Source: a virus. Taken from it: a DNA stretch of 56,986 nt. Shown piece after piece: positions 1 to 56,986 of the stretch. The notes beneath the pieces were generated by a model. It searched no databases. It saw only the letters and a program-made list of their open reading frames with translations, and was not told the DNA's origin. Positions within the stretch are counted from its first letter, which is position 1. Each line of letters starts with the position of its first letter. The position numbers were made by a program, and so were the translations under genes. The stretch covers positions 1 to 56,986 of the IMG/VR virus record IMGVR_UViG_3300031857_020009; one strand, given 5' to 3'.

Positions 1-290
1 GTAACAGTAACTGCAGTACCAATACCTACAATTGTTGCACATGGAGAATCTTGACCATATTGTGCAAATATGTTATCAGTCCAAGATTCAAATGTTCCAT
101 CAGTGAAATCTGCATAACTAAATGTACTGATTTCTCCGTAGTAACCTACTGTTACATCTCCGTTAATTGGTACAATTATTGTTTTAATATTTCCTGTGCA
201 AGGATCTGTATAACTATAATTATAGGTTTGTGCATATGCTAAACTAACAAATACACTAATAAATATTGATATGAATAATTTAAGTCTCAA
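1..290 (-). CDS. Secreted protein, N-terminal part (cut by window edge)
   Basis: The reading frame is open from a TTG codon, which overlaps the stop of the csgG-like gene (ATTGA), to the window edge. About 96 residues are visible. The N terminus is a signal peptide: Arg/Lys, then a hydrophobic run ending near SLAYA-Q. The mature part is rich in Thr, Tyr and Gly, with phrases such as TDPCTGNIKT and PINGDVTVGYYG, and looks like an extracellular beta-rich protein. No ATG is available at this position, so the TTG start is inferred from the signal peptide and the overlap. The C-terminal domain, and so the function, lies outside the window. It is the last gene of the exported-protein group. Confidence 0.6.
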   Translation of the reverse strand, partial: MRLKLFISIFISVFVSLAYAQTYNYSYTDPCTGNIKTIIVPINGDVTVGYYGEISTFSYADFTDGTFESWTDNIFAQYGQDSPCATIVGIGTAVTV

Positions 291-1012
291 TGCGTAAATA
301 TACCTTTGGTAATCATTCTGCTAACAATTCGACTTGAAGCCGTCTCAAGTGCTTTTTTGGTGCTGATACCTATGGTAGATTGATTGAACTTAACTTCATC
401 TGTTACATCTCCTAAAATCGATGACATTTTTACTGTGCTTGCTTCTCCTAAACCCGAACCCATTATCACTTGTCCAGTCTCAGCATCAACAAACTTAACT
501 TGTAATCCTAAACGAGTTGTTTGAGTAGTGGTTTGTTTGCCGTCTACTTTAACTACCTCATCTTCTGATACTGAAAAATCATAAACTTCAATATATACAA
601 AGTACTTTGCTAAAATAACATTGCCTTTAACTTCTATTTTATTTGATGATATTCCTTTATCAGATGCTTTATCTTGAGCAATCATTCGTTGCTTGATTTC
701 TTCTTTTTCTTCAGTAAACACAAAGCGATTAGTATATTCTAAATATTCTAACACGATGTTTGCAACACCTAAACCTACACGCTTATCTTTAAGTTCGGGA
801 TACATTTCATAAAGTTCTTCATTAATTCCAATTTTCAATACTTGAATTGGAATTTGTACTGCACCATCATAATCAGCTACAGCTTCAATGCTTTGTTTCT
901 TTTCAAACTCAGCTTGGTATTGTTCTGTTTTAACAGATCCTATACCTTGTGCTGAGGCTGACTTACAAGAAGCCAGCCCTAACACAAATAAAAATGGAAG
1001 TAATCTTACCAT
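287..1012 (-). CDS. csgG: CsgG-like curli-secretion lipoprotein
   Basis: The predicted protein is an outer-membrane lipoprotein of the CsgG family. In bacteria CsgG forms the pore that exports curli subunits. A lipoprotein signal peptide is visible, with lipobox LASC and Cys16 as the lipidation site. The conserved core follows (VGLGVANIVLEYL, then an FVDAETGQVIMGSG-like stretch near residue 185), and length is near the family norm at 241 aa. CsgG homologues are known in T4-like marine phages such as pelagiphage HTVC008M. The start overlaps the upstream small membrane gene by 7 bases, so the two are probably made together. Whether it exports anything for the phage, or alters the infected cell's envelope, cannot be told from sequence. 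Confidence 0.75.
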   Translation of the reverse strand: MVRLLPFLFVLGLASCKSASAQGIGSVKTEQYQAEFEKKQSIEAVADYDGAVQIPIQVLKIGINEELYEMYPELKDKRVGLGVANIVLEYLEYTNRFVFTEEKEEIKQRMIAQDKASDKGISSNKIEVKGNVILAKYFVYIEVYDFSVSEDEVVKVDGKQTTTQTTRLGLQVKFVDAETGQVIMGSGLGEASTVKMSSILGDVTDEVKFNQSTIGISTKKALETASSRIVSRMITKGIFTH

Positions 1013-1329
1013 GACTCTTCTTCTACTTTTTTAGGTTTCTCAGCAGGTTGAGTTGCTGCAGGTTTTTCGACTATTCTTTCACGGATAATTGTGCCGCCGC
1101 CATTATCAACCTTTTGTTTGTTTTCTTGATTTTGTTGTACATTCACAACCACAGGTGCTGCTGCAGGTGCTGCTTGCTCTGTTTTAGTTTCTTCTTTTGG
1201 CTCTTCTTCATGACCACCAAACAATGTAACTCCTAACCAAGTTCCACCACCAGCTACAACCGTGCCTAATGTTCCAACGATAGTCTTCTTAAGACCACCC
1301 CATGTTCCATCATTCATTTCTTCTGACAT
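1006..1329 (-). CDS. Small membrane-anchored Pro/Ala/Glu-rich protein
   Basis: Not assigned to a family. Residues 12-38 (LKKTIVGTLGTVVAGGGTWLG) form one hydrophobic, glycine-rich membrane segment. After it comes a low-complexity tail rich in Glu, Lys, Ala, Pro and Gln up to residue 107. A single-pass protein with a long charged tail could be an inner-membrane partner for the CsgG-like pore, to which it is translationally coupled. A spanin or holin role is also possible, although the lysis genes lie 18 kb away. It starts two bases after the stop of the 637-aa secreted protein. Confidence 0.6.
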   Translation of the reverse strand: MSEEMNDGTWGGLKKTIVGTLGTVVAGGGTWLGVTLFGGHEEEPKEETKTEQAAPAAAPVVVNVQQNQENKQKVDNGGGTIIRERIVEKPAATQPAEKPKKVEEESW

Positions 1330-1330
1330 A

Positions 1331-3244
1331 TTATTCCTTTACTAATTTTTCTACTATCGGAGCATTTGTTTCAGTAGACAAACTTAATACGTACATACCC
1401 GGTGCTAAACGTCCTAAGTTCTTAACATATGTGTATTGTCCTGCAGGAAGCTGACCCGATAGTATTGTTACAACTTTTCTTCCTTGCAAATCATAAACTG
1501 CTAATTGAGCATCTGCGGATGCATTTTCTACATTAAATGTAATAGTCACATCATCTAATACTGGATTTGGATAAATTTCAACAGTATTTAAATCAATAAC
1601 CCCGCCTACTGAACTTTTAACTACTTGCAATATACCGTTTGTCGGAGTAATCTCAAGGTCTTTAGACACAGTATTTCCAGCATATTTCTCAGTTGTCCAA
1701 ATTGGAGATTCTGTCCATGCAGATTGAGGTTGTAATGCTAAGAATTGTAAACGAACTACTTCCGTATTGTCTTGTAATGGATTAGTATTGGTAGCATCAT
1801 ATCCACCCCAATGAATTTCTCCATTATTAGCATTAACATATGTCAACCATTTCATTGCAGGTGATGATGAATAGATATTTTTAAATTCTAATACTGTTTC
1901 ATCATAATCAAAACCAAATTGCAATGAATTAAGTTGTACACCATTTGTGTAAACTGTTACTGGAATATCAACCAAGTTACCTGCTTGCACTGATAAGTAA
2001 GGAACATTTACTTCAATTGATGTGGTTGGAAAATCATATTCAACTGTATTGTCAATGACATTGTAAATCTGAGAAGGAACACCTGGTGTTGGATCAATTA
2101 AAATATCAATCGGCGTCATACGTGCCATATGATAACCTGTACCATTTGCATCACCTGGTACTGCAACATAGAATGTTACCGTCGACGGTTGTCCTGCAAT
2201 AATCTCATAATTGAAGTTAGTTACACCTGGGATAGTTGAGGTATGGTTTGTCGATGAACCATCAATTGTAGCAAATTCAGTTGCTGTAAAGAATTTAACA
2301 TCTTTAGTGTTATTTGGCCATTGAGTAAAGTTACCTGCTACGCGACTAAATACACCGTATGCATCTGTAATTGTTACGTTGTTAGATCCATTTATATCCG
2401 CAGCATAATAATCAAAGCCAGACATTGTACCATTACCTAATACCCATTGATTAATTAATTGTGCATCTGTTGCAGATATAATATTACCTACACCCATTGT
2501 GTCACCTTTAATAGCTAAACGTACATCCCAATAGCTTGTATCAATGTTAACTGTAAATGTAAAGTTACCTGAGTTATCAGTTGTATAAGCAGAATGTTGA
2601 GTCCAAGTTGAACCACCTGCAGGACGACGCTCTAATGCAAATGGTAAGTCTTTAGCACCCGTACCAGTTACGTTAGTAAATGTTCCTGCAAATGTAAATG
2701 TAGGTAAAATGAATTCACCGCCATAGTTATGCAAATTCAATGTAGTATCAATACCAGCACCGGTTGCAGCATATTGTTGAAAGGTTTGCGTACCTGTCCA
2801 TGTCAATGGCGTAATTGATGCAATGTTGTTGAATACTGCTGGCGCTGCGTGAGTAAAGGTAATTGCAAAGCGCTCGCCGTTAGCTAAAGTATATGTAGCT
2901 GATGCACCCGTATATACTAAAGTAATTGTAATAAAACCATTAGCAGTATTAGTTACATATTGTAAATCTAAGTTCGTAGTTGAACCAATTAATGCAACCG
3001 TTGCATTTGTAAATGCTACATTGTCATAAAATACCCGGAACTGTGTTGCAGTGTATTTTGTTAATGTAGTGTTCTGCAATGTAATGTTTGCAGTTGTTGT
3101 TCCTTGCGATGTTGGTGCCACTTGGTATTCTGCATGGATCAAACCATAAATACCATTACCTGGTGCTGAAGGTGCTTGGGCTAATGTAACTGATGTTGTT
3201 AGTAAAACTGCAAGGAGCGTTAATAAACTTGTTAGTTTTTTCAT
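1331..3244 (-). CDS. Type IX secretion substrate with cohesin/dockerin-like domains
   Basis: A 637-aa exported protein. Residues 1-22 are a clear signal peptide (MKKLTSLLTLLAVLL...). The region after it, to about 170, and another at about 405-510 look like cohesin-type beta sandwiches. Residues about 250-310 (TDAQLINQWVLGNG...ADINGSNNVTITDA) resemble a dockerin-type calcium repeat. The last 85-90 residues match the type A sorting domain of the Bacteroidota type IX secretion system: EIYPNP, a VYDLQGRKV strand, then PAGQYTY and LAPGMYVLSL before a Lys-rich end. The start has a strong Shine-Dalgarno (AAGGAG, 7 bases upstream). The domain implies that a Bacteroidota host secretes it during infection, or that the domain was borrowed for a virion protein. 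The target is unknown. Confidence 0.8.
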   Translation of the reverse strand: MKKLTSLLTLLAVLLTTSVTLAQAPSAPGNGIYGLIHAEYQVAPTSQGTTTANITLQNTTLTKYTATQFRVFYDNVAFTNATVALIGSTTNLDLQYVTNTANGFITITLVYTGASATYTLANGERFAITFTHAAPAVFNNIASITPLTWTGTQTFQQYAATGAGIDTTLNLHNYGGEFILPTFTFAGTFTNVTGTGAKDLPFALERRPAGGSTWTQHSAYTTDNSGNFTFTVNIDTSYWDVRLAIKGDTMGVGNIISATDAQLINQWVLGNGTMSGFDYYAADINGSNNVTITDAYGVFSRVAGNFTQWPNNTKDVKFFTATEFATIDGSSTNHTSTIPGVTNFNYEIIAGQPSTVTFYVAVPGDANGTGYHMARMTPIDILIDPTPGVPSQIYNVIDNTVEYDFPTTSIEVNVPYLSVQAGNLVDIPVTVYTNGVQLNSLQFGFDYDETVLEFKNIYSSSPAMKWLTYVNANNGEIHWGGYDATNTNPLQDNTEVVRLQFLALQPQSAWTESPIWTTEKYAGNTVSKDLEITPTNGILQVVKSSVGGVIDLNTVEIYPNPVLDDVTITFNVENASADAQLAVYDLQGRKVVTILSGQLPAGQYTYVKNLGRLAPGMYVLSLSTETNAPIVEKLVKE

Positions 3245-3270
3245 TTATTCTCTCCTTTTTAATGTTCAAT

Positions 3271-3279
3271 AATAAATAT
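3271..3279 (-). promoter_or_regulatory. Candidate late-type motif ATATTTATT
   Basis: The coding strand reads ATATTTATT about 26 bases upstream of the 637-aa secreted protein, followed by its Shine-Dalgarno. The same 8-base core recurs before other structural, lysis and chaperonin genes here. T4 late promoters use TATAAATA; this is similar in composition but reads as its complement on the coding strand, so the link is speculative. Confidence 0.3.
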
Positions 3280-3296
3280 CAAACAGGAAAGATAAA

Positions 3297-3698
3297 CTAT
3301 TTACTTTCTAACATATCCATTATTCGTTTTTTAGCTTTTTCGCCCAATGGAATTGAATTGCCGCCTTCATCAATTTGAACAAATGTTATATGAGTCTTTA
3401 ATACTAAATCTTGTTTGCCAGTATAAACATTGTGTGCTCGGGCTTCCATGTACAATGTCATTGAAGTGTTGCCAACTCGTTTAGGATATCCATATATCTT
3501 TAATAACTGCGATTCCTTTGCAGGACGTTCAAAGTTACATTGGTCAATTGATACTGTAACCATTCGGGGTGTATCGCATAGTTGCATTGAATATCCTGCA
3601 GCTGATGCATCAATCCAACTCAATAATTTACCACCAAATAAGTTTCCATGAAAACCTAAATCGCTTTTTTTAATTGGATGTGTATTTAATAATTCCAT
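3297..3698 (-). CDS. Hotdog-fold acyl-CoA thioesterase
   Basis: A 133-aa single hotdog domain of the YciA/ACOT type, which hydrolyses acyl-CoA to free acid and CoA. The diagnostic N-terminal motif HGNLFGGKLLSWIDA (residues 17-31) carries the conserved Asn, Gly-Gly and Asp. The usual RVGNTSMTLYMEA strand follows at about 76-88. Length fits a one-domain family member, complete at both ends. It sits between the secreted-protein group and thyA with only short gaps. Its benefit to a phage is unclear; remodelling of host lipid or CoA pools is one guess. Family assignment is firm, substrate unknown. Confidence 0.8.
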   Translation of the reverse strand: MELLNTHPIKKSDLGFHGNLFGGKLLSWIDASAAGYSMQLCDTPRMVTVSIDQCNFERPAKESQLLKIYGYPKRVGNTSMTLYMEARAHNVYTGKQDLVLKTHITFVQIDEGGNSIPLGEKAKKRIMDMLESK

Positions 3699-3701
3699 AA
3701 T

Positions 3702-4310
3702 CTAATCGAAGAAAAATATTTGAAAAAATCTACTAGATGGTATATCCCAACCAAAATAGTCATGTCCTGAATGTAATAGTTTGCCATCAAAAATAACTAA
3801 TCGATTGAACACATTGCCAACTGTATCTACTCGTTCATATGGTGTTGCATCTAGAAAAGTATGTTGATTAAAAACTAAATTTCCTTCTCCAGCTTCCCAA
3901 TTAATTTCATCACTATGTCGTTTTTTTGATTGTTTATGTCGAAAGAAACTAGTCCCAGATTGCGGAGGTGCATCGGGTGTTAAATAAATAACTCCTGCCC
4001 ATTTTTGTGCATCCATATGAAATACAGACGGTACGCCAGCTTTACATGATTGAAATCTACCATTGATTCCTACATCATACCAACCATATCCAGATTCTGT
4101 ATGATCTGATATTTTTCTTCCCATAATTTCTTCAAAACGTTCTTTTAAACCTTCGAATAGAAATTGTTTTCCTGTACGTAATCCGACAGCGCCTTGATCT
4201 TCATAATACAGCTGCTGCAATGCATAATCTCTAACAGCATATGGATCTTCATAAAAGTCATCTACAACGTAGAATCTAGGATTTTGATTTTTGTTTAAAT
4301 TGAAATTCAT
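3702..4310 (-). CDS. DUF6445-like, 2-oxoglutarate-oxygenase-fold protein
   Basis: About 202 aa. The sequence carries FHMDAQKWAGVIYLTPDAP, GTSFFRH and a late FDGKLLHSGH motif, with His and Asp spaced as in the iron-binding double-stranded beta helix of prolyl-hydroxylase-like enzymes. I recognise it as similar to DUF6445, a family common in phages and marine bacteria; no substrate is known to me. The ATG at 4310 is chosen because it follows the thyA stop by four bases and begins the conserved region. An upstream in-frame extension would read through the thyA end and lacks family similarity. Confidence 0.65.
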   Translation of the reverse strand: MNFNLNKNQNPRFYVVDDFYEDPYAVRDYALQQLYYEDQGAVGLRTGKQFLFEGLKERFEEIMGRKISDHTESGYGWYDVGINGRFQSCKAGVPSVFHMDAQKWAGVIYLTPDAPPQSGTSFFRHKQSKKRHSDEINWEAGEGNLVFNQHTFLDATPYERVDTVGNVFNRLVIFDGKLLHSGHDYFGWDIPSSRFFQIFFFD

Positions 4311-4314
4311 AATT

Positions 4315-5373
4315 TTAATTTGATAAAGGAAATTTAATTGTGGAATGAGATTGATAATTTTCAACGTAAAAGTCGGCAGGTTGAATATGTTCAATTTGAT
4401 CAAACAAACTTACATCCGGGTTCCAGAACTCATCATTCATAACCAATTGACCTAAAGCCATTGGGGAGCGTGTTAATTGTTCTAGAACGCCATTTTGTTG
4501 ATCTAAATAAATGTGACAATCACCTAAGTTGCCAATTAACTGATCTGCAATCATATTTGTTTCGCGTGCCAATATTTCTAACAATAAAGCATAAGAAGCA
4601 ATATTAAATGGTAATCCAAGTGGCGTATCTACTGAACGTTGATTCCACATTAAAGAGATTGCACGTTTAGGCGTCGAGTCCTTAGCAATTTCCTCAACTA
4701 TATAAAGATTCTCCCATTCGACATCAGTATTTTTCATAACCCATTTGACTTGTTCTTCCCACGTCAATTCTCTTGTATAAACTTGGAATCCATAATGACA
4801 AGGTGGTAGAACCATTTGGTTTATCTCACCTACGTTCCAAGCATTGACCATCAATCGTCTTGAGTCTGGATTTGTTTTAAGATCTTGTATTAGTTTTTGT
4901 ATTTGATCAATGCCTGGTTTTCGTTTGGTACGTGTACCTAATATGCGATTGGTTTCATATCGACTTCCCCACTCGCGCCATTGATATCCATATATAGGTC
5001 CTAACTCACCCCATACCATTGCCCAATTTTTATCAGTTTTGATAAGATTGATAAACTCTTCTTTTGTATAAGATGCTTCATGTTGAGTTTCTTCTAAATA
5101 ATTCTTATAAGCATCACCATCCCAGATATGGCAATTGTTATCAACAAGAAACTTGATGTTTGTATCACCACGTAAAAACCATAACAACTCAGTTACTATT
5201 GTTTTAAATGGCATCTTCTTTGTAGTCAATAAAGGAAAGCCTAAACTCATATCATGCCGAATCTGTCTTCCAAATACTGAACGCGTTCCTGTACCGGTAC
5301 GGTCTTGTTTAGTTACTCCATTAGTTAAAATGTCGTGTAGTAGTTTTAAGTAGTCGTGTTCTATGTTGTTCAT
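4315..5373 (-). CDS. thyA: Thymidylate synthase ThyA
   Basis: Makes dTMP from dUMP with methylene-tetrahydrofolate, supplying thymidine for phage DNA. The folate/dUMP site is intact: RTGTGTRSVFG near residue 25, the catalytic Cys192 in LPPCHYGFQVY, and an RSVDTPLGLPFNIASYALL block. At 352 aa it is longer than E. coli ThyA (264 aa); the extra length includes an insert after IWDGDAYKNYL, as in many longer ThyA forms. The ATG at 5373 is supported by a four-base ATGA overlap with the stop of a 57-aa gene just upstream. It works with the window's dUTPase and ribonucleotide reductase. Confidence 0.93.
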   Translation of the reverse strand: MNNIEHDYLKLLHDILTNGVTKQDRTGTGTRSVFGRQIRHDMSLGFPLLTTKKMPFKTIVTELLWFLRGDTNIKFLVDNNCHIWDGDAYKNYLEETQHEASYTKEEFINLIKTDKNWAMVWGELGPIYGYQWREWGSRYETNRILGTRTKRKPGIDQIQKLIQDLKTNPDSRRLMVNAWNVGEINQMVLPPCHYGFQVYTRELTWEEQVKWVMKNTDVEWENLYIVEEIAKDSTPKRAISLMWNQRSVDTPLGLPFNIASYALLLEILARETNMIADQLIGNLGDCHIYLDQQNGVLEQLTRSPMALGQLVMNDEFWNPDVSLFDQIEHIQPADFYVENYQSHSTIKFPLSN

Positions 5374-5543
5374 TTTGACCATTCTACAGTGAAACCAAGA
5401 TCCCAAAAGAATATGCTAGCGCTTAAGCAAACTAATCTTACATTGCGGGATATTTTGTTGTGTGTTACAAACATTGTAGGCCACAGAGCCATTTGTGTAA
5501 ATCCACCCCCTAGGGTAGCGTGTAAGTAAAATCTAATTTTCAT
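5370..5543 (-). CDS. 57-aa hypothetical protein coupled to thyA
   Basis: A short open frame of 57 codons starting MKIRFYLHATLGGGFTQMAL and ending in TVEWSK. Its stop overlaps the thyA start as ATGA, the coupling used throughout this genome, and no other gene accounts for the 200-base gap. The middle is hydrophobic (LWPTMFV, then VCLSASIFFWDLGF), so it may be membrane-associated. I know no function. The ATG directly follows a promoter-like sequence, so the true start could be an internal Met (codon 18 or 24) if that promoter is used. Confidence 0.5.
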   Translation of the reverse strand: MKIRFYLHATLGGGFTQMALWPTMFVTHNKISRNVRLVCLSASIFFWDLGFTVEWSK

Positions 5544-5575
5544 TATTATACTTTATTACGTGATATCCGAGCCAA
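5544..5575 (-). promoter_or_regulatory. Weak candidate promoter TTGGCTC-N16-AGTATAATA
   Basis: TTGGCTC and AGTATAATA are separated by exactly 16 bases, the spacing shared by the other promoters listed here. The match is poorer, and the -10 box abuts the ATG of the 57-aa gene, so a transcript would begin inside that frame. It could serve the 57-aa gene from an internal start, or thyA. Confidence 0.35.
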
Positions 5576-5581
5576 CATAAT

Positions 5582-5824
5582 TCAATTATCCACACACTCA
5601 GTATCACTAGGGTTGTCCATTTCAACATATTCAGCATCTTTTATTGTTTCGCAAAATAAAAAGTGAGTATTAGATCTTAACACATGATCGGCTTCTCGCC
5701 ATTGCATATACAATTGTACATATTCCATATTAGGCTCTTCATCTAATTTTTTTGCAAAATGAGATATTGGTTTTTGATCTAATACAATGTACGCTCCATC
5801 TCCGTGTTTGTATACTTGTTTCAT
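5582..5824 (-). CDS. 80-aa hypothetical protein
   Basis: An acidic protein starting MKQVYKHGDGAYIVLDQKP, with no recognised domain, signal peptide or membrane segment. Its ATG overlaps the stop of the preceding 69-aa gene by ATGA, which supports both as real genes in one operon downstream of groEL. The function is unknown. Confidence 0.6.
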   Translation of the reverse strand: MKQVYKHGDGAYIVLDQKPISHFAKKLDEEPNMEYVQLYMQWREADHVLRSNTHFLFCETIKDAEYVEMDNPSDTECVDN

Positions 5825-6030
5825 CTAATATACTTTTCTAATCCTAAAACAATTACATCTGATATTTGCAATTTAGGATTTTCTTTCATTATTCGTAATG
5901 CTTCTGTAACTACTTCTGAAGAAATACCAAAATCATCTGCTTCATGTAACACATACGTTACAACGTCCATGGACCGATTGATATCTTCAACCGGCCCAAT
6001 TTCGAAATATTTTTTCGCGAACGTCTTCAT
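5821..6030 (-). CDS. 69-aa hypothetical protein downstream of groEL
   Basis: Starts MKTFAKKYFEIGPVEDINRS and looks mostly helical (EVVTEALRIMKENPKLQISDVIVLGLEKYIR). It begins two bases after the groEL stop and overlaps the next gene by four bases, so it is co-transcribed with groEL. No family is recognised. Being between groEL and another tiny gene does not by itself suggest a chaperone role. Confidence 0.6.
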   Translation of the reverse strand: MKTFAKKYFEIGPVEDINRSMDVVTYVLHEADDFGISSEVVTEALRIMKENPKLQISDVIVLGLEKYIR

Positions 6031-6032
6031 GA

Positions 6033-7690
<1,658 letters not shown>

Positions 7691-7708
<18 letters not shown>

Positions 7709-9766
7709 AAACTTTCGATTCAATGTTTTAGAAACATCTGTCATACTTTCTGGATTAATAAATTGAGCATCCGGACCATACATCTTGCGGAAATTATCAA
7801 CGGTTGACTCATATAAATAAGCATCTTTGATAAAGTAACTAACTACATTGATGCCATTCTCACGGAATCCATTTACCACTCGGCGAGTAAATTCAACGCC
7901 ATTGTAACTATAACTAGTTCCTCTAACACTTGTAGGCTCACCATCTGAGTAATTAACAAAGATACATTCATCACCCTTTGCATCAGCTTTGATATACTTC
8001 TCGATACTTTTGAAAGCAATGCCTTCCGGCGTGCAACCAAAACAATCTAGGTAACGGAACATTGTACGAATCTTATTCATTTTATCCTTTGCGGAATCAT
8101 ATGCATAAATAGTAACTGCTCGTTCGCCATTGTTATCAAATGTATGTGTACCTCGCAACGAAATTTGTACTCGGATGCCGGTTGTCATTGATGCTGCTTG
8201 TGCAACTGCAACCGCTGAGGTAATTGAATTACGAAACTTTTCGCCATCCATCGATCCAGATGCATCAATTGAAATATGAATAAAGTAATTCTTGAATCGA
8301 TCTGTAACAATTCTATGAAAAACATTTACATTATCATATCCTAATTGAGAAATCAATCTACGATCAATCTTACCTGATTGCAACCTTGTGCTTTTCAAAG
8401 TTCGATCTGCATTACGTAATTGCAATTTTCTACCTAACTGTTTACCTAAAACAATACCTCGAATAACGGCTTGGTCAACCCTTTTGATTGATTTAGCTCT
8501 CCATGAATCTTTTGCTACATCTGCTTCGAAGTCAACTCTACCACTAACATATTGCTCTGATTGAGAATCAAATAAGCCAGGCATTGCTGCAATGATACCG
8601 GGTGTGAATTTTTTAATAACAATTGTATCAACAATATCAGATTCGCCGCCGCCTGTTGCTACTTGTACCGTTTCTGTACCTGCTTCTCGGATTGCATTAA
8701 CGGTAGATGCTTGAGACTTTGATAACTTACCGGTCTTCTTTGTATCACCTTTTATGAAGCTTCGTTGCTTTTCAATTGCTTTATCTAATGACTTTCGATC
8801 TTTAGGAGATAATTGAGACTGAATTGATGTCATTGGGATATTGCTATCACCATCTTCATCAGATTCTGCATCACCTAAGTCTTCACCTAAGTCTTCACCT
8901 AAGTCTTCACCTAAGTTTTCACTTTGTCCTGCGGCTTGACCTGTTGCTGATATTTGTGTTTGTGGTTGTTCGTCTGCTTCTTCCAATGCTTTGCGAACAA
9001 CTGCATATACATCGATGGCAACATCTAATGCATCCTGTGTCGATTTGAGACGTGCAATATTTTTTAAATCAATCACATTCCAAATTGTTCGAAGATGTTT
9101 CAATGCATCTAAGTTTCTATTTGGATTAGTGAAGTTAATGATGTGGAATAAATAATCATCCAATGTCTCTTGTTTCTTTTCATCGAGCTTAAGAGCTTTG
9201 TCAATTACTTTGTCATTAAAGTATTTGTTATACATTGCTTCATAATACATACGATAACCTGGAGCGGTCTTATAAATATGAAAGTCAATGCGTCGATCTT
9301 CAACCCAATTCAAAAGATCTTTTATGATGCCATAATCTTCATCCGTTAATTTCATATCCGGGTCGGCACCTCGCATCATTACTCGTTCAGCCATTTTAGT
9401 ATCACTTATTCTACTAGTATAACCACCATTTGGATGTCTAAACATGTTAAAGTCTGTCAATGCAATATGCGAACCTTCATGAAGAGCTAATCCAACTGCA
9501 GGATCAAAATTATCACCATCTAATTTAGTTCCAATAACTACACGCTCGCCGTCGGTATAACTATTATCCGAACTTTGGAATACTACTGGAATTTGTTTAC
9601 CAGTAACAATATTAACAAAGTTACCAATTGCTCTTTGTGTTGCGGCTAATTTAGTATAATCAATACCAGACTCGCGTTTGAAGTCTGTATCAAAGTCATC
9701 CATCCAAAAGCTAGATGCTTGATCGTATTTATACTTGCCGTTAATAATTTTATTGATGATACTCAT
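7691..9766 (-). CDS. VWA-domain protein with HExxH motif, MoxR partner
   Basis: A 691-aa protein. Residues 96-100 are HEGSH inside GLALHEGSHIALTDF, the zinc-ligand pattern of metallopeptidases. The C-terminal third is a von Willebrand A domain with an intact metal site (HISIDASGSMDGEKF), resembling CobT and other MoxR partners. Between them lies an acidic linker with four near-identical LGED units. The gene just upstream encodes the MoxR-family ATPase. In cellular systems such pairs remodel or insert cofactors into target proteins; cobS-like genes are common in T4-like cyanophages. The target here is unknown. A terminator and a separate promoter lie between the two genes, so they can be expressed independently. 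Confidence 0.75.
8872..8919. repeat. Four tandem 12-base repeats in the VWA gene
   Basis: The unit CACCTAAGTCTT occurs three times, and a fourth time with one change (TTTT for TCTT). It encodes LGED repeats in the acidic linker between the peptidase-like and VWA parts. The repeat number is likely to vary between relatives through slippage. Confidence 0.85.
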
Positions 9767-9781
9767 AGCTCTTTATTTTTA

Positions 9782-9813
9782 TATATTATAAGAAATAAAT
9801 TGGAATAATCCAA
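9782..9813 (-). promoter_or_regulatory. Promoter TTGGATT-N16-TATAATATA for the VWA gene
   Basis: TTGGATT and a perfect TATAATATA lie 16 bases apart. Flanking bases (GGTTGGATT upstream, AAAATAAAGAG just before ATG) are nearly identical to those before the MoxR gene, so the two promoters look like recent copies. It lies just downstream of a terminator and gives a leader of about 11 bases containing AAAGAG. Confidence 0.75.
9800..9813. repeat. 14-base inverted repeat over the -35 box
   Basis: TTGGAATAATCCAA has 5-base arms with a 4-base centre and covers the -35 element of the VWA promoter. It could be a repressor or activator site, or the coincidence of two TTGGA sequences in opposite directions. 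It is not present at the other promoters. Confidence 0.35.
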
Positions 9814-9822
9814 CCAGATAGT

Positions 9823-9849
9823 AAAAAAAGGAGACAATTTCTTGCCTCC
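9823..9849 (-). terminator. Rho-independent terminator after the MoxR gene
   Basis: On the coding strand GGAGGCAA-GAAA-TTGTCTCC forms an 8-bp stem (one G-U pair) closed by a GAAA tetraloop, then seven T. It lies 20 bases past the MoxR stop and just before the VWA promoter. Confidence 0.85.
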
Positions 9850-9868
9850 CCTTTTGAGCTATGAAAAA

Positions 9869-11017
9869 TTAGAATGGCGTGTTTTCTGTATCCATGGCAA
9901 CATCTCCCGTATTGAAAATGTCATTCATTTCAGTTGCCATATGTTTTTGAATAATTTGCTTAACAAATGTTCTTTCTGAATCCGAACCACCCGATGCATC
10001 AAAGAATGGAAGAACTGCTACCTCTGCGGCTTCGGTAAGAGAGAAGCCATCTGCTAACAATTCACAAATTCGAACCGTCATACGAGTGGATACCATTGTG
10101 GTAAGTTTACCTTCTTCCGATCTCCATTCTTTACGAGTTGCGTCAGCAATATCAGCTACTGCGTGAATCATTTTTGCAGACACTGAATCTCCGAAGCGAC
10201 GTGTCAATAAGTCTTCTTCTTGAGATAAAGAAAGAATATCTACTTCAATAATTTCAAAACGGTCCATCAATGCACGGTCTAATACGCGTGTCGATGTATA
10301 TTCGGTACCGATGTTTGCTGTAGCAATAAAAGATACGCCTGGAGCTACGGTTACTAATGGAGCATTAATATCTTCATCAAGTCGAAGGTAACGCTGACCT
10401 TCATCTAATACTGTCATCAAGATGTTCCAAGCTTCAGGGTGCGCACGAGACAACTCATCCATAAGGATAACTGCATTCTCGGTTTGAATTGCTTTCACAA
10501 AGGCAGACTCGTCAAAAGTGGTTTGGCCATCTTTGAAGTGAGTGTTGCCAATAAGCGTTGCTCTAGGATCTTGAGTTGCACCCAAGTTAAAATAAAAGAA
10601 AGGACGATTGGTTGCTACTGGCAAATCTTTTGCTGCTTGTGTCTTACCACATCCTGCAGGACCAACCATCATTATGTTCTTTCCGCGGACTGCACTACGA
10701 ACTAAATACTTCCATTTAACATCAGACATTTCTAATGATGCTGGTTTGATTTTGTGAGCATTGTTAATTAATTGCAACTCTGGTGTTAATTCTTTTTTGA
10801 TTTCCATTACGGGTTCCGGTGTTGGGATTTCGCCTTCTCGAGCTACTCGCTTAGCACGACCCGTGTCTTCATCTAATACTAATAATTCATCATTTGCAAA
10901 TGCATGACTAATCATGATGCCGCGGAACTTATCCGTGATGTCAACATTAGTACCTAATTCGATGATTCTTTGTTTGCCATTTACTAAGGTTGGCACACCA
11001 ATTGTCTTGTTTTTCAT
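9869..11017 (-). CDS. MoxR/CobS-like AAA+ ATPase
   Basis: A 382-aa AAA+ ATPase. Walker A is GPAGCGKTQ (residues 119-127) and Walker B is VILMDE (183-188), followed by a sensor-like FIATAN. The overall pattern fits the MoxR/CobS group, which acts with VWA-domain partners to remodel protein complexes. The first 95 residues precede the ATPase core and form a separate domain (VNGKQRIIELGTNVDIT...). The neighbouring gene encodes the VWA/HExxH partner. CobS-like ATPases are widespread in T4-like cyanophages, where their role is still unclear; cobalamin synthesis itself is not supported because no other pathway genes are seen. Confidence 0.85.
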   Translation of the reverse strand: MKNKTIGVPTLVNGKQRIIELGTNVDITDKFRGIMISHAFANDELLVLDEDTGRAKRVAREGEIPTPEPVMEIKKELTPELQLINNAHKIKPASLEMSDVKWKYLVRSAVRGKNIMMVGPAGCGKTQAAKDLPVATNRPFFYFNLGATQDPRATLIGNTHFKDGQTTFDESAFVKAIQTENAVILMDELSRAHPEAWNILMTVLDEGQRYLRLDEDINAPLVTVAPGVSFIATANIGTEYTSTRVLDRALMDRFEIIEVDILSLSQEEDLLTRRFGDSVSAKMIHAVADIADATRKEWRSEEGKLTTMVSTRMTVRICELLADGFSLTEAAEVAVLPFFDASGGSDSERTFVKQIIQKHMATEMNDIFNTGDVAMDTENTPF

Positions 11018-11031
11018 AACTCTTTATTTTC

Positions 11032-11063
11032 TATATTATATGAAATAAGAGTTACGAATCCAA
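11032..11063 (-). promoter_or_regulatory. Promoter TTGGATT-N16-TATAATATA for the MoxR gene
   Basis: A perfect TATAATATA lies 16 bases after TTGGATT. The -35 box overlaps the last codons of the 41-aa gene (RLDS). The leader is short (about 10 bases) with AAAGAG near ATG, matching the VWA promoter almost base for base. Confidence 0.75.
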
Positions 11064-11177
11064 CCTTTCATCGGACTTTTTATGTTTCTTTTTGCGAGAA
11101 TATGATTTTTTATTTTTATGCACGATAGGACGAGTAGCTTGCCAAATTTCCTGCATTGTTACTTCTATCTTTTCCAT
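11052..11177 (-). CDS. 41-aa very basic protein
   Basis: Starts MEKIEVTMQEIWQATRP and continues with a Lys/Arg-rich stretch (KNKKSYSRKKKHKK), ending in RLDS. It fills an otherwise gene-free 195-base gap and is directly preceded by a good two-part promoter. That context supports it more than its length does. The basic run suggests nucleic acid binding. No family is assigned. The inner ATG at codon 8 is an alternative start. Confidence 0.5.
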   Translation of the reverse strand: MEKIEVTMQEIWQATRPIVHKNKKSYSRKKKHKKSDERLDS

Positions 11178-11180
11178 GAC

Positions 11181-11212
11181 ATGAATATAAGAAAAAGGAT
11201 ACAAAGATCCAA
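11181..11212 (-). promoter_or_regulatory. Promoter TTGGATC-N16-TATATTCAT for the 41-aa gene
   Basis: TTGGATC lies 16 bases before TATATTCAT, and the -10 box ends three bases before the ATG, so the message would be nearly leaderless. It falls in the gap after the 249-aa gene. Confidence 0.6.
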
Positions 11213-11213
11213 A

Positions 11214-11963
11214 TTACCACTTACGGCAAGACCAATATCTTGCTGATGTTCTATCTTTGGCTGTATGACAACGGTGTCTAGCTCTAAATGAACGTCTACG
11301 TGCAGGGTTGCTCTTACGGATTCTCATATTAGGGTCGCCGAAGTTAACCTTTACAACGTTGCCTTTTTCATTCTTAACGTAGACTTTGAATTTCTTTACA
11401 TCGCCGCGCATTGGTTTGCCTAATTTAACTTTGCGACCTTGGTATTCTGCTTCTGTTATTACATCAAACTTACCAGCTTTGATATCTTCCATCATTGCAA
11501 TTGCACATTCTGTACAAATAGACATTTCTTCCATGGATTCCTTTTCTAATTCTTCATTTTTTGTTTTGTTACCCCAATTCTTAGCACCCTTTTTACGACA
11601 AGCTGAGAGAGCCAATGAACCATATGCTGATGGCCATGTTCCCCCATTGCGTGTGTAACGAGCTTTAACTTTGCGATAACATGCATCTCGTTTTGCTTTT
11701 TTCTCCTCATCAATAACTGCTTCAGCTTTAGGAGTACGTTTACCCATACCAACTCTACGCTTTTGTGCTACTAATGAATCCTTTTCTTTTTTATCAAATG
11801 AACTCCATGTTTTAGGAGTATCTTTAGAAACTTTTTTGCTAGGACGACATTTTTTTACACCTTTGGTTTTATCATTACCACAAGGACGTCCATGTTGATC
11901 AACCCATTTTTCTTTAACCCAGCGGCGCAAATCTTCATTCATTATGTCTTGCAAACGGATCAT
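11214..11963 (-). CDS. Basic DUF5872/DUF6321-like virion protein
   Basis: A 249-aa Lys/Arg/Cys-rich protein. The N terminus MIRLQDIMNE resembles a capsid-targeting peptide. Residues about 17-75 (WVDQHGRPCGNDK... KKCRPSKK) match what I recall as DUF5872. The middle part (ACYRKVKARY, WPSAYGSLALSACRKKGAKNWG) resembles DUF6321. The C-terminal 40 residues (FGDPNMRIRKSNPARRRSFRARH, then ARYWSCRKW) are a module seen at the ends of prohead-associated proteins in T4-like marine phages. Family names are from memory; the domain order is visible. A DNA-binding head-interior protein is a reasonable inference. It overlaps the upstream gene by TAATG. Confidence 0.7.
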   Translation of the reverse strand: MIRLQDIMNEDLRRWVKEKWVDQHGRPCGNDKTKGVKKCRPSKKVSKDTPKTWSSFDKKEKDSLVAQKRRVGMGKRTPKAEAVIDEEKKAKRDACYRKVKARYTRNGGTWPSAYGSLALSACRKKGAKNWGNKTKNEELEKESMEEMSICTECAIAMMEDIKAGKFDVITEAEYQGRKVKLGKPMRGDVKKFKVYVKNEKGNVVKVNFGDPNMRIRKSNPARRRSFRARHRCHTAKDRTSARYWSCRKW

Positions 11964-12712
11964 TATATCTCCTGACGAATTCCTAGCTTAGGTAAACGTT
12001 CTCTCCATACCTTTAAGATATTTTGTTTATCTGTTTCAGTTATAGATTGATTGCTAACCCATATATTTAAATAATTATCAACAACTTGTTTAAAAGGCGT
12101 ACGTGTTTTTTTAGCTCGCAAATACAATCCTTGAATCATTGCATCTATTTCTTTTGGCAATGTAAAGTATCGAGCTGGGGGCAATGCACCTGATTCAATT
12201 TTCTTGCGCATTGCTTGATCTGACGGAATATATTTACTGTCAATGGTATTCCAACCCGATTGAGTTACATGCTCAATTTCATGACGCAATGTATCACGCA
12301 AATCCATTGCAACTTCTGATAATACTTTTGGGTAATCTGCTGGGTCTAATTGAAATCGAATTTCAATAAGTGGAACTTCATTTGAATGACGTTGTGTGTT
12401 ATTGTAAGCATCGCCTCCTACAAACAAATCATTTAAATCTTCAATCCATTGTACTTTTAATTCCAAATAAAACTCAACAGGAATATCTGTATTTTCTATT
12501 TCTTCGAAGTATATATTATCAAATTTGGCAGGATCTTGTATATTAGGTACATCTTCGCCTTTTTTAAAGTATATTTTTTCTCCCCCAAAAAATCCTTCTG
12601 GATCTTTAGTACAAGCATAACTGTCTTTGATTACTTGTAATAGTTTACGAGACAATGTAGTCACTAAACTATCATAACGACCTTCTACAATTAACTTTTT
12701 TAAAGATATCAT
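11963..12712 (-). CDS. HExxH protease-like protein with capsid-targeting N terminus
   Basis: About 249 aa. MISLKKLIVE-G at the start fits the T4 internal-protein leader with a (L/I)xE cleavage site. Residues 144-148 are HEIEH within TLRHEIEHVTQSG, the zinc-metallopeptidase signature; a third ligand is not obvious, though Glu and Asp residues follow in LPKEIDAMIQG. If packaged, it could act on host proteins after injection, or in capsid maturation. The ATG at 12712 is preferred over an upstream GTG because it starts the leader. An ATATTTATT motif lies just upstream. Confidence 0.7.
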   Translation of the reverse strand: MISLKKLIVEGRYDSLVTTLSRKLLQVIKDSYACTKDPEGFFGGEKIYFKKGEDVPNIQDPAKFDNIYFEEIENTDIPVEFYLELKVQWIEDLNDLFVGGDAYNNTQRHSNEVPLIEIRFQLDPADYPKVLSEVAMDLRDTLRHEIEHVTQSGWNTIDSKYIPSDQAMRKKIESGALPPARYFTLPKEIDAMIQGLYLRAKKTRTPFKQVVDNYLNIWVSNQSITETDKQNILKVWRERLPKLGIRQEI

Positions 12713-12715
12713 ATT

Positions 12716-12724
12716 AATAAATAT
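12716..12724 (-). promoter_or_regulatory. Candidate late-type motif ATATTTATT
   Basis: ATATTTATT lies three bases before the ATG of the HExxH gene; an almost identical context (ATATTTATTAATATG) precedes the 110-aa gene at 15.5 kb. The match between two packaged-protein genes is what makes it notable. Confidence 0.35.
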
Positions 12725-13278
12725 CACTCAAGCAAATTGTAATTCCAATATTTTTCTTTGTCTTGATTGAAAGGATTGCCTGTTTGCTGATAGTAACAAT
12801 TCAAACAAAGCATTTGCAGGTTTTCTAATTGATGATTAGTTTCATCACCATCGATATGATCTAACAATACCGGAACGGTATCGTCAGTTATCCTACGTTC
12901 ATCATATCCGCAACTTGAACATTCTTCTTTAAATACTCCTAATGCTAATAATCTGTTGCGAAGTTTCCATGATGGATAATTAGGATGCTTGCCCATCAAA
13001 ATGTTATCAATTGAGTAGATACCCTTTGATGCTTTTTGTACATCCTTAGGAATACCTACTCCAAATTGATTTTTATGTAGCTCATATAATGTTTTACCTG
13101 ATTCTCGATCTGTATACATACGAGCATACTTTTTATAAGTAGTAAATGATACTTTAAGAAAGCGTGCTGCTTCTGCGTTGGATTTTGTATTATCCATTGC
13201 ATAACGAATTTCGCTTTCTGGAATATCTAAGGCTGTTTTACCAATTCCATATACATACTTATATTGTTTACCTTCCAT
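12724..13278 (-). CDS. HNH endonuclease
   Basis: A 184-aa protein with a C-terminal HNH nuclease fold: zinc-type CSSCGYDE (residues about 126-133), the catalytic LLDHIDGD, a central Asn in HQLENLQMLCLNCY, and the second Cys pair CLNC. The N-terminal half has a helix-turn-helix-like region (NAEAARFLKVSFTTYKKYARMY) that may bind DNA. This layout is typical of phage free-standing HNH genes, which can be homing endonucleases, nickases or packaging helpers. It sits inside the packaged-protein group and overlaps the upstream gene by TAATG. Confidence 0.85.
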   Translation of the reverse strand: MEGKQYKYVYGIGKTALDIPESEIRYAMDNTKSNAEAARFLKVSFTTYKKYARMYTDRESGKTLYELHKNQFGVGIPKDVQKASKGIYSIDNILMGKHPNYPSWKLRNRLLALGVFKEECSSCGYDERRITDDTVPVLLDHIDGDETNHQLENLQMLCLNCYYQQTGNPFNQDKEKYWNYNLLE

Positions 13279-13664
13279 TAATATACCCCATGTTTACGTA
13301 GTATTGCTACTGCGTCTTTTGGCATAGTTTTTTCATTATACATTTGTTGCAACAAATCTTTTAGTTTTATTGCTTTATCTGTAAAAAATGATGAATGAAC
13401 TTTTGATTGTTTTTGCACTTCTATAATCCAAAATGAATAAACAGGATATGAATCGTCAAACCTATCTGCATCTGTACGATTTTCCCAATATTCAATTTGA
13501 TCTTTCAATGGCCACATATAAATTGGAATATTTGGATCTTTTCTTCGACCAGATTTTTGAATCTGATGTTTTTCTTTGTTCATGTTTTTTGTTATGAACT
13601 TATCCATAATGTTAATTGAACGATCTTTTGGCGATTCGCCCGTGTGCGCAGATTTTCTACCCAT
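13278..13664 (-). CDS. 128-aa hypothetical protein
   Basis: A basic, soluble protein starting MGRKSAHTGESPKDRSINIM. It contains MWPLKDQIEYWENRTDADRF and a Lys-rich helical C terminus. I recognise no family. It overlaps both neighbours by a few bases (8 upstream, TAATG downstream), which supports it as an operon member. Confidence 0.55.
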   Translation of the reverse strand: MGRKSAHTGESPKDRSINIMDKFITKNMNKEKHQIQKSGRRKDPNIPIYMWPLKDQIEYWENRTDADRFDDSYPVYSFWIIEVQKQSKVHSSFFTDKAIKLKDLLQQMYNEKTMPKDAVAILRKHGVY

Positions 13665-13842
13665 TTGTTTTTATTTTATTTGTTAGTATAACTATTTTAC
13701 GCCAAGCATCTTCCGCGGCGTATACATATTTTTTGAACTTAATAATGTCATGGTGACTTCGAGCGTTATCAGCACGTTTCATATTTCTATGATATGTTGC
13801 ATGTAATAAGCCAATTCGAATTTTTATAAAATATTTTAACAT
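13657..13842 (-). CDS. Small basic hypothetical protein
   Basis: About 61 aa starting MLKYFIKIRIGLLHATYHRN, rich in Lys, Arg and His, with one long helix likely. The ATG at 13842 overlaps the ClpS-like stop by seven bases. A longer upstream frame exists but would overlap most of the ClpS C terminus, so it is rejected. Function unknown. Confidence 0.5.
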   Translation of the reverse strand: MLKYFIKIRIGLLHATYHRNMKRADNARSHHDIIKFKKYVYAAEDAWRKIVILTNKIKTNG

Positions 13843-14096
13843 TTTTCTATTGTAACTTTTAAACCTTCTCGTCTTAACAATTTTGCAACATGTTCGCATT
13901 CTGAATATTTATCTTCAAAAATTGGACATCGTTTTGATTCATGTACCAATATTGTACATTGAACTGCTTGCAAATAATTATATCCACATACATCCATTAT
14001 ACTATCAATAACATGATCAAATGTATTATGATTATCATTATGCATAACTACTTTATATGTTCCCCGCTTCTTCGTCTGTAAGTTCTTTTTCGACAT
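13836..14096 (-). CDS. clpS: ClpS-like adaptor
   Basis: 86 aa resembling the ClpS adaptor, which delivers N-degron substrates to the ClpA/ClpC protease. The core motif is visible: TYKVVMHNDNHNTFDHVIDS (ClpS has YKVLLHNDDYT), then ILVHESKR (ClpS has LTVHEEG), and the closing LLRREGLKVTIEK strand. The substrate-binding Asn-Asp pair (HNDN) and the VHE histidine are kept. A phage copy could redirect host proteolysis or block it as a decoy. The start overlaps the upstream gene by 44 bases, more than usual here; an internal ATG exists only inside the core domain. Confidence 0.75.
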   Translation of the reverse strand: MSKKNLQTKKRGTYKVVMHNDNHNTFDHVIDSIMDVCGYNYLQAVQCTILVHESKRCPIFEDKYSECEHVAKLLRREGLKVTIEKC

Positions 14097-14271
14097 CTCT
14101 TATAACCGCACATTGTTCATACATTTCTCGTTGTTCAGCATATTCGATGCAATGTTTTAAAAATGCTTTTCTACGAGCATAGTCCCATTCTGGTGGCCAT
14201 TCCCATTCTGATGTCATCATATGGTCAATTGATCGTATAAATAAACGTTCTATAAAATTTGCATCGAACAT
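14053..14271 (-). CDS. 72-aa UvrB/UvrC-motif-like protein
   Basis: Starts MFDANFIERLFIRSIDHMM and is acidic. Residues about 44-66 (EYAEQREMYEQCAVIRDVEKEL) have the helix-turn-helix spacing of the short UVR motif, which mediates contacts in UvrB/UvrC and in some Clp proteins (McsA, ClpC). That is suggestive next to a ClpS-like gene, but the motif is short. A promoter lies immediately before its ATG, so it is the first gene of a unit. Confidence 0.55.
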   Translation of the reverse strand: MFDANFIERLFIRSIDHMMTSEWEWPPEWDYARRKAFLKHCIEYAEQREMYEQCAVIRDVEKELTDEEAGNI

Positions 14272-14273
14272 AA

Positions 14274-14305
14274 CTTATAATATTAAAATCGAATCAAATA
14301 TCCAA
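14274..14305 (-). promoter_or_regulatory. Promoter TTGGATA-N16-TATTATAAG
   Basis: TTGGATA lies 16 bases before TATTATAAG. The -10 box ends two bases before the ATG of the 72-aa gene, so a leaderless transcript is predicted. The whole element lies in a 36-base intergenic gap. Confidence 0.65.
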
Positions 14306-14307
14306 AT

Positions 14308-15192
14308 TTACATAACCATTAACTTAAGATCATGATCTGTATTAGAATCTCCAGTGCTTAATTTTAAAATATACGTCCCAGGCATTGTTGGCGATTCAAA
14401 TTTTAATACGCCTTGTTGTACATTATCCCAATGATGTTGATCAACAGACTGGCCGGCGCTTGTATATATAATTAAATCGACTGAATCTAATGGTAATATA
14501 TCTGCAGATACGTTTATAGTAATCATATTTCCGGGCTTTGCTGGATTCGGATACATGTTATATTTAATACTAGATTTTGTAGTAGTTGTATTTTTTGCTG
14601 TAGCTGTATTAGTATTAGCTGGTAATTTACCTTTTATAAATTTATCAATCTTTAAAGCATTATCAATCCGTTGTTGTTTGCTTCCTGCTATTGGTTTGAA
14701 AACATTATCCATTAAGTTTGCAGCACTTGCAGCAATATCTCCAGCAACTATACTACGATCATATTTTTTAACATATTCATTTGATAAACCTTTGTATGAA
14801 CCATCTCGTTGTTTGTAATACATTAATGATTTATCAATACCGGGTACTGGTTTACCGTTCCATAGATATCCATTTAATAATTCGCATTTCATGAAATCCA
14901 ATTGTGTTGACAAACTACTCTTTGTTTTACCTATGAATTTTGCAAATGCAGTTAATGCTTGTTTACGTCCAAAGCCTGGATCCCATTGCATTAATCCATA
15001 TCCTCCGGTACCGCCTTCTTCAGTAGTATTAGGTTCACATCCAGATTCATGAGCTATGTTACCCGCTAATGCAACAGCCCCGGTGTAACTAAATCCTCGC
15101 GATTGCAACCCCGTAACAATATCTTTAGCTTTATCTAATTCGCCTGTTTCATTTAAATCAAACTCAAACAATAAGCTTTTCAAACGTATCAT
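14308..15192 (-). CDS. Phage tail-lysozyme-like protein with T9SS-like C terminus
   Basis: 294 aa in three parts. The first ten residues, MIRLKSLLFE, resemble a capsid-targeting leader. Residues about 24-170 match the phage tail-lysozyme family: GFSYTGAVALAGNIAHESG with a likely catalytic Glu49, then GGYGLMQWDPG. After a Thr/Ala linker, residues 213-294 carry the marks of a type IX secretion sorting domain: MYPNPAKPG, a VDLIIYTSAGQSV strand, MPGTYILKLS, ending in LKLMVM. The lysozyme likely cuts peptidoglycan at entry or exit. The combination of leader and sorting-like domain is odd. TAATG coupling to the preceding gene is present. Confidence 0.8.
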   Translation of the reverse strand: MIRLKSLLFEFDLNETGELDKAKDIVTGLQSRGFSYTGAVALAGNIAHESGCEPNTTEEGGTGGYGLMQWDPGFGRKQALTAFAKFIGKTKSSLSTQLDFMKCELLNGYLWNGKPVPGIDKSLMYYKQRDGSYKGLSNEYVKKYDRSIVAGDIAASAANLMDNVFKPIAGSKQQRIDNALKIDKFIKGKLPANTNTATAKNTTTTKSSIKYNMYPNPAKPGNMITINVSADILPLDSVDLIIYTSAGQSVDQHHWDNVQQGVLKFESPTMPGTYILKLSTGDSNTDHDLKLMVM

Positions 15193-15524
15193 TATTTGCC
15201 TTTTTTATCGCGTATAATCAATTCACCTAATACTTCTAAACGACCTACTTCACGTTGAAATTCGATTGCTGTCATATCCAATGAAATCTTTTTAAGAGTT
15301 TCAGCAAATTCCTTTTTTGCAGAATCAATATCAAAGTTACCTGCAGTAGCTCGTTTATAATATGCAGCTTTTACTTTGAAATGATGCCATGTTAATAATG
15401 CTAATCCGCCTTTTTCTTCAGCAGTAGAAGCTATCTTAGCAGCTCCTTTGCCTCTTGTTTCTGCAAATTCCTCAAACTTATCGTTAGTTTGATTGGATTC
15501 AAATAATAAATTGTATAATTTCAT
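15192..15524 (-). CDS. 110-aa helical protein with capsid-targeting N terminus
   Basis: Begins MKLYNLLFE-S, close to T4 internal-protein leaders (MKTYQEFIAE-A). The rest is helical and charged (FAETRGKGAAKIASTAEEKGG, LTWHHFKVKAAYYKRA, LEVLGELIIRDKKGK). I recall similar small proteins in marine T4-like phages, without known function. A packaged, injected protein is inferred. TAATG overlap with the lysozyme gene. Confidence 0.6.
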   Translation of the reverse strand: MKLYNLLFESNQTNDKFEEFAETRGKGAAKIASTAEEKGGLALLTWHHFKVKAAYYKRATAGNFDIDSAKKEFAETLKKISLDMTAIEFQREVGRLEVLGELIIRDKKGK

Positions 15525-15527
15525 ATT

Positions 15528-15536
15528 AATAAATAT
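15528..15536 (-). promoter_or_regulatory. Candidate late-type motif ATATTTATT
   Basis: ATATTTATT three bases before the ATG of the 110-aa packaged-type protein, in the same context as at 12.7 kb. It touches the stop codon of the upstream gene. Confidence 0.35.
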
Positions 15537-16198
15537 TACAATGTAGGAATCAGTTTATATGATTTACAACCAAATAACAACATGGATCTAAAATCAGCTT
15601 GTTGAAATGCATCTAACGAATGTTTTGATAATCGATTAAATCGTTTAATAACGGATATGATTTCGTCCCAATTGGTAAATTCTAATATAGTTTGTACGTA
15701 GTCGATATCAACTAACATATCTTGTACATTAGGATAATCCCATTCAATATGAACTACAGGCTGAACTCTATCTTCATTAATATAATCTATGCATAGATCC
15801 AGACCGCATTTGAAACTAGTACTTAATATTCGTACTAACTCTGGTCGCTGTTTAGAATAACGTTTTACTTGTTCTGCTGCATCGCCAGCAATAGGATATC
15901 TAAAAACAAATTGACTATGATCTAATATCAATTCAGATGTGTTTTGTTGAATCAACCATGGTTGAATAATTGCATGCGCTCCTTTTGCTGCATCGCCATC
16001 TTTATACCAAGTAGTGTCGTGCTCTAAAGAAATGCCATTATGTTTATGATATTCTTGTTCAATTTCATTCAAATCAAAACCTTCATGATCTACATGGCAT
16101 GTACCATTTAATAATACACGTTCTGCAATATCTTCTGGTAATGGTTTTGTTATTTGAATGTTTGAATATATTGGTTTATGTGAAATATAACTTAACAT
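15536..16198 (-). CDS. 220-aa hypothetical protein
   Basis: Starts MLSYISHKPIYSNIQITKPL. It has ISLEHDTTWYKDGDAAKGAHA and SFKCGLDLCIDYINEDRVQPVVHIEWD, suggesting a folded alpha/beta domain, but no family is recognised. It lacks the leader peptide seen on its neighbours. The ATG at 16198 forms a TGATG overlap with the previous gene; a GTG one codon upstream is the alternative. It may be a regulator or enzyme carried with the packaged set. Confidence 0.6.
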   Translation of the reverse strand: MLSYISHKPIYSNIQITKPLPEDIAERVLLNGTCHVDHEGFDLNEIEQEYHKHNGISLEHDTTWYKDGDAAKGAHAIIQPWLIQQNTSELILDHSQFVFRYPIAGDAAEQVKRYSKQRPELVRILSTSFKCGLDLCIDYINEDRVQPVVHIEWDYPNVQDMLVDIDYVQTILEFTNWDEIISVIKRFNRLSKHSLDAFQQADFRSMLLFGCKSYKLIPTL

Positions 16199-16596
16199 CA
16201 CATCATGTTTTTTATTATGTTTGCAAAATTTGTTTTTGAATTATTAAAATCAGAATCAGCATCATCAAACAATTTAGTTTCAAATGAATTTTTGCTTTTT
16301 TGTATCAAACAAACCGTAGCATCGAATTGTTCTAATCCATTAAGTAAATATACAATACCAAAGTATGCATATGTATCTGAAACTTTTGCTACGAATTCAG
16401 CTTTAGAAAATATCAATTTCAATGTACCTAAATCATCTATAGGTGCACTAAACACATGTTCTTTATTTTTTAATCCTAAATATGAAAATTTAGCAGATGT
16501 TTTCATTTGTTTTGAAAACTCTTTAAAAAATGGTTTTGCTAAAGACATTGGATCTACAACGTTATTTTCCGTTAATATGTTTTTAAGTTTCATCAT
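16198..16596 (-). CDS. 132-aa protein with capsid-targeting N terminus
   Basis: Begins MMKLKNILTE-N, fitting the leader with LTE as cleavage site. The body has alternating strand-like segments (KFSYLGLKNKEHVFSAPIDD, AYFGIVYLLNGLEQFDATVCLI) and a Ser/Asn/Asp-rich end. No family recognised. The ATG overlaps the stop of the 138-aa gene as ATGA. The antisense open frame over this gene is treated as a shadow. Confidence 0.6.
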   Translation of the reverse strand: MMKLKNILTENNVVDPMSLAKPFFKEFSKQMKTSAKFSYLGLKNKEHVFSAPIDDLGTLKLIFSKAEFVAKVSDTYAYFGIVYLLNGLEQFDATVCLIQKSKNSFETKLFDDADSDFNNSKTNFANIIKNMM

Positions 16597-17009
16597 TTTG
16601 TTAAATCCTTATCATCTAAAGCACCTCCAGTAACCCAAGCAGTACAACTTCTGCTGCCGGCACATTTAAAATGAAGGAAGTTGCAATAACCCAAATCGGC
16701 TTTTTCGATAGTAGCCATTGCATCGATATTTTTTTCATTGCCTTCGATGCCCTTAGCCATACAACCCCACATCTTATTCGAAACATCGAATGCTGCACAA
16801 TTTGCACATTTCATGGTTTTTGCAGTTGCTTCATCAATCTTCCAACGCTTTGCAGCATCTTTCCAATACTTGCCAGGTTTTTCTGGATTTGCTGGACCGT
16901 AATAGTATTCATCTATTGCATGTTGTCTATTTTTTAAATTAACATGTATATCTTGTGTTGCAATCGGACAACCCGTCTTAGCTTCTATTAATAGATGTTT
17001 TAACTGCAT
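16593..17009 (-). CDS. Cys-rich protein with capsid-targeting N terminus
   Basis: 138 aa beginning MQLKHLLIE-A, the closest match here to the T4 leader. The C-terminal half has an ordered cysteine set: CANCAAF (about 68-74), WGCMAKG, LGYCNFLHFKCAGSRSCTAWVTGG. The CxxC...C...C spacing with an aromatic-rich end recalls small iron-sulfur proteins of the high-potential type, but I am not certain. Similar proteins occur in T4-like cyanophages. Metal or Fe-S binding is inferred. TAATG coupling upstream. Confidence 0.65.
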   Translation of the reverse strand: MQLKHLLIEAKTGCPIATQDIHVNLKNRQHAIDEYYYGPANPEKPGKYWKDAAKRWKIDEATAKTMKCANCAAFDVSNKMWGCMAKGIEGNEKNIDAMATIEKADLGYCNFLHFKCAGSRSCTAWVTGGALDDKDLTK

Positions 17010-17482
17010 TACTTGCCTCGTTTATTTTTTGATATTTCAACTGCTGCCAATTGAGCTAATGCTGCCTTTTTAGATTTAGCTTGTTTAGATAAACGACGAC
17101 CAGTTTCAGTTGTAGCAAAATAACCCGCTTCTGTTTTTTCAATTCGTTCTGGCATTAATTGTTTTAAATGATTTTTAAATCCTGCAGGAACAAATTGTGG
17201 TTGTTGCATATTATATGAATTCATTTCTGCATCATGATGCATTTCATTCATTAAGAAATCGCCAACTTCTTGTACATCATCTTTCGATGTTGCAATATGA
17301 TCAGCGGCCCAATCATGTCCATCATTTAATATTTCTTGAACTTGATTAGCATCCATCTCTAACATTGCATCTACATACTTTTTAATAAGTTTTAAATTAC
17401 CAAAAAACATGTAATTGCCATTTTCATCATTACACCCGCCATCGCCTCCGCAACCGCAACTACATTCATTTAATTTTTTCAT
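17009..17482 (-). CDS. 157-aa protein with Cys-rich N terminus
   Basis: The start is fixed at MKKLNECSCGCGGDGG by a perfect AGGAGG six bases upstream; a longer in-frame opening has no such site. MKKLNE may be a shortened leader (LNE as cleavage site). A Cys/Gly cluster follows, then a helical domain (FFGNLKLIKKYVDAMLEMD, ILNDGHDWAADHIATSKDDV) and a basic C terminus (SKQAKSKKAALAQLAA). Similar proteins are common but uncharacterised in T4-like phages. Confidence 0.65.
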   Translation of the reverse strand: MKKLNECSCGCGGDGGCNDENGNYMFFGNLKLIKKYVDAMLEMDANQVQEILNDGHDWAADHIATSKDDVQEVGDFLMNEMHHDAEMNSYNMQQPQFVPAGFKNHLKQLMPERIEKTEAGYFATTETGRRLSKQAKSKKAALAQLAAVEISKNKRGK

Positions 17483-17484
17483 AT

Positions 17485-17952
17485 TTATCCTCCTACAGCA
17501 AATAATGCTCGTACCCACGCTGAACCATTATATATATACAAATAATTATTAGCAAAGTCCCAATATACACTGCCGCGGGTTGGTGTAGAAGGTTCTGTAG
17601 TTGGTAATATGAAATTACCTGATGATCCTAATGTACTTAAATTCATAATCATCGTACTAGAACCAGTAATACTTCCTCCTAGTGATCCATTTAATGTTGT
17701 ACTACCAGTAACTGCTAAACTACCAGTAATTCTTGCAGAACCAGTAAATGGAAAACTAGTTGCATTTGCTGCAAAAGATGCAGTTGTTGCAAATGATGCA
17801 CTAGTTGCTATACCTACTAAAGAACCACTAAATGAACCTGTAGCTACAATTGTATCTGTACTAACACCACTTAATGCATCAATAGCTCTAGTAATGTGTT
17901 CTGCTTGAATAGTGCCGCCATTAGTAATACCGGTTTTATTTATTATCGCCAT
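17485..17952 (-). CDS. Tail-fibre-like repeat protein
   Basis: 155 aa. After MAIINKTGITNGGTIQAEH comes a run of Ala/Thr/Ser/Gly repeats (SFSGSLVGIATSASFATTASF, then GSARITGSLAVTGSTTLNGS) typical of phage fibre or tail-tip beta-structures. A compact end follows (GSVYWDFANNYLYIYNGSAWVRALF) that resembles the short carbohydrate- or trimer-associated tips of such proteins. A minor tail or fibre component is the likely role; it may also be an accessory adhesin. It overlaps the end of the 62-aa gene by 17 bases. Confidence 0.65.
   Translation of the reverse strand: MAIINKTGITNGGTIQAEHITRAIDALSGVSTDTIVATGSFSGSLVGIATSASFATTASFAANATSFPFTGSARITGSLAVTGSTTLNGSLGGSITGSSTMIMNLSTLGSSGNFILPTTEPSTPTRGSVYWDFANNYLYIYNGSAWVRALFAVGG
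17489..17494 (-). promoter_or_regulatory. Ribosome binding site AGGAGG
   Basis: AGGAGG, six bases before ATG 17482. It decides the start of the 157-aa gene. Strong Shine-Dalgarno sites are the exception in this window. Confidence 0.7.
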
Positions 17953-18124
17953 TTATATTCCTTTTTTTATATATAGGCCAATTTTTGGTTTTTTCATCTA
18001 ACCATTCTGCACGTTCGTCACAGCCGCAGTCTTCATTTAATATCTGAGCAATTTGTTTTGCCAATTGATCTAAACCTGTAGCTTTAGTTATTTTTTTAAT
18101 ATCACTACCTAATCCTTTAGACAT
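17936..18124 (-). CDS. 62-aa small protein with CGC motif
   Basis: Starts MSKGLGSDIKKITKATGLDQ and holds EDCGCDERAEWLDEKTKNW near the C terminus. Similar small proteins with a DCGCDKR-like stretch are common in T4-like marine phages; none has a known role. An ATG four codons upstream is possible, but the conserved part begins at MSKGLG, which overlaps the nucleotidyltransferase stop by 8 bases. Confidence 0.6.
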   Translation of the reverse strand: MSKGLGSDIKKITKATGLDQLAKQIAQILNEDCGCDERAEWLDEKTKNWPIYKKRNINGDNK

Positions 18125-19160
18125 AGCGGTCTCCATTTCTAATTTTATTTGCCAATTGTATCATTAATGTTTGCCATTGAGGTGTTCTAGGTATTTCAAA
18201 TACTTGTGTGCCTGGATATGTATATGTTTGTTCTGGTTGCATTAATTGCATATGACCTGTATCATCAATTCCTAATACTTGATGTGGAACTTGTTTCATT
18301 GTAATGTTATTACTTGGAATCATTGTACACTTACCTGGGTGTTTCCATTGGCCCATTGCATCGTGCACCGCATTCGTATGTTTCATCACATGATTCCAAT
18401 CTTCCGTAGTCATAAGTTTTTCTTGCATAACATGTTTTGCTAACATATCACTAACTGATTCGAATTGTACATTTTCTAGTGTCATCTGCTTCATTGCATC
18501 TATATGTAACAATTCTTTCAATCGATCAATCAAACCTTTATTTCGCAAATATTTAAATGCTAAATTTTCAACTGAATATTCTCCTTCTGCTTCTAAACCT
18601 GATTTCCTTAAGTTTCGAAGACGTAATAATATTTCGTGAATTCGTTTTTCTAGATTAGGATTATTTTCTTTTAAATTTTCAATCTCCCAAATAAATGGCT
18701 GAGCTTTCATTTCAATTAAAGAATCATCAATTGATATCAAATCAGCTTTCGGACGATTTATCCATTTATTATGAGTTATAGAATATATACCAACCGACGA
18801 ATGTAAATCTTCATTCATATCTTGTGCGTACAATTCTATATTAATACCTTTATATTTTAAAGGATAATTATGATTCCAAATTGCTTTTTTTAAATGAAGA
18901 TAATTTTTTGTCATATGCAAATTATCACCAACTTCCATATAGTTAATTACTACATGTAAATCAATATCACTATATTTAGTCCAATTATAATTTGCATTAC
19001 TACCAATTAAGATGACATCTAGTAATGTGGTATCAATTTCTAAAAATTCATAAAATTTATTTGCAATTTTCATGAATCCTTCTTGCAAACCAGGACGTAA
19101 TTCACCTGCTTCCCATATTGCAGGATTCAATTCACTATGTGTATGATATTCTTTTAGCAT
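18117..19160 (-). CDS. Nucleotidyltransferase-fold protein
   Basis: 347 aa with a DNA polymerase beta-type nucleotidyltransferase domain near the N terminus: GSNANYNWTKYSDIDLHVV (residues 53-71), giving Gly-Ser and the metal-binding Asp65/Asp67. A helical middle (residues about 160-215) and a C-terminal extension follow. Proteins with this domain are frequent in T4-like cyanophages and pelagiphages, without a proven substrate. It could modify a tRNA, a small nucleotide or a protein. An ATATTTATA motif lies just before the start. Confidence 0.75.
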   Translation of the reverse strand: MLKEYHTHSELNPAIWEAGELRPGLQEGFMKIANKFYEFLEIDTTLLDVILIGSNANYNWTKYSDIDLHVVINYMEVGDNLHMTKNYLHLKKAIWNHNYPLKYKGINIELYAQDMNEDLHSSVGIYSITHNKWINRPKADLISIDDSLIEMKAQPFIWEIENLKENNPNLEKRIHEILLRLRNLRKSGLEAEGEYSVENLAFKYLRNKGLIDRLKELLHIDAMKQMTLENVQFESVSDMLAKHVMQEKLMTTEDWNHVMKHTNAVHDAMGQWKHPGKCTMIPSNNITMKQVPHQVLGIDDTGHMQLMQPEQTYTYPGTQVFEIPRTPQWQTLMIQLANKIRNGDRYV

Positions 19161-19164
19161 CTAT

Positions 19165-19173
19165 TATAAATAT
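19165..19173 (-). promoter_or_regulatory. Candidate late-type motif ATATTTATA
   Basis: ATATTTATA, four bases before the ATG of the nucleotidyltransferase gene, in the gap after the 115-aa membrane protein. Confidence 0.3.
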
Positions 19174-19175
19174 CA

Positions 19176-19523
19176 TTATTTCCAAAATAGCTGTACTAAA
19201 ATAAGTGAGAATGCTAATACTAAAGATATTCCAGTTTTTACATTAATTGCTTCTTCTCGAAACATATATGTCATAACAGTAAATATAAAAATTCCTGCAG
19301 TAAATGATATAAATCTGCCGGGCCAAAACAAATTTTCAAAACCTGAAACTGAGAATTTAGTTGCTTCCATAAACAACCATGTTATAGGTATACCTAATAC
19401 CATCAATAGGTATCTATATTCTTTTGCCCATGGCCAAATTAAAGGTCCATTAACTTGAACCCATACTATAATTTGCCCAAATAAAAATAAAAAGAAAGAA
19501 GCAGCGATGTGTTTATAGTTCAT
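19176..19523 (-). CDS. Four-helix membrane protein
   Basis: 115 aa with about four hydrophobic segments (SFFLFLFGQIIVWVQV, YLLMVLGIPITWLFM, FISFTAGIFIFTVMTYMF, ISLVLAFSLILVQLF) and few charged residues. Related integral membrane proteins occur in other T4-like phages. It lies next to the lysis block and could help lysis, but nothing proves that. A promoter with its -10 box two bases before ATG precedes it. Confidence 0.65.
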   Translation of the reverse strand: MNYKHIAASFFLFLFGQIIVWVQVNGPLIWPWAKEYRYLLMVLGIPITWLFMEATKFSVSGFENLFWPGRFISFTAGIFIFTVMTYMFREEAINVKTGISLVLAFSLILVQLFWK

Positions 19524-19525
19524 AA

Positions 19526-19557
19526 TAAATAATAAGGAATATTATGATTACATCCAA
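19526..19557 (-). promoter_or_regulatory. Promoter TTGGATG-N16-TATTATTTA
   Basis: TTGGATG lies 16 bases before TATTATTTA, ending two bases before the ATG of the membrane-protein gene (predicted leaderless). It occupies the whole gap after the holin-like gene. Confidence 0.6.
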
Positions 19558-19558
19558 A

Positions 19559-19984
19559 TTATTTACGATCGCCTTTATGTAGATCTACTTTGTCTAGAAT
19601 TGCATTCAATGCTTCCATTTTAATGAAGCCTGCCATTGATGCATTTTTTAATGCACTAATTAATTGAAATATAATAAAAGGGACTAGAACGGTCTCACTT
19701 AACCAACTAGTCCCTTTAAATCCTTTTTCTACCATTAACAACGTTGTAAGAAGAATAATCCAACTTACTAAAGTTTTCAAAACTTTAAGTGCTTTAAAGG
19801 TTTGAAATCCTTCTCGTTTTACTCCAGCAATTACGCCAAAGAAGCCATCTGCCATTACCACTCCAACCAATGCCAAATATTGATCTGAATTTGCCATTGC
19901 TAAGTTGAAAAAATAAGTGCAGATGAATGCTGCAATTGTACTCACTGAATATATCCCCGCGGTTGTTAATGTAGTTGTTTTCAT
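19559..19984 (-). CDS. Holin (phage_holin_4 type)
   Basis: 141 aa with the plan of the TcdE/holin-4 family: an N-terminal hydrophobic pair, the loop MADGFFGVIAGVKREG, then further hydrophobic segments and the C-terminal FQLISALKNASMAGF before a charged tail. Holins open the inner membrane so endolysin can reach the wall. TAATG overlap with the L,D-transpeptidase-like gene and closeness to the GH19 endolysin support a lysis role. Confidence 0.75.
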   Translation of the reverse strand: MKTTTLTTAGIYSVSTIAAFICTYFFNLAMANSDQYLALVGVVMADGFFGVIAGVKREGFQTFKALKVLKTLVSWIILLTTLLMVEKGFKGTSWLSETVLVPFIIFQLISALKNASMAGFIKMEALNAILDKVDLHKGDRK

Positions 19985-20574
19985 TATTTTATATCCGCTG
20001 ATTCAATTAATGTATAAGTAAATGATTTACCATGGATAGCAGCTGCTTTACGACAAATTGTCATAAATGCTTCGAAGTCAGCTGACTTCTTAAATACTTG
20101 ACATCCTTCGGACCAATTCTCAACATATGTCGAATCTGCACCTGCTTTGTGAATATTGATTCCAAATACTCCTTCAGCAATTTTGCTTTCGTCATAAGTC
20201 ATATCACGATTTGGATCGCGAAAAACTTTAACTGGTTTTGCTTGTTTAAGAGCCTCATATTTGCCTTGATGTAATCCTAAAGTATGAGAACCTCTATATT
20301 GTCCTTCTACTAAACGTGCTACACCTGCTGCATTATGATATTCTTTAACTCCTTTTGTACCTGGATCGGTTGTACAAGGCCACGATGCAAATTTCCATTC
20401 ACCATTTTCTTTATACGACACAGTCATAGTATCATCAAATACATTAGTTACTTTGTTTCCCGTATCTGAATTTCTAACTCCTACGATATTAACGTCGAAG
20501 TCTTTTGCGCCTTCAAACCAAACATACCCTTTGGCTTTAACAGCTGTTTCGATTTGTTCTCTTGTATATGCCAT
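19984..20574 (-). CDS. L,D-transpeptidase-like (YkuD-fold) cell-wall protein
   Basis: 196 aa. The C-terminal half carries GINIHKA (His142) and NWSEGCQVF (Cys158), the His and Cys motifs of YkuD-type L,D-transpeptidases. The N-terminal part (VWFEGAKDFDVNIVGVRNSD) has no assigned domain. Sandwiched between holin and GH19 endolysin, it probably acts on peptidoglycan, by cutting or exchanging cross-links. No signal peptide is visible, so export would depend on the holin. Family call from motifs; catalytic role inferred. Confidence 0.7.
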   Translation of the reverse strand: MAYTREQIETAVKAKGYVWFEGAKDFDVNIVGVRNSDTGNKVTNVFDDTMTVSYKENGEWKFASWPCTTDPGTKGVKEYHNAAGVARLVEGQYRGSHTLGLHQGKYEALKQAKPVKVFRDPNRDMTYDESKIAEGVFGINIHKAGADSTYVENWSEGCQVFKKSADFEAFMTICRKAAAIHGKSFTYTLIESADIK

Positions 20575-20576
20575 AA

Positions 20577-21188
20577 TTATTTCACGTATTCGTAATATTT
20601 TTTAGTTTTAGCATTTCTATCTTCTAAACCATGAGTTCCGCCGTTGATTCTTTTTGTCAATGCTAAGATAGCTGCATCATTAACGCCTTGATCACAAATA
20701 GACCAGAGTTTATTGCGATCAAAAAAGAACATTGCTGATTCAAATGCATATGTTGTTGCAACTAGATCTGGGGTATCTAGTATTTCTGGTTTTTTAAGAT
20801 ATTCTGCAAATGCTGCATAATTCGATTTTCCTGTGAGTTGTAGTGCACCTCGGCCCCGATACTTCCAACCATCCCCTGATGCTTCATCGCCATTCCCCAT
20901 TCGGCTTGCATATACTCGGTTGGCAATCTTTTCTGGTTGCCGCGCATAAGACTCTTCTAATGTTCCAGGAAAGTATTTTCCAAAGATCCCTTGTAGACCT
21001 TGTGCTGAATAATTTAAATTTTCACTAAATGCTTTGAACCCACCTGACTCATGTGACGTTTGAGCAAAAAAGTGAGCTGCTCTAACTGGAGTTAATTTAT
21101 AAAACTCCATTGCTTTTTTCATTGTGCCCGGCCCAAATGCACCATCTGCCGTAACACCAATTTTTTCTTGTAAACTTTTTAAACTCAT
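20577..21188 (-). CDS. GH19 chitinase-like endolysin
   Basis: 203 aa glycoside hydrolase family 19, the lysozyme/chitinase fold used as endolysin by many phages. Residues 40-51 (FFAQTSHESGGF) hold the catalytic Glu47; ANRVYASRMGNGDEASGDGW and YRGRGALQLTGKSNY follow in the expected order. The N terminus, GVTADGAFGPGTM, resembles half of a peptidoglycan-binding repeat. It cuts the glycan chain of the cell wall at lysis. Neighbours are a two-helix membrane protein and the L,D-transpeptidase-like gene. Confidence 0.92.
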   Translation of the reverse strand: MSLKSLQEKIGVTADGAFGPGTMKKAMEFYKLTPVRAAHFFAQTSHESGGFKAFSENLNYSAQGLQGIFGKYFPGTLEESYARQPEKIANRVYASRMGNGDEASGDGWKYRGRGALQLTGKSNYAAFAEYLKKPEILDTPDLVATTYAFESAMFFFDRNKLWSICDQGVNDAAILALTKRINGGTHGLEDRNAKTKKYYEYVK

Positions 21189-21439
21189 TATTCCTCCTCA
21201 GTAGTAGTATCTTTTCCTTTTCCTGCAAATTTTTCTAAACCTGCAATACCTAAACTACCTAATGTTACAATAACGAATGAGTTGTAAATATACTCATTCA
21301 ATTTTAACTCATTACCAAAATATCCGGTAATTAAATCAACAAACATTGCGATTGTCATTACTGCAAATGACATGAAACCAATAATAGTTTTTTCATTGAA
21401 GTCATTTGAATTTTTAAAAATGTCTGTAAACTTTGCCAT
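21188..21439 (-). CDS. Two-helix membrane protein, possible holin/antiholin
   Basis: 83 aa with two hydrophobic segments (TIIGFMSFAVMTIAMFVDLIT and IYNSFVIVTLGSLGIAGLE) and a charged, Glu-rich C terminus. It starts the lysis block and couples by TAATG to the endolysin. Size and topology fit a second holin or an antiholin. A good Shine-Dalgarno (AGGGAG) and an ATATTTATA motif precede it. Confidence 0.65.
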   Translation of the reverse strand: MAKFTDIFKNSNDFNEKTIIGFMSFAVMTIAMFVDLITGYFGNELKLNEYIYNSFVIVTLGSLGIAGLEKFAGKGKDTTTEEE

Positions 21440-21455
21440 AAATTCTCCCTTTTTG

Positions 21456-21464
21456 TATAAATAT
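21456..21464 (-). promoter_or_regulatory. Candidate late-type motif ATATTTATA for lysis genes
   Basis: ATATTTATA about 17 bases before the ATG of the lysis block, followed by AAAAAGGGAG. It fits a late promoter position better than most other copies. Confidence 0.35.
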
Positions 21465-21484
21465 GTTATAAAAAGAGAAATGCG

Positions 21485-22258
21485 TTAGTTTACAATATAC
21501 TTATGATTAGTTTCAATATCATGTTTAATATACGAACCCCATTTATATTTAGCATATTCATGTCCATCTGATTCAGATTGTTTTCTTTGTTGTTCTTTTT
21601 CTGCAGTCATTGTAGTTAATGATACAAAATGATAAAAATGACAATTCCATGTTCTGATCATCTTAAGTCCGGAAAGAGAACATTTTAAAAAGAAATCCCA
21701 ATCGGCAACCATTCCTAATTCATAATTTTCATCCCATCCACCTAATCGTATATAATCTAATTTAGACATAAAAATAGGCAATGTAGAACCAGTTTCTTCT
21801 TTTTTATCTCCAGATGCATAATGATAATCAAATAACCAAAATGCTTCTAAATCAAATGTTTTTGGATCTCGACCCAAATCTTCTATTATAAATTGTTTAA
21901 ACATACTAGGATATGGTTCAATCTGATTAGGTGTTATAACAGTGCCATCTTCCCAATCATCCTCTAAAGTAGTATCCCAAAATCTAGGAAATACATTGTC
22001 ATCATTTACTATTAATATTTTGTCATGTTTAGCATTGTATACGCCTAGGTTAGTTCCCCGACAAAGACCTTGATTAATTTCTAAATTCAATATATCAATT
22101 GAATCTTTCCATCGGTCTAAGACCTCTTTATTTAAGTCATAGAAGCCATCTACAACAACTATTATTTGATTTTTATTTTGTTGTCCAGTAATAGCTGATT
22201 TTAAACATAAATCTAAAGCATCTGGGCTTTTATATGTTGGTATAATTACTGATATCAT
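21485..22258 (-). CDS. Family 2 glycosyltransferase
   Basis: About 257 aa, GT-A fold. MISVIIPTYKSPDALDLCL opens the nucleotide-sugar domain; the metal-binding acidic cluster is VNDDNVFP, and a later acidic region (NYELGMVADWDFFLKCSL) matches the GT2 acceptor-side pattern. It transfers a sugar to a glycan, lipid or protein of unknown identity. The ATG at 22258 forms an ATGA overlap with the upstream gene. It is the last gene of the glycan cluster. Confidence 0.8.
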   Translation of the reverse strand: MISVIIPTYKSPDALDLCLKSAITGQQNKNQIIVVVDGFYDLNKEVLDRWKDSIDILNLEINQGLCRGTNLGVYNAKHDKILIVNDDNVFPRFWDTTLEDDWEDGTVITPNQIEPYPSMFKQFIIEDLGRDPKTFDLEAFWLFDYHYASGDKKEETGSTLPIFMSKLDYIRLGGWDENYELGMVADWDFFLKCSLSGLKMIRTWNCHFYHFVSLTTMTAEKEQQRKQSESDGHEYAKYKWGSYIKHDIETNHKYIVN

Positions 22259-22950
22259 ATTGAGGCCCAATTAGTTAATGGAGATAACCATGCAGTTTCT
22301 CCATGGGTTGAATAACCAGGTAATGTCGTTATCAATAATTCATTTAAATTTCTCAATTCTAAAAACATATGAAAATCATTAGGATGAGTTGATGATGTAT
22401 GTTTTCTTAATATCATTTCTGTTCGTTTTAGTGTAGATACTTTAGATGCAAATGTCATTGTAGTACTATTTGTAATCTTCCAATGACATGAATTAGTTAA
22501 ATAAACGCGCGTATCTTCAGCTCCACCCTCACAATATGGATTGCCTCCATTTTGCGGACTTAAATATTTATCTGGATGGTCATATAATGCAACGAACGAA
22601 GCTCCTAATGTAAAACCTTCTTGCAATACATCTGGAGAATAACGTTTATGTAGATAATCATTTTCAACGAAATAAACAATTTCATCATCATTCCATTGCA
22701 ATGCTTTATCTAAAGCTAAATTAAAAGTGCCGGCACCATGGCCTATAGAAACTTTTTCGATATTATCTGGATTAATATAATTTATAATCATATTAATAGT
22801 ATCATCACTACAATTATCTGCAATAACATATATGTCATTAATATGTTCGTAAAATATATTACAAAAATTTCGCAAACATAATTCATTATTAATATATTCT
22901 GGCTTTTCTTTTTTATAACCAGCATCTGATATTCTATAGATTATTTTCAT
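22255..22950 (-). CDS. GT2-like glycosyltransferase
   Basis: 231 aa. Starts MKIIYRISDAGYKKEKPEYI, then DIYVIADNCSDDTINMI, the typical GT-A donor loop, and YFVENDYLHK as the metal-site equivalent. The C-terminal part (SCHWKITNSTTMTFASKV, STHPNDFHMFLEL) is less standard. Sugar and acceptor are unknown. It overlaps its upstream neighbour by four bases. Confidence 0.7.
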   Translation of the reverse strand: MKIIYRISDAGYKKEKPEYINNELCLRNFCNIFYEHINDIYVIADNCSDDTINMIINYINPDNIEKVSIGHGAGTFNLALDKALQWNDDEIVYFVENDYLHKRYSPDVLQEGFTLGASFVALYDHPDKYLSPQNGGNPYCEGGAEDTRVYLTNSCHWKITNSTTMTFASKVSTLKRTEMILRKHTSSTHPNDFHMFLELRNLNELLITTLPGYSTHGETAWLSPLTNWASI

Positions 22951-23963
22951 AACATTGTTTTTATATATTTAACATAATTTTGAGATGATTGAAATACATC
23001 GCCTCCAGATATAGTTGTTTGTAAGTATTCATTAAATTTACCATGATCTAGTTGATATTGAATAGAATCAAATATTTGTTGTTTATTTAAATCAACTAAG
23101 CCTGGATAATGCTCAAATTTGCCAATTTGACCGCAACCTTTAATCAACACTGTAGGAATTCCTAATTGAATTGGTTTAAATGCTAATGTAGATGGGGCTG
23201 ATATAACTACTGCGGATTTTGCTATTAAATCATCAATATTTTCTGAATTTGTTATGACTTCACATTCTAATAAATTGTTTACATATGAAATGTCATTAAC
23301 ATAATCCGGTTTATCGAGTCTTGTTTTTATTTTTACTTTTATTGGCAAGTTAAACTGTTTAGATAATTCTAATATTCCAGATTCTTGAACAAATCTTTGA
23401 TCAAAATTAATAGGAAATATAGATCCGCGGTTTCCTAGGAAATTAGTTATAACTAATATATGTTGGGGTTGAACTACTACATTAACTAATGTGTCATTTG
23501 CAGGAATGCCACCATTATGAAATTCCATTTTAACAGTATAACTAATACCTGATGCGTCTTTTGTAATATTTTCATTTCCGTGGACATTGCCAATTACTTT
23601 GATATTTCTATGCTTACATTCATTATAAAAATGTGGAATATTAAATTCTTGCATTTCTCGATTATCATCATAAATTACAAATTTGTATGAATTTATGTCA
23701 ATAAAATTTAATAATGATTCGTGAATACTGTCTCCGTGGAATTTAATTCCAGGCCCTTGTATTACATTATTAAAATACTGATTGTATTTATTAATTGCAA
23801 CAAGCCGCTCATCAATATCACCAACCCATGGGGTATTTAAACTAAATAACCCAACGCAAAACAAATCAATTTCATATTCAATTGATAACAATGGTATTAT
23901 AGGCCAAAGCTTTTCAGCAACTCTATGATTTGTAAATAATAATAATATTTTACTTTTTGACAT
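22947..23963 (-). CDS. GT-B-fold glycosyltransferase-like protein
   Basis: 338 aa. Two Rossmann-like halves are suggested: the N-terminal KILLLFTNHRVAEKLWPIIP and the C-terminal SAVVISAPSTLAFKPIQLGIPTVLI, typical of donor-binding C domains and also of UDP-GlcNAc 2-epimerases. I favour a transferase because the epimerase catalytic motifs are not apparent. It could add the activated nonulosonate-like sugar made by its neighbours. ATGA-type overlap downstream. Confidence 0.6.
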   Translation of the reverse strand: MSKSKILLLFTNHRVAEKLWPIIPLLSIEYEIDLFCVGLFSLNTPWVGDIDERLVAINKYNQYFNNVIQGPGIKFHGDSIHESLLNFIDINSYKFVIYDDNREMQEFNIPHFYNECKHRNIKVIGNVHGNENITKDASGISYTVKMEFHNGGIPANDTLVNVVVQPQHILVITNFLGNRGSIFPINFDQRFVQESGILELSKQFNLPIKVKIKTRLDKPDYVNDISYVNNLLECEVITNSENIDDLIAKSAVVISAPSTLAFKPIQLGIPTVLIKGCGQIGKFEHYPGLVDLNKQQIFDSIQYQLDHGKFNEYLQTTISGGDVFQSSQNYVKYIKTML

Positions 23964-24663
23964 ATCGATTAGATCTAGGTAAACATTTAAATTGATCTGT
24001 TAATGGCAAATATGTATTTCTATAGTTATGCGAAACAAATGTTTGTTTTAATCCATTAACTTTAACGCCTGGATGTTTCCATAATGAATACATCATTGAA
24101 ATTTGATCTTCTGTATTCCATTTTGCTGTCTCATCAAACCATGTTTTATTAAAATTTCGTATTATTTCGTTATTTCTTCGATATAATATACCATTTTCAT
24201 ATAAGCTATTGTTTTCTGGATATCCTTGTTGTTGATAATCTAAACCTTGATTAATAATCATCTCCTTAGGATCGCGCGGTGGGTTTCTATTGATAGTTTC
24301 ATTTACTTCTTGATATAAGCACGTTCGATCACAATGAAGATGAACTGCTAAATCAAAATCATTCAAATGTAATGAAAATAAATCATGCGGGTCATATGTA
24401 AAATAAATTTCATTATCCATCCATAACCATGCATCATATTCGGGTAATAATTCTTCAGGGGATGTTTTGCATTTTCTAGCAGTCCATCGCCCAGATCTCC
24501 ATACATCCATTTTACGTACATCCCAAAAATTGGATTCTAAATAATCACTATTAGTAAACGCAATATAATCTATTCCGTCTTTGTCATGTACATATGGTAT
24601 AAGATCTCCATATAAATAATCCGGGTGATCTGTAAATAATGCTGTATAAACTGCTAATTTCAT
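23950..24663 (-). CDS. DUF616-like glycosyltransferase
   Basis: About 237 aa. MKLAVYTALFTDHPDYLYGD, DYIAFTNSD, RSGRWTARKCKTSPEELLPEYD and WLWMDNEIYF follow the order of the DUF616 family (TOD1/MUCI70-type putative glycosyltransferases), and CDRTCLYQEVNE matches the family's second block. The ATG at 24663 forms ATGA with the upstream stop. The acceptor is unknown. The family is uncommon in phages as far as I know. Confidence 0.7.
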   Translation of the reverse strand: MKLAVYTALFTDHPDYLYGDLIPYVHDKDGIDYIAFTNSDYLESNFWDVRKMDVWRSGRWTARKCKTSPEELLPEYDAWLWMDNEIYFTYDPHDLFSLHLNDFDLAVHLHCDRTCLYQEVNETINRNPPRDPKEMIINQGLDYQQQGYPENNSLYENGILYRRNNEIIRNFNKTWFDETAKWNTEDQISMMYSLWKHPGVKVNGLKQTFVSHNYRNTYLPLTDQFKCLPRSNRYVKK

Positions 24664-25301
24664 GCTAAGCCTTTCCAAGTTGCACCATTACTAGTCCAAT
24701 AATGATTAATTTCTATTTTTGGTGTATAAAAAAATGAATATCCAAGTTCAACTTGATCAATAGCCCAATATCTATCTTCTTTGCCTACTAGTTTTTCATC
24801 AAATGGATACTTTGATAAATGTTCTTTAGTATAAAAACAAAATGCATTATGTAAAAAGTATCTGTCTTCAATAGTTGAAAATAAATTAGTAACTTCTTTA
24901 GTTCCAAAATGACTCCAGATATATCTAGGTGTTATTTTTTTACCTCTATATATAGGAGTTTGTTTTCCAAATACTGCTACATGATTTTTTAAACAAGACT
25001 GAACATATTCATAATCCATTTTATGAATCTGAGAATGTGCAGATAAAATTAAAATAATATCATTACTACATCGTTTTACCGCTTCATTAATAGATCTACC
25101 AGGACTATAATTATCAATATTGAATATTTGTATATTTGTTTTAAGCGAAAATAAATTTACAATTTCTATAGAATCATCATTAGAATTATTATCCATAATG
25201 ATAATTTCCGGATCTTTAAAATGATCGATAACTGATTGAATTGCAAAACCTATATATTCAGATTCATTGCGATTTCTAATTATAACTGAAATTTTATCCA
25301 T
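24660..25301 (-). CDS. Family 2 glycosyltransferase
   Basis: About 213 aa. MDKISVIIRNRNESEYIGFA is a textbook GT2 opening, followed by EIIIMDNNSNDDSIEIV; the acidic metal motif is replaced by LSAHSQI, as in several GT2 subgroups. A PFDEKLVGKEDRYWAIDQVELG block near the end matches the acceptor-side ED motif. It overlaps neuB by eight bases. Sugar unknown. Confidence 0.78.
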   Translation of the reverse strand: MDKISVIIRNRNESEYIGFAIQSVIDHFKDPEIIIMDNNSNDDSIEIVNLFSLKTNIQIFNIDNYSPGRSINEAVKRCSNDIILILSAHSQIHKMDYEYVQSCLKNHVAVFGKQTPIYRGKKITPRYIWSHFGTKEVTNLFSTIEDRYFLHNAFCFYTKEHLSKYPFDEKLVGKEDRYWAIDQVELGYSFFYTPKIEINHYWTSNGATWKGLA

Positions 25302-26091
25302 TAAATCTACCTGCATAATTCGTTCTAGAATCAAATTCTAATTCATTATAACTAGTTCCATGATCTATCATCATATCATGAATATAATTAATATATTTAC
25401 GTAATCCAAGTAATTCATTTGGAAGTATTGCAAACTTATTATCTCTACCTGGAAGATTATTATCGATTGTAAAATGTTTTTCGATAACAACTGCGCCTAA
25501 TCCTAATGCAATTTTAGCAGATTCAATTCCTTCAATATGATCGCTATATCCAATTAAATCATGAAGTTGTTTTAACGCAATCATTTTTGGAAGATTTGCG
25601 ATTTCATATTTTCCAGGATATACTGAAACGCAATGCATTAAATATAATGTTGCTTTATTAAAGAAACTTATACTATATTTAATTTCTTCTAATGTCGATG
25701 TACCCGTTGACATAAATACTGTTTCAAAATGATCGTTGCAATATTTAATTAATTCAATATTTCTAGATTCGAAACTAGGTATTTTAACTGAATTACATTT
25801 TAATTCCGCTAATAGTTTAGCATCTTCAATACTAAAAACTGATGATAAGAAGGAAATATTCATTTCTTTACAATATGAAATTAATTCTTCATGACGCTCT
25901 TTTGTTAATTCAGCTTGCTCATAAATCTCTCGACGGCCGTCAATATCCCAGTCACCTGTTTTTAATCTAGAAACAGACCAAGTTTGAAATTTAGCATAAT
26001 CAGCTCCGCTCTCTGCAGCAGCTTTAATCATTTCTTTTGCTAAATTCATATCACCACAATGATTCCAACCAATTTCTGCTATTATTCTCAT
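25294..26091 (-). CDS. neuB: NeuB-like nonulosonate synthase, no SAF domain
   Basis: 265 aa. The family joins phosphoenolpyruvate to a hexosamine-type sugar to make sialic, legionaminic or related nine-carbon acids. The barrel is complete: IAEIGWNHCGDMNLAKEMI, ADYAKFQTW, SVKIPSFESRN, MSTGTSTLEEI, GYSDHIEG and EKHFTIDNNLPGRDNKFA. The usual C-terminal SAF/antifreeze-like domain is missing; the protein ends 13 residues after NELEF. That domain contributes to the active site in dimeric NeuB, so the enzyme may be altered or paired with another protein. The cytidylyltransferase lies two genes upstream. Confidence 0.82.
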   Translation of the reverse strand: MRIIAEIGWNHCGDMNLAKEMIKAAAESGADYAKFQTWSVSRLKTGDWDIDGRREIYEQAELTKERHEELISYCKEMNISFLSSVFSIEDAKLLAELKCNSVKIPSFESRNIELIKYCNDHFETVFMSTGTSTLEEIKYSISFFNKATLYLMHCVSVYPGKYEIANLPKMIALKQLHDLIGYSDHIEGIESAKIALGLGAVVIEKHFTIDNNLPGRDNKFAILPNELLGLRKYINYIHDMMIDHGTSYNELEFDSRTNYAGRFNG

Positions 26092-26092
26092 A

Positions 26093-26680
26093 TTATTTTC
26101 TTTTTAATAGCCAAATAAAATAGGCATCGGTTTGGTTGCTAGTTGTTTCTAAAATTAAATCATATTTTTGTAAAAATTGATCATAATTGTGAAATAGTCT
26201 AGGATGTTCCGGTGTTTCGAATTCTTTTTTTAGTTCGCGTAACATAATGTATTTAGGATTCCAATTTTTTAAAATCATTTTGATAATATAATCAGCCTTT
26301 TCATATTGTAAATGCATAAAATGATCTGAAACTAAAAACAAATCTAAATCTTTAATAATATTATTATCGATAATATCTTGCGAGTCTCCTTCATAAAATG
26401 TAATAATATTCTTTATTGACTCAGACATATTATTCTTAGATGATTCCGCAAATAGATCACTACAATAAATGTTATTAGTTTTAAACTCTTCATTAATATA
26501 ATGCAAATTTCTAGCTGGACCTGATCCTAATTCGAAGATCTTTGATTCAGAATTTAAAACATTATGTTGTTTAAGTAGTTTAACTAATTCTTTTGAATTT
26601 TCATGTAATATTGAACTTGCGTTCATTCCTACTGCATTTTGATAATCGGATGGAAACCGTTCTTTTCCAAATTTTGCCAT
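26093..26680 (-). CDS. SAM-dependent methyltransferase
   Basis: 195 aa, class I fold. Motif I is IFELGSGPARNLHYI (about residues 48-62); an acidic residue follows at the next strand (YCSDLF), and LDLFLVSDHFMHL is the post-I/motif IV region. A sugar O- or C-methyltransferase fits the setting between neuB-like and neuA-like genes, for tailoring the nonulosonate or the glycan. The substrate is not proven; SAM binding is likely. Confidence 0.75.
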   Translation of the reverse strand: MAKFGKERFPSDYQNAVGMNASSILHENSKELVKLLKQHNVLNSESKIFELGSGPARNLHYINEEFKTNNIYCSDLFAESSKNNMSESIKNIITFYEGDSQDIIDNNIIKDLDLFLVSDHFMHLQYEKADYIIKMILKNWNPKYIMLRELKKEFETPEHPRLFHNYDQFLQKYDLILETTSNQTDAYFIWLLKRK

Positions 26681-26681
26681 A

Positions 26682-27245
26682 TTAACCTATTTTTTGTTCT
26701 ACTTGTTTTAAATCATCTAAATAATGAATATCAGTTGCAGCATCTTGTATACAACCAATTCTTTTACTAACCATTGAATTTTTTAAATACTCAAATTTAA
26801 AAATTCTAACAGACCCGCTTCGTTTATATGAAGGATTAATAGTAATTAAATCATCATAATTATTTGAAATCATATAATCAATACATTCGTCTAATGTATG
26901 AGATCTATCTGGATTATCTGGCTGTAATGCTACAACCAAATCATACTTTCCATCTTCAATTTTACTACAAAATTCAATATATACATCAGTTACTTCAGCA
27001 TCTTTTAAAAGATGTTCAGGTCTTGCAGTCCATAATACATCATTTTTCAAAGCAATATCCCATACATCTGGACTTTCTGATGAAACTACAATTGTAGGGT
27101 TATACTTACTTAATTTTGCATATTCAATTGAATATTCAACCATAGGTTTTCCATTTATTCGTTGAATATTTTTATTCTGAAGTCTTGTTGAATCTAATTT
27201 TGTTGGTATTATTACTAATACCTTTAAAGTTTGTTTACTGCCCAC
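26682..27245 (-). CDS. neuA: NeuA-like CMP-sugar cytidylyltransferase
   Basis: 187 aa. VLVIIPTKLDSTRLQNKNIQ is the signature of cytidylyltransferases that activate sialic acid or Kdo, with the expected Arg and Lys; GKPMVEYSIEYA and VVALQPDNPDRS follow. At 187 aa it is slightly shorter than typical NeuA (about 220 aa), ending soon after the dimer region. It would make the CMP-activated product of the NeuB-like enzyme. The only available start is GTG, overlapping the dehydrogenase stop by 22 bases. Confidence 0.8.
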   Translation of the reverse strand: MGSKQTLKVLVIIPTKLDSTRLQNKNIQRINGKPMVEYSIEYAKLSKYNPTIVVSSESPDVWDIALKNDVLWTARPEHLLKDAEVTDVYIEFCSKIEDGKYDLVVALQPDNPDRSHTLDECIDYMISNNYDDLITINPSYKRSGSVRIFKFEYLKNSMVSKRIGCIQDAATDIHYLDDLKQVEQKIG

Positions 27246-28168
27246 GTATATGCCTTTCTTTGTCCTTCGCGAGTCATTCCGCCAATATGTGGAGTAACTA
27301 TTATATTTTTTTTATTATTCATTGCTATGATTATCGGTGATTTAGTTAAATCATCAAATTCATTTTCTATAACATCAGTTCCATATCCGGATATTAAATT
27401 TTTATCTAGCGCATCGACAATATCATGTTCTTGTACAATTTCTCCGCGTGATGTATTTATAATATAAGGACTATTTTTACATAATCCAAGAAGTTTATGA
27501 TCTATCATATATTTAGTTTCATCAGTAACATGTACATGCAATGAAATTACATCAGATGTTTCAAACATATGTTCCAACGTTGTATAATGATTTAATAAAA
27601 ATGAATCTGAAAAATTTTGTTTTTCATATGGATCATAAACTTTTACGTTAGCTCCAAATGCATTACAATATTCGAACATCATTTTTCCTAAACGTCCATA
27701 TCCGATTATACCAATATTCAATCCTTTAATTTGCCTGCCTACGAAATTAGTATAGTCCCATTTATATTCAGAAACGTGTTGATTTGCAGTTGGAATATTT
27801 CTTAATAACGATAACATCAATCCGAATGCTAATTCAGATGTAGATGGCAATTGTTTTATTAATTCATAATCTTTAGTTAAAGAATATATCTTAATATTAT
27901 TAGAATTACAATATTCTTGATCGATATGATTCATTCCAGTTGAACATGTATTAATTAATGTTACATCAGTACCATTTAATAATTCATGATCAATTTTATA
28001 TGTCTGTTGATTTGGATTACAAATTATAGTATCAATTTTTTCTTTTAATAAAAGTTCTCGTACTTCAGCTTTAGATGCAGTTTCATTTAAAAATACATCT
28101 CCTTTTGTATGTAATATATCTAATATACCATTAATATGCTGGATCGGAGTAATAACCGCTATTTTCAT
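27224..28168 (-). CDS. D-2-hydroxyacid dehydrogenase
   Basis: 314 aa of the SerA/D-lactate dehydrogenase type. NAD binding is at GIIGYGRLGKMM, followed by YDPYEK; NTSRGEIVQEHDIVDAL carries the conserved Arg, and VTPHIGGMT the catalytic His. The C-terminal helix is short but the active site is complete. Such enzymes appear in polysaccharide clusters; here it could make a keto-acid or modify a sugar acid. ATG at 28168 is preferred over the GTG before it. It overlaps the SDR gene by 38 bases. Confidence 0.8.
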   Translation of the reverse strand: MKIAVITPIQHINGILDILHTKGDVFLNETASKAEVRELLLKEKIDTIICNPNQQTYKIDHELLNGTDVTLINTCSTGMNHIDQEYCNSNNIKIYSLTKDYELIKQLPSTSELAFGLMLSLLRNIPTANQHVSEYKWDYTNFVGRQIKGLNIGIIGYGRLGKMMFEYCNAFGANVKVYDPYEKQNFSDSFLLNHYTTLEHMFETSDVISLHVHVTDETKYMIDHKLLGLCKNSPYIINTSRGEIVQEHDIVDALDKNLISGYGTDVIENEFDDLTKSPIIIAMNNKKNIIVTPHIGGMTREGQRKAYTWAVNKL

Positions 28169-29111
28169 CACTATATACCTTGATTATTTCATCTATAACT
28201 TGATAAGTTGAATAATTTATATTAAAGTTAATTAAGTCTTTTGCTTTAGTCGTATTTGCAAATCGTTTCATGATTTCTTTATAATTTCCAAATACTTGTT
28301 CTCGATCATCAAAAATTAATTCAGATTTTGAATTGGTTTTAGATATAATATATTCAGCAACTTCTCGTACCGTAGTTTGTTCATCGGTACCTAAATTAAT
28401 AATTTGTCCATTAACTGAATCCATATGTTGTATTAATTTACTTAAACCATATGCAATATCTAATGCGTGACTAATTGATCTGGTTTGCATCCCATCTCCA
28501 TGAATATGAATTGATTCACCTTTCAAAGCTTTATCTACAAATAATGGTATATGGCCACCTGACCAACTTTTATTAGATCTCCAAGATGCACATCCAAATA
28601 CTCTAACTACACATCCTTTTAAATCTGATTGTTGAATTTCATTAAAAATAAATTGTTCGCCATACAATTTAGATAACGCATATGAATATCGTTCATTGGT
28701 AGGCGGACCTATAGTAATTGATTCAGATTCTAAAAATGTTGTAGAATTTCCATATACATCTGATGTTGACGTAAATATTAAAAATGAGCCATTTTTTACT
28801 GCGTCTGATACGACTGTTTCGATCATTTGATAATTTTCCTTTAAAACATCAACTGACTTTATAATACCATTTGCTGGCTTTTTCATTGATGCTAAATGAT
28901 AGATAGCATCAAACTCTTCTTTCCAAAGATTTAAAAATTGTACTTTTGTTTTTTTAAATTGGAAATTTTTATTTTGATGAGCATTTTTTAAATTTTCAAT
29001 ATTTCCATATGACATATCATCTACGCCTACTACGCTGTGTCCTTGTTCTAATAAAAAATCTACTAAATGACTTGCAATTAAACCTGCAGCCCCCGTTACT
29101 AATATTTTCAT
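28131..29111 (-). CDS. NAD-dependent sugar epimerase/dehydratase (extended SDR)
   Basis: 326 aa. The NAD motif GAAGLIAS (GxxGxxxS-like, residues 7-14), VDDMSYGNIENL, the catalytic TSTSDVYG and YSYALSKLYGEQ (Tyr-x3-Lys), and a sugar-binding R-S-I-S-H-A block are present. The second small residue in the NAD motif is Ala rather than Phe. It probably epimerises or dehydrates a nucleotide sugar that feeds the glycan. Overlaps both neighbours. Confidence 0.85.
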   Translation of the reverse strand: MKILVTGAAGLIASHLVDFLLEQGHSVVGVDDMSYGNIENLKNAHQNKNFQFKKTKVQFLNLWKEEFDAIYHLASMKKPANGIIKSVDVLKENYQMIETVVSDAVKNGSFLIFTSTSDVYGNSTTFLESESITIGPPTNERYSYALSKLYGEQFIFNEIQQSDLKGCVVRVFGCASWRSNKSWSGGHIPLFVDKALKGESIHIHGDGMQTRSISHALDIAYGLSKLIQHMDSVNGQIINLGTDEQTTVREVAEYIISKTNSKSELIFDDREQVFGNYKEIMKRFANTTKAKDLINFNINYSTYQVIDEIIKVYSDENSGYYSDPAY

Positions 29112-30064
29112 AATTCGTATTTTCTTAATGGTCCTGTTTGTATATCGTGTTTGTAATATTCTCCAATTAACGTATTATCGTAACTTTGTTTAATTGATTC
29201 AAAAGTATTTGTATTTTCATAATCCCAGCCCCATCTAGAACGCCATGCATTGAAATTTGAATATTTACCAAAATGATATTCATTTCCTGATTTAGCACCG
29301 GTGGCGGAATTAGCATTAATATTGTATTTTTCTTTTAAAAATTGATTATTTAAACAATATAAATTTGTTAATGTTAAACATGGAAAATTTAAATAATTAA
29401 ACTGCATTGCAATATCTGGTAACCATAAATGAAAATGATATTCATTTGTTGGTTTGATATGTTGATTCCATAGTGAAACATTTATACCAACTGCTGCCCA
29501 CATTGGAAATTCTGAAATAAATGGTTGATTCCAATTTCCAGAATTAATTAATGTATCTTGTTGTTTAGGACATAACCATCTTCCGGAATTTGATTGAATT
29601 GATAAATGTGCCATTCCAATCATCCCTAAGGGCGTTTCTCCATTATTAAACTTATCTAAACAATCATTAGTATAATCTCCATTATCTAAAACATTGAATC
29701 CGACAATACCAAATTCATTCAATTTTTCTTCTGAGATATATCTAGATAATGTTTTAAAGAAATTTTCAGAAATTGGATATATGTCATGTTGAAAACAAAC
29801 TACCCATTTACATTTTGGTCGATTTTCATTAATAAAATCAATTAATGTTTGCGTTGCCATTTGAACGCCTCGATCTTTATTCTCTAAAAAAACTATGTTA
29901 TTTTCGGAACAATATTGTTTTCCTTTTCGAATTTCATCTTCAGAAGAATTATCATCTACATTAATTAATTCAAATCCTTCGGTGTTGATGTTTTTAAATA
30001 CTTCGCCTTTGAGCATATCATAATTATTGCGCGAAGATATGTATATAATTAAATTATCATTCAT
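29108..30064 (-). CDS. Glycosyltransferase-like protein (GT2-like N terminus)
   Basis: 318 aa. MNDNLIIYISSRNNYDMLKG, then ELINVDDNSSEDEIRKGK and WVVCFQHDIYPI follow a GT-A pattern with the acidic HDI in the metal position. The C-terminal half (EFPMWAAVGINVSLWNQHI, HFHLWLPDIAMQFNY) is aromatic-rich, as in glycan binding. I am less sure of this than of the other GT2 genes. It overlaps upstream and downstream genes by a few bases. Confidence 0.62.
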   Translation of the reverse strand: MNDNLIIYISSRNNYDMLKGEVFKNINTEGFELINVDDNSSEDEIRKGKQYCSENNIVFLENKDRGVQMATQTLIDFINENRPKCKWVVCFQHDIYPISENFFKTLSRYISEEKLNEFGIVGFNVLDNGDYTNDCLDKFNNGETPLGMIGMAHLSIQSNSGRWLCPKQQDTLINSGNWNQPFISEFPMWAAVGINVSLWNQHIKPTNEYHFHLWLPDIAMQFNYLNFPCLTLTNLYCLNNQFLKEKYNINANSATGAKSGNEYHFGKYSNFNAWRSRWGWDYENTNTFESIKQSYDNTLIGEYYKHDIQTGPLRKYEL

Positions 30065-30917
30065 ATGATCCTATATAGTTTAAAATATAATCTTTAATAT
30101 TAAATTTACATTCCCAATTCAATACAGTTTTAGCTAAAGTAGAATCGCAAAGTGTATTAATTGCTTCACCTGGTTTATCATCATCATATACAATATAATC
30201 ATATTCAAACATATTTGCAATTTCTTGTATAGAATAATTTTTACCAGTACCTAATTCAAAAATATGACCCCATGCATTTTTTTTAAAAATCAATAATAAT
30301 GCAAAAACAATGTCATTAACGTGTGTAAAATCTCTACGTTTGGTGCCATCGCCATATATTACTATAGGATGTTTAGTTTCAATAGCATGTTCCCATTTTC
30401 CAATAACAGTACAATATCCACCCTCTTTAAGATGATGTGGTCCGTATACATTATAAAATCTAGCTACTGATGCATTTAAATTATAATGTTGTTGAAATAA
30501 ATCAATTATTTCTTCCCCAATATCTTTGCTAAACGTATATGGGTTCTTAAATTTACCAGAATGATGTGAGCTAGACCCAGCATAAACTAATGGCGTATTT
30601 GTATCTACACAAAATTTCGCAATTTTCATAGTAGATACTGCATTGTTTTCAAAATATTCTACTGGTAAATTAAATGAGGGCTGAATTCTAGCAATTGCAG
30701 CTAAATGAAATATTATATCAAATGATCCATATTCAGAAAAATCAGATATAGTTAACAAATCTTGTTTAATATAAGTAGCTCCCTCAATATGATTACTTTC
30801 AAATCCTGTAAAATAATTATCAATTGATATTACATCAAAATTATTTTGAAGTAGTAATTTAATTAAATTGGTTCCGATAAACCCGGCACCGCCAGTTACT
30901 AAAGCTCGTTTTTTCAT
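30057..30917 (-). CDS. UDP-glucose-4-epimerase-like extended SDR
   Basis: 286 aa. GGAGFIGTN (residues 9-17) is a perfect NAD-binding motif; HLAAIARIQPS, SSSHHSG and NPYTFSKDIGEE (Tyr-x3-Lys) complete the active site. ARFYNVYGPHH and YGDGTKRRDFTHVNDI are the conserved family segments for nucleotide-sugar binding. Interconversion of UDP-hexoses or a related dehydratase step is likely; the exact substrate cannot be told. ATGA-like overlaps on both sides. Confidence 0.85.
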   Translation of the reverse strand: MKKRALVTGGAGFIGTNLIKLLLQNNFDVISIDNYFTGFESNHIEGATYIKQDLLTISDFSEYGSFDIIFHLAAIARIQPSFNLPVEYFENNAVSTMKIAKFCVDTNTPLVYAGSSSHHSGKFKNPYTFSKDIGEEIIDLFQQHYNLNASVARFYNVYGPHHLKEGGYCTVIGKWEHAIETKHPIVIYGDGTKRRDFTHVNDIVFALLLIFKKNAWGHIFELGTGKNYSIQEIANMFEYDYIVYDDDKPGEAINTLCDSTLAKTVLNWECKFNIKDYILNYIGSYE

Positions 30918-31543
30918 AAAGTATCGTAATATTTGTTTTGTTTTTCTTGTCGATCAATTGTCTTAGGATGATATAAGGCCCATTCTTCTAATAATGGCAA
31001 CATACCATGGTGCTTAAATCCATTTAATACTTCATGGACTCGATTAACCCATTTAATTTCTGGTTTATTTTTATAAATTCGCATCTGCCAATCTGCCCAA
31101 TTTACCCAACCCTTTTCATTCACATTCCATCCCCAACGACGAATATGTTCTTCAGTTAATCCTTCAACCGTATTTACCCGCGGTACTCGAATCATATCTG
31201 CTAATGGATTTTCTTCTAATAATAATGGAAGATTTTTCATTAAATTTTCATGAGGAATTTCATCTGCATCTATTTGAAAAATCCACGTACCTGAGCATTT
31301 GGATGTTAATAAATTTTTCCAATCTGCGAAATGTCCTCTAAATGAATCTTCAACTAAGTTAATTTGATCATTAGAACTCAATTTATGTAAATAACCTAAT
31401 AATTCAGAAGTAGGTTCATTTTTTGATAAATCTACTAATACTACAATTTCATCTTGTAATCTTTTATGTTCTAACAAGAAAGAAATAAGTCGTTGTATTT
31501 CAATAAATTCATTACATACTGTTATAGCGTAACTTATTTTCAT
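30914..31543 (-). CDS. Family 2 glycosyltransferase
   Basis: 209 aa. MKISYAITVCNEFIEIQRLI is a GT2 start; GTWIFQIDADEIPHENLM gives the DxD-type metal site. The C-terminal region, WQMRIYKNKPEIKWVNRVHEVL, is the standard feature of the WaaE/KdtX-like lipopolysaccharide-core group. It likely adds a sugar to a surface-type glycan. It starts the shorter transferases after the two long GT4-type genes. Confidence 0.8.
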   Translation of the reverse strand: MKISYAITVCNEFIEIQRLISFLLEHKRLQDEIVVLVDLSKNEPTSELLGYLHKLSSNDQINLVEDSFRGHFADWKNLLTSKCSGTWIFQIDADEIPHENLMKNLPLLLEENPLADMIRVPRVNTVEGLTEEHIRRWGWNVNEKGWVNWADWQMRIYKNKPEIKWVNRVHEVLNGFKHHGMLPLLEEWALYHPKTIDRQEKQNKYYDTL

Positions 31544-31544
31544 G

Positions 31545-32804
31545 TTATACCTTTTGTAACTTAGGTAACTGTAATTTATTTAAATTTGGAAGTTTTATTT
31601 CAACTGGTTTAGGAATTGATTCTAATAATAAATCTAAATCATTAATAAAATTAGAAAAAATCTTTGTAACTGCAGCATCATTAAAATTAGATTTTGCAAA
31701 AAATCTTTGTCGTTTTGCTAATTCTAACCAAGTTTTATAATTTGAGTTAACTTCTCTGAGACAATGAACTGCGTGATTATAATCTGCAGTAAACCATTTT
31801 GCATTTTTAATTAAAAACTCATTCTGCGCAGATGGATGAATTTCAGTTAATTTTCCATTAACACTGCAAATAAAATCTTTTTTAAGAAAATCAGATTGAC
31901 CGGAATAATGTGGTGCGATAATTGGCTTTGCAGTTGTTGAAAATTCTAACAACGGACGGCCGAAGCCTTCTGCTTTTGTTAATGAATACATTGCTTTAAT
32001 CTTTGGGTGCATATACAATGAATTCATTTGTTTATCAGTTAAATCGCCATGTAATATGTATACATTAGGTAATCGATCTGTTTTCTTATATAAATTCTTA
32101 ATTTGTTGTAGTTTTCTTTCAATTTCTAATCGATCGGTAATTGAATATGTAGCACCGCTTGTTTTCAAGATTAATGCTGGTTGATTTTTTTTATTCTTGA
32201 ATGCTTCAAAAAATGAATAAACTGCGCCACTGATATTTTTTCTATCTTCTCCCAATTGTCCTTGCAGCCAATGCCCAACTGTCAAATATGCAAATGTCTC
32301 AGGAATATCATCTAATTCTGATATCATAGATTCATATGTTCCATCATATATAGTTTCATTAAAATATTCTGGAATTACATGAATTTTAGTTGTTAATGGT
32401 TTATTATGATCGAGTGCAGTCTTTTCAAAAACTTGTTTTGTAAAGTTAGTAGGAACGATAATCATATTCATTGAATTTAATCTATCAATCCACTCCGGTG
32501 GGCATATATCACCCTCTGTACCCGCAGTAACACCTATATTAATTTTTCCAACTGGCTGAAATTCATTAGGAACGGTAATTTGAACCCAGATATCTGGTTG
32601 ATCAGATAATGGTAATGGAACTATTCTAGATTTAATTTCATTACTTAATGGAAACGTAAATGGAGTGTGACCCCACGGCAATGAAACTAATTTAATATTC
32701 CATTCTAAATTTTTATGTGCAATTAATTGTGAAATTACTTCGCGGGCATGATGTCCATAACCCGACTGCGTTGCAACTGGCGATGCTATAACTACATTTG
32801 TCAT
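31545..32804 (-). CDS. GT4-type glycosyltransferase
   Basis: 419 aa, GT-B fold. VVIASPVATQSGYGHHAREV is the acceptor-side Gly-rich loop, and KAMYSLTKAEGFGRPLLEFSTTAKPIIAP the donor-side motif with the conserved Glu pair (ExGFGxxxxE). The last 15 residues (LPNLNKLQLPKLQKV) form a small repeat that also appears at the N terminus of the neighbouring long transferase. Donor and acceptor are unknown. Stop and start overlap with that neighbour. Confidence 0.82.
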   Translation of the reverse strand: MTNVVIASPVATQSGYGHHAREVISQLIAHKNLEWNIKLVSLPWGHTPFTFPLSNEIKSRIVPLPLSDQPDIWVQITVPNEFQPVGKINIGVTAGTEGDICPPEWIDRLNSMNMIIVPTNFTKQVFEKTALDHNKPLTTKIHVIPEYFNETIYDGTYESMISELDDIPETFAYLTVGHWLQGQLGEDRKNISGAVYSFFEAFKNKKNQPALILKTSGATYSITDRLEIERKLQQIKNLYKKTDRLPNVYILHGDLTDKQMNSLYMHPKIKAMYSLTKAEGFGRPLLEFSTTAKPIIAPHYSGQSDFLKKDFICSVNGKLTEIHPSAQNEFLIKNAKWFTADYNHAVHCLREVNSNYKTWLELAKRQRFFAKSNFNDAAVTKIFSNFINDLDLLLESIPKPVEIKLPNLNKLQLPKLQKV

Positions 32805-34291
32805 TATTGTACTATTCCTGTATTTTTATATTTAATATCTTTAAATTCTGTGAATGTATATGATGGACGAGTTTCTTTATTAACCTCAAATAAATAATCA
32901 ATCATATGAATCATCTTTTCACCCATTTGTTCTGCAGTTAAACCATTTTGCATTGCCCATTCTCGGCCAATCATGCCATGCATGAATCTAGTAGCAAATG
33001 GCAAATCATACCAATAACGAATTGCATCAGCTACATCCTCATATCGTACTCGGTCATCGAATATATATGGCGTTTGTGGAGAACCTTGAAGTGATCTGTT
33101 ACTTGGAAATACTGGTTTAGCCCAGTGACCATGTTTTGTAAATCGACCTGTGTGGTTAGTTGCAAATTCACCATCGAAACGAATCCATTCTCCATTTTCA
33201 TCTTCAAAACCACATTGATCTTGTAATCCGCCAGTTACATTATTAATAATCGGCGTACAAGCTAAAATTGCTTCTGTTGAACTTAAACCCCACCCTTCAT
33301 TACTAGCAATATTGACAACAACATCTGCTACATTGTACAATGCATTAAGTTCTTCTGTTAATAGTTTTTGTTCTGAAAAGATTATTTTACAATCAGGTGC
33401 TACTGCATTTCTCACTGCAATTAAATCGGTGCCATTTTCATCAACTGCTTGAGTATGCATTACTAGTCCAACTTTATTCTTTTGGTCTTCTGGTAATGAA
33501 TCAACAAACGTTTTAAATGCTAGGATAACATCCCCTGGTTGTTTTCTTCGAATATTTCTATTATTCCAAAATACCATGAAATCAATATCATTTTCTTTTT
33601 TGAATCGATCGTGCATTTTTTTATACATTTCATCATCCAATTTAAGTGGTTTGAATTTATTATGATTCAATCCATGAGGCACATATCCTGTAACTATATC
33701 ATTCCATTTGACATCTGCAGGAACGGCACCTTCATCATAATCTACAACACCAAATCCGTTCTGTTTAAGCACTTCTCTATGGATATTATCAGATTGCTTA
33801 CTAATTCCCATAATTAAATCGCAACTACCATAAAATGGTGCATTCCACATTGGATAAGGTAAATCATCCCAAATAGAGTAATAAACTAATGGAATATTAT
33901 AAGTAGTTTTAATCTCATGTTCTAATGCGTACAACCAAGTCCAATAACGAGGATCAGTAAAATGAAAAATTGCATCTGGTTGTTCTTGGTTAAGCAACGC
34001 AAATAAAATATTGCGATCTCCATAACCTGACCACGGAATCAATTTAACATTGGCATCTGCTACTCCAGTTTCTTGAGCAATTATTTGAGATAAGTCAATA
34101 CCTTTACCATGTTCTGGATGTTGTAATGCAGCACCCAATTGTACCCAATCGTAATGGTGAACGGTATTGTAAATGATTTCTTTGCTAATAGTGCCTATAC
34201 CAGATGGTAAACGAAAATCATCTGCTAATAACAGAATTTTTTTCTTTTTAGGCTTGTTTGGATCAATTTTTTGTAACTTTGGTAATTCCAT
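32804..34291 (-). CDS. GT4-type glycosyltransferase, first gene of glycan cluster
   Basis: 495 aa. After MELPKLQKIDPNKPKKKK comes LLADDFRLPSGIGTISKEI (acceptor loop), and later VVNIASNEGWGLSSTEAILACTPIINN (donor motif with the conserved Glu residues). The protein is long for the family, with an insert near residues 380-420 (FATNHTGRFTKHGHWAKPVF). An upstream ATATTTATA motif and an AAAAGGA Shine-Dalgarno fit its place as leader of the 13-kb transcription unit. Confidence 0.82.
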   Translation of the reverse strand: MELPKLQKIDPNKPKKKKILLLADDFRLPSGIGTISKEIIYNTVHHYDWVQLGAALQHPEHGKGIDLSQIIAQETGVADANVKLIPWSGYGDRNILFALLNQEQPDAIFHFTDPRYWTWLYALEHEIKTTYNIPLVYYSIWDDLPYPMWNAPFYGSCDLIMGISKQSDNIHREVLKQNGFGVVDYDEGAVPADVKWNDIVTGYVPHGLNHNKFKPLKLDDEMYKKMHDRFKKENDIDFMVFWNNRNIRRKQPGDVILAFKTFVDSLPEDQKNKVGLVMHTQAVDENGTDLIAVRNAVAPDCKIIFSEQKLLTEELNALYNVADVVVNIASNEGWGLSSTEAILACTPIINNVTGGLQDQCGFEDENGEWIRFDGEFATNHTGRFTKHGHWAKPVFPSNRSLQGSPQTPYIFDDRVRYEDVADAIRYWYDLPFATRFMHGMIGREWAMQNGLTAEQMGEKMIHMIDYLFEVNKETRPSYTFTEFKDIKYKNTGIVQ

Positions 34292-34312
34292 TTATTCCTT
34301 TTATAACTTTAT

Positions 34313-34321
34313 TATAAATAT
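34313..34321 (-). promoter_or_regulatory. Candidate late-type motif ATATTTATA for glycan cluster
   Basis: ATATTTATA lies about 21 bases before the ATG of the first glycan gene. No TTGGA two-part promoter is seen here, so this motif is the best visible candidate for driving the cluster. Confidence 0.35.
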
Positions 34322-34324
34322 ATA

Positions 34325-34729
34325 CTAACCTAGTATAACCACCGGTTTTTCTAGCTTTTTAACATTATTATATGCTGTTTGAAGAACTGGATCTAATTTA
34401 GATTCATTGTTTAAAATCATCATGTAATCACAACGTTGTGCAATTAATTTCATGCGATGATGTAATTGAGAAAAATGATATGTTTTACCATAATATGTTT
34501 CTGGCATTGCTGAATACATATTATATCCTGAAAATGAAGGATTAAATTCTTCATATTGCAAACCGAACTCAATGGCATATTTTTTAATCATATGATTTGC
34601 GCCCTCATTGCCTCCGGCGCCAATCACAACCAATTCTTCACTAAACTGTTGTTTCAATCTTTGCAAAGTTTCTTGTACTTTGCGTTTATTCTGCCAATTC
34701 GTATTTCCTATAACTGCTACTCGTTTCAT
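34325..34729 (-). CDS. SLOG/YspA-like nucleotide-binding protein
   Basis: 134 aa Rossmann-like fold. MKRVAVIGNTNWQNKRKVQE, EELVVIGAGGNEGANHMIKKY and a closing VILNNESKLDP/KPVVILG region match the SLOG superfamily (YspA/DUF2493-type, related to DprA and lysine decarboxylase-like proteins), which binds nucleotides or sugars derived from NAD. Some SLOG proteins act in anti-phage signalling; a phage copy might sense or degrade such a signal, but that is a guess. ATGA overlap with the 70-aa gene. Confidence 0.65.
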   Translation of the reverse strand: MKRVAVIGNTNWQNKRKVQETLQRLKQQFSEELVVIGAGGNEGANHMIKKYAIEFGLQYEEFNPSFSGYNMYSAMPETYYGKTYHFSQLHHRMKLIAQRCDYMMILNNESKLDPVLQTAYNNVKKLEKPVVILG

Positions 34730-34938
34730 AATTTTTCATACAAAAATTTAACGCCTTTGGGCATATAACCATAAACTATTCGAAGTGCTTCTTCTAATAA
34801 CTTTTTATTTGCTTTACTTGTCGGGCCATCATGATTTGTACATAATGTATATTCTTGCGTAGTAAAATGCATACCTTGCCAAGTTGAATGATTACGCATT
34901 TCAAATTGATAAACGTATATGTGCTTATGATGAAACAT
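34726..34938 (-). CDS. 70-aa hypothetical protein
   Basis: Starts MFHHKHIYVYQFEMRNHSTW; C-terminal half helical (KANKKLLEEALRIVYGYMPK). No family is recognised. A strong two-part promoter ends two bases before its ATG, and its stop overlaps the SLOG gene, so it is likely expressed and leads a small unit. Confidence 0.55.
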   Translation of the reverse strand: MFHHKHIYVYQFEMRNHSTWQGMHFTTQEYTLCTNHDGPTSKANKKLLEEALRIVYGYMPKGVKFLYEKL

Positions 34939-34940
34939 AA

Positions 34941-34972
34941 TATATTATATGAAAACTTATTCGCGAATCCTA
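34941..34972 (-). promoter_or_regulatory. Promoter TAGGATT-N16-TATAATATA
   Basis: A perfect TATAATATA lies 16 bases after TAGGATT (one change from TTGGATT). The -10 box ends two bases before ATG, so the mRNA should be leaderless. The -35 box lies in the 3' end of the nuclease gene. Confidence 0.7.
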
Positions 34973-35913
34973 TTTTCTTTAGGACAATTTACGTAATCTG
35001 TTTTAAATGGGCAATACTTACAATTCTTATCGCCTTTGCCCGAAAATGCATGATATACTGCGTCTGCTTGTTTATTACCTTCTGCATCAAAACAATTTTC
35101 AACAAATGCATCAATTTGACGCTGTACTTTCTTTTGCGTAACGGAGCCAGCTGATGGACGATGGTTTTGAATGCGCTTTTGTGGGAACATTGAATCTTCG
35201 ATCAATTTGCGTTTCACAATAAAGAATTCAACATCGATATTTTCTTGTGGTACGCCAAATTGCTTTGAAAAATAAGTTTTATATGCAACCAATTGGGCAG
35301 ACTTCAATGAATCTGATTTTTGATATTTATTCCAACCTGAGCGAGATGTTTTGATATCAAACAACACAATACGATTGGTTGCTGGATGACGCATTACAAC
35401 ATCAATGAAACCATACCAATAAACTGAAGGATTCTTTTCTGATGCTTGAACACATAAATCTAATTCGATGCCTACAAGCTCCCAACCCTTCGAAGAAAAA
35501 TATTGTGCTCGACGTTTCTTAAACCATTCTAATATTGCAACACCATCTTCTAGATATTCTGCTAATTGCAATGGATTAGAAAAATGTTCTCCACCCATTT
35601 CTGTTACGCACTTAACATATTCTTCGCGAAGCTTGTTTTGCAATATGCTACGGAAATCTAAATTCTCTGCTTTCTTTACAGATTCATTATACATTACCGT
35701 AAGAAAGTATTGAAATGTCTCGTGGAAGGCAGTACCAAACGTTGTGTCAATGGATGCTTGGAATGGAGCTAATCCATCAATGTAGGCAAGTTTCCAAGAT
35801 AATGGACATCGTTCATACATTGACCATTGTGAATAAGATATTTTTCTAGGCACTGTATCTGGGTCTCGTAATGATAAACGATAGATAGGTGCTACATATT
35901 GTCCAGCTTTCAT
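34957..35913 (-). CDS. PD-(D/E)XK nuclease, Cas4/RecB-like
   Basis: 318 aa. KISYSQWSMYERCPLSWKLAY opens the RecB/AddB-like nuclease domain with the first Cys; TFGTAFHETFQYF follows. The catalytic part is WYGFIDVVMRH and IVLFDIKTSRSG (Asp...Asp-x-Lys). The C terminus, CKYCPFKTDYVNC, supplies the remaining cysteines of an iron-sulfur cluster as in Cas4 and AddB. It probably degrades or processes DNA ends. The ATG at 35913 begins the conserved part; the upstream extension crosses a terminator. Confidence 0.83.
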   Translation of the reverse strand: MKAGQYVAPIYRLSLRDPDTVPRKISYSQWSMYERCPLSWKLAYIDGLAPFQASIDTTFGTAFHETFQYFLTVMYNESVKKAENLDFRSILQNKLREEYVKCVTEMGGEHFSNPLQLAEYLEDGVAILEWFKKRRAQYFSSKGWELVGIELDLCVQASEKNPSVYWYGFIDVVMRHPATNRIVLFDIKTSRSGWNKYQKSDSLKSAQLVAYKTYFSKQFGVPQENIDVEFFIVKRKLIEDSMFPQKRIQNHRPSAGSVTQKKVQRQIDAFVENCFDAEGNKQADAVYHAFSGKGDKNCKYCPFKTDYVNCPKENRIRE

Positions 35914-35946
35914 ACTATTAATATAAGAAAAATAATTCAAGAACAC

Positions 35947-35973
35947 AAAAAAAGCTCGACATTTCTGCCGAGC
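35947..35973 (-). terminator. Rho-independent terminator
   Basis: On the coding strand GCTCGGCA-GAAA-TGTCGAGC makes an 8-bp stem with one G-U pair and a GAAA loop, then seven T. It follows the stop of the 190-aa gene by about 20 bases and precedes the nuclease gene. Confidence 0.85.
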
Positions 35974-35992
35974 TTCCTTGTTGTATAACTTG

Positions 35993-36565
35993 TTATTCTT
36001 TTTCTAAATCTTGTTGAATGAATGCTAAAACATCTTGTAACAATTCATCTTTTATATTAGACATTTCTTCATAGAATTCTTCTGTCCAACAATCATCTTC
36101 ATCTTTATATTCATCTAATTCATCAAAGTCTGGATGAAAATAATCAATATCTCGGAATTTTTGATTTGATGCTGCTGCGCCGATGAAATTGTAACCTTCG
36201 TCATCAAAAGTGACGGTCATGGCAACATCTTCATATCGATTTCGAAGAAAATCACTTAATTTATAAAATAATGCTTCAGGAAAATCCCAAGCAGATGTCA
36301 TGTTAATAATTATGCTTGAATCTGTTGATCGATCAACATCGTCAAAATACATCCATTTAGCGCCAACATTATCGAGCCACCATTCTCTTGTATCTTCTTT
36401 ATCTGGATATAAATTATCCATCATGATGTTGCAACAAGCTTCAATTCGCTCGCCCCATGTTATATTTTCATCTTTCGGATCTAATCCAATCCACTCTGCA
36501 AAATTATTACAATCTTCTTCTGATTTGAATGTAATTTCAAAATAACTATAAACGTGATTTGCCAT
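35993..36565 (-). CDS. 190-aa acidic protein, YubB-like N terminus
   Basis: A strongly acidic protein. MANHVYSYFEITFKSEEDC at the start resembles the ferredoxin-like YubB/Api92 proteins found in phages and plasmids; the middle has NMTSAWDFPEALFYKLSDFL and FDDEGYNFIGAA. The end is rich in Asp and Glu (DFDELDEYKDEDDCWTEEFYEEM), so it might mimic DNA, an inference from charge alone. It has its own promoter and terminator, an isolated one-gene unit. Confidence 0.6.
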   Translation of the reverse strand: MANHVYSYFEITFKSEEDCNNFAEWIGLDPKDENITWGERIEACCNIMMDNLYPDKEDTREWWLDNVGAKWMYFDDVDRSTDSSIIINMTSAWDFPEALFYKLSDFLRNRYEDVAMTVTFDDEGYNFIGAAASNQKFRDIDYFHPDFDELDEYKDEDDCWTEEFYEEMSNIKDELLQDVLAFIQQDLEKE

Positions 36566-36570
36566 TTTTC

Positions 36571-36602
36571 TATATTATATAGAATTATTTGTTAGAATCC
36601 AA
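36571..36602 (-). promoter_or_regulatory. Promoter TTGGATT-N16-TATAATATA
   Basis: Perfect TATAATATA 16 bases after TTGGATT. The -10 box ends five bases before the ATG of the 190-aa gene. The -35 box overlaps the final codons of the DUF3310-like gene. Confidence 0.75.
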
Positions 36603-36788
36603 TTGTTCTTTCAAATAAATGTCAATAAGATCTTTTGTCTTAGTTAAATCTTGTTCAAAGGAACCTTTATGCCGACATCTTACAATGCGTTTAATGATAT
36701 CAAATTCATAGGTATTCAAACCCCACTCTTCTGCAAATTTATAAAGGCTATCCTTGCCTTTGTAGTGTGTTTGTGTATTTATACTCAC
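36585..36788 (-). CDS. DUF3310-like small protein
   Basis: 67 aa. YKGKDSLYKFAEEWGLNTYE, then IKRIVRCRHKGSFEQDLTKTKDLIDIYL follow the DUF3310 pattern (a short helix with an R-hydrophobic-KGx2xDL run) found in many phages near nucleotide-metabolism genes. The biochemical role is not known. It overlaps the gp62 stop by four bases, so it belongs to the replication operon. Confidence 0.65.
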   Translation of the reverse strand: MSINTQTHYKGKDSLYKFAEEWGLNTYEFDIIKRIVRCRHKGSFEQDLTKTKDLIDIYLKEQLDSNK

Positions 36789-37237
36789 TTGATTCCTTTC
36801 AACATTTTCTTTTTGTCGCCTTCGCTGTATCCGTACATTGTTAAAATGCGCTCACAACTTGTTTTATCCATTAATTCAACATAATCAGATGCTTCTGATT
36901 TGCTTATTTGATAATGTTCAGCTATTTGAGCAACTAATTCTTTGTCAAACTTATCTTCTGATTTACCTTTTATGTATTTTGCAAATGCTTTGTTATTTGG
37001 CAGTAATTCATGATACAATTTATATGTCTCTTGCGGACGAAGTAATCCAATTGTATATGTTTGAAATTCGTTGATTAATTCTGTTAATTCCATTCGCATT
37101 GATAAGAATCGATTCATCATGTAAGGGCTGAATGCTTTTTGATCTACATCGGACCATTTTGACCATTCTTTCTTTTTATGAGTCACCCCATCAATAAAAT
37201 CAAACATTGTAGCTGCTTTACGTTTTTCTTCTGCCAT
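36785..37237 (-). CDS. gp62: Clamp loader small subunit gp62
   Basis: 150 aa. The order FDFIDGVTHKKKEWSKWSDVD, FSPYMMNRFLSMR and YKLYHELLPNN matches T4 gp62, the clamp-loader subunit that holds four gp44 copies. T4 gp62 is 187 aa, so this is shorter. It lies in the same unit as gp44 and the clamp with two small genes between, close to the T4 order 45-44-62. Confidence 0.85.
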   Translation of the reverse strand: MAEEKRKAATMFDFIDGVTHKKKEWSKWSDVDQKAFSPYMMNRFLSMRMELTELINEFQTYTIGLLRPQETYKLYHELLPNNKAFAKYIKGKSEDKFDKELVAQIAEHYQISKSEASDYVELMDKTSCERILTMYGYSEGDKKKMLKGIK

Positions 37238-37452
37238 TATAAATTGTATTTTTTACGATATTGTTGTTCTAATTGTTCACCCATTCCTATTTCTAGTATA
37301 ACTGCCTTATCTGGTATTCCTACTAGTTTCTTTGCATCTAAAATATCATCTATAGATTTATTTCGATATGATTTCATTTTTGTGTTTGCATTACTTCTAT
37401 TAGAAGTTTTAAACACAATGGTAACTAAATCTTTATGATATGATATCGACAT
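37237..37452 (-). CDS. 71-aa hypothetical protein in clamp-loader operon
   Basis: Starts MSISYHKDLVTIVFKTSNRS, contains KMKSYRNKSIDDILDAKKLVGIP and ends in QLEQQYRKKYNL. No family is assigned. ATG 37452 overlaps the stop of the zinc-ribbon gene as TAATG and its own stop overlaps gp62, so the start is clear. An upstream extension would run into the zinc-ribbon gene. Confidence 0.6.
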   Translation of the reverse strand: MSISYHKDLVTIVFKTSNRSNANTKMKSYRNKSIDDILDAKKLVGIPDKAVILEIGMGEQLEQQYRKKYNL

Positions 37453-37670
37453 TATTTTTTTACTTTGATTGGTTGAAATTCTTCTGGAATACAGCCGCAA
37501 TCATCACAACGAAATACCGGAATTGGTACCATTGTGTCTTTATCTGCTCCAGTTAAGAATTTTGACACTTTATTGATTGCCATTACTTGACGAAAATACA
37601 TACCATCACATTCTTTGCATTGAATTGGTTGCATATCATTAGGTCCAATATTAACATTCATTTTACTCAT
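37452..37670 (-). CDS. Zinc-ribbon protein
   Basis: 72 aa with two CxxC pairs: QCKECDGMYF (about 17-26) and FRCDDCGCIPEE (about 53-64), the layout of a short zinc ribbon. Related small proteins sit next to clamp-loader genes in other T4-like phages. A role in nucleic-acid or protein contact is likely; nothing more can be said. Four-base overlap with gp44. Confidence 0.65.
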   Translation of the reverse strand: MSKMNVNIGPNDMQPIQCKECDGMYFRQVMAINKVSKFLTGADKDTMVPIPVFRCDDCGCIPEEFQPIKVKK

Positions 37671-38593
37671 AGTTCTCCTAATAAATTAACAAACATTGCC
37701 ATAATATTAATTTCTTTATCTACAACTGATGCATCTTTAAATTGCGATTCTGCAATAATTAAAATGCATGGTGCAACATGACCTGTTGCAAACTCATCTA
37801 AGCTGTCATACAGAAATGTATATAACGGAGTGAAATCTTTTACTTTGCTATCTGCAACAATTTGACGTACTTTATTGAATGATGCTTTTTTGTCTTTAGC
37901 ATTTTTTAATACTTCCAAAATTTCAGTCATATAATTTGCTTGAATAGCGCTTGCTTTATCTAATTGCAATTTTCCATTAACAACTGATGCTTGTGCTGCA
38001 TTAAGTGCTCGACGAATATCTGGATATGATGCATTGATAATTGCAGCAACATCTTTAATATCATATTCAACACCTTTTTCATTTAAAACAGCAACCAATC
38101 GTTTTGCTACATCTGGTTTACCTGGAGGTGTAATTGCAAATGTCTGACAACGAGATTGAATTGGATCAATGATCTTTTCAACATAGTTACATGTTAAAAT
38201 AAAACGTGTTGTTTTACTATATGTTTCCATTAAATTACGTAATGCTGCTTGAGCATTAGGTGTCAAATAATCAGCTTCATCTAGAATAATAATTTTCCAA
38301 CGGCGGAAACCTACTGTTGATGCATATCGCTTAATCTTATCTCGAACTGCATCTACTGAGTTTTCATCCGAAGCGTTTATATACATTAAGTCAGCATCCA
38401 CGCTATTTGCAATAATCTTTGCCAAGGTAGTTTTACCAGTACCAGCTGAACCATAAAATAACAAATGCGGAACATCGCCGTTTTCAATGAAAATTTTAAC
38501 TTTTTCAATGATGTGTTCATTGCCAATATACCCCTCCAATGTATCTGGGCGGAAGGACTCAACCCAAAGTGTATTTTCTTGTTGTCCAAACAT
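37667..38593 (-). CDS. gp44: Clamp loader large subunit gp44
   Basis: 308 aa RFC-like AAA+ ATPase that opens and loads the sliding clamp. Walker A is YGSAGTGKTT (residues 47-56), Walker B IIILDEADYLTPNAQ, the sensor/SRC region RFILTCNYVEKIIDPIQSRCQ. The collar domain follows. Length matches T4 gp44 (319 aa). Together with gp62 and gp45 it forms the processivity machinery of the gp43 polymerase in this window. Confidence 0.93.
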   Translation of the reverse strand: MFGQQENTLWVESFRPDTLEGYIGNEHIIEKVKIFIENGDVPHLLFYGSAGTGKTTLAKIIANSVDADLMYINASDENSVDAVRDKIKRYASTVGFRRWKIIILDEADYLTPNAQAALRNLMETYSKTTRFILTCNYVEKIIDPIQSRCQTFAITPPGKPDVAKRLVAVLNEKGVEYDIKDVAAIINASYPDIRRALNAAQASVVNGKLQLDKASAIQANYMTEILEVLKNAKDKKASFNKVRQIVADSKVKDFTPLYTFLYDSLDEFATGHVAPCILIIAESQFKDASVVDKEINIMAMFVNLLGEL

Positions 38594-38600
38594 AATTTAT

Positions 38601-39029
38601 TTATTTACCTGTTGATCCGAAACCTTTTTCTCCTCGTTTTGTGCTAGAATCTAATGAACCTACTGCTTGCCATTGTATTCGTTCCACCGGAGCTATTACT
38701 AATTGTGCAATTCTATCACCTGATTTAATTTCGAAGTCATATTGGCCATGATTGATTAAAATAACGCCAATTTCGCCTCGATAATCTGCATCAATGGTGC
38801 CTGGGCTATTTAATACAGTAATACCATAATTCTTAGCTAACCCACTTCGAGGTCTTACTTGTATTTCATAACCGTATGGAATTTCAACTCGCAAACCAGT
38901 TGTTATCAATTTAAACTGACCTGGTTTTAGAAGTCCATTTTCTGCACTTTTAATATCTAGACCAGCACTCCCATTAGTTTCATATTGTGGGAGTGCATTG
39001 TCTGAATTATTTACTATTTTTACTACCAT
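38601..39029 (-). CDS. dut: dUTPase
   Basis: 142 aa trimeric dUTP diphosphatase, hydrolysing dUTP to dUMP for ThyA and keeping uracil out of DNA. The five motifs are present: AGLDIKSAE (1), RPRSGLA (2), GTIDADYRGEIGVILIN (3), GDRIAQLVI (4) and the C-terminal KRGEKGFGSTGK (5). It is complete. It sits between gp44 and gp45, an unusual place compared with T4. Confidence 0.95.
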   Translation of the reverse strand: MVVKIVNNSDNALPQYETNGSAGLDIKSAENGLLKPGQFKLITTGLRVEIPYGYEIQVRPRSGLAKNYGITVLNSPGTIDADYRGEIGVILINHGQYDFEIKSGDRIAQLVIAPVERIQWQAVGSLDSSTKRGEKGFGSTGK

Positions 39030-39030
39030 C

Positions 39031-39741
39031 TTAGTTTTGTAGCATTACTAACCAATAAGTTGATTCAAAGTCAGCACCAGTAAATTCAATACGAGCTAAG
39101 CCATCTGGAGATACTTTTAATTCTCCCGAATCTCCGCGGTTTGCTACTAATACTTCTTTTAATTTATCTGCCGAGAAACAAACCGGGTCCATATCGGCGC
39201 CTGGTGTGGTTCCTACTTCAAAAGAAATATTATCTGCATTTACGGTTGAATAATTGATAATGAATTTAACATTACCATTTACAACTTGCACTGCAAAATT
39301 CTTTGCATCTGGTAGTGCATTTTTTGCTTTGATAAATTTACTAATAAATTCTTCATTTACCGGGATTGTAACTTCATAGTCAGGCTCTGCATTGATTGAG
39401 GGTACTGCCGGAATAACTGTCGTGTCAGCTAACATAAAAGTTGCTTGTGTACTACCTTCAGAAATTTTCATTGCATAATTCTTACCAGCTGCCTCTTTTA
39501 CATCAATTGTGATATTTTCATTTACAGCTCCTAGCATCTTAATTAATGCTCCGGTATGATTAATACCTAACATACCTTTCATAAATGGTGCGGTATTCCA
39601 TTTAATTTTTCCTACGATGGTTTGATCCATATCAATTAGTTCACACCCAATTGCACCATCTTGTTCTTTCAACGTAACCGCTTCGCAGTTTCCTGCTAAA
39701 TAATAACGATTGATAAACGATTGTAACTTGCTTTTTTCCAT
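39031..39741 (-). CDS. gp45: Sliding clamp gp45
   Basis: 236 aa. Trimeric ring that tethers polymerase to DNA; also a late-transcription activator in T4. The fold is suggested by MKGMLGINHTGALIKMLGAV and the repeat-like second half (EEFISKFIKAKNALPDAKNFAV, PVCFSADKLKEVLVANRGD), and the position directly upstream of gp44/gp62 and dut confirms it. T4 gp45 is 228 aa. Similarity is weaker than for gp44, as is usual for clamps. Confidence 0.85.
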   Translation of the reverse strand: MEKSKLQSFINRYYLAGNCEAVTLKEQDGAIGCELIDMDQTIVGKIKWNTAPFMKGMLGINHTGALIKMLGAVNENITIDVKEAAGKNYAMKISEGSTQATFMLADTTVIPAVPSINAEPDYEVTIPVNEEFISKFIKAKNALPDAKNFAVQVVNGNVKFIINYSTVNADNISFEVGTTPGADMDPVCFSADKLKEVLVANRGDSGELKVSPDGLARIEFTGADFESTYWLVMLQN

Positions 39742-39753
39742 TTTTTATTCCAA

Positions 39754-41013
39754 TTAAAAAGTAAAGAATTTATTAAATTGTTCTGCATCCGTTGTGGATA
39801 TACTACTTCCACCGAATTTTTTATATGTTTTGATATATTTTTCGTATACTTGTGGTGCATTGTCTGGGTCTGCAAACATTTCATGCAAAGAAAGAATTAC
39901 ATCATATAAATCTTTCGGAATCATTGTTTCTAATAATTCAACATGGCTATCAACCAATTGATTGATTTCATTTGCAGCCTGTACATATAAATGCGTATTA
40001 TGTACAACCATTCTTGGCATAGCTTCTTGCGAATAACGATCTAAACCTGCATCTGTTTTACCACCTAATAAATCATACGTGAAATCTTCACACGCAGGAC
40101 ATCCTAATGCACAAGGAACATGTTGTGATAAATCAATTGCAACCTCACCCGTTTTACCTTGACGAATATGTGCTTGTCGACGATATTCTGCATTCTTTGG
40201 AAAATATAATTCTGAAAAGGTTTGTGACTTGTAATTTGTAGAATGAAGATATGTTCCAAATACTGGATATTGGCCTGGTGAACTAGAATCTGTTGTGATA
40301 TAGATTCTATTACCATAATGTATATTCATTAATTTTTGCAATGTTGCTAAAATGAAAAAATCAGATATTTTACTAATACCAAGTAAGTGAACATATTCTA
40401 ATCGTTCATTTTCAAATTCGCGCTCTTTAAGCATCAAAGATACCGCAAACATGAAATCAACTAATTTTTGCGGACCCCCAATTGCCCATCCTTGAAAATC
40501 AAAATGCTTAAATTTATGATACCACCAAGTATACTCATCTGTGTTAGATCCTTGCAACATGTTAAGAAACTTAGTCTTGCCGCTTTGATGTTTTTCAAAA
40601 TATGCAAAGTTATCATAACTAATGTCAGCACATTCAACAAATTTATTTTTATATTTTGTCTTAGGTGGAATATCTAAGTTTGCAGCAACATCACTATTTG
40701 CTTCTAACCAATGAAAAATCTTTTCGCGCAATTCATTGCTATATGGTAATGCTCCGGTTGCAATCTGATAACCTCCTGAATCACCAAATACCAAAACATC
40801 TTTTTCTAATCCTAGTTGATCGCGGAAATCCATTTTCTTGTAATGATGTCCCGCTGTAATCAAGAAGTATGGGTGACGCCATTTTTCTGGATATCGGGAA
40901 TCAAAGAACTTGACAGGATCGCCGCTTGTAAACTTCATATCTTTCTTAAATGCAGATACCATAGAACCTGCAGATAAAGATGGAAAGTATATGAATCTTT
41001 TATTATCGCTCAT
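39754..41013 (-). CDS. dpdA: DpdA-like guanine transglycosylase (DNA modification)
   Basis: 419 aa, TGT superfamily. The enzyme exchanges guanine in DNA for a 7-deazaguanine base. FGDSGGYQIATG (Asp78) is the substrate-pocket motif, ITTDSSSPGQYPV (Asp242) a candidate for the nucleophile, and CALGCPACEDF (Cys301, 305, 308) the zinc site. TGT enzymes on tRNA are usually shorter with a different Zn spacing, and FolE, QueD and QueE lie in the same window; that fits DpdA. It stands between the clamp and polymerase genes with a glycosyltransferase upstream. Confidence 0.85.
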   Translation of the reverse strand: MSDNKRFIYFPSLSAGSMVSAFKKDMKFTSGDPVKFFDSRYPEKWRHPYFLITAGHHYKKMDFRDQLGLEKDVLVFGDSGGYQIATGALPYSNELREKIFHWLEANSDVAANLDIPPKTKYKNKFVECADISYDNFAYFEKHQSGKTKFLNMLQGSNTDEYTWWYHKFKHFDFQGWAIGGPQKLVDFMFAVSLMLKEREFENERLEYVHLLGISKISDFFILATLQKLMNIHYGNRIYITTDSSSPGQYPVFGTYLHSTNYKSQTFSELYFPKNAEYRRQAHIRQGKTGEVAIDLSQHVPCALGCPACEDFTYDLLGGKTDAGLDRYSQEAMPRMVVHNTHLYVQAANEINQLVDSHVELLETMIPKDLYDVILSLHEMFADPDNAPQVYEKYIKTYKKFGGSSISTTDAEQFNKFFTF

Positions 41014-42028
41014 TGTATTCCTTTAAATTATTAATTAAGTTTGTTGCTGAAAAAAAGTTATTGTGTAATTTATTTACCAATTGTGCAATTGGTTCTGATA
41101 AATCTTGTTGTTCATATTTCAATATTGCAGTAACTGCGTCATCTATACTGTCAGCTTGTTTAAATAACGGATCATACATTTCTGTATATGATAAACGATT
41201 TGGAACAATTGGGCATGCTCCAGCACACGCAGATTCATACATTGAAATACCTAATGTTTCTTGATCTGCAAATGATACTGCAAATTTAGATCTTTGAAGC
41301 AATTCATGATATTCTGTTTTAGTTAAATTCATTTCCATTGCTACGCAAAATTGATAATGTTTTAATTCAGGTCGCGATGCTAATTCTTGAAATAAATCTA
41401 AACGCTTTTCTGGAGCAATACGATGTGGAAAAACGATGATATTTTCTTTTTTAGCCCAAAGCTTCGGAGCAATCATGTCATGAGTGTATTCCATTGGCCA
41501 GCCCGTACGATTAAATGTTGGATTTAAATAAACATCATATGTTTTACGCATTAAATCAAAATGTGCTGCGGTTGCAATCCAATTATGATCATATGCCGCA
41601 ATCATTGATTGCTCAGCGTGCCTAATCCATGGTTTATCTCCTACGAGACGACCTAAAAAATCATTTGGGTCATATGAACCCGCGTGCCAAAGTCCGTGCG
41701 TTACAACGGGAATATTTAAAAGCTCGCTCATATATTTTACATTAATGATACCTGGATGCCACGCATCTGTAAAGATAATATGATCTCCTGCTTTAATATG
41801 TCCTTTAGTAAACAAGTATGCCAAATGATAAACTTGTTTTGCTTTATACATGTTAGTACCGCCAAAATTTAAAAATGCACCGGGTGTCGTTGCTTCTGGA
41901 ATAAACTGGTCTCCTTCTACAACATGAACATCGAATCCATTATCTCGTAATAGTTTTGGTACATGAGTTTTCCATTCGCACGTATATCGTGTCGGTATTG
42001 ATTCTAAATCTACTAAAAATACTGTCAT
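41003..42028 (-). CDS. GT-B glycosyltransferase next to dpdA
   Basis: About 341 aa. MTVFLVDLESIPTRYTCEW opens it; the donor half has NIIVFPHRIAPEKRLDLFQE and KFAVSFADQETLGISMYESACAGACPIVP, the classical ExGxxxxE-like motif (here QETLGISMYES). Unlike the cluster at 21-34 kb this gene lies inside the DNA-modification island. It could glycosylate the 7-deazaguanine base in DNA, much as T4 glucosyltransferases act on hydroxymethylcytosine; that is inference. It overlaps the dpdA start by 11 bases. Confidence 0.75.
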   Translation of the reverse strand: MTVFLVDLESIPTRYTCEWKTHVPKLLRDNGFDVHVVEGDQFIPEATTPGAFLNFGGTNMYKAKQVYHLAYLFTKGHIKAGDHIIFTDAWHPGIINVKYMSELLNIPVVTHGLWHAGSYDPNDFLGRLVGDKPWIRHAEQSMIAAYDHNWIATAAHFDLMRKTYDVYLNPTFNRTGWPMEYTHDMIAPKLWAKKENIIVFPHRIAPEKRLDLFQELASRPELKHYQFCVAMEMNLTKTEYHELLQRSKFAVSFADQETLGISMYESACAGACPIVPNRLSYTEMYDPLFKQADSIDDAVTAILKYEQQDLSEPIAQLVNKLHNNFFSATNLINNLKEYNER

Positions 42029-42029
42029 A

Positions 42030-42380
42030 TTATCTTTCAATGATTGCACCATTTTCCCAATCTTCCCAAACTTCTACTTTATAAAGAGATGGAAATTGTT
42101 CTAATAACCATTCTCCAATCATTTCGCACGACATTGAATCAAATTCCAATACATTAGTTATCGGAGATGTAAATCCAATACGTAATGCTTTTTGTATCTT
42201 GCGATTCAATAAAATAAACTCTTCATCGCGATCTGTATGTGTTACAGATGCATAACAACGAAAGCCGAACATATGTCGGTGACGATATGATAAAAATGCT
42301 ACTTCTGGAAAAACATCTTTAGCATCGGGCCAACAATGAAACCCTTCAATACTAAATGTTACTACTACGCTGTACTTCAT
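42030..42380 (-). CDS. QueD/PTPS-fold paralogue
   Basis: 116 aa with the plan of the 6-pyruvoyl-tetrahydropterin synthase fold: FSIEGFH (first zinc His), SYRHRHMFGF (the His-x-His pair), SMSCEMIGEWLLEQFP (Cys/Glu helix) and KVEVWEDWENGAI (the closing strand with Glu). It differs from the main QueD gene at 48.4 kb. A decarboxylase or another step on 7-carboxy-7-deazaguanine is possible; DpdL has been proposed for decarboxylation in related phages, but I cannot say this is it. 29-base overlap upstream. Confidence 0.65.
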   Translation of the reverse strand: MKYSVVVTFSIEGFHCWPDAKDVFPEVAFLSYRHRHMFGFRCYASVTHTDRDEEFILLNRKIQKALRIGFTSPITNVLEFDSMSCEMIGEWLLEQFPSLYKVEVWEDWENGAIIER

Positions 42381-42798
42381 CTGCTATCAACTTTTTAAAT
42401 TTAGTGGTTGACCAACCATGGTCTCTGTTCAAATAACGAATTGGAAATGCTAAATCATCTCCCGTAAATGGTTTATCAATATAATCATCTCCTAGATATC
42501 TAACAACCGTTGTATTATTATTTTCATACAAATGAGTTACTTCAAAATTCTTGAGATGAGTGTATAATTCTTTTTCTCGAGTATATGTTAATATGCAATC
42601 AATTTGATGTAATGATCCTAATATGTCCATACGTTCTTCTACACTCAATATCGGTTTGCATTTTTCGGGACGTTCTATTGTTGGATCGGTATGTAAAAAT
42701 ACTACTACTTCATCACATTCATCCATCATCTGGTCGAATATTGCAATGTATCCTGGATGAATGACATCAAAACTACCTGCTATAAGTCCTTGAATCAT
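42352..42798 (-). CDS. TagD/RfaE-like cytidylyltransferase
   Basis: 148 aa. GSFDVIHPGYIAIFDQM is the (H/T)xGH-type nucleotide-binding motif; ILSVEERMDILGSLHQID follows and NRDHGWSTTKFKKL carries the closing ST-K motif. These enzymes activate a small phosphate-bearing alcohol or sugar with CTP. As a member of the dpdA island it may supply an activated group for base hypermodification; an unrelated glycan role is equally possible. Confidence 0.78.
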   Translation of the reverse strand: MIQGLIAGSFDVIHPGYIAIFDQMMDECDEVVVFLHTDPTIERPEKCKPILSVEERMDILGSLHQIDCILTYTREKELYTHLKNFEVTHLYENNNTTVVRYLGDDYIDKPFTGDDLAFPIRYLNRDHGWSTTKFKKLIADEVQRSSNI

Positions 42799-43244
42799 TG
42801 TTCGAATCTATCAAATTTATAATCATCTGGCAATACTTGTTGCATATTATGAACCGTTGTACAATACAATGAATAATCATTATATACAACTTTAATGCTA
42901 TCTGTTTTCTTTAACAATCCAGCATCCTTTTCATTAAGCATCAAAAGAATATGTGCTCGAATTCTAATCATCGGCGGTATCTTTTCTAACATACCAGGTT
43001 CAACTTCAATTGAGACAAATTGTTTATCAGACATCATATTGAATATATTGTCCCAATTAAATCCTTTTAAGTTGCCATCAATTAGTTGACGAGTTGCTGG
43101 AGAACAAATATAAACATGTGCTACAGGTTTCCAATGTTCTTTTCCTAATAACAATGTATTGAAATTAGAAACAAACATTGTTTCTACATCGGTAAATCGA
43201 CCTTCTACTTCTTTGCCGAACCATACGCTTTTATAACCAATCAT
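42795..43244 (-). CDS. 149-aa hypothetical, first gene of dpdA island
   Basis: MIGYKSVWFGKEVEGRFTDV starts the protein; HVYICSPATRQLIDG, FVSIEVEPGMLEKIPPMIRI and AHILLMLNEKDAGLL follow. No family is recognised. It overlaps the cytidylyltransferase by ATGA and has its own promoter ending two bases before ATG, so it leads the modification island. Confidence 0.6.
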   Translation of the reverse strand: MIGYKSVWFGKEVEGRFTDVETMFVSNFNTLLLGKEHWKPVAHVYICSPATRQLIDGNLKGFNWDNIFNMMSDKQFVSIEVEPGMLEKIPPMIRIRAHILLMLNEKDAGLLKKTDSIKVVYNDYSLYCTTVHNMQQVLPDDYKFDRFEQ

Positions 43245-43246
43245 AC

Positions 43247-43278
43247 TATATTATAATGAATTTATTTTTATTTTCCAA
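43247..43278 (-). promoter_or_regulatory. Promoter TTGGAAA-N16-TATAATATA
   Basis: TTGGAAA with perfect TATAATATA at 16-base spacing; -10 ends two bases before ATG of the 149-aa gene. It would drive the dpdA island and perhaps the clamp operon as a leaderless message. The -35 part overlaps the polymerase 3' end. Confidence 0.75.
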
Positions 43279-45784
43279 ATGAAAAGAATTTAGCTACATT
43301 ATTATTTTCAGGAAATGCTCCCCAATTCATTGCAGCATAAAAGTCATCTAATTTGTTTTTTAATTCTTTATCAAAAATTTTATTTCGATCGATATACTGT
43401 TCAACAAATTCTTCAATAACTTTTGGGTCTTGATAACCTCGAAGTGCAATTGTTTCAAAGCCATATGGATTATCTGATACATATGCCCATTTAACCTTTT
43501 CGCCATCTGTAATTGGATCGATATCTCGAATATTATGCATACTTAGCAAATCATTGAAATTGATTGCAGATTTAACATGAGCCGGAGTACCTGATATATA
43601 ACCTGTGAAAGGTTTACGCTTCTTTGTATATTTTGATATTTCTTTAACGCCGGAATTCTTCATTACATTTAATACTGGAGAATTTTTTAATCCAGATTTA
43701 AAGTTATGAATCATATCAGTGGTTGCAGTCTTATCTTTTTCTTTAAGTAGATGCCATAAAGTTTCCTTCATGATCATTTTAAAATCAGTTGGGAATGAAG
43801 ATCGAACTACATCTAATCCTTTGATGTCTAATTTATCCGTAGGTTTACCTTCTTTAAAAATAACCCACTGTGCATATCGTTTTTTTGCAATCCATAAACC
43901 AGATTTTGCAACATATTCTTGTTTAATTTTAAAACGATGCGTTTCTGTGTTATGAAATACTACCGAATATCGATCATACATTTTGTTTACTAATCCTTGT
44001 ACTTCAGATGCAATTGCATTGGTTTGATCAATCATAAATTGCTCATTAGTTTCATCAAAATTCGGGTATCTTTTTTGAATAAGCGGTAAACTGGATACAA
44101 AGGTTGAATCTGTATCAGTATAAAATGCAAATTCTGCTTTACCTTTAGTTGAATTAATAAAATAGTCTTGACCTATTTCTTTTGTATAATGATTATTGAT
44201 AACTTTTGCTGAAAATTTAATAATACTTTGACCAACTGCCGTAATTGCACCTGCATTATCTAAATCATGGAATCGGAATGTTTTAAGTCCTAATACTCCA
44301 TAAAATGAATTGAGCAATACTTTTTGTGTTAATTGCAATGCATCATAGAATTTATATTCTTCAGAACCTACTTCATATTCATCTCGTTTGTCTTTATATT
44401 CAACACGTTCATCAAACCATTTTTCTAGAATAGTCGGAAGAAATCCTCTGTTCTTTGTTTGATAAACTGCACCATTTGATGCAACGGTATATTCATTATC
44501 AAGCAACCATTGTTTAGCATCTTGTATATGAGTGCCATCATGCAAAGTTACTTGCTGCGGTTCTTTCTTTAAAAGGCATTCTTGATCCCATTTTGATATA
44601 ACTCCTACTTTAGTTTCCGGAGAGATATTCAAACTCATGATGATACTTGGATAAAGTGAAGTTAAGTCCAAGTCATATATCCATTTGTATAATCCAGGTA
44701 CAGGATCTTTTACATATGCACCTGCAAGTGCTTCTGCTTCTGTTTCCTCTTCAATGAATCTAAATTGCTTGTTAGGTGCAACTAATCCATTGCGTTTTAA
44801 ATCTACAATTGCAGCACCATCTAAGTATTTAGATGCATAATAAACATCTTCATATGGAACATGTCCTTTATGACATATGGTACGAGCAAGATTTAATAAT
44901 TGTGTCTTTTCATCCAATTCATAAACCAGATTAACGTCGACCATGTTATATTCAACAAATTTGTGAATATCTGTTGCAAAGAGTTGATTTAAATCGCCAT
45001 CATATTCTACCTTACCTCGACCTAATTCAAATTTAGAAACAGTGTCTAATCGGTAATTTGGTAATTCTGTATATGTAAACTTTTTATAGAGTGTCAAATA
45101 ATCTAAACTAGATACGCCAAAGATTTTATATCGTTCGCGATTCTTATTCCATTCAACGATGCCTGCAGGAGATAATTTTTTAACTGCTTGTGCACCCAAT
45201 ACTCGTTTGATGCGATTTACTAAATATGGAATATCATAGTTGTCTGTATTCCATCCTGTGATAACTGTAGGTTGTACTGCAGCAAAAATATTGATAAATC
45301 GTGTCAACATATCTGCTTCAGTGCGAAATATTTCTACTTTATAATCTTCAGTTTTGAAAGCCGGCGTGTTAATTCGGTTTTCTTCATCGAGTAACAATAC
45401 TCTGCGATCTCGTCCTGCTTTATCATAATATGCAATAGATGTAATTCGTAAACGAGCTTCTTCTGGAGTAGAATATCCATTTTCATCCCGTTCAGACTCA
45501 ATATCAAAAAAGAAATCTCGTTGACCTTTAGATGGAGTATCAGATTCATAATATAAATCAATCAATGTTCGTAATTCTTCATTGAGATCTGATTCATATG
45601 CATTTCGGTTATCTTTATGATTGCCTGGAACTTTTGTTAATATAGCTCCATCTAATGATTGACACTCACCTTGAGCATTTGGTAAATATGCATATGGTTG
45701 AAATGGAAATTTCTGATGACCTAGTTCGTCATCCCATACGTGCATTATGTTATTTTTCTTATCGTAACCGATTGATTGATACAT
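43268..45784 (-). CDS. gp43: Family B DNA polymerase gp43
   Basis: 838 aa T4-type replicative polymerase with proofreading. Exo I is FFFDIESERD (Asp94, Glu96), Exo II TGWNTDNYDIPYLVNRI, polymerase motif A DLDLTSLYPSIIMSLNISPET, motif B QKVLLNSFYGVLG, motif C FYTDTDSTFVS. The C-terminal clamp-binding peptide is probably the final FFSFGK-like tail. T4 gp43 is 898 aa. The gene is complete and undivided, without intein or intron. Confidence 0.97.
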   Translation of the reverse strand: MYQSIGYDKKNNIMHVWDDELGHQKFPFQPYAYLPNAQGECQSLDGAILTKVPGNHKDNRNAYESDLNEELRTLIDLYYESDTPSKGQRDFFFDIESERDENGYSTPEEARLRITSIAYYDKAGRDRRVLLLDEENRINTPAFKTEDYKVEIFRTEADMLTRFINIFAAVQPTVITGWNTDNYDIPYLVNRIKRVLGAQAVKKLSPAGIVEWNKNRERYKIFGVSSLDYLTLYKKFTYTELPNYRLDTVSKFELGRGKVEYDGDLNQLFATDIHKFVEYNMVDVNLVYELDEKTQLLNLARTICHKGHVPYEDVYYASKYLDGAAIVDLKRNGLVAPNKQFRFIEEETEAEALAGAYVKDPVPGLYKWIYDLDLTSLYPSIIMSLNISPETKVGVISKWDQECLLKKEPQQVTLHDGTHIQDAKQWLLDNEYTVASNGAVYQTKNRGFLPTILEKWFDERVEYKDKRDEYEVGSEEYKFYDALQLTQKVLLNSFYGVLGLKTFRFHDLDNAGAITAVGQSIIKFSAKVINNHYTKEIGQDYFINSTKGKAEFAFYTDTDSTFVSSLPLIQKRYPNFDETNEQFMIDQTNAIASEVQGLVNKMYDRYSVVFHNTETHRFKIKQEYVAKSGLWIAKKRYAQWVIFKEGKPTDKLDIKGLDVVRSSFPTDFKMIMKETLWHLLKEKDKTATTDMIHNFKSGLKNSPVLNVMKNSGVKEISKYTKKRKPFTGYISGTPAHVKSAINFNDLLSMHNIRDIDPITDGEKVKWAYVSDNPYGFETIALRGYQDPKVIEEFVEQYIDRNKIFDKELKNKLDDFYAAMNWGAFPENNNVAKFFSFGK

Positions 45785-45787
45785 ATA

Positions 45788-46291
45788 TTATTTTTCGTAA
45801 ATGTCTAATAATTCTCGTTTGATTCCATTGTCATCTAATCCATATCCAACTACCCATTGGTCTTCAATTTCAAATGCATAGAAATCTGTAATCATTGGAC
45901 TAGATTTTCTTTTAAGCAAAGTAACAACTTTAACATCGACAGCACGGCGAGAATTGACCATATGCAATGCTTCCATCATTGTAGCACCTGTATCTAAAAT
46001 ATCATCTACAATATAAACTCGTTTGCCTTGTAAATCCAATTCAATGTCTTTAGTGATAGTAATACCGCCACTATTATCTTGTCCTTCATATGACTTTAAA
46101 CGAATACAATCAATTTCGCAATGAATTGACATCATTCTAGTTAAGTCGGAAAAGAAATGTAATGCCCCATTTAATACACAAATCATCACAGGGGGCAGTG
46201 AATTGGATGATTTCATATGATCGATAGAAATTTGCTGTGCTAATTCTTGTACGCGATCTGCTATTTGTTCTTTTGTGATGATTTTTTCCAT
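45788..46291 (-). CDS. hpt: Hypoxanthine phosphoribosyltransferase
   Basis: 167 aa. Converts hypoxanthine or guanine plus PRPP to IMP or GMP. The PRPP loop VYIVDDILDTGATM, the N-terminal MICVLNGALHFFSDL and RLKSYEGQDNSGG match bacterial Hpt in order and length. It sits next to the polymerase gene, overlapping the membrane-protein gene by 31 bases. Phage Hpt is uncommon; it would salvage purines from degraded host nucleic acid. Confidence 0.9.
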   Translation of the reverse strand: MEKIITKEQIADRVQELAQQISIDHMKSSNSLPPVMICVLNGALHFFSDLTRMMSIHCEIDCIRLKSYEGQDNSGGITITKDIELDLQGKRVYIVDDILDTGATMMEALHMVNSRRAVDVKVVTLLKRKSSPMITDFYAFEIEDQWVVGYGLDDNGIKRELLDIYEK

Positions 46292-46497
46292 GTTTCGTAT
46301 ATACCGAATAAATTAATTGAAATAATAATAGCACTCAATGCTAAATGACTGTAATTGTCAATAAAACAATCATATACAATCCAACCGATGTCGCCTAATA
46401 TCCAAGCGAACATTGCTGGTCTGCGAATACATTTAGCATTGAGTACATATCCTAATAATACCAATGCAGTGCTAATCCAACCTAATGCGTCGATCAT
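46261..46497 (-). CDS. Small membrane protein (YgjV-like)
   Basis: 78 aa with about three hydrophobic helices (WISTALVLLGYVLNA, MFAWILGDIGWIVYDCFI, LALSAIIISINLFGIYETW), somewhat like YgjV and the semiSWEET/PnuC group of small membrane proteins. No transport role is proven. It joins GroES by TAATG and overlaps Hpt, so it is part of a metabolic unit. Confidence 0.6.
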   Translation of the reverse strand: MIDALGWISTALVLLGYVLNAKCIRRPAMFAWILGDIGWIVYDCFIDNYSHLALSAIIISINLFGIYETWKKSSQKNK

Positions 46498-46793
46498 TAT
46501 TTTGAATTTACTAATCCAATTTCGGATTCGCGAATCAACATGTAATCTGTATCTTCTAAAATGATACTTTTATTTTCACCTAAGTTAGATTTATACACAT
46601 AAACCTCATCATCAACTTTTACAGTCATCGGAATACGATCACCGGTTTGTGTAAATAAACCAGCACCTGTTGCTACAACTACTCCTTTTGTGAAATTCAT
46701 ATCTCGATCTACTAAGATAATTCCGCCTTTTGTCTTTTCTGCTACTTTTTCTACTTTGATCAAAACTTGATCACCAATTGGGTTCCAATTCAT
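46497..46793 (-). CDS. groES: GroES-like co-chaperonin
   Basis: 98 aa. GDQVLIKVEKVAEKTKGGIIL is the Cpn10 N-terminal core with the mobile-loop region following (VDRDMNFTKGVVVATGAG), and VKVDDEVYVYKSNLGE and ILEDTDYMLIRESEIG complete the fold. The partner of the GroEL at 6.0-7.6 kb is likely; T4 uses gp31 for the same purpose. No promoter of its own is visible. Confidence 0.88.
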   Translation of the reverse strand: MNWNPIGDQVLIKVEKVAEKTKGGIILVDRDMNFTKGVVVATGAGLFTQTGDRIPMTVKVDDEVYVYKSNLGENKSIILEDTDYMLIRESEIGLVNSK

Positions 46794-46803
46794 AACTTAT
46801 TCC

Positions 46804-47052
46804 TTATTGATTAAATGATTCTGTAATACGTTGTTCGGTGATATTATTACCTACTAATCTAGTAATTTCGTGGCCATCTTGTGTTATAATAATTGTAGGC
46901 ACATTTCTAATTGAATATTTATTACAAGCTTCTGTGTTAGTATCTACATCTAATATAGTTATTGGAAATCTACTTTGCATTGCTTGAATTTTCGGCTTTA
47001 AAAGTTTGCATGGGCCGCACCATGGTGCTGTAAAATATAAAATCTGTTTCAT
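46804..47052 (-). CDS. Thioredoxin-like protein
   Basis: 82 aa. FTAPWCGPCKLLKPKIQAM contains the CGPC active site (Cys12, Cys15); NVPTIIITQDGHEITRLVG provides the cis-Pro and strand. It is a minimal thioredoxin/glutaredoxin fold, most likely the electron donor for the ribonucleotide reductase encoded in the same region. It has a promoter ending five bases before ATG. Confidence 0.92.
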   Translation of the reverse strand: MKQILYFTAPWCGPCKLLKPKIQAMQSRFPITILDVDTNTEACNKYSIRNVPTIIITQDGHEITRLVGNNITEQRITESFNQ

Positions 47053-47057
47053 TTTAT

Positions 47058-47089
47058 TATATTATATGTTATTTTAACATCATTTCCAA
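47058..47089 (-). promoter_or_regulatory. Promoter TTGGAAA-N16-TATAATATA for thioredoxin
   Basis: Perfect TATAATATA 16 bases after TTGGAAA; the -10 box ends five bases before ATG. The whole element is intergenic (58-base gap). Confidence 0.78.
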
Positions 47090-47110
47090 ATGTCGTTGTT
47101 ACTATCCAAT

Positions 47111-47308
47111 TCATTTTCGGTCTCTTTGTGAAATCCAAAACTTTAATTCTGATGTCGTTGGTACTTTTGTTAAATCGAAATGTCGAACATATTCATCTGC
47201 TAAAAAAGCTGGCAGTTGAACTGCTTCATACGTTAAATGATTCCATGTTACCATATTTAAATGGTTCTTTTTACGTTTTGGACGTTTAAGTGGTGTTTGT
47301 CGTTTCAT
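47111..47308 (-). CDS. 65-aa basic hypothetical protein
   Basis: MKRQTPLKRPKRKKNHLNMV gives a highly basic N terminus, then a helical stretch (LPAFLADEYVRHFDLTKVP). No family known. TAATG overlap with the queE stop suggests it is real. Confidence 0.55.
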   Translation of the reverse strand: MKRQTPLKRPKRKKNHLNMVTWNHLTYEAVQLPAFLADEYVRHFDLTKVPTTSELKFWISQRDRK

Positions 47309-48084
47309 TATACTCCTCGTTTAGTGTCAAATGCAATGATATGGTCTCTTCCGGTCATGTTATAACCCTTTTCAGCACACATATCAAATACAATTGGATA
47401 CATTTTAATTAATTCATCTCTAGTGTCGCCAGCTGGCATAATAAATGTTTTAGATTTTGGAATATTGAGTAACACTCTAAATTCTTCAATCTCTTCTAAA
47501 TTATATGCTGTACCATCCCATACTGGTTTATAATGATAATCTGTATGGTATTTAAGTGTTTGTTTGATTATATCTAACTTGAGACGGAATTTATTGTGTT
47601 GATCAATCATTTTTTGGTCTACAATATTGCCAAGAGGTGTAGTAACACCAAGTACGGGAACACTATTGCCAAACTTAGGACTGAGACTAATAAGACCAAG
47701 TGGATAATCGGTCTCAATAAAATGTGATCCTTCCGTCTCAATAGTGATAAGAATGTCTCTTTCATGGGCAAAATGTGTTAATTCATTTACTAATGCTGGG
47801 TGCATTGTCGGAGAACCGCCAGTTAACATCATTTCTTTGATATGAGGATTCTCATCATAAATTGCAATGATATCATTAAAAGTAAATGTACCTTTTTCTG
47901 GATGGATACTTGTATACCAAGAGTCACACCAACCGCCTTCGCCAAAATAGCATCGATGGGTGCATCCTGTAGTTCTAACTGCAATAGTAGGTCGACCAAA
48001 TCGACTGCCTTCTGATTGCACACATCGGTACAATTCTACTATTGGTAATGTTTTTGTGTAATCTGTGATTCTTCCTGGTTTCAT
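47308..48084 (-). CDS. queE: QueE, 7-carboxy-7-deazaguanine synthase
   Basis: About 258 aa radical SAM enzyme that contracts 6-carboxy-tetrahydropterin to 7-carboxy-7-deazaguanine. IVELYRCVQSEGSRFGRPTIAVRT leads into the cluster motif GCTHRCYFGEGGWCDSW; EMMLTGGSPTMHP and ITIETEGSHF are the SAM and substrate motifs. The cysteines are Cx3Cx7C, an insert relative to the normal Cx3Cx2C. Several upstream ATG codons (to 48126) could start the protein; 48084 avoids overlap with the 115-aa gene. Confidence 0.88.
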   Translation of the reverse strand: MKPGRITDYTKTLPIVELYRCVQSEGSRFGRPTIAVRTTGCTHRCYFGEGGWCDSWYTSIHPEKGTFTFNDIIAIYDENPHIKEMMLTGGSPTMHPALVNELTHFAHERDILITIETEGSHFIETDYPLGLISLSPKFGNSVPVLGVTTPLGNIVDQKMIDQHNKFRLKLDIIKQTLKYHTDYHYKPVWDGTAYNLEEIEEFRVLLNIPKSKTFIMPAGDTRDELIKMYPIVFDMCAEKGYNMTGRDHIIAFDTKRGV

Positions 48085-48091
48085 AACTGGC

Positions 48092-48439
48092 TTAAAAAGG
48101 TAATTCATCATCATCGGTATCGACATGGACGGGTTGATTATCTAGTTTATAAATTAATTGATTGAATTTATTTTCTAACTCTACAAGCTTTTGATATACT
48201 TTATCAAGCATATATGCTGGAGGAGAAGGTTCATTGCCAAAATGTTTATCCAAAAATGTTCTAGGATAAGTTGCGACGTGTTTGTAATTATCTCGTTGTG
48301 ATGATTCTGGCAGTTCACGCCATACAACTTTAATACCATCTCGTTTTGCAGCTTCAGCCACTTCTCGACCTATGCCATTAAAAGAAGATGCACGGCCGGT
48401 GTATTCATACACTGATAAGTATTCATCAACACTCCTCAT
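48092..48439 (-). CDS. 115-aa protein with SSB-like acidic tip
   Basis: MRSVDEYLSVYEYTGRASSF begins a helical/basic body (REVAEAAKRDGIKVVWREL). The C terminus DTDDDELPF is close to the conserved tip of bacterial SSB (DDDIPF), which recruits DNA-processing enzymes. No SSB fold is seen in the rest. It may mimic or compete with SSB for partners. Overlaps the queD gene by 14 bases. Confidence 0.6.
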   Translation of the reverse strand: MRSVDEYLSVYEYTGRASSFNGIGREVAEAAKRDGIKVVWRELPESSQRDNYKHVATYPRTFLDKHFGNEPSPPAYMLDKVYQKLVELENKFNQLIYKLDNQPVHVDTDDDELPF

Positions 48440-48908
48440 AGATACTTGAATTTTTATCGTTTTCGAAACATTCTACTTTAATCACTTTGCAACGACCTGC
48501 ATCTGTTTTGGATAATACTTCATTGAAATGATCAAATACTAATTTAGCATTACTTTCAGCACCCATCTTTTCCAAGAAGTGTACTTTGCAAATGCCTTCC
48601 ATTGCCATTGATTCAAATAAATCGCGATATGGATCATCTGCTTGAATTAGAGTTGTATGATCCCACATATGATCCATCCAATCTTTAAGACCATTGCCTT
48701 TTGGTGGAGTCTTGAAACCTCCATAATCAACAATCCAATTCATATCATCAAGTTGATTTTCTTCTAATGGTTCGTTAGATGCAAACCATACTTTAAACTT
48801 TAATGCATAACCATGTAGCAATTCACAATGCGAATGTGATGCTTTCCATTGACGAATTGCCACTGAATAGTTATCAAATACCTTTGTTGAAATATATCTT
48901 TTAGCCAT
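48426..48908 (-). CDS. queD: QueD, 6-carboxy-tetrahydropterin synthase
   Basis: 160 aa PTPS-family enzyme. NYSVAIRQWKASHSHCELLHGYALKFKVW carries His ligands and the Cys, NWIVDYGGFK the strand, DHTTLIQADDPY the later motif. It differs from the classic HGH (HGY here), and the final Glu motif is VIKVECFEN. Step two of the 7-deazaguanine pathway, between FolE and QueE. Eight-base overlap with folE. Confidence 0.83.
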   Translation of the reverse strand: MAKRYISTKVFDNYSVAIRQWKASHSHCELLHGYALKFKVWFASNEPLEENQLDDMNWIVDYGGFKTPPKGNGLKDWMDHMWDHTTLIQADDPYRDLFESMAMEGICKVHFLEKMGAESNAKLVFDHFNEVLSKTDAGRCKVIKVECFENDKNSSIYEEC

Positions 48909-49608
48909 GAGTGTAACCTTTCACAAATTGATAAAATTCTGAACGAGCATTACCATCTTCTAAAAATGCTCCTGTGAGTTTTGCTGTTTTCATTGATGCA
49001 CCGCGGTGCTTAACACCTCTACATGATACACAATTATGAGTTGCTTCAATCATTACAGCAACGCCTTTGTTATCTGTAATAAGTTCGTCAACTGCGTGTT
49101 GAATTGCTACTGTTAATTGTTCTTGAATTGCACCGCGTCTGCCAAAGTGTTCTACTACTCGATTCAATTTACTTAAACCTACTACATTGCCATTCTCTGC
49201 TGGAATATACGCAATATGAACTAAGCCTTCAATAGTTTGGTGGTGATGTGAACACATACTTGTCAATGGAATGCCGCCTTCAAATACAATACCATCATAA
49301 CCATCACTCGGAAATGATGTGATATCAGACATTGGCTCATAACGACCTTTCCATAAGTCATTAACATATGCCTTTGCTACTCGTTTAGGTGTATTATCTG
49401 AATTCGGATCATTTTCCCAATCTACTCCTAATGCTTTAAGAAATTCACCATAATAGAATGCTGCCATTTTAATAATATGCTGCTTCTCATCTTCAGTTAA
49501 TCGAGCATCGGGGCCTTCGATAGCTTGTTTATTAGCTAATTGCGTAGAAATACCATTAGCAAAACCTGATTTTACTAATTCTAAATTTTGTCGTTGTTTC
49601 TCTGTCAT
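48901..49608 (-). CDS. folE: GTP cyclohydrolase I FolE
   Basis: 235 aa. First step of the 7-deazaguanine pathway: GTP to dihydroneopterin triphosphate. Zinc residues are in SMCSHHHQT (Cys119, His122) and CVSCRGVKHRG; GLSKLNRVVEHFGRR and QEQLT are the substrate motifs. Length is normal. The gene leads the FolE-QueD-X-QueE operon with its own promoter. Confidence 0.95.
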   Translation of the reverse strand: MTEKQRQNLELVKSGFANGISTQLANKQAIEGPDARLTEDEKQHIIKMAAFYYGEFLKALGVDWENDPNSDNTPKRVAKAYVNDLWKGRYEPMSDITSFPSDGYDGIVFEGGIPLTSMCSHHHQTIEGLVHIAYIPAENGNVVGLSKLNRVVEHFGRRGAIQEQLTVAIQHAVDELITDNKGVAVMIEATHNCVSCRGVKHRGASMKTAKLTGAFLEDGNARSEFYQFVKGYTHG

Positions 49609-49626
49609 GTTATAACTTCTTTCAAT

Positions 49627-49658
49627 AATATAATAGTAAATTTATTTGGTATTTCCAA
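49627..49658 (-). promoter_or_regulatory. Promoter TTGGAAA-N16-TATTATATT for folE
   Basis: TTGGAAA and TATTATATT at the shared 16-base spacing. A leader of about 14 bases with GAAAGAAG follows. The -35 part lies next to the nrdA stop. Confidence 0.68.
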
Positions 49659-49659
49659 C

Positions 49660-51468
49660 CTACCCATCACAACTTAAACAATCCGGGTCCATTGCTCGTG
49701 CTGCAATATCACCTCGCAAAACTGATTCGGTGCGCATATAATAAAGTGTCTTGATTCCTTGTTTCCAAGCTTCAATATGAATTTGATTAATCCATTTAGG
49801 AGAAACTTCCGATGGAAATGCTAAATTCAAACTGACTGATTGATCTACATATTGTTGACGTATGCCGGCTTGTTTAACAAGTTCCAATTGATTGATTTCT
49901 TTGAATGTTTTAAATACATCTTTTGACCAATCAATTTCTTTGTTTTGGAAAGCTGTTTCTGATATTTCATCGCGATGCATTAATTTTCCGGCTACGAAAC
50001 CCCAATTATCTAATTCATTAAGGCCTTGTACAGAGCCGCCATCTTCTAAAATTTTATCCCATGTCTCTTTTGTATTGATTCCAATCTTACGAAGAGCTTT
50101 TTCTAATTCGCGATTCTTACGAATAAATGTACCTTTTGAAGTTTGTTCTGTAAATACATTTGCTGCCCATGGTTCAATACCTGCAGAAACATTGCCTGAT
50201 AATTTTGAATTCGATACTGTAGGTGCAATTGCTCTTAAGTGAGTGTTACGCATACCGGTTCCAACACACCATAATGGCTCTCCATATTCATTTGCCATAT
50301 CTCGGCTTGCTCTTTCAGATTCAATTTTAATTTGACTGAAGATTTTGCGTGTTTCAAATTGTGCAGGCAATCCTTCGAAAGCCATTCCTTTTTGTTGCAA
50401 ATATGTATGCCAACCTAAAACTCCTAAACCTAAAGCACGACCTTTTTCCGCACTTCTAACAGAGTTTTCAAAGCCTCGCATATTCTTGGCCCTTTGTATA
50501 AATTCTTCTAGGACGCCGTCTAAAAACCAGGTTGCTGTGTATACTAGGTCGGTATCTTTCCATTCATCATATTTTGCAATGTTCAAAGACGACAAACAAC
50601 AAACAAATGAGTGTGATTCATCAGTATGCAAAGTAATTTCAGAGCAAATATTTGTCATGAATACTTTTAATCCATTTGTTTTATATGCATCTGGATTCTG
50701 TTTGTTTACATTACCCTTAAACATGATATATGGTTCACCTGTTGCTTTACGCTTTTGAAGTACTTTACCCCATTTTCTACGTGCTTCGGGTTCGCCTTCT
50801 TCTAATTTACGCATAAATTTATCTGATACAACTACACATTGGTGCATATTCAAACATTGACGATTTACATCGCCCTTTGGTTCGCGGATTTCTAACCAAT
50901 CTTCAAAGTCCGAATGATCTATATTTAAATTAACAGATGCAGCACCTCTACGTACCGATCCTTGATTTGTTGCTAAAATAGTAGAATCATAAATCTTAGC
51001 AAATGGAACTACGCCATCCGATGTACCATTTTGTGAAATTTTGCTACCTGCGGGACGAATCATATTCATTCCGATACCTACTCCTCCGCCATGTTTAGCA
51101 AGAAGCATCATTTCTAAATTTTTGCCGCCAATATCTTGAATTGAATCTGCAACATCGATACCAAAACATGAAATTGGTAAACCTCGATCTGTACCTGTAT
51201 TAGAAAGAACTGGCGTTGCTAGATTCAACCAACCTCTCCATATATAATCAAAAAACTTAGATGCTAATTGTGGTTTATCTAAACGACGTGCTACAGCTGT
51301 TGCAACGCGCCAATATGCATCTTTCGGCTTTTCGCCAGCTAACAAATATCCTTTTGAAATTGTTTTTACATATATTTCAGTGTTACCCCATTCTGGAAAA
51401 TCGACTCCTAATTCCCAACCCAATTCTTCTGCGTAATTTTTCATTGTTTTTTCTTTTCTTGTTACCAT
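49660..51468 (-). CDS. nrdA: Ribonucleotide reductase large subunit NrdA
   Basis: About 602 aa class I alpha subunit. LATPVLSNTGTDRGLPISCFG carries the first redox Cys; AKHGGGVGIGMNMIRP and SEITLHTDESHSFVCCLSSLN are the active-site region, and the C terminus CLSCDG supplies the thiol pair reduced by thioredoxin. There is no N-terminal ATP cone, so overall dATP control may be missing; T4 NrdA is about 750 aa. Starts at 51468 or 51444 are possible (TTG further upstream). It overlaps the nrdB stop by seven bases. Confidence 0.93.
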   Translation of the reverse strand: MVTRKEKTMKNYAEELGWELGVDFPEWGNTEIYVKTISKGYLLAGEKPKDAYWRVATAVARRLDKPQLASKFFDYIWRGWLNLATPVLSNTGTDRGLPISCFGIDVADSIQDIGGKNLEMMLLAKHGGGVGIGMNMIRPAGSKISQNGTSDGVVPFAKIYDSTILATNQGSVRRGAASVNLNIDHSDFEDWLEIREPKGDVNRQCLNMHQCVVVSDKFMRKLEEGEPEARRKWGKVLQKRKATGEPYIMFKGNVNKQNPDAYKTNGLKVFMTNICSEITLHTDESHSFVCCLSSLNIAKYDEWKDTDLVYTATWFLDGVLEEFIQRAKNMRGFENSVRSAEKGRALGLGVLGWHTYLQQKGMAFEGLPAQFETRKIFSQIKIESERASRDMANEYGEPLWCVGTGMRNTHLRAIAPTVSNSKLSGNVSAGIEPWAANVFTEQTSKGTFIRKNRELEKALRKIGINTKETWDKILEDGGSVQGLNELDNWGFVAGKLMHRDEISETAFQNKEIDWSKDVFKTFKEINQLELVKQAGIRQQYVDQSVSLNLAFPSEVSPKWINQIHIEAWKQGIKTLYYMRTESVLRGDIAARAMDPDCLSCDG

Positions 51469-52457
51469 AAATCTGACCAATCTTCACCTTCATTTGCTTT
51501 GCTATAATCTGTTGGACGTACTGCAAAGAAATCAGTGTGGGTATGTCCGCCCGTTAGATGATAAAACCAATCTAACTGTTCCGCTGATTTTACATTGTAT
51601 GAAAAAGTAGATTCATATCCAAGCTCAGTTAATTTTTCATTTGCTCGCTTACGAATAAAATTCTTTAAATCAGTCTTTTTAAGATTCTCTAAATCTCCTT
51701 GTTCAAACATTTTGTCAATAAATTGTTCTTCCATTTGACCCATATATTCGGCTGCTTGTTCAACCGATGTACGAACTGCGTCTTTTAGTTCCGGATATTC
51801 TTCACACATATGACGAAATAATTGACACCCCATTTTTGAATGAAGTGATTCATCTCGTACTGACCATTTCATTTGTTGACCAATACCCTTTAACATGTTG
51901 CGCATTTGAAATGAATACAATACAGCAAATGATGAATAAAGTGATACTCCTTCAGCAAATGCAGAAAAGATTGCTAATGAACGAGCTACTTCTTGTCGAG
52001 CTATAGGATTTGATGCTAAATCTTTATGAGTCCACTCTGCAGATGTTGAAGTTAAAAATTCAAACTTTTCAGCAATTGCTGGTTCATGAAGAAATGCTTC
52101 AAAATTTTCTAATCCTAATGTTTCATTAAGATATGAATATGCGGTTGCATGAATTGTTTCTTGCGACCCAAACATCATTGCCATTTGCTTAATCTCATGT
52201 TTCGGAAACCATTTAGTTACCATGGTAGTCCAATAATCAGATACAGCACATTCTGTTTGAGCAAAACCCAACAAAATGTTACCGACCAAATTCTTTTCGT
52301 GTGTTGCTAAATTTTCATTCCAATCTTTAATATCGCCTTGCATTGGAATTTCCGTATGCAACCAAAATGCTTGTGCTTGTTTTAACCATCCTTCATTGTA
52401 ATAAACAGGATATTCAAATGGTTTAAACGGAATTCGATCTTCAAATAGTTTTGGCAT
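51462..52457 (-). CDS. nrdB: Ribonucleotide reductase small subunit NrdB
   Basis: 331 aa beta subunit with the diiron/tyrosyl site: FAQTECAVSDYWTTM (Glu and Tyr region), MFGSQETIHATAYSYL (Glu-x2-His), RDESLHSKMG (Glu-x2-His). The C terminus ANEGEDWSDLW is the NrdA-docking tail. Length is near normal (about 375 in E. coli). It forms an operon with nrdA; no TTGGA promoter is visible, and a terminator lies upstream. Confidence 0.96.
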   Translation of the reverse strand: MPKLFEDRIPFKPFEYPVYYNEGWLKQAQAFWLHTEIPMQGDIKDWNENLATHEKNLVGNILLGFAQTECAVSDYWTTMVTKWFPKHEIKQMAMMFGSQETIHATAYSYLNETLGLENFEAFLHEPAIAEKFEFLTSTSAEWTHKDLASNPIARQEVARSLAIFSAFAEGVSLYSSFAVLYSFQMRNMLKGIGQQMKWSVRDESLHSKMGCQLFRHMCEEYPELKDAVRTSVEQAAEYMGQMEEQFIDKMFEQGDLENLKKTDLKNFIRKRANEKLTELGYESTFSYNVKSAEQLDWFYHLTGGHTHTDFFAVRPTDYSKANEGEDWSDLW

Positions 52458-52498
52458 CGTGTCCTTTAAATATGTTAATAACTTAATTTTTTTAGATG

Positions 52499-52523
52499 AA
52501 AAAAGGAAGGCCGAACACCTTCC
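52499..52523 (-). terminator. Rho-independent terminator after the helicase gene
   Basis: GGAAGG-TGTTCGG-CCTTCC followed by six T on the coding strand. It ends the helicase unit 26 bases after its stop. Confidence 0.8.
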
Positions 52524-52535
52524 CTATTCATTTTA

Positions 52536-52544
52536 TATAAATAT
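52536..52544 (-). promoter_or_regulatory. ATATTTATA motif between helicase and terminator
   Basis: The same ATATTTATA core as at other sites, here placed upstream of the terminator and nrdB. If active, reads would meet the terminator first. Possibly chance, or an attenuated route into nrdB. Confidence 0.2.
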
Positions 52545-52548
52545 ACTT

Positions 52549-53904
52549 TTATCCAAATTGTCCACCGAGATCTTTGAACTTTTGGGCTAAATTTTTCTTC
52601 ATCATGTTTTCGCCAGTCTTCATGATTTGTGTGGTCTGTTTTCCTTGAGTTGTTTGTGGTTCAAAGAATTCAAATTGACCATTATTTGTATTGATCTTAC
52701 TCGGTAACGTAATACCATCTGGGCCAAATCGATTCTTAATAACATGACCTCTACCAGTGCCTGACATCTTATCTTCTACTTTACGAGACAATGACATCAA
52801 GAAGTCAGCAACCATTACTTTCCCATATGACGATGCAATCTTATCTGCTTCAATAATATCTTCTTCTAAGGCGCTTCTTCCTGCTTGCGATGCAGTCCAT
52901 ACTGGAATTTTATACTCGCCCGCCATTCCACGCAGCTCCTCGTATAAGTCCTCTAAGGCTTCGTGTTTGTCCTTTTTAGTATTTACTTTGAGCAAATCAC
53001 CATAATCTACTACAATTAAATCGGGCGGTTTGCCTTGCATTATGGTTTTTTCAATATGAGCTTTCAATGCCATTACTCCAACTGACTTTGTTGGATAATA
53101 TTTAACAATCAATGATCCAGATAAAGTTTTCATTTTTTCTTCAACTGTATCTTGATGATGTTTTAATGTCTGTGCATTAATACCAGTTAATACGGAATCA
53201 TATCGTTGACCTACATAATTTTCATTAAGCTCTAATGTATAATGTATAACTGTCTTGCCTGCTCTGACCGCATTTGCACCAATGTTAATAAGCATCCATG
53301 ATTTACCAATACCTGCAGGTGCCATTACTACTCCTAATTCGCCCGGAGCCAATCCTCCATCCATTAAGTCATCAATAACATCCCATCCGGTGGTAATTGT
53401 ATGTCGAGCTGCTTCATTGTAACGAGATGCTACATCATTAATATAATCTAAACCAATATTAGTGTCAGCGCCAGCTTTCATGGCACTATCCATTTTGCTT
53501 TTTATTTCATCATAATTACCCATTTTTAATAGGTTAACAGAATCCATAATAGCTCGCTTAATTTCTTGATTCTTACAAAACTTAAGAATTTCATCTTTTA
53601 CAAATGATAAATCATCTGACTCCATGTATCGAAACACTTCTTTGAGTTGTTCTAATACTGCAGTTTTAAGAATATCATTTTCAATTTCAGTAACTTTTAC
53701 TTTGAGAACATCTTTAGACGGTGGTGCTTTATATTGTCGAAAATGTTCTAATATCACATCAAGCAACCAACTATTTGAATCTGATTCAAAATAATCAGCT
53801 TGAATAATATCTGCAATTTGTTGTAAAAATATTCTATCCGTAAACATCGCGGATAATACCTTCACTTGGAAGCCATACCCGTATTCACTTAGTTTGTCAG
53901 TCAT
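52549..53904 (-). CDS. gp41: Replicative DnaB-type helicase gp41
   Basis: 451 aa hexameric helicase. Walker A is APAGIGKSW (residues 195-203), Walker B LIVVDYGDLLKVN; DEL-like FLMSLSRKVEDKMSGTGRGHVIKNRFG is the arginine-finger/loop region. The N-terminal 150 residues are the helical domain that binds primase. T4 gp41 is 475 aa. It starts a unit with a two-part promoter and a terminator. Confidence 0.93.
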   Translation of the reverse strand: MTDKLSEYGYGFQVKVLSAMFTDRIFLQQIADIIQADYFESDSNSWLLDVILEHFRQYKAPPSKDVLKVKVTEIENDILKTAVLEQLKEVFRYMESDDLSFVKDEILKFCKNQEIKRAIMDSVNLLKMGNYDEIKSKMDSAMKAGADTNIGLDYINDVASRYNEAARHTITTGWDVIDDLMDGGLAPGELGVVMAPAGIGKSWMLINIGANAVRAGKTVIHYTLELNENYVGQRYDSVLTGINAQTLKHHQDTVEEKMKTLSGSLIVKYYPTKSVGVMALKAHIEKTIMQGKPPDLIVVDYGDLLKVNTKKDKHEALEDLYEELRGMAGEYKIPVWTASQAGRSALEEDIIEADKIASSYGKVMVADFLMSLSRKVEDKMSGTGRGHVIKNRFGPDGITLPSKINTNNGQFEFFEPQTTQGKQTTQIMKTGENMMKKNLAQKFKDLGGQFG

Positions 53905-53908
53905 ATAT

Positions 53909-53940
53909 TATTTATATAAGGAAAAAATCCTTGGAACCAA
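53909..53940 (-). promoter_or_regulatory. Promoter TTGGTTC-N16-ATATAAATA for helicase
   Basis: TTGGTTC and ATATAAATA at 16-base spacing, ending four bases before ATG. It is a weaker match than others; it also contains TATAAATA, the T4 late consensus on the coding strand. Confidence 0.5.
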
Positions 53941-53943
53941 ATA

Positions 53944-54996
53944 TTATTTGTGTGTTTGTTTTGCAAATGCATTCAAAGACAACCAAGTGTTGTTTAACCA
54001 CTCTGGTAAATTTTTCATTATGGCCCACATCTTATCTTCATAGAACAATCGTTGAAATTCTGAACGATTTAATTCTGATATAGGCTGTTCCATGATGCCT
54101 CGAATTTTGCTAGCTGTTTGAGCTGGAATATCTAATAATTTGATATTCATTAGTTGATAGTTTTGTTCAATGATTCTTGCATTATCTAAAATCTTTTGGT
54201 ATGATTTAGATTCTTTAAGATTGTTTCGACTTTTATCTAATAACTCATCAACCGAATATTCTGCAGGCTGTGCTAATTCTGGAATTAATTTTAATATAGT
54301 CTTTGGACCAATACCATTTACCCCAGGAATATTATCAGATGCATCTCCCGTAAATGATCTATAAATAACCATATTGTTCGGATGCACTCCAAATTCTTCT
54401 TGTACTGCTTCTACATCATACATTTTCTTTTTGATAGGAGACCAAACTCGTATGCGATCATCTACCAATTGGTAGAAATCTCTATCCGTAGAAACAACGG
54501 TAATCTTTTTGCAAGTATCTTCATACATTTGTGCAATATACGCAATTGCGTCATCTGCTTCAATGCCATCTATGGCCATGAATGTTACTGGCAAGTTATC
54601 TAAATAAGAAACTAAACGACTAAATTGATGTCGCATCGATTCTTGTTCATCTTCAATAGTTGAATCATGATGATCGTGTCTACGAAGCTTTGTTTTATTA
54701 GCTCGATTTGCTTTGTAATCACCATAAATTTTTTTGCGTTTAGCAGATCCACCTCTGCCATCAAACACAATAACACAACGTGTAGGTTTAAAGTCTCGTA
54801 TCGTTTTACCTACTGAATATAAAAATCCAGTAATGCCGCCGATATGATCACCATCTTCATTATAAGCAGGTGTTGCTCCAAAACTTCTAATAAAGGTATT
54901 GAGTCCGTCAAATACCATGAGATGATCATTAACATCTAACGGACTCGAATTCCTTTCTTGTTGTAACTGTTTGAATAATTGTTGATACTTATTCAT
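53944..54996 (-). CDS. rnh: 5'-3' exonuclease (RNase H/FEN type)
   Basis: 350 aa. MVFDGLNTFIRSFG, CVIVFDGRGGSAKRKKIYGDYKANR, GIEADDAIAYIA, VSTDRDFYQLV and TGDASDNIPGVNGIGPKTI are the acidic motifs and helix-hairpin-helix of the PolA-N/FEN family, same as T4 RNase H which removes RNA primers. All catalytic Asp are kept. It lies next to uvsX as part of the core replication block. Confidence 0.88.
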   Translation of the reverse strand: MNKYQQLFKQLQQERNSSPLDVNDHLMVFDGLNTFIRSFGATPAYNEDGDHIGGITGFLYSVGKTIRDFKPTRCVIVFDGRGGSAKRKKIYGDYKANRANKTKLRRHDHHDSTIEDEQESMRHQFSRLVSYLDNLPVTFMAIDGIEADDAIAYIAQMYEDTCKKITVVSTDRDFYQLVDDRIRVWSPIKKKMYDVEAVQEEFGVHPNNMVIYRSFTGDASDNIPGVNGIGPKTILKLIPELAQPAEYSVDELLDKSRNNLKESKSYQKILDNARIIEQNYQLMNIKLLDIPAQTASKIRGIMEQPISELNRSEFQRLFYEDKMWAIMKNLPEWLNNTWLSLNAFAKQTHK

Positions 54997-56159
54997 TATC
55001 CTTCTTCATCGATGAATTCGTCTGTGATTATTACATCATCAATACCACCATCAATTCCAGCTTGATATTTGAATATGTAAGCATCGCAAATTCTTCTATA
55101 TAACCTATCTTTTGCTTCCGGATTATTAATAACCTTTTCAACAAAATCTTTACTTTGGAATTTCATTTCACCAAACGTTTCACCTGTTTCATGATCAACA
55201 TCTTCTAATGTATACCATGCACCTGATTGTTTGACTAAATCAAAATTCTTCATGATTGATAACCAACCGCCGTAATTGTCAATACCACTATCATAGTAAA
55301 TTTCATAATCTACTTTGCGATGCGGCGGACCCATACGATTTTTAACTACCTGCACATTCGTTTTGCTTCCTACAACTTGTTCTACGCCGCTAACTTTAGC
55401 TTTGATCATTCCTGTATTTTTAAGACGAAGACGAACTGATGCATGGAATGGAATTGCCTTACCACCTGCAGTTGTCCATTGGTCTCCAAATGATACGCCT
55501 AATTTGGTACGTAACTGATTTGTAAAGATGAGACAAATACGCTCACGTGCAATCCAATTGGTTACTTTACGCATTGCCTTTGATAAGATGATTGACTTTG
55601 AAGTTGCATAACCATCTTTATCATATTCAGCTGACATTTCGATTTTTGTAGATGCACCCATAATTGAGTCTACTACAATTGTAACTAAACGATCTTTATC
55701 TGATTTGCGAACTCCTTCTACAATTGTTTCAATAGTTTCAAAGATTTCTTCAATTGTCTCTAATGGAACATATAGCATTGTTTTTAAATCAACACCAATA
55801 GCCGTTAGGAATTCGGAGCTAGTGGCAGATTCTGTATCAATATAAACAGCCAAGCCGCCTTTCTTTTGCGTTTCTGCTAAAGTGTGTGCTGCTAATAATG
55901 ATTTACCTGATGCTTCTAATCCTGTAATTTCAGTAATCCGACCTACGGGAAATCCGCCATATGGTCGGTTTGAAATTGCTAAATCTAACATTGAACACCC
56001 GGATGAAACCCATTCGGACACATTACTTGGAGAATCTTCATCGCCATCTAGAAAGAATGCAGTTTTAAGATTTTGACCTTTAAACTGCTTATTGATACTT
56101 TCAGCTAATGTATTTGCTAGAGTGTCTGTCAATTCCAGTTTACTTTTACCTTTTGCCAT
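54996..56159 (-). CDS. uvsX: UvsX recombinase (RecA family)
   Basis: 387 aa. Walker A is GLEASGKS (residues 80-87), preceded by a Gly-Phe-Pro-rich GFPVGRITEI; VTIVVDSIMGAS is Walker B, and ICLIFTNQLRTKLGVSFGDQW and TTAGGKAIPFHASVRLRLK are the DNA-binding loop region. T4 UvsX is 391 aa. It promotes strand exchange for recombination-driven replication. An AAGGAG Shine-Dalgarno lies eight bases before the ATG; TAATG-like overlap with the exonuclease gene. Confidence 0.95.
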   Translation of the reverse strand: MAKGKSKLELTDTLANTLAESINKQFKGQNLKTAFFLDGDEDSPSNVSEWVSSGCSMLDLAISNRPYGGFPVGRITEITGLEASGKSLLAAHTLAETQKKGGLAVYIDTESATSSEFLTAIGVDLKTMLYVPLETIEEIFETIETIVEGVRKSDKDRLVTIVVDSIMGASTKIEMSAEYDKDGYATSKSIILSKAMRKVTNWIARERICLIFTNQLRTKLGVSFGDQWTTAGGKAIPFHASVRLRLKNTGMIKAKVSGVEQVVGSKTNVQVVKNRMGPPHRKVDYEIYYDSGIDNYGGWLSIMKNFDLVKQSGAWYTLEDVDHETGETFGEMKFQSKDFVEKVINNPEAKDRLYRRICDAYIFKYQAGIDGGIDDVIITDEFIDEEG

Positions 56160-56174
56160 TTTTATGACTCCTTC

Positions 56175-56945
56175 TTAATTAAAAAGATCATTAAATGCAT
56201 CAGCAACATTGTCTACTTTAGTAGCTGCTGGCTTTGATGCAGGTGCAGATGCGGGTGCAGATGCTGGCTCTGATTCTTCAACATCAGAATCTGCATTTTC
56301 TGGATTCATCCATTCTGCTAATGCTTTTTCTAATTCATCATAAGATGGCTCAGGAAATAAATCAGTGATTTCAGGTTGATTCATGATTTTTTGTGCAATC
56401 TCTTTATCTTCAGTTGCTGGCTGAGTATTAGGTTTAACTCGGATTGCTGTTTTTGGATATGCTCCAGCTCCTTCTGCAGGTGTAAATTCTACATCAATAT
56501 CTCGACCATTCATTAAGTCTGTGATATCGCCATAGTCTGCATCAGAAATTATTGATAACAATTCAGTGTAAATTGTTTTACCAAAACCCCAAAACTTTAC
56601 GCCTTCAGATTCTTTGCCACGAATAATTACGGGAACATAAGTACGCATCTTGGGTTCAATTTTACGACCCATTAGCCAATCTTCTTTATCGCCAGTCTTT
56701 TTAAGTTTGTCTGCAAATTCTACAATTGGATCTGCATTACCAAATGTAATTGGAGATAACATTGATTTTTTACTAATGTCATAGTGGAAGTACAATTCTA
56801 GGAAAGGATTGTCTTTGCGATGCACGTAAGGAACGATTCGAACTCGTGTCTTGCCTGCCTCAGGCTTCCATACGTTGTTTTTCTTGTCATCGGTTTTGTT
56901 TAATTGATTAAGTTTTGCTTTGATAGCGTCAAGGTTAAGTGCCAT
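56175..56945 (-). CDS. gp32: Single-stranded DNA-binding protein gp32
   Basis: 256 aa. The basic N terminus (LNLDAIKAKLNQLNKTDDKKN), the OB-fold core (KTRVRIVPYVHRKDNPFLELYFHYDI, KMRTYVPVIIRG, GVKFWGFGKTIY) and an acidic, then Ala/Pro/Ser-repeat C terminus (SAPASAPASKPAA) ending in DAFNDLFN match T4 gp32. The zinc-binding cysteines of T4 gp32 are absent. Position upstream of uvsX fits the T4-like core block. It is followed by a 15-base gap to uvsX. Confidence 0.9.
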   Translation of the reverse strand: MALNLDAIKAKLNQLNKTDDKKNNVWKPEAGKTRVRIVPYVHRKDNPFLELYFHYDISKKSMLSPITFGNADPIVEFADKLKKTGDKEDWLMGRKIEPKMRTYVPVIIRGKESEGVKFWGFGKTIYTELLSIISDADYGDITDLMNGRDIDVEFTPAEGAGAYPKTAIRVKPNTQPATEDKEIAQKIMNQPEITDLFPEPSYDELEKALAEWMNPENADSDVEESEPASAPASAPASKPAATKVDNVADAFNDLFN

Positions 56946-56950
56946 AAGTA

Positions 56951-56957
56951 CTCCTTT
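56951..56957 (-). promoter_or_regulatory. Ribosome binding site AAAGGAG of gp32
   Basis: AAAGGAG, five bases before ATG, one of the best Shine-Dalgarno sites here. The 41 bases between the gene and window edge also hold TATATTTTA, but its -35 partner would lie beyond the edge, so no promoter is called. Confidence 0.7.
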
Positions 56958-56986
56958 AGTTAATTAAGTTAATAAAATATAAAAAT

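Follow-up and report, generated by a model that had tools for sequence, protein, structure and literature searches.

A putative exchangeable acidic-sugar cassette between conserved glycosyltransferase genes of a T4-like phage

Introduction

T4-like cyanophages and pelagimyophages, which infect aquatic bacteria, are known to carry polymorphic glycan or 'LPS' gene clusters (P-SSM2, S-SSM7 and the PMP hypervariable region). The publications on these islands with which we compared our locus make no mention of sialic or NeuB genes, and a literature search for phage NeuB or nonulosonate genes turned up nothing relevant. The NeuB/SpsE/PseI synthases (PF03102) share a TIM-barrel family and catalytic residues; in Neisseria meningitidis NeuB, Arg314 of the C-terminal SAF domain is required and the R314A variant is inactive (PMC6795526). 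In Caulobacter, the FlmG system glycosylates flagellin with pseudaminic acid in the cytoplasm, with no lipid-linked export (PMC7591256), and thus sets a precedent for placing nonulosonate-type sugars on proteins in that compartment.

Here we describe a locus of the same polymorphic kind in a 56,986-nt viral DNA (IMG/VR record IMGVR_UViG_3300031857_020009; hereafter the window). It differs from the cyanophage and pelagimyophage islands in its fixed five-gene scaffold and its precisely bounded cassette containing a NeuB, a cytidylyltransferase and a 2-hydroxyacid dehydrogenase (2-HADH). Its synthase, g38, belongs to the PF03102 family but lacks the SAF domain and Arg314, falls in a distinct clade and is partnered with the 2-HADH, whereas the FlmG system acts on a bacterial flagellin and needs a SAF-containing NeuB with an essential SAF arginine (PMC7591256). 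Although glycan islands are already known, the cassette anatomy and the module of short NeuB and 2-HADH appear to be new. Scaffold and cassette anatomy, selection and the failure to find export or initiation genes together make the carrier of the glycan a testable matter. Should the product of the module prove to be a new acidic sugar, its chemistry, for which the genes are available, would span phages and some very abundant marine bacteria.

Results

Layout of the glycan island

Fifteen open reading frames, overlapping or abutting and all on the minus strand, occupy positions 21485-34291 of the window, bounded at one end by a GH19 lysis-type gene and at the other by genes for nucleases and replication, as an earlier note on this DNA had described. 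The NeuB-like, NeuA-like, hydroxyacid dehydrogenase and two SDR genes that it named were recovered by profile (PF03102, PF02348, PF02826 and PF01370 twice); the methyltransferase is also present, but its match is weak and below cut-offs. The count of 'about nine' glycosyltransferases holds in part: four pass the Pfam cut-off (g33, g37 and g45 as GT2, g36 as TOD1_MUCI70) and g47 is recognised through PHROG, but g46, g35 (from its structural model), g34 and g43 are less firm, with weakly supported assignments for g34 and g43 and a pLDDT of 55 for the AlphaFold model of g34. The features are as follows.

30914-34291, minus strand: left scaffold as a whole (g47, g46, g45)
32804-34291, minus strand: g47, GT4-like, just under the GT4 Pfam cut-off, with a strong PHROG glycosyltransferase match
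31545-32804, minus strand: g46, GT4-like, just under the GT4 Pfam cut-off
30914-31543, minus strand: g45, GT2, passing the Pfam cut-off
22947-30917, minus strand: exchangeable cassette of ten genes (g44 to g35), delimited by similarity breaks, dS, GC and codon usage
30057-30917, minus strand: g44, NAD-dependent sugar epimerase/dehydratase (SDR; PF01370, 4.1e-41), reaching no NCBIfam equivalog cut-off
29108-30064, minus strand: g43, putative GT-A glycosyltransferase (weak TIGR01556 match, 1.3e-3), conserved in the family
28131-29111, minus strand: g42, NAD-dependent sugar epimerase/dehydratase (SDR; PF01370, 1.8e-37)
27224-28171, minus strand: g41, D-2-hydroxyacid dehydrogenase (2-HADH; PF02826, 3.8e-47), linked to the short NeuB
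26682-27245, minus strand: g40, shortened CMP-sugar (NeuA/KdsB-like) cytidylyltransferase of 187 aa (PF02348, 1.1e-16)
26093-26680, minus strand: g39, SAM methyltransferase, an optional module member (Methyltransf_12, 0.0018, and BioC-like, 3.7e-5, both below cut-off)
25294-26091, minus strand: g38, SAF-less NeuB-family synthase of 265 aa (PF03102, 4.5e-60)
24660-25334, minus strand: g37, GT2 glycosyltransferase (PF00535, 4.7e-16; synteny)
23950-24678, minus strand: g36, TOD1/MUCI70-type glycosyltransferase (PF04765, 2.9e-7; phrog_26101 glycosyltransferase)
22947-23963, minus strand: g35, GT-B fold protein, candidate acidic-sugar transferase (AlphaFold pLDDT 92.4; Foldseek matches to GT-B proteins)
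22255-22950, minus strand: g34, right scaffold, putative GT-A (weak glycosyltransferase match), present in Mel-JY01
21485-22270, minus strand: g33, right scaffold, GT2 (PF00535, 1.2e-12), present in Mel-JY01

The DNA polymerase matches those of T4-like phages, and the gp32-, UvsX- and helicase-type genes match the phage isolate Mel-JY01; a Gp23 major capsid protein is encoded in 10 of 13 related contigs, the window itself being without the capsid region. Judged by these matches the phage is T4-like. The late-promoter motif of T4, TATAAATA, occurs 14 times against an expected 13.4 and so shows no enrichment.

Borders, relatives and composition of the cassette

Comparison with relatives revealed sharp and recurrent cassette borders. 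On the left, DNA similarity ends at 30935 (to L183) and 30921 (to L185); on the right, it resumes at 22970 (to L246) and 22961 (to L252). The cassette is absent from relatives whose neighbouring gene is 98% identical and is common to phages with diverged flanks, at low dS: relative to L003, dS was 0.09-0.50 for cassette genes and 0.77-1.54 for the scaffold and g50, and the comparison with L005 gave the same low-inside, high-outside pattern. Mel-JY01 has the five scaffold genes without the cassette, and the left scaffold is retained both there and in relatives whose contigs extend that far. By sequence comparison, the five outer glycosyltransferase genes are the phage family's own scaffold and only the middle ten constitute an exchangeable cassette.

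Among 29 relatives extending at least 3 kb beyond the scaffold, five carry the short-NeuB/2-HADH module (two being copies of loci already known), one (L220) carries the start of the same cassette, three have another NeuB, and 20 show no NeuB or 2-HADH within reach of the contig. Gene content thus varies among close relatives at one locus, as in phage glycan hypervariable islands.

The island is more AT-rich than its flanks, as had been judged by eye: GC content is 28.0% in cassette genes, 30.8% in scaffold genes and 34.8% (range 30-41%) in other genes of at least 400 bp. No ten-gene run as AT-rich as the cassette arose in 20,000 gene-order shuffles, and its codon-usage distance was 0.219, whereas no other ten-gene block exceeded 0.150. 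Borders, dS, GC and codon usage therefore uphold the separate acquisition proposed earlier for the middle ten genes but not for the five scaffold genes; a single recent acquisition of the whole 15-gene block is ruled out by the presence of the scaffold in Mel-JY01. The borders suggest that the cassette is probably exchanged by recombination in the conserved flanks.

We consider it somewhat better than an even call that this is a hypervariable island of glycan genes in T4-like phages, in which the fixed glycosyltransferases g47-g45 and g34-g33 would flank an 8-kb acidic-sugar cassette exchanged between phages.

Acceptor of the glycan

Ten phage records yielded no match to Wzx (PF01943), to an initiating transferase (PF02397) or to Wzy/ligase (PF04932), whereas control bacterial genomes were positive, and the block contains no multi-pass membrane protein. 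This favours an acceptor in the cytoplasm, for instance a virion protein, although missing export genes in metagenomic contigs carry little weight, since the export and ligation machinery of the host is open to a phage. The likeliest acceptor, which we hold at a little short of even confidence, would be one of the phage's virion proteins, glycosylated while still in the cytoplasm; swaps of the outer sugars would then change virion recognition.

A possible though rather less probable reading is that the cassette alters the LPS or capsule of the infected cell through the host flippase and ligase, thereby blocking rival phages. This is how the glycosyltransferase islands of cyanophages (PMC7824862) and pelagimyophages (PMC7029224) have been interpreted; moreover, the bacterial homologues sit among surface-glycan-type genes, and the pairing of a constant scaffold with variable outer genes recalls the diversity of O antigens. 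It is countered by the export and membrane genes not found in the phages, and a simple change to a glycan of the host would hardly call for as many as nine glycosyltransferases.

The short NeuB and its partners

The synthase g38 keeps the residues equivalent to E25, K53, Q55, K129, E134, Y186, S213, H215, E234, H236 and D247 of N. meningitidis NeuB, has Ser in place of Asn184, and ends at 265 aa, just past the barrel, without the SAF domain; no separate SAF protein was found among the 15 island proteins. Its C-terminal tail has conserved E252, R256 and R262, which may take over from the SAF arginine. Short NeuBs form one clade (support 100/100) of 39 phage and 8 bacterial sequences in a tree from which 6ncs was left out, and with 39 distinct phage members recovered, a NeuB-type cluster in a phage is not as unusual as had been supposed. 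A g37-type GT2 lies directly downstream of the short NeuB in most phage loci.

The 2-HADH is the constant partner of the short NeuB in phage loci. It lies within 6 kb in 38 of the 39 phage clade members and elsewhere in the locus in the 39th (L153), versus none of 22 loci with a long NeuB; strong matches occur near 34 of 44 short and 0 of 22 long viral NeuBs (Fisher P=3.5e-10, with related sequences treated as independent). The g41 protein conserves R242, E271 and H295. Loci of SAR86 and Desulfobacterales unite NeuB, GT2, cytidylyltransferase and 2-HADH; one Pelagibacter locus has, in the 2-HADH slot, a hydroxyacid dehydrogenase of the unrelated family Ldh_2, and no 2-HADH was found near three Pelagibacter clade members (L025, L029 and L078). 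We know of no nonulosonate route to which a hydroxyacid dehydrogenase belongs.

Precursor enzymes of the NeuC/LegG, LegB/C/H or PseB/C/H/G types are absent from the block, and a 160-kb sister contig yielded no Epimerase_2 (NeuC) or DegT (aminotransferase), with the proviso that contigs may be incomplete; the epimerase of two relatives is WecB-type, not NeuC. The cytidylyltransferase g40 lacks an internal region of about 45 residues relative to L023 and resembles KdsB, PseF and NeuA to about the same degree. Of the nearly complete route for activating a nine-carbon sugar acid that the earlier note described, only synthase- and cytidylyltransferase-like steps are seen, the synthase being SAF-less and the cytidylyltransferase shortened.

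The top Foldseek matches of g35 are UDP-GlcNAc 2-epimerases (TM ~0.6, ~10% identity). As the missing NeuC-type epimerase it was rejected: profile comparison with the WecB of the relatives gave a probability of 3.9, and the alignment, as we read it, keeps only a minority of the catalytic residues of an epimerase. We keep g35 as a GT-B fold protein, perhaps an acidic-sugar transferase.

Within the proposed cassette, g38 would condense phosphoenolpyruvate with an aldose to give a 3-deoxy-2-ulosonic acid, g41 would perform a redox step between 2-keto and 2-hydroxy acid on precursor or product, g40 would activate the acid with CMP, the two SDR enzymes and the methyltransferase would tailor sugars, and g37, perhaps with g35, would add the acidic sugar to a chain begun by the scaffold enzymes; both the chemistry and the order of these steps are conjectural. 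From the gene complement, the end point of this phage-enriched pathway is probably a CMP-activated 3-deoxy-2-ulosonic acid, an unusual acidic sugar rather than ordinary sialic acid. Only tentatively do we suggest that the SAF-less clade and its 2-HADH represent a sugar-acid pathway not described before, phage-enriched but also found in SAR11, SAR86 and Desulfobacterales, that yields a new CMP-activated keto-sugar acid. By swapping cassettes, phages would then alter the outer sugar of the glycan on their virions (or on the cell surface).

A canonical sialic, legionaminic or pseudaminic acid pathway, fed by a host precursor such as ManNAc and using enzymes that are merely streamlined, seems unlikely. 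The retained TIM-barrel catalytic residues agree with it, as does the best PDB match of g38, the solved 290-aa protein 6ncs, which is named N-acetylneuraminic acid synthetase and is likewise short (121 bits over residues 3-238, a moderate similarity). It is countered by the loss of the SAF domain with its essential Arg314, the Ser at Asn184, the tie of the 2-HADH to the short NeuB form only, and the sister contig without NeuC and DegT.

DNA as a possible acceptor, and purifying selection

DNA glucosylation is known from T4-like phages, and work cited in PMC12619734 indicates that glycosyltransferases encoded by viruses can assemble glycans on DNA, so that the glycan could sit on hypermodified phage DNA as a defence against restriction. 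This is improbable here: no dCMP hydroxymethylase was recognised within the window, and by reading of the sequence g06 retains the Asn typical of thymidylate synthase. That the island is non-functional stuffer DNA in a headful-packaged genome, an idea raised for cyanophage LPS clusters (PMC3037559), is scarcely credible, as the frames of all 15 genes are intact, catalytic residues are kept, and dN/dS of the cassette genes lies far below 1 (0.04-0.19 against L003 and L005); the glycan block is under purifying selection.

A transferable cassette inside a conserved scaffold

All 15 open reading frames listed in the earlier note were found, and they form two parts:

21485-34291 (minus strand), the island of 15 genes; its outer five glycosyltransferase genes (g47, g46, g45 and g34, g33) are the scaffold
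22947-30917 (minus strand), the cassette, the middle ten genes (g44 to g35), with the short NeuB g38 (265 aa, without SAF domain), the cytidylyltransferase g40 and the D-2-hydroxyacid dehydrogenase (2-HADH) g41

The GC profile bore out the claim that the block is more AT-rich than its flanks, dropping to 27-30% over 22-32 kb of the window. Mean GC was 28.0% for g35-g44, 30.8% for the outer five genes and 34.8% for the remaining genes that are 400 bp or longer; none of 20,000 gene-order shuffles gave a 10-gene run as AT-rich as g35-g44. Codon usage likewise set the middle ten apart (distance 0.219 versus at most 0.150 in other 10-gene blocks), whereas the outer five were ordinary (0.161, within the 5-gene-block range of up to 0.196).

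Relatives were gathered via the neighbouring nuclease gene g50, revealing an order g50-g48-g47-g46-g45 that was constant in every relative whose contig extends that far. Two relatives with g50 98% identical to that of the window (L183 and L185) matched its DNA without a break to 30935 and 30921, respectively, and diverged completely beyond, exactly at the end of g45; in two others (L246 and L252), similarity restarted at 22970 and 22961, the g35/g34 junction. The isolate Mel-JY01 retains the order g47 (split), g46, g45, g34, g33, chitinase, with other genes interposed and no NeuB; its g47 homologue (L182:33445-34879) is recorded as two ORFs, through sequencing error or a genuine break. Between the window and relative L003, dS was 0.09-0.50 for cassette genes versus 0.77-1.54 for scaffold genes and g50, with the same pattern against L005, indicating that cassette transfer between phages postdates divergence of the flanks; cassette-gene dN/dS against both (0.04-0.19) indicates that the proteins are maintained. 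The separate acquisition proposed earlier thus holds for the middle ten genes (borders, dS, codon usage) but not for the outer five, which are present in Mel-JY01.

Content at the scaffold varied among 29 relatives extending at least 3 kb beyond it: five carried the short-NeuB/2-HADH module (copies of L002 and L003 counted in), one (L220) the start of the same cassette and three a different NeuB, while 20 had no NeuB or 2-HADH within reach. Long NeuBs occur in several further scaffold-bearing contigs, some with NeuA (L169-L171, L177-L179). Hypervariable glycan islands of T4-like phages are already known (PMC3037559, PMC7824862, PMC7029224), and no paper on phage NeuB modules was found among the open-access journal articles covered; novelty here rests on the cassette anatomy and the short-NeuB/dehydrogenase clade.

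A short NeuB clade with a dehydrogenase partner

The g38 protein keeps the barrel residues equivalent to E25, K53, Q55, K129, E134, Y186, S213, H215, E234, H236 and D247, has Ser at the Asn184 position and stops where the SAF domain should start; it therefore lacks Arg314, which is essential in N. meningitidis NeuB (R314A is inactive; PMC6795526). Short NeuBs have newly invariant residues (W48, D49, D51, G52, R53, R54), and their C-terminal tail is conserved as well, E252 without exception and R256 and R262 almost so. In a tree of 108 sequences, with relatives in the NeuB searches chosen by conserved peptide patterns, one clade (support 100/100) united the short NeuBs of 39 phage loci with eight from bacteria (SAR11, SAR86, an alphaproteobacterium, Desulfobacterales); within it, 32 phage proteins, including that of the window, formed a subclade (100/99). 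Six other short phage NeuBs (L167, L169, L170, L177, L178, L179) make up a separate group outside this clade; their loci also have a longer NeuB, possibly an unequal enzyme pair, and lack 2-HADH.

Of the 39 phage NeuBs in the clade, 38 have a 2-HADH no more than 6 kb away and the last, L153, has one elsewhere in its locus. Among long NeuBs, none of 22 viral and one of 72 bacterial ones have a 2-HADH nearby, that one locus also having a short NeuB; these counts take related sequences as independent. In five loci, four of phages and one of a bacterium, a divergent 2-HADH is paired with an enolase-superfamily sugar-acid dehydratase; this variant module (L111:6060-8795, L118, L126, bacterial L027) also has a short NeuB and a full-length cytidylyltransferase. 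The cytidylyltransferase is shortened too in the window's group and full-length in other members. In one Pelagibacter genome (L038:9475-10524), the gene between GT2 and cytidylyltransferase, where 2-HADH would be expected, instead encodes an Ldh_2 protein, from a hydroxyacid dehydrogenase family unrelated to 2-HADH, with a short NeuB adjoining; that another family can fill this place suggests a 2-keto/2-hydroxy-acid step intrinsic to the short-NeuB pathway.

Predicted product and acceptor

The near-complete activation route for a nine-carbon sugar acid proposed in the earlier note was not recovered, as the 15-gene block has no precursor enzymes for sialic, legionaminic or pseudaminic acid. Neither Epimerase_2 nor DegT proteins were found in the 160-kb sister contig L009, the phage contigs being metagenomic and possibly incomplete. 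Among the first 22 viral loci examined, seven have an epimerase; the two that were tested proved to be WecB-type and not NeuC. Judged from enzyme functions predicted by sequence, the most probable role of the cassette is to make a 3-deoxy-2-ulosonic acid, activate it and attach it.

The acceptor may, tentatively, be a virion protein glycosylated in the cytoplasm, for which FlmG-type protein glycosylation with pseudaminic acid (PMC7591256) and mycobacteriophage virion glycosylation (as cited in PMC12619734) are precedents. Flippase, initiating transferase and polymerase/ligase families were absent from all ten phage records searched and present in bacterial control genomes, and the 15-gene block encodes no multi-pass membrane protein. 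Conversion of the host surface, the customary published reading of such islands (PMC7824862, PMC7029224), is only slightly less likely, and DNA would be a very improbable acceptor.

Phage identity and host

In the 56,986-bp IMG/VR record, almost all coding is on the minus strand. The phage's DNA polymerase matches those of T4-like phages (top, Microcystis phage Mel-JY01, 44%), gp32-, UvsX-, RNase H- and helicase-type genes share their order with Mel-JY01, and 10 of 13 related contigs encode the Gp23 capsid protein. The large protein g03 (1331-3244) and six of the 13 contigs have a Por_Secre_tail domain, a sorting signal of type IX secretion, which points to a Bacteroidota host; this is uncertain because the record of the nearest isolate, Mel-JY01, gives a cyanobacterium (Microcystis) as host. 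The phage lysozyme (14308-15192) also has a weak match to this domain. By eye, g01 and g02 (287-1329) resemble CsgG-type curli secretion genes, which have been reported from pelagimyophages (PMC7029224), with Pfam matches for neither, and GroEL-like (6033-7643) and GroES-like (46497-46793) proteins were spotted in the translations.
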